DNA of 11,708 nucleotides from assembly GCA_900754435.1 (NCBI GenBank), contig CAAECT010000090.1, positions 1 through 11,708 of the forward strand, written 5' to 3'. Below the pieces are notes generated by a model. That model ran no database searches, had not been told where the DNA came from, and saw nothing but the letters and a program-made list of their open reading frames with translations. Each line of letters starts with the position of its first letter. The stretch's first letter is position 1. Both the position numbers and the translations under genes were made by a program. The stretch is from an uncultured Collinsella sp. (GTDB lineage Bacteria; Actinomycetota; Coriobacteriia; Coriobacteriales; Coriobacteriaceae). Shown here piece by piece: positions 1 to 11,708 of this stretch.

Positions 1-273
1 GTAGGGGATACCCAGGGTCTCCATGGCACCCTGCATGGCGCCATCCTCGCCGCCGGCACCGTGCATGGCGATAAACGCCACGTCAAAGCCGCCGGTCGCC
101 ATGGTTACCATAAAATCATCAGCGGCCGTGTCGAGCAGCTCCACCGAGGTGTAGCCGGCTTCCTTCAGTGCCACCACAACGTTCTTTCCCGAATTGAGCG
201 AGATCTCGCGCTCGGCGGAATGACCGCCCGCCAAGACCGCTACGTGCATGTTCTCTAGGCTTTTACCCGGCAT
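1..273 (-). CDS. ddl: D-alanine--D-alanine ligase, N-terminal part (runs off the window)
   Basis: The first 91 codons of a gene that continues past the left edge. The family joins two D-alanines using ATP in the cytoplasm, making the dipeptide that ends the peptidoglycan stem. The visible part has the family's N-terminal signature GGHSAEREISLNSG at residues 16-29, where Glu21 matches the catalytic Glu15 of E. coli DdlB, and HGAGGEDGAMQG at 71-82, a conserved loop of the first domain. The ATP-grasp core lies outside the window. The ATG at 273 was chosen because AGGAGG (positions 283-288, read on the minus strand) sits 9 nt before it. A later Met9 would leave the family's first beta strand intact but has no such ribosome site. 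The gene is divergent from rlmN, sharing an 85-bp spacer. Family assignment is secure. Whether this is the only ddl copy cannot be seen. Confidence 0.93.
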   Translation of the reverse strand, partial: MPGKSLENMHVAVLAGGHSAEREISLNSGKNVVVALKEAGYTSVELLDTAADDFMVTMATGGFDVAFIAMHGAGGEDGAMQGAMETLGIPY

Positions 274-358
274 GGGCAGACTCCTCCTCTATAATTTCTG
301 CAGCTGATACCATATTGTAGCGATACCCTCTACGTTTCCCCAAAATCGAAAGGCTTCC

Positions 359-1411
359 ATGAATCCCAGGACTAAATCTCAGGACATTCGCGACTTGAGC
401 CAAAACGATATTCGCGAGCTCGTGGCCGAACTTGGCCAGCCAGCCTTCCGCGCGAAGCAGCTCATCGAATGGGTCTTTGAGAAGAACGTTTGTTCGTTTG
501 ACGATATGACCAACCTTCCCAAGGCTTTCCGCGAGCAGCTTAAAGAGGCTTTTGCCTTTGACACGCCGACTGAACTAACCAAGCAGGTTTCCAAAGATGG
601 CTCTCGCAAGTATCTGCTCGAGTACCACGACGGCGTTTCCGTCGAGACTGTCGGTATGCCCCGTCGTAACAAGCTTTCCGTCTGCGTTTCCACCCAGGCT
701 GGCTGTGGCATGGGCTGCGCCTTTTGCGCTACCGGTCTCGACGGCCTCAAGCGCTCTCTGACCGCTCAAGAGATCGTCGACCAGGTACTTCATGTATCCA
801 ACGACTTTGGCGAGCGCGTCACGAGCGTTGTCTTCATGGGCCAGGGCGAGCCGTTTGCCAACTACGACGAGGTTCTCAAGGCGTTGCGAATCCTCAACGA
901 CCCCGATGGCATCGGTATCGGTGCTCGTCACCTCACCGTCTCTACCAGCGGCGTTATTCCCGGTATTCGCAAATTTGCCGACATCCCCGAGCAGTTCACG
1001 CTTGCCGTTTCCCTGCATTCCGCCATCCAGTCGACACGCAATAAGCTAATGCCCGGTGTTAAGAAGTACACGCTACTTCGCCTTCACGAGGCGCTTCAAC
1101 TCTACACCGAGAAGACTGGCCGCCGCCCGACCTATGAGTATGCCATGATCGAAGGCGTCAACGATACGAATCCCGAGATGCAGGCGCTCTGCGACTTCTG
1201 CGAGGGAACGTTGTGCCACGTTAACCTGATTCAGCTTAACGACATCGAGGGCAGCCCGCTCAAGCCGTCGCCGATTCATAAGGTTGAGGATCTTCAGCGT
1301 CGTCTTGAGTCCCGTGGCATCGAGACCACGATTCGTAACTCCCGTGGTAACGATATTGACGCCGCTTGCGGACAGCTGAAGCAGCGCTTCAAAGTTCAGA
1401 AGAACGCATAG
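359..1411 (+). CDS. rlmN: 23S rRNA (adenine-2503-C2) / tRNA (adenine-37-C2) dual-specificity methyltransferase RlmN
   Basis: Radical-SAM enzyme that methylates C2 of A2503 in 23S rRNA (and A37 of some tRNAs), tuning the peptidyl-transferase exit tunnel. The 350-residue length is normal. An N-terminal helical RNA-binding part (about 1-95) precedes the radical-SAM barrel. The CxxxCxxC cluster is Cys116, Cys120 and Cys123. Cys109 matches E. coli Cys118, and Cys337 in DIDAACGQL matches Cys355; these are the pair used for the methyl-transfer adduct and its resolution, so the enzyme looks active. The SAM-binding loop reads GQGEP (161-165), where GMGEP is commoner in the family; this is minor. A weak ribosome site (GAAAGG, 348-353) precedes the ATG. 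The gene stands alone between divergent ddl and its own terminator at 1449-1490. It is read toward the origin, opposite to the local replication direction. Confidence 0.97.
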   Translation: MNPRTKSQDIRDLSQNDIRELVAELGQPAFRAKQLIEWVFEKNVCSFDDMTNLPKAFREQLKEAFAFDTPTELTKQVSKDGSRKYLLEYHDGVSVETVGMPRRNKLSVCVSTQAGCGMGCAFCATGLDGLKRSLTAQEIVDQVLHVSNDFGERVTSVVFMGQGEPFANYDEVLKALRILNDPDGIGIGARHLTVSTSGVIPGIRKFADIPEQFTLAVSLHSAIQSTRNKLMPGVKKYTLLRLHEALQLYTEKTGRRPTYEYAMIEGVNDTNPEMQALCDFCEGTLCHVNLIQLNDIEGSPLKPSPIHKVEDLQRRLESRGIETTIRNSRGNDIDAACGQLKQRFKVQKNA

Positions 1412-1429
1412 GGGAGTCGCACCCCAAAA

Positions 1430-1445
1430 CGTTTCATGTGAAACA
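1430..1445. promoter_or_regulatory. Degenerate parS-like site after rlmN
   Basis: CGTTTCATGTGAAACA matches the 16-bp parS consensus TGTTTCACGTGAAACA at 14 of 16 positions (first base and the central C differ). It lies in the 37-bp gap between the rlmN stop and its terminator, about 2.2 kb from the perfect parS cluster. ParB proteins tolerate some single mismatches. A central change is more harmful, so binding here is uncertain. Confidence 0.45.
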
Positions 1446-1448
1446 TCG

Positions 1449-1490
1449 AACGGCCCCGGTTACAGGAGATGCAACCGGGGCCGTTTTATT
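1449..1490 (+). terminator. Rho-independent terminator of rlmN
   Basis: A perfect 13-bp GC-rich stem (AACGGCCCCGGTT at 1449-1461 pairing with 1473-1485) with an 11-nt loop, followed on the plus strand by TTTTATTTATT. It lies 37 bp past the rlmN stop. The tail is T-rich only on the plus strand side, so it mainly serves rlmN. Confidence 0.9.
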
Positions 1491-1540
1491 TATTGACCTT
1501 AATTTTGAATCAGCTGCTACCTGTCCCATTTTTTACGGCC

Positions 1541-1582
1541 AAAATAAGGGGTCCTTGCCTCGTGAATCAGACAAGGACCCCT
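1541..1582 (-). terminator. Rho-independent terminator of the parAB-membrane protein group
   Basis: An 11-bp stem, AGGGGTCCTTG (1547-1557) pairing with CAAGGACCCCT (1572-1582), with a 14-nt loop. Read on the minus strand it is followed by TTATTTTGG, an imperfect U-tract. It lies 28 bp beyond the stop of the small membrane protein gene. Together with the rlmN terminator it insulates two convergent transcription units. The 51 bp between the two stems holds nothing else that I recognise. Confidence 0.8.
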
Positions 1583-1602
1583 CAAAATATGCTAAGTAAT
1601 TG

Positions 1603-1614
1603 TTAGGTACCTAA
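1603..1614. repeat. 12-bp perfect palindrome TTAGGTACCTAA, copy 1
   Basis: This palindrome overlaps the stop codon (1611-1613) of the small membrane protein gene. An identical copy, also preceded by G on the plus strand, lies at 5107-5118 in front of jag. The two sites bracket the parB-parA-rsmG-jag block. No function is assigned. It could be an operator half-pair, or coincidence. Confidence 0.6.
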
Positions 1615-1865
1615 TAGCCTACATTTTCCCATTGGTTACTAACCCAACCTTGATTAATCTTGGGATTCTTCGTTACCTGAGCCGTACGCATGGCAACATC
1701 TTCTGTCATAACATCCATTTTCTTCTTGGATGTATCGACAATATCTTGCGCACTACGAAGCAAACGACCTCGAAGTTCATCGTCTGTCGCGATCTTATAG
1801 CCAGCAAAGGCACCAGCCGCGACAGTCGTCGCCAATGCAATCGCAGTTAAAATCCTATTCCTCAT
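1611..1865 (-). CDS. Small membrane-anchored protein of unknown function, downstream of parB
   Basis: An 84-residue protein with a basic N-terminus (MRNR), one hydrophobic Ala-rich segment at about 5-23 that looks like a membrane anchor or uncleaved signal, and a polar remainder rich in Lys, Asp and Gln. The tail ends with aromatic residues (GWVSNQWENVGY). The ATG at 1865 was chosen because AAGGAGG (1871-1877) sits 5 nt before it; a TTG six codons upstream lacks a ribosome site. It begins inside the last codons of parB (11-bp overlap), so it is translationally coupled to parB, and its stop lies just before a terminator. The layout, a short glycine/alanine anchor followed by a polar charged tail, recalls small YtxH-like proteins, but I see no diagnostic motif. 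Its position suggests a link to chromosome segregation or simply to the envelope; function is unknown. Confidence 0.8.
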   Translation of the reverse strand: MRNRILTAIALATTVAAGAFAGYKIATDDELRGRLLRSAQDIVDTSKKKMDVMTEDVAMRTAQVTKNPKINQGWVSNQWENVGY

Positions 1866-2760
1866 CTTGGCCTCCTTGATCAAACTGAATCATTTCGCTA
1901 AGAATACGAGAGAGCTCTTCCTCGTCTTTAAACTCAATCTCAATCTTATTCTTTCCACGCGAGCTCTTAACACGCACGCTGGTATTAAAAACCTGACGAA
2001 GCACGCGGGCAGCCTTTTTAAAAGACTGAGGCGTTGCAGGCCTCGGCGTCTTAGGTGTCTCTCCGGCAGAAAACAACGGAGCAAGATTTTCTGTCGCTCT
2101 TACGGAAAGGCCCTCTGCAACAACCTTCTCTGCAAGTCGAATTCGAGCGTCCTCATAGGGAACTGCAAGAATCGCACGTGCATGACCAGCAGTAAGTTTG
2201 CCCTCAAAAATCATCTGCTGAACAACTTCAGGGAGATCGAGAAGGCGCAGCGAGTTTGTAATTGCAGAGCGTGACTTGCTGACTGCCTTCGACAATGCCT
2301 CCTGGGTCATACCGCTGGCATCGATAAGCTGGCGATAGCCCTTAGCCTCTTCGACGGGATTCAGATCAGAACGCTGAAGGTTTTCGATCAGAGCAAGAGC
2401 CAGCATCTCTTCATCATTAACATCTTTAATGATGACAGGCAGCTCCTCAAGACCAGCAAGCTTTGACGCTTGGTAACGACGCTCACCAGCGATGATCTCA
2501 TAGCCGTTTCCATGCTTGCGAACCAAAAGCGGCTGCAAGACGCCATGTTCTTGAATTGATTCGCTCAACTCACGAAGTTCAGTTTCGTTAAAGTGAATTC
2601 GCGGCTGATTAGGGTTGGGAACGATATCCTCAATAGGTAGTTTTGTTTCAGATGCGGCATTCGAAGCCGATGCAGCCGAACCACCGGTCTCATACTCGGC
2701 CTCTGAGACCAAAGCATTGAGTCCACGTCCCAATCCGCCACGTTTCTTTACACTAGGCAC
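1855..2760 (-). CDS. parB: Chromosome-partitioning protein ParB (Spo0J), CTP-dependent parS clamp
   Basis: ParB binds parS sites, then switches on CTP to a sliding clamp that spreads along DNA, recruits SMC and stimulates ParA. The 301-residue length is typical. In order: a basic N-terminal peptide KRGGLGRGLNAL (6-17), the part that in this family triggers the ParA ATPase; a linker to about 40; the CTP-binding N-domain with QPRIHF (52-57), GERRYQA (92-98) and ENLQR (126-130), NPVEEA (134-139); the parS-reading helix-turn-helix domain from about 150 (MTQEALSKAVSKSRSAITNS) through HAR at 193-195; a Thr/Pro linker near 234-246; and a C-terminal dimerisation segment at 247-295. The start overlaps the end of parA by 8 bp, so the two are coupled. 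The gene is clearly lower in GC than dnaA and dnaN. Confidence 0.97.
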   Translation of the reverse strand: MPSVKKRGGLGRGLNALVSEAEYETGGSAASASNAASETKLPIEDIVPNPNQPRIHFNETELRELSESIQEHGVLQPLLVRKHGNGYEIIAGERRYQASKLAGLEELPVIIKDVNDEEMLALALIENLQRSDLNPVEEAKGYRQLIDASGMTQEALSKAVSKSRSAITNSLRLLDLPEVVQQMIFEGKLTAGHARAILAVPYEDARIRLAEKVVAEGLSVRATENLAPLFSAGETPKTPRPATPQSFKKAARVLRQVFNTSVRVKSSRGKNKIEIEFKDEEELSRILSEMIQFDQGGQDEE

Positions 2761-3553
2761 GCTTGATCACCTCTTTTGCAAGGTTCATATATGCTTTTGC
2801 ACCCTTATTTTGAGGTGCATAGGTAATTACCGGTTCCCCAAAAGACGGAGCTTCGGAGATTTTAACCGTACGGGGGATCAACGTCTTAAATGCCTTATCA
2901 CCAAAGTACGATTGAACCTCCTCAACAACCTGATTCGATAGAGAAGTACGCGAGTCATACATGGTCATAAGCACACCGTAGGTGTCTAAGCCCTTGTTCA
3001 GACGAGATTTGACCATCTTCATTGACTCAAGCAGCTTCGTAACGCCCTCGAGTGCGTAATACTCGCACTGGATCGGAATCAAAACGCTGTCTGCTGCGGT
3101 CAAAGCGTTGATAGTAAGCAGGCCGAGCGAAGGAGGGCAGTCAATGAAAATAAAATCGAACTCGTCCTGAATCGGCTCAAGCAAATCTTTGAGACGGGTT
3201 TCACGAGCAATTGCGCTTACGAGTTCAATTTCCGCGCCTGCAAGCTGAATTGTAGCCGGAATTACGAATACCTTTTTGCAATTTGTATCAAGAACAAGCG
3301 ATTCTGCCGGCACATCATTCAGCAATGCATCATAGATGCAGTGATCAAGGTCTTCTTTTTCAATTCCGAATCCACTGGTGCTGTTTCCCTGCGGATCAAA
3401 ATCAACAATCAGTGTCTTACGACCCTGCTCACCCAGTGCTGCTGCAAGGTTTACAGCCGTCGTTGACTTACCGACGCCGCCTTTTTGATTGATGATTGCA
3501 ATGATACGCGTGTCTTTTGCGCTCTTAGAACGCTTAACGTCGCGAAATCCCAC
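2753..3553 (-). CDS. parA: Chromosome-partitioning ATPase ParA (Soj)
   Basis: A MinD/ParA-type ATPase whose ATP-bound dimer coats DNA and is released by ParB, moving origins apart; in some bacteria it also modulates DnaA. All deviant Walker motifs are present: KGGVGKST (24-31) with the signature Lys, the A' motif DFDPQGN (51-57) and Walker B FIDCPP (136-141). The 266-residue length is normal, with a roughly 14-residue basic extension before the first strand. The start is GTG at 3551-3553, preceded by AGGAGGG (3557-3563) at a rather short spacing. The upstream gap of 134 bp to rsmG carries three parS sites, so ParB could influence parA expression. TTTAAT at roughly 3568-3573 could be a -10 box, but its only -35 candidate lies within the nearest parS and is weak. 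Confidence 0.97.
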   Translation of the reverse strand: MGFRDVKRSKSAKDTRIIAIINQKGGVGKSTTAVNLAAALGEQGRKTLIVDFDPQGNSTSGFGIEKEDLDHCIYDALLNDVPAESLVLDTNCKKVFVIPATIQLAGAEIELVSAIARETRLKDLLEPIQDEFDFIFIDCPPSLGLLTINALTAADSVLIPIQCEYYALEGVTKLLESMKMVKSRLNKGLDTYGVLMTMYDSRTSLSNQVVEEVQSYFGDKAFKTLIPRTVKISEAPSFGEPVITYAPQNKGAKAYMNLAKEVIKRA

Positions 3554-3592
3554 GGTCCCTCCTGGTGTGTATTAAAGCTGTCAAACGGAGGA

Positions 3593-3608
3593 TGTTTCAC
3601 GTGAAACA
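3593..3608. promoter_or_regulatory. parS: parS centromere site 1 (perfect)
   Basis: Exact 16-bp palindrome TGTTTCACGTGAAACA, the consensus ParB target. It is the copy closest to the parA start, 40 bp upstream of it. Confidence 0.97.
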
Positions 3609-3631
3609 TTCCGAATCGATAGCAACTGCTA

Positions 3632-3647
3632 TGTTTCACGTGAAACA
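3632..3647. promoter_or_regulatory. parS: parS centromere site 2 (perfect)
   Basis: Second exact copy of TGTTTCACGTGAAACA, beginning 39 bp after the first. The bases between the sites are unrelated apart from the flanking A before each copy. Confidence 0.97.
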
Positions 3648-3670
3648 CTGCAAGCTGTTAGTATCCATTA

Positions 3671-3686
3671 TGTTTCACGTGAAACA
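3671..3686. promoter_or_regulatory. parS: parS centromere site 3 (perfect)
   Basis: Third exact copy, again 39 bp after the previous one. It lies one base beyond the stop codon of rsmG (3688-3690). Confidence 0.97.
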
Positions 3687-3687
3687 T

Positions 3688-4425
3688 CTAGGCAAGCGGA
3701 TTCTTCTTTGCCATGCCATTTGCACGAGGCAATGAAACGGATGCTGAATGACTCTTCTTAAGAACAATGAACTCCCTGTGACCCAAGCCTTCAGGCAAAT
3801 CAATTGCGTCATTCAGAAGCAAAGTGAAGCCGCAAATCTTAGCTGCTGACATGCCGGAAGCAAGCTCCTCATCCGAAGGATTGCCCTTGGTGATAACAAA
3901 TAGCCCTCCATCCTTCAGGTACGGAGCCGCATACTCAACAAGAATCGGTAGAGGGGCCAGTGCGCGGGCGGTTACAACGGAGAACTGCTTCTTATGGCTT
4001 CGAGCATATTCTTCAAGACGATCATGAACCGCATGAGCATGTTTCAATCCAAGAGCATGGACAAAGGAATTAACCGCATCAACCTTCTTGCCAACAGAGT
4101 CAATATAAGTAGCTTTACGATGCGTGGTTATGGTTAATGGAATACCAGGGAAGCCCGCACCTGTTCCCATATCGAGCAAAGCTCCCTCAGGAGCCTTATT
4201 GATATAGGGGAGCAAAACAAGTGAGTCGAGGATATGAAGTACGGCAGCATCTTCTACGTTAAGAATACGGGTGAGATTGGTTGTCTTATTTGTTTCTAGA
4301 ACCAAATCCAAATGCTGGATACATTTCCTCAGCTCAATATCAGTTACGCTCAAGGAATATTCTTTGCAATAGGAAGTTAGGCGACTCAACATCTCGTCAG
4401 CCTGCTGATCGGTAAGTACAAACAA
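3688..4425 (-). CDS. rsmG: 16S rRNA (guanine-527-N7)-methyltransferase RsmG (GidB)
   Basis: SAM-dependent enzyme that makes m7G527 in the 530 loop of 16S rRNA; loss in other bacteria gives low-level streptomycin resistance. From the chosen start it is 245 residues. Family landmarks: NLTRI (50-54) with HILDSL (64-69); the SAM loop DMGTGAGFPGIPL (85-97); DSVGKK (109-114); TARALAPL (152-159); and a basic C-terminal tail LPRANGMAKKNPL. The TTG at 4423-4425 is preferred because AAAGGAG (4432-4438) precedes it by 6 nt. A longer reading from TTG 4473 has no ribosome site and would start within the T-tract of the upstream terminator. That terminator means rsmG needs its own promoter in the short gap; TTGTCA at 4468-4473 is a plausible -35, but no good -10 follows. 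parA and parB may be co-transcribed with it. Confidence 0.93.
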   Translation of the reverse strand: MFVLTDQQADEMLSRLTSYCKEYSLSVTDIELRKCIQHLDLVLETNKTTNLTRILNVEDAAVLHILDSLVLLPYINKAPEGALLDMGTGAGFPGIPLTITTHRKATYIDSVGKKVDAVNSFVHALGLKHAHAVHDRLEEYARSHKKQFSVVTARALAPLPILVEYAAPYLKDGGLFVITKGNPSDEELASGMSAAKICGFTLLLNDAIDLPEGLGHREFIVLKKSHSASVSLPRANGMAKKNPLA

Positions 4426-4471
4426 CAGAAGCTCCTTTCTGACAAAAATCAGCGTATCGAGAACTTTTGAC

Positions 4472-4501
4472 AAAAAAAGGGGACGTGGAAACCACGTCCC
4501 C
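4472..4501 (-). terminator. Rho-independent terminator of the rpmH-jag operon
   Basis: A perfect 10-bp stem, GGGGACGTGG (4479-4488) with CCACGTCCCC (4492-4501), around a 3-nt loop. On the minus strand it is followed by TTTTTTTG. It starts 21 bp after the jag stop. The T-tract lies only on the minus-strand side. Confidence 0.95.
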
Positions 4502-4521
4502 CTAGCATAAGCTCGAGTAGA

Positions 4522-5091
4522 TTATCGAGCAACAATCACCACATGGCGATCAGGGTCAGAACCCTCAGAATGAGTATCGACTGCATCGTTGCCACGAAGT
4601 GCAATGTGAACCAGTCGGCGCTCGTAGGCATTCATGGGCGGAAGCGAAACACTCTTATGAGTGCGGATGGCACGCTCGGCAGCAGACTGAGCCATGGAGG
4701 CGACCTTATCCTGACGGCGACTCTTGTATCCCTCGACGTCCACTACAACCGGATACCTAAAGCCAAGCTTGCGGCTCACCAGCAAAGAGAACATAACCTG
4801 AAGAGCATCAAGAGTGCGACCATGACGGCCAATGAGAACAGCAAGGTCGGGAGCCGTTACATCCAAAATCAGCTCACCCTCGTCGCCCTCATACTCATCG
4901 ATAGGAGAGTTGGCGGCATCGAAGTGCGAAAGGATGGAACGCAGGATGGAAATCGCAACATCGGCAATGGTGTCGAGCTCCTCATCGGTCAGCTCTTCAC
5001 CAGCCTTGTAGCGCTGTGCAATCTCGGGATAATCGCCCGCGACCTGCGGGGCAACCTCCTCAAGCATATCCTCGATGATCTCTTCAGACAT
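4522..5091 (-). CDS. jag: KH and R3H domain RNA-binding protein Jag/KhpB
   Basis: RNA-binding protein of the KhpB/Jag family, in other bacteria partnered with KhpA and linked to cell elongation and division, usually encoded next to yidC. It is 189 residues from the ATG at 5091, which is preceded by GGAG at 6 nt; an in-frame TTG four codons earlier has no ribosome site. An acidic N-terminal helix region (1-60) is followed by a KH domain with its RNA-gripping loop IGRHGRT (87-93), then an R3H domain with the Arg158-x3-His162 motif in ERRLVH and the closing strand DRHVVIV. The separate Jag_N domain of longer Firmicutes versions is absent. It is the last gene of the rpmH operon, 44 nt after yidC; that gap holds the second TTAGGTACCTAA palindrome. 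Confidence 0.95.
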   Translation of the reverse strand: MSEEIIEDMLEEVAPQVAGDYPEIAQRYKAGEELTDEELDTIADVAISILRSILSHFDAANSPIDEYEGDEGELILDVTAPDLAVLIGRHGRTLDALQVMFSLLVSRKLGFRYPVVVDVEGYKSRRQDKVASMAQSAAERAIRTHKSVSLPPMNAYERRLVHIALRGNDAVDTHSEGSDPDRHVVIVAR

Positions 5092-5106
5092 AACGTACTC
5101 CAAAAG

Positions 5107-5118
5107 TTAGGTACCTAA
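5107..5118. repeat. 12-bp perfect palindrome TTAGGTACCTAA, copy 2
   Basis: Identical to the copy at 1603-1614, including the preceding G. It lies in the yidC-jag gap, ending 4 nt before the jag ribosome site on the minus strand, so a protein or RNA structure here could affect jag. No regulator is identified. Confidence 0.6.
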
Positions 5119-5135
5119 ATAAGATTGATATCCCA

Positions 5136-5906
5136 CTACTTCTTCTTGTGCGGGCGCGGCTTCTTCTCGCGACGAGTGACCTCAACCTGCAGCGGAGCGT
5201 TCTTAAGACGCTCCTCCTCATCGGCCTTCGCCTTGTCGATGACCTTCTGCGTCACAAAAATCTGCTGGATAACCTGCCAAGCAGACGAGACGTCGTAGTA
5301 CAGCAGAACACCAACGGGAAGGCTCCAGCCCATCCAAAGCATCATGACCGTCATGACAACGGCCATCATACGCATGCTCTGAGCCTGCTGGCCGGTCTGG
5401 TTGCGCGACATATAGAGCTGCGGAATCAGGGTCAGGACGGCAAACAGGATCAGGCAAACCAGCGCAGGCAGTGCAACCATAAAGCCATCGGCAAAGGAAG
5501 CGCTCGGCGTGGTGGTCAGGTCGGGCAGGATGTTGAAGAACGAGAACGTGCCGTCGTTAAAGTACTGCGGCAGGTTGCGCAGCAATGTAAACAGGGCGAA
5601 CAGGATAGGCATCTGAATCAGCAGCGGCAGACAGCCAGCCATGGGGTTGAACTTGTTCTCGCTGTAGAACTTCTGCATCTCCTCGGCCTGACGCTGGGGA
5701 TCGTCGGCATAGCGCTCCTGGATCTCGAGCATCTTGGGCTGCAGCACCTGCATGCGAGCCGTCGACTTGGTCGACTTGAGCATAAGCGGCGTCAGCAGCA
5801 GACGGATGATGACCACCAGGATGATGATGGACAGGCCCCAGTCGACCGCAAAGGTCTGGATGAGCTTGAGCAGCTCGAAAAGGATGTTAACGATCCAATC
5901 CCACAT
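5136..5906 (-). CDS. yidC: Membrane protein insertase YidC
   Basis: Inserts and folds proteins in the cytoplasmic membrane, alone or with SecYEG. The 256-residue form is the short, Gram-positive type without the periplasmic domain. Predicted membrane segments lie near 25-43, 91-110, 141-165 and 178-204. Arg35 in VIIRLLLTPL is the conserved arginine of the hydrophilic groove, and NPMAGCLPLLIQMPI (87-101) is the family's signature. The C-terminus is strongly basic (REKKPRPHKKK), a feature associated with ribosome contact. There is no lipobox Cys at the N-terminus; the protein begins MWDWIVNIL with an amphipathic stretch. GGAGG (5916-5920) precedes the ATG. It is 29 nt after yidD in the operon. 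Confidence 0.97.
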   Translation of the reverse strand: MWDWIVNILFELLKLIQTFAVDWGLSIIILVVIIRLLLTPLMLKSTKSTARMQVLQPKMLEIQERYADDPQRQAEEMQKFYSENKFNPMAGCLPLLIQMPILFALFTLLRNLPQYFNDGTFSFFNILPDLTTTPSASFADGFMVALPALVCLILFAVLTLIPQLYMSRNQTGQQAQSMRMMAVVMTVMMLWMGWSLPVGVLLYYDVSSAWQVIQQIFVTQKVIDKAKADEEERLKNAPLQVEVTRREKKPRPHKKK

Positions 5907-5935
5907 GTAAGTTTTCCTCCGATAGCGAGTGCCCG

Positions 5936-6160
5936 CTAGGGCACAGGGTCATAACCGCCGACGTGCAGGGGATTGCAGCGAGCGATGCGCCTCACGGCAA
6001 GCCAGCAGCCTCTCAAAACACCGTGCTTCTCAATCGCCTGGATGGCGTATTGCGAGCACGTTGGGTAATAAATGCAGGCGTCAGGCAATAAGGGCGAAAT
6101 AACCTGTTGATATATGCGAATAGGAGCGATGGCAACACGTCGCAAAACGTGATTGCTCAT
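5936..6160 (-). CDS. yidD: Membrane protein insertion efficiency factor YidD
   Basis: A 74-residue peripheral inner-membrane protein that assists YidC-dependent insertion. It carries an N-terminal amphipathic region with basic residues, then the family core: Cys29, the PTCSQYA motif (33-39), HGVLRG (45-50), RCNP (61-64) and the terminal GGYDPVP. The start codon overlaps the rnpA stop (ATGA), and GGGGAGGAG within the rnpA tail supplies the ribosome site, so translation is coupled. All hallmark residues are present. Confidence 0.96.
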
Positions 6161-6495
6161 CGCTCCTCCCCGGCAACGCCGGCGCGCTTCATAAGCGAAC
6201 GCAACGCCTTGTCCATCTCCTGCGGCGAGGAAACCCTCGTCTTGGGAGTTGCAAACAAGATGATGTCATAACCCGCAACGGGAAATCCGCAGCTGCGGGC
6301 GGCCTCGCGCATCACACGCTTAGATCGGTTGCGCACGACGGCACAACCGAGTCGCTTAGCACCAACGAAGGCGACCCTTCCGGAGTCGCCTTCGCCAACC
6401 GATTCACATATGGTCATTCGAATCAGAGGGTGATTGAAACGACGCCCCTGACTGAACACATGCTCGAAATCTTGCCGAGACTTAATAGTCTTCAT
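6157..6495 (-). CDS. rnpA: Ribonuclease P protein component
   Basis: The basic protein subunit that helps the RNase P RNA bind and cleave the 5' leader of pre-tRNA. It is 112 residues, typical of the family. The RNR motif reads RNRSKR (55-60), followed by a basic helix, with [11 protein letters not shown] (10-20) as the N-terminal part of the substrate cleft. It starts 20 nt after the rpmH stop. Oddly, the gap contains no purine-rich ribosome site, so translation probably relies on ribosomes leaving rpmH. Next in line is yidD with a 4-bp overlap. Confidence 0.96.
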
Positions 6496-6515
6496 GCGAG
6501 ATGTGTGTATCGCTG

Positions 6516-6650
6516 CTAGACAGTGAGACGCTTGCGGCCCTTGGCGCGACGACGGGCGAGCACGGCACGCCCACCCTTAGTGGCCATACGGGCACGGAAG
6601 CCATGGGTCTTGGCACGCTTACGCTTATTAGGCTGATACGTACGCTTCAT
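6516..6650 (-). CDS. rpmH: 50S ribosomal protein L34
   Basis: A 44-residue, very basic large-subunit protein, beginning [18 protein letters not shown] and ending GRKRLTV, with the family pattern RTYQP near the start and HGFRARM in the middle. The ATG at 6650 is chosen over upstream reading because the family always starts at this point and AGGAGG (6659-6664) lies 8 nt before it. It is the first gene of the operon, placed next to the origin, as in most bacteria. Confidence 0.97.
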
Positions 6651-6678
6651 CTTAAGTTCCTCCTGCTGCATTTCGAGT

Positions 6679-6696
6679 GTCCGCGGGGGCGCGGAC
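6679..6696 (-). promoter_or_regulatory. GC-rich hairpin in the rpmH leader
   Basis: GTCCGCG (6679-6685) pairs with CGCGGAC (6690-6696) around a 4-base loop. On the minus strand it lies in the predicted 5' untranslated region, ending 14 nt before the AGGAGG of rpmH. No T-tract follows, so it is not a terminator. It might stabilise the message or mediate feedback by a ribosomal protein; that is speculation. Confidence 0.5.
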
Positions 6697-6722
6697 GCAG
6701 ATATAGACACGTGAGCTTGAAG

Positions 6723-6752
6723 ATTGTAGGGAAATCAATGTTCAAATGTCAA
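6723..6752 (-). promoter_or_regulatory. Housekeeping-type promoter of the rpmH-rnpA-yidD-yidC-jag operon
   Basis: On the minus strand a perfect -35 TTGACA (6747-6752) and a -10 TACAAT (6723-6728) are separated by 18 bp. Transcription should begin near 6715, giving a leader of about 65 nt before rpmH. It is the best promoter in the window. Confidence 0.88.
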
Positions 6753-6828
6753 GAAATCAAAGGTAAAAGGTTGCGCAGTTCACACGGTTCCCCCATAAGC
6801 CGAGCACGATTTAGCGGTGTATGACAAC

Positions 6829-6933
6829 TTTTCACGATATTTCATCGAGTTTTCAACAGGTCATGTTGGCAATGTTGAGAACTTTTCGTCCGTTTTCCAA
6901 AGTTTTCAACAGGTTTTGAAAAGTTGTCGAAAG
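6829..6933 (+). other. oriC: Origin region, left part: phased TTTTC-type DnaA-box-like arrays
   Basis: The 345-bp gap between rpmH and the ATPase gene carries the rpmH promoter on its left and, on its right, two runs of 10-11 bp units. Run A has units starting at 6829, 6840 and 6850. Run B has units starting at 6883, 6893, 6903, 6914 and 6924. Most begin TTTTC or TTTC and end in G. TTTTCAACAGG occurs in each run, at 6850 and 6903, within an exact 13-bp repeat GTTTTCAACAGGT. The canonical TTATCCACA is absent; TTTTCAACA matches it at 7 of 9 positions. Position next to dnaA and rpmH makes an origin role likely; DnaA binding itself is inferred. A weak plus-strand promoter candidate (ATGAGA at 6934-6939, TACTAT at 6957-6962, spacer 17) could drive the next gene. 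Confidence 0.7.
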
Positions 6934-6995
6934 ATGAGAAACATTGCACAGTGAGCTACTATTTGTTCGAAACCTTTTGAAAGATTGCGAGCGGC

Positions 6996-8348
6996 ATGTC
7001 TGACGACTTTTACACCATGGTCGATTCCGGAGACCCGGCACCCGACAACGAGCACATCACCGGCGTGCGCGAAGAGCGTGAGGAAGGCGAGCAGACGACC
7101 ACGCAGGCGCCAAAAGCCATGTACGCCGCGCGTATCGCCGTCTATGACGACATGCTGTCGACACCGCGTGTGATCGTCATTGATCCGCAGGATGTCCGTA
7201 CGTATTTGGAAGAGACGACCAACACCGTCTACCAGTGCATGAAAGAACAAGGTGGTCATATCTCGCTCATGGTCATCCGCGAGATTGTCGAAAACTTTAT
7301 CCACGCGCACTTTGCCGAGCCCATCATCTCGATTCTGGACGGCGGAGACACCATCCGCTTTGCCGATCAAGGACCAGGCATCGACGACAAGGAGCGCGCT
7401 TTCGACTTTGGCGTTACCAGCGCAAACAGCAAGATGAAGCGCTATATCCGTGGGACCGGAGCAGGGTTTCCCATGGTGCAGGAGTATTTGGAAAACGCCG
7501 GCGGTGCCGTATCCATCGAGGACAACATGGGCAACGGCACCGTGGTTACGGTAAGCCTGAACCCTAAACGCGTGCAGGAAATCGAGCGTGCCGGCGGACG
7601 CGGTGCTGCCGTGCGGCCCGAGACGGAGCAGCCCACATATCCCCTGCCGGGAGCTTTTGCGCAGCAGCCCATGGCAACGCAGCAGATGCAGCCCCCCGTG
7701 GGGCAGATACAGCAGCCCGGAATGCTTCCTACACAAGAGCCCCAGGCGACATCGATGTCGATGCCGCCAAACATGCCAGAGGCCGTACCGCTGGCGGATC
7801 AGGATGCAGCAGCAATGCAGCAGGCGACGGGCGCACCGGGTGGCCAGCAAATGGGCCATCAGCCGTACCAACAGGGATATCCATATCAGCAGATGCCGCC
7901 GCTGGGGTACGGCCAGCAGTTCCCACAGCAGTACCAGCAGGGATATCAGCAGCCGTACCAGCAGATGCCGCAGCAGCAGTACAACCCCTGGGCCCAGCAG
8001 ATGCCTCCGCAGCCTTACCAACAGTGGCCTCAAAGTTTTCAACAGCAAATGCCGCCGATGCAGAGTTCTCAACAACCAGCAGCTCAAATGATGTATCCTA
8101 ATGCAGCAAATCAGTATGCGCAGCCACAACCGGACGTGTTCGTAAGCGATCGCGGCAACGCCGCGCTGAGCTATCTGGCGCAAAATCAAGCGTGCGGTGC
8201 AACCGATCTGGCGAGGGCGTTTGGAAACTCGGCCCCCACTTGGTCACGCACGCTCAATGACTTGGCGCAGGCCGGCTTGGTCATCAAGCATGGCCAGAAA
8301 TACCATCTGACCGAACTCGGCGCCGCTCGCGTGCGAGCTCAGAGCTAA
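6996..8348 (+). CDS. GHKL-type ATPase with Gln/Pro-rich linker and C-terminal winged-helix domain, upstream of dnaA
   Basis: I recognise the domains but not a named gene. Of its 450 residues, 1-55 are acidic and probably disordered. About 60-190 form a histidine-kinase/HSP90-like ATPase fold: N-box EIVEN (96-100), G1 box DQGPG (124-128) and G2 loop RGTGAGF (152-158) followed by GNGTVVTV, so ATP binding looks intact. No phosphoacceptor histidine domain, sensor region or membrane segment is visible, so it is not a standard sensor kinase; it is closer in layout to stand-alone GHKL switches such as SpoIIAB. Residues 210-378 are low complexity (YQQ, PQQ, MPP repeats). Residues 385-447 resemble a winged helix, with ATDLARAFGNSAPTWSRTL as the likely recognition part. 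The ribosome site is weak; a TGA at 6978-6980 rules out a longer start, and ATG 7017 is an alternative. Its stop is 15 nt before dnaA, so the two are probably co-transcribed. A regulator of origin firing or dnaA expression is a guess from position. Confidence 0.85.
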   Translation: MSDDFYTMVDSGDPAPDNEHITGVREEREEGEQTTTQAPKAMYAARIAVYDDMLSTPRVIVIDPQDVRTYLEETTNTVYQCMKEQGGHISLMVIREIVENFIHAHFAEPIISILDGGDTIRFADQGPGIDDKERAFDFGVTSANSKMKRYIRGTGAGFPMVQEYLENAGGAVSIEDNMGNGTVVTVSLNPKRVQEIERAGGRGAAVRPETEQPTYPLPGAFAQQPMATQQMQPPVGQIQQPGMLPTQEPQATSMSMPPNMPEAVPLADQDAAAMQQATGAPGGQQMGHQPYQQGYPYQQMPPLGYGQQFPQQYQQGYQQPYQQMPQQQYNPWAQQMPPQPYQQWPQSFQQQMPPMQSSQQPAAQMMYPNAANQYAQPQPDVFVSDRGNAALSYLAQNQACGATDLARAFGNSAPTWSRTLNDLAQAGLVIKHGQKYHLTELGAARVRAQS

Positions 8349-8363
8349 AGAACGGGAGAGACA

Positions 8364-10088
8364 GTGGACGAGGAAGCAAGCATCATCCTGGGGGATGCCA
8401 TCGCCTTTTGCCAGCGCGACGGCCAAGATGCACGCCTCATCAACATGCTGGGGCAATCGCGCGCCATAAGCCTGACCGAAGATACGCTCACGATCGAGGC
8501 CCCCTCGCGCTTTGCCATCGCGCAGCTCAAAAAGCATCAGCCGACTATTGAGGCCTATCTGGAAGAAATCGCCTTTGCACCGATTGCTCTCGACATCGTG
8601 GCACCGCAAGGCGCCGCGACGGAATCCGCTGCCGCCACGGCGCCCGCCACGGCTCCCGCTGCTTCCCCGGCGGTGCCGGCCTCCGCAGGCGATGTGCCGA
8701 CAATCGAGCACCAGCACAGCGATGTTTCCCGTGAAACAATGGCACCGTTGACGAGCGCGGCGGCGACGTCAACGAACGCACCCGTCACGCACATGCCCAT
8801 CGCTCACGACGCAGCGGCGGGCGCGGATTCGGGCATTGCAATCAAGAACACGCTCTCGGCCGACGATTTTCGTCGCATGATGAACCAGATGAAGGGCGGA
8901 GCGCCGACTAAATCCACGCAAGCTGCGGCCCCCGCTTCACCCATGCCAGCACCGACCGTGCCGGCCGAGCAGAATACGGATGGAGCCCCGCTCGCCGCGA
9001 ACTCAAAATTTACCTTTGAGAACTTTGTCTACGGCCCCGAGAACAGCCATGCCTATCGCTCGGCACTCAAGTTTGCCGCCCTCGCGGACGAGCGCGGCAC
9101 ATGCACATCACTGTTCATCTACGGCAAATCGGGCCTGGGCAAGACGCACCTGCTGCTTGCCATCAAAAACGAGCTCGCCGAGAAGTCGCCCGAGATCAAG
9201 GTCAAGTATGCCAACTCCCAGGCATATCTGGACGACCTGATGACCGAGTTCGACCGTCAAAAGAAGAGCAACGCCCCCATCATGCAGGCATACCACGGCG
9301 TGGACGTGCTCATCATCGATGACATCCAAAACATCATCGGCAAGCGCGCGAGCGTGGACTACTTTTTCCAGCTCATGGACGAGTTCATCCGCAACAACAA
9401 GAAGGTCGTCATCGCGGCAGACCGCGCCCCCAAGGACCTAAGCATGGACGAGCGTCTGACCAGCCGCTTCAACGCCGGAATGCTCTGCCTGGTCGCAGAG
9501 CCCAGCTACGAGATGAAATACAAGATCTTGCAGCGCTATTACGAGAACACCATCGTCGCCGCTCCCGAGGCGGGCGACGACTCACTGCTGGCGGCCTATG
9601 GGGGCGACGGCGGGCACCTGACCGACGAGCACTTTAAACACATGGCCGAGGTCTCGGGCACCAACATCCGCGAACTCGAGAGCTTTTGCGAGCGCTGCGC
9701 CGGCGAGGCGGGCGACCGCGAGCGCGAGGGCGGAGAGCTCACCTTTGACGATATCGACGCCATCGCCAGCCAGTACTTCGACACATCGGCCAAAAAGATC
9801 AACGTCCAGACGGTTCAGTCCGTCATCGAAGAGCAGTACGGCGTGACACACGAGGAGCTCATCGGCCCGCGTCGCAACGCCAATATCGCCAAAGCACGCC
9901 ATATCGCTATCTACCTGGCCATCGAGATGTGCGAAATGACGACCACGGCGGTGGGCGCCGAATTTGGCAACCGCAACCACTCGACCGTCAGCACGAGCTA
10001 CAAAAAGGTCCAGAAGATGATCCAGGAAGACCGCACCGTCACCGAAGACCTCAAGTCGCTGCGCGATAAAATTACACTGCGCTCGTAG
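8364..10088 (+). CDS. dnaA: Chromosomal replication initiator DnaA with divergent domains I and IV
   Basis: AAA+ protein that binds origin boxes and melts DNA. At 574 residues it is longer than usual because of a linker (about 82-212) rich in Ala and Pro. Domain I (1-80) is poorly conserved and has no Trp. The AAA+ domain starts near FTFENFVYGPEN (217-228): Walker A GKSGLGKT (254-261), Walker B VLIIDDIQ (315-322), the ERLTSRF arginine-finger box (364-370), and sensor 2 in NIRELES (434-440). Domain IV (about 482-574) carries the DNA-reading signature as GNRNHSTV (535-542), where E. coli has GGRDHTTV; Asn538 replaces the base-contacting Asp433 and Ser540 replaces Thr435. His511-region and Thr528 also differ (Q408 to H, P423 to T by my alignment), while the equivalents of Arg399 and Arg407 remain. 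GTG start, with GGGAG (8354-8358) before it. It follows the ATPase gene by 15 nt. Confidence 0.95.
   Translation: MDEEASIILGDAIAFCQRDGQDARLINMLGQSRAISLTEDTLTIEAPSRFAIAQLKKHQPTIEAYLEEIAFAPIALDIVAPQGAATESAAATAPATAPAASPAVPASAGDVPTIEHQHSDVSRETMAPLTSAAATSTNAPVTHMPIAHDAAAGADSGIAIKNTLSADDFRRMMNQMKGGAPTKSTQAAAPASPMPAPTVPAEQNTDGAPLAANSKFTFENFVYGPENSHAYRSALKFAALADERGTCTSLFIYGKSGLGKTHLLLAIKNELAEKSPEIKVKYANSQAYLDDLMTEFDRQKKSNAPIMQAYHGVDVLIIDDIQNIIGKRASVDYFFQLMDEFIRNNKKVVIAADRAPKDLSMDERLTSRFNAGMLCLVAEPSYEMKYKILQRYYENTIVAAPEAGDDSLLAAYGGDGGHLTDEHFKHMAEVSGTNIRELESFCERCAGEAGDREREGGELTFDDIDAIASQYFDTSAKKINVQTVQSVIEEQYGVTHEELIGPRRNANIAKARHIAIYLAIEMCEMTTTAVGAEFGNRNHSTVSTSYKKVQKMIQEDRTVTEDLKSLRDKITLRS
8723..8738. 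promoter_or_regulatory. parS-like site inside dnaA
   Basis: TGTTTCCCGTGAAACA matches the parS consensus at 15 of 16 positions (A to C at position 7). It encodes residues 120-125 (DVSRET) in the variable linker of DnaA, where protein sequence is under weak constraint. It would place a ParB loading site about 5 kb from the main cluster, on the other side of the origin. Confidence 0.6.
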
Positions 10089-10100
10089 GGAAATAGAGAC

Positions 10101-10124
10101 ACCTGTTGAAAACTTGTCGAAACC
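10101..10124 (-). other. oriC: Origin region, right part: paired DnaA-box-like units after dnaA
   Basis: Just 12 bp after the dnaA stop, the minus strand carries TTTCGACAAG followed directly by TTTTCAACAGG. The 13-mer at 10101-10113 is the exact reverse complement of GTTTTCAACAGGT seen twice left of the ATPase gene. The plus-strand 17-mer at 10106-10122 matches 6916-6932 at 16 positions. A further weak match, TTTTCCACG on the minus strand, lies at 10186-10194. Confidence 0.6.
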
Positions 10125-10258
10125 ACGGGCATAAGGTGTCTAAAACCCAACCCGCGGTGATGAAAAGTTTTGCGCAGGTTTTGAACGTGGAAAACCACCC
10201 CTGTTACACACAGGCTGCTGTCGATTCTCTTTCTGGGTCTGACCTGCGTCTTTGGGAG

Positions 10259-10326
10259 TAATCAACAGTTTCGTCAGTGCTATTACTATTATTAAGATAT
10301 TTATATCTATAGAAAGGTATTAAAAG
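10259..10326 (+). other. oriC: Probable DNA-unwinding element with DnaA-trio repeats
   Basis: On the plus strand a box-like TAATCAACA (10259-10267, 7 of 9 to TTATCCACA) is followed by 12 bp of mixed sequence and then CTATTACTATTATTA (10280-10294), five uninterrupted (C/T)TA triplets. Read on the other strand these are 3'-(G/A)AT-5', the DnaA-trio motif established in Bacillus subtilis. The DNA from 10280 to the dnaN start has 8 G or C in 47 bases. Order, orientation and location between dnaA and dnaN match the B. subtilis unwinding system. No convincing dnaN promoter was seen here, so dnaN may be read from upstream as well. The middle of the dnaA-dnaN gap (10125-10258) holds only a small inverted repeat CCTGT/ACAGG at 10200-10214. 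Confidence 0.68.
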
Positions 10327-11430
10327 ATGAAGTTCACCGTCAGCCAGAGCTCGCTTACACAAGCCATCGGCGTCGTTATGAAGGGTGTCGCTTCGGCATC
10401 CACCCTTCCCATCCTGTCGGGCGTGCTCGTCAAGGCACAAGACGGCATCTTGGAATTCCAGACCTCTAACTACACCATCTCGATCCGTCATCGCATCGCG
10501 GCGCATGTCGAAGAAGAGGGCGAGATGGTTATCCCCTGTAAGATGCTCTCCAATATCACCAAGACCCTCCCCGATGCCCCGGTCACCTTTGAGCTGTCCG
10601 AGCGTCAGGTGCTGATTGGTTGCGAGAAGAGCTCGTTCCGCCTGAACACGCTCGATGCCAATGACTTCCCCGAGTTTCCGGCCTATGCCATCGAGAGCGC
10701 CGTGGAACTGCCGACCGATATCTTGTCCGAGATGGTCGGCCGCGTATGGCGCGTCACCTCGACCGACAAGGCCCGCCCCATCCTGGGCGGTGTGCACATG
10801 AAAGTCGAGAACAACACCGTGCGCCTAGTGGCGACCGATTCCTTCCGCTTGGCCGTGTGCGATACGCAGGTCGAGACCTCGACCCTCGAGGGCTCCTTTG
10901 AACTCAACGTTCCGGCCGACGCCTTTAACGACGCACTGAACATCATGGCCAGCCAGGCGACCATCATGATCGGGGCTACCGACACCCAGGTCGTCTTCGA
11001 GGCCGGCAATACCACCTACGTGTCGCGCCGCATCGAGGGCGTGTACCCCAACTACAAGCAGCTCATCCCCGATTCGTGCGTGACGAGCGTCAAGATTGAC
11101 GTCGCCGCCTTTAACGCCGCCCTCAAGCGCGTGGCCGTTATCGCGAGCGCCAACCCCGCCGTCAAGTTCGAGATCGATGTCGAGAACGGGCAGATGGGCC
11201 TGTCCTCCATTTCCAATGACCAGGACCTTGCACAGGAGACGATCGATGTCGAGGCCGAGGGCGAGTCGGGTACCATCGCCTTCAACTACCACTACATCTT
11301 CGGCTGCCTCAATGCCCTGTCCAAGGAGAAGGAGATCACGCTGGAGCTCAAGAGCTACTCGCAGGCGGGCATCTTCAAGTCCTACGACAAGATCAACTAC
11401 CTGTACCTGGTCATGCCGGTCCGCATCTAG
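10327..11430 (+). CDS. dnaN: DNA polymerase III beta subunit (sliding clamp)
   Basis: Forms the dimeric ring that tethers DNA polymerase III and other proteins to DNA. The 367-residue length is typical. Three similar domains are expected; conserved points include RPILGGV (150-156), TDSFRLA (170-176), RRIEGVYPNY (234-243) and the C-terminal MPVRI (363-367), which forms part of the protein-binding pocket. AGAAAGG (about 10311-10317) precedes the ATG by 9 nt. It lies 238 bp after dnaA, the gap being the right part of the origin, and is followed closely by recF. Confidence 0.98.
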   Translation: MKFTVSQSSLTQAIGVVMKGVASASTLPILSGVLVKAQDGILEFQTSNYTISIRHRIAAHVEEEGEMVIPCKMLSNITKTLPDAPVTFELSERQVLIGCEKSSFRLNTLDANDFPEFPAYAIESAVELPTDILSEMVGRVWRVTSTDKARPILGGVHMKVENNTVRLVATDSFRLAVCDTQVETSTLEGSFELNVPADAFNDALNIMASQATIMIGATDTQVVFEAGNTTYVSRRIEGVYPNYKQLIPDSCVTSVKIDVAAFNAALKRVAVIASANPAVKFEIDVENGQMGLSSISNDQDLAQETIDVEAEGESGTIAFNYHYIFGCLNALSKEKEITLELKSYSQAGIFKSYDKINYLYLVMPVRI

Positions 11431-11439
11431 CGCTGCGCC

Positions 11440-11708
11440 ATGACCATGTTCGCCCGCGATCTTTCCGTCGCGCACTACCGCAGCTTCGATAACTATCGTC
11501 TTGCCCTGGACGAGGGCGTGACGATACTTGCGGGACCCAACGCGGCGGGAAAGACCAATCTCATAGAGGCGCTGCAGCTGCTGACGAGTGGCGCCTCGTT
11601 TAGGCATCCGACCGCAGCCGAGCTCGTCCATGATGGCGTGGGCTCGTGCAAGGTCGAGCTGAGGCTCGAGGGCGACGGCCGCGTGCTTGATATGGGATTG
11701 AGCGCGGA
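11440..11708 (+). CDS. recF: DNA replication and repair protein RecF, N-terminal part (runs off the window)
   Basis: The first 89 codons of an SMC/ABC-like ATPase that helps load RecA at single-strand gaps. The start reads LSVAHYRSFDNYRL (8-21), the usual RecF/SMC N-terminal strand pattern, and Walker A is GPNAAGKTN (32-40). Walker B and the signature motif are outside the window. The ATG at 11440 or the one at 11446 may be used; neither has a clear ribosome site, and with only 9 nt after the dnaN stop translation is probably coupled. The dnaA-dnaN-recF order is standard. Confidence 0.93.
   Translation, partial: MTMFARDLSVAHYRSFDNYRLALDEGVTILAGPNAAGKTNLIEALQLLTSGASFRHPTAAELVHDGVGSCKVELRLEGDGRVLDMGLSA

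What the first reader, a model, noticed from the sequence alone, without database searches (positions are those of the whole stretch)
6996..8348. GHKL ATPase fused to a winged helix, encoded inside the origin and 15 nt before dnaA
Seen: intact N, G1 and G2 ATP-binding boxes, no phosphoacceptor or sensor domain, a 170-residue Gln/Pro-rich linker, and a C-terminal winged-helix-like domain, all lying between the left box arrays and dnaA. Known: GHKL switches such as SpoIIAB act through ATP-dependent partner binding, and winged helices bind DNA. Inference: this could be an ATP-responsive regulator of dnaA transcription or of origin firing. I know of no described replication regulator with this architecture.
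Basis: partly seen in the sequence, partly recalled or inferred. Interest (0 to 1): 0.8.

Follow-up and report, generated by a model that had tools for sequence, protein, structure and literature searches.

The report
DnaA-locked ATPase–winged-helix protein family
The gene just before the replication-starter gene dnaA encodes an ATP-binding protein with a DNA-binding tail, and it stays next to dnaA across several deep branches of actinobacteria, which marks it as an undescribed candidate control protein for dnaA or chromosome replication.

Summary
ORF 6996-8348 (450 aa) ends 15 nt before dnaA and has an intact GHKL (HATPase_c) domain, no recognised phosphoacceptor or sensor domain, a low-confidence Gln/Pro linker and a MarR-like winged helix. 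The window is Collinsella aerofaciens-like. In three genomes, possibly one inherited event, gene and dnaA are inverted as one block. 264 of 296 class genomes have a match, one each. ATP-site residues are near-invariant; dN/dS of the GHKL domain is 0.008-0.015 in three comparisons. The long linker is not a family feature. Best reading: an ATP-responsive DNA-binding regulator of the dnaA operon or origin. Linkage, architecture and constraint are shown; DNA binding, partner and regulation are inferred. A conserved upstream dyad looked like its operator, but also stands before dnaA in 5 loci without the gene. Ten literature searches found no description.

The parts
6996..8348 (+). GHKL ATPase-winged helix gene, 450 aa, first gene before dnaA
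7128..7595 (+). GHKL ATPase domain, residues about 45-200 (N-terminal beta hairpin and helix, then N, G1, F, G2 boxes)
7281..7307 (+). N box E96-A104; N100 and H103 124 of 124, E96 121 of 124 in the alignment of 124 rows
7365..7379 (+). G1 box D124-x-G-x-G128; D124, G126, G128 124 of 124
7452..7466 (+). G2 box G153-x-G-x-G157; 124, 123 and 124 of 124
7596..8138 (+). Gln/Pro-rich linker, residues about 201-381, low model confidence, evolving faster than the two folded domains, absent from compact relatives
8139..8345 (+). C-terminal MarR-like winged helix, residues 382-450
8364..10088 (+). dnaA (GTG start)
6516..6650 (-). rpmH, divergent neighbour (named by eye, recalled; not scanned against a library)
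6850..6858 (+). DnaA-box-like site TTTTCAACA
6903..6933 (.). DnaA-box triad TTTTCAACA-N2-TTTTGAAAA-N2-TGTCGAAAG; taken by eye as the counterpart of the 9-N2/3-9'-N3-9' element of other lineages
8036..8044 (+). perfect DnaA-box-like site inside the linker-coding DNA
10089..10326 (.). dnaA-dnaN gap with 4 box-like sites and a DnaA-trio-like, A+T-rich stretch at 10280-10326

Best explanation
The gene encodes a dedicated ATP-responsive DNA-binding regulator of DnaA. The SpoIIAB/histidine-kinase-like GHKL domain binds (and probably hydrolyses) ATP and switches the protein's shape or oligomeric state. The MarR-like winged helix then binds DNA in the DnaA-box-rich region upstream of its own gene. There it tunes transcription of the gene-dnaA operon, and possibly DnaA assembly at the flanking origin. 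SHOWN: predicted architecture, intact ATP-site residues, strong purifying selection on both folded domains, a single match per genome, unbroken pairing with dnaA. INFERRED: DNA binding, ATP switching, co-transcription, the target and the sign of regulation.
Against: No binding, expression or mutant data exist here. The conserved upstream dyad is also present in 5 of the 19 gene-less loci from the wider phylum, so no operator specific to this protein was found. The gene is dispensable in some lineages: 6 class loci have dnaA with upstream DNA and no gene, and of 20 examined phylum genomes without a match (of 239) 19 have dnaA and none of these loci shows the gene. One member, L075, seems to lose the winged-helix frame. 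Gene order alone can persist for expression reasons.
Confidence: 0.5

Rival explanations
1. Direct initiation factor: the protein binds DnaA (or acts at the helicase step) and origin DNA, and ATP controls that partnership, as SpoIIAB holds its sigma factor; dnaA transcription is not its main target.
Against: Nothing here shows a DnaA-binding surface. Collinsella-like G001 also has a DciA match over cut-off, so a helicase-loading gap is not needed. The MarR-like tail fits a transcription factor as well.
Confidence: 0.25
2. Serine/threonine kinase of the RsbW/SpoIIAB kind that phosphorylates a partner, with the winged helix for localisation.
For: Fold and partial profile similarity (TIGR01925 spIIAB in 23 of 63 members at E<=0.001); E96 conserved in 121 of 124.
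Against: I recognised no STAS-domain or sigma-factor gene among the window's ORFs, by eye. Several histidine-kinase models match more members than spIIAB does, up to 35 of 63.
Confidence: 0.12
3. The regulator's targets are elsewhere; it sits before dnaA only because the origin-proximal operon gives suitable dosage or expression.
For: No specific operator found; yidC-, rnpA- and rpmH-like genes are also conserved neighbours and are not known, from recall, as dnaA regulators.
Against: Pairing survives inversion that changed the flanks, and none of the 128 testable genome handles shows the gene away from dnaA.
Confidence: 0.13

Closest known systems
DIP2311 of Corynebacterium diphtheriae (PDB 3lmm); recalled as a COG2865/AlbA_2-type predicted regulator
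   Different: 12-14% identity; in that whole-length alignment the rmsd is 12.7, so domain placement differs; about 190-230 residues precede the matched part in DIP2311, recalled as an AlbA_2 domain; no AlbA_2 match in this protein; its neighbourhood was not looked at.
SpoIIAB / RsbW anti-sigma factor kinases
   Different: They have no winged helix and are not next to dnaA (both recalled); the N box here is N-x-I-H-A.
Two-component sensor histidine kinases (HATPase_c)
   Same: HATPase_c profile over cut-off; most of Foldseek's listed best hits are kinase catalytic domains.
   Different: No dimerisation/phosphoacceptor, sensor or receiver domain was found; a winged helix instead.
MarR-family winged-helix regulators
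   Different: The window protein scores below the MarR cut-offs; fused to an ATPase.
Known DnaA regulators (Hda, YabA, SeqA, DiaA, SirA, Soj; recalled)
   Same: Proposed role only.
   Different: None is recalled as a GHKL-winged helix fusion encoded just before dnaA.

Membership tests
GHKL ATPases (HATPase_c, PF02518) | Profile match over cut-off with N, G1 and G2 boxes | tested here: met
   42.5 bits against 26.4; 63 of 63 members of A3 match at E<=0.001; residues near-invariant
GHKL ATPases (HATPase_c, PF02518) | ATP binding or hydrolysis | not testable with these tools
   needs purified protein
Sensor histidine kinases | DHp domain with phosphoacceptor histidine | tested here: not met
   no HisKA-type family among the 16 listed at E<=1
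SpoIIAB/RsbW anti-sigma factors | Fold of the kinase | tested here: met
SpoIIAB/RsbW anti-sigma factors | Match to the family model over cut-off | tested here: inconclusive
   TIGR01925 at E<=0.001 in 23 of 63 members, cut-off not shown there; for the window protein only the best 25 of 43 families were shown and spIIAB is not among them
SpoIIAB/RsbW anti-sigma factors | Binds a sigma factor, phosphorylates an anti-anti-sigma factor | not testable with these tools
   -
COG2865 / AlbA_2-GHKL-winged helix proteins (DIP2311-like; family features recalled) | GHKL domain followed by a winged helix | tested here: met
COG2865 / AlbA_2-GHKL-winged helix proteins (DIP2311-like; family features recalled) | N-terminal AlbA_2 domain | tested here: not met
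   no AlbA_2 match at E<=1 for the window protein, nor among the 21 families matched by A3 members at E<=0.001
MarR-type winged helix | Fold | tested here: met
MarR-type winged helix | Sequence match over the family cut-off | tested here: not met
   window protein: MarR_2 21.2 bits against 27, MarR 17.9 against 24.6; 12 of 63 relatives match MarR at E<=0.001
Replication-initiation or dnaA regulator | Conserved linkage with dnaA | tested here: met
   77 of 77 and 51 of 51 testable genome handles
Replication-initiation or dnaA regulator | Binds origin or dnaA promoter DNA, or DnaA | not testable with these tools
   -

The most novel reading that the evidence does not exclude
This is the founding sight of a dedicated DnaA-control protein present in several deep lineages of the actinobacterial phylum. 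It is a sensorless GHKL ATPase with a winged helix that reads ATP (or the ATP/ADP ratio) and sets dnaA expression or origin firing. It may be ancestral and later lost in the lineages that lack it: a kind of control for which no described counterpart was found.
Probability: 0.4. Interest if true: 0.9.

Novelty: new variant of a known kind. Interest (0 to 1): 0.72.

Why it matters
How DnaA is controlled outside the model bacteria is largely open. A gene found once per genome that stays with dnaA across deep lineages, even through inversion, with an ATP-binding site under very strong selection, is a concrete and testable candidate for coupling energy state to replication.

Tried and rejected
(1) Operator hunt: box(+)-N2/3-box(-) dyads occur in 38 of 103 upstream regions and in none of 5 shuffled sets. 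In 12 genomes picked because they have it, TTTCCACA-N2-TGTGGAAA (<=1 mismatch) occurs once per genome, 12 of 12 upstream of the gene placed; the reversed control pattern occurs once, in G384. I first took this for the winged helix's operator. Of 26 gene-less loci scanned, one (L191) holds no upstream DNA; 0 of the 6 other class loci but 5 of the 19 wider-phylum loci (L199, L207, L208, L212, L213) show the same dyad before dnaA. Rejected as specific; DnaA is the simpler binder.

(2) Replacement of the helicase loader DciA: 2 of 14 genomes had a DciA match over cut-off, G001 among them; the profile may miss divergent copies, so this is not informative.

(3) Link with an unusual DnaA domain I: the window's DnaA has no DnaA_N match, but several gene-bearing relatives have conventional-looking N-termini by eye; no association claimed.

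(4) Viral homologues: with one peptide pattern, 36 stretches matched and none encodes a relative.

(5) Genomes without the gene: of 32 class misses, 20 were named. With the profile, 16 of these 20 gave only weak partial GHKL matches (best E per genome 4.6e-10 to 8.1e-6) and 4 none. Of the 20, 13 had no DnaA match either and so say nothing; 7 had dnaA, one of them (L191) on a contig that starts inside dnaA. The other 12 were not examined. Of 239 phylum genomes without a match, only the 20 named were examined.

(6) A weak match beside dnaA in L199 is an iron-dependent repressor on the other strand.

(7) Conserved N-terminal F[YF] in 39 of 124 rows: not pursued.

(8) Structure searches rank by similarity; absence of other families there means nothing. 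Literature: ten searches listed no paper that appears to describe this gene; only listings were seen, plus passages of PMC5109545. Most subscription papers are not held.

(9) Homologues outside the phylum were not tested; one hit carries the name Firmicutes bacterium (MAG).

Full report

HOW FAR IT GOES. With the N-terminal 205 residues, 264 of 296 genomes drawn from the class have one match each at E<=1e-10. With a profile of 24 compact members (A2), 157 of 396 genomes drawn from the phylum match at E<=1e-12. Of these, 38 are handles already drawn for the class. That the other 119 lie outside the class is inferred from this handle reuse, since kinship is not printed. Many listed matches run over both domains (about positions 30-280 of 282). 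Source names among the 120 listed protein hits include Coriobacteriia, Anaerosomatales, Candidatus Aquicultor and Actinomycetota MAGs, and one Firmicutes bacterium.

LINKAGE TO dnaA. Loci came from hits taken by rank or spread of E-value. Counting each genome handle once, 79 class and 57 other handles were examined, of the 264 and 119 with matches. In 77 of 77 and 51 of 51 that hold enough DNA, dnaA lies downstream on the same strand. Eight contigs end too soon (L091, L103, L120, L130, L132, L133, L136, L143). Five of these eight end 6-23 nt after the gene, and the same contigs open with dnaA. rpmH is divergent in 144 of the 145 loci in which it was found. In L075, L196 (G054) and L197 (G164) the gene and dnaA are inverted together, so that dnaN faces away on one side and rpmH follows dnaA on the other. 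All three fall in one DnaA clade of 26, so this may be a single inherited inversion.

ABSENCES. Twenty of the 32 class genomes without a hit were looked at: 13 have no DnaA match either; 7 have dnaA, and the 6 with upstream DNA have no gene there. Of 20 phylum genomes examined without a match (239 in all), 19 have dnaA, and none of these 19 loci shows the gene (rechecked with a wider profile; one, L214, holds only 882 nt upstream). A DnaA tree of 103 sequences (77 labelled with, 26 without, L191 among the latter although its upstream DNA is not held) puts gene-bearing loci in several deep clades, 15 of the gene-less ones in one weakly supported clade (0.457) and the rest scattered. This fits an old gene with losses; rooting was by midpoint and several supports are low.

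CONSERVATION. In an alignment of 124 non-redundant rows, N100, H103, D124, G126, G128, G139, G153, G157 and G181 are 124 of 124, and E96 is 121 of 124. E96 sits where gyrase, MutL and Hsp90 carry their catalytic glutamate (recalled). dN/dS against L017, L020 and L046 is 0.008-0.015 in the GHKL domain, 0.05-0.08 in the winged helix, 0.18-0.22 in the linker and 0.08-0.40 in residues 1-44; a fourth comparison, L016, is close and gave 0.023, 0.107 and 0.246 for the first three. Many relatives have only about 250-330 aa (automatic starts), so the long linker is an add-on. In A2, row L075 loses the winged-helix pattern at its C-terminus, by frameshift or sequencing error.

THE ORIGIN AROUND IT. Upstream regions carry 3.9 DnaA boxes on average against 0.3 in shuffles (103 regions). 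The dnaA-dnaN gaps carry DnaA-trio-like words, for example TAGTAATA in 14 of 47 regions against at most 7 for any 8-mer in one shuffled set. In the window, boxes stand at 6850-6922 and within 10104-10267, and an A+T-rich trio-like stretch at 10280-10326. The origin thus looks bipartite with this gene and dnaA between its parts; that is an inference from sequence, and the GC skew of the window shows no sharp switch.

MECHANISM. Most likely this is an ATP-responsive DNA-binding regulator of its own operon and hence of DnaA (0.5). Rivals are a DnaA or origin partner (0.25), a serine kinase (0.12) and targets elsewhere (0.13). The attempt to find a specific operator failed: the dyad that is unique in 12 preselected genomes is absent from 6 of 6 gene-less class loci with upstream DNA, but stands before dnaA in 5 of 19 gene-less loci of the wider phylum.

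NOVELTY. The domains, and by structure the GHKL-then-winged-helix order (DIP2311), are known. A sensorless version, found once per genome and locked to dnaA across lineages, did not turn up in ten literature searches, of which I saw listings and passages of one paper (PMC5109545); that library lacks most subscription papers. I file it as a new variant of a known kind; a shown regulatory role in replication would make it more.

Noticed in passing
8036-8044: A perfect box TTTTCAACA inside the linker-coding DNA; one perfect box is also present in the gene of 8 of 8 relatives checked (L001, L007, L016-L020, L046), though the linker falls to about 70% identity in L017, L020 and L046. In synonymous shuffles of the window gene one or more perfect boxes appear in 70 of 500, and 6 or more boxes with at most one mismatch in 14 of 500.
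   Followed up: partly
6903-6933; upstream regions of L081-L166: A box triad 9-N2/3-9'-N3-9' before the gene in several lineages, with the dyad part also before dnaA in 5 gene-less loci: an apparently old origin element.
   Followed up: partly
8364-8600: DnaA of the window has no DnaA_N (domain I) match among the Pfam families listed, and scores 308.9 bits, under the NCBIfam DnaA cut-off of 343.9; a long Ala/Pro-rich stretch follows.
   Followed up: partly
6723-6752 (-): Near-perfect sigma-70 promoter-like site TTGACA-18-TACAAT pointing to rpmH (0.8 promoter-like sites expected in the region), visibly conserved in the Collinsella group alignment.
   Followed up: no
L075, L196, L197: Inversion of the gene-dnaA block between rpmH and dnaN in three genomes of one DnaA clade, perhaps one event.
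   Followed up: partly
7286-7305: Two one-mismatch boxes (7286, 7297) fall in the DNA of the N box; codons for the conserved N-F-I-H can by themselves spell TTATCCAC.
   Followed up: no
residues 1-14 of the family: An aromatic F[YF] within the first 14 residues in 39 of 124 members, against 7 in residues 15-28 (automatic starts): a possible short contact motif.
   Followed up: no
1611-1883 (-): Small ORF (90 aa) with a membrane-anchor-like N-terminus beside parB (by eye); not identified.
   Followed up: no
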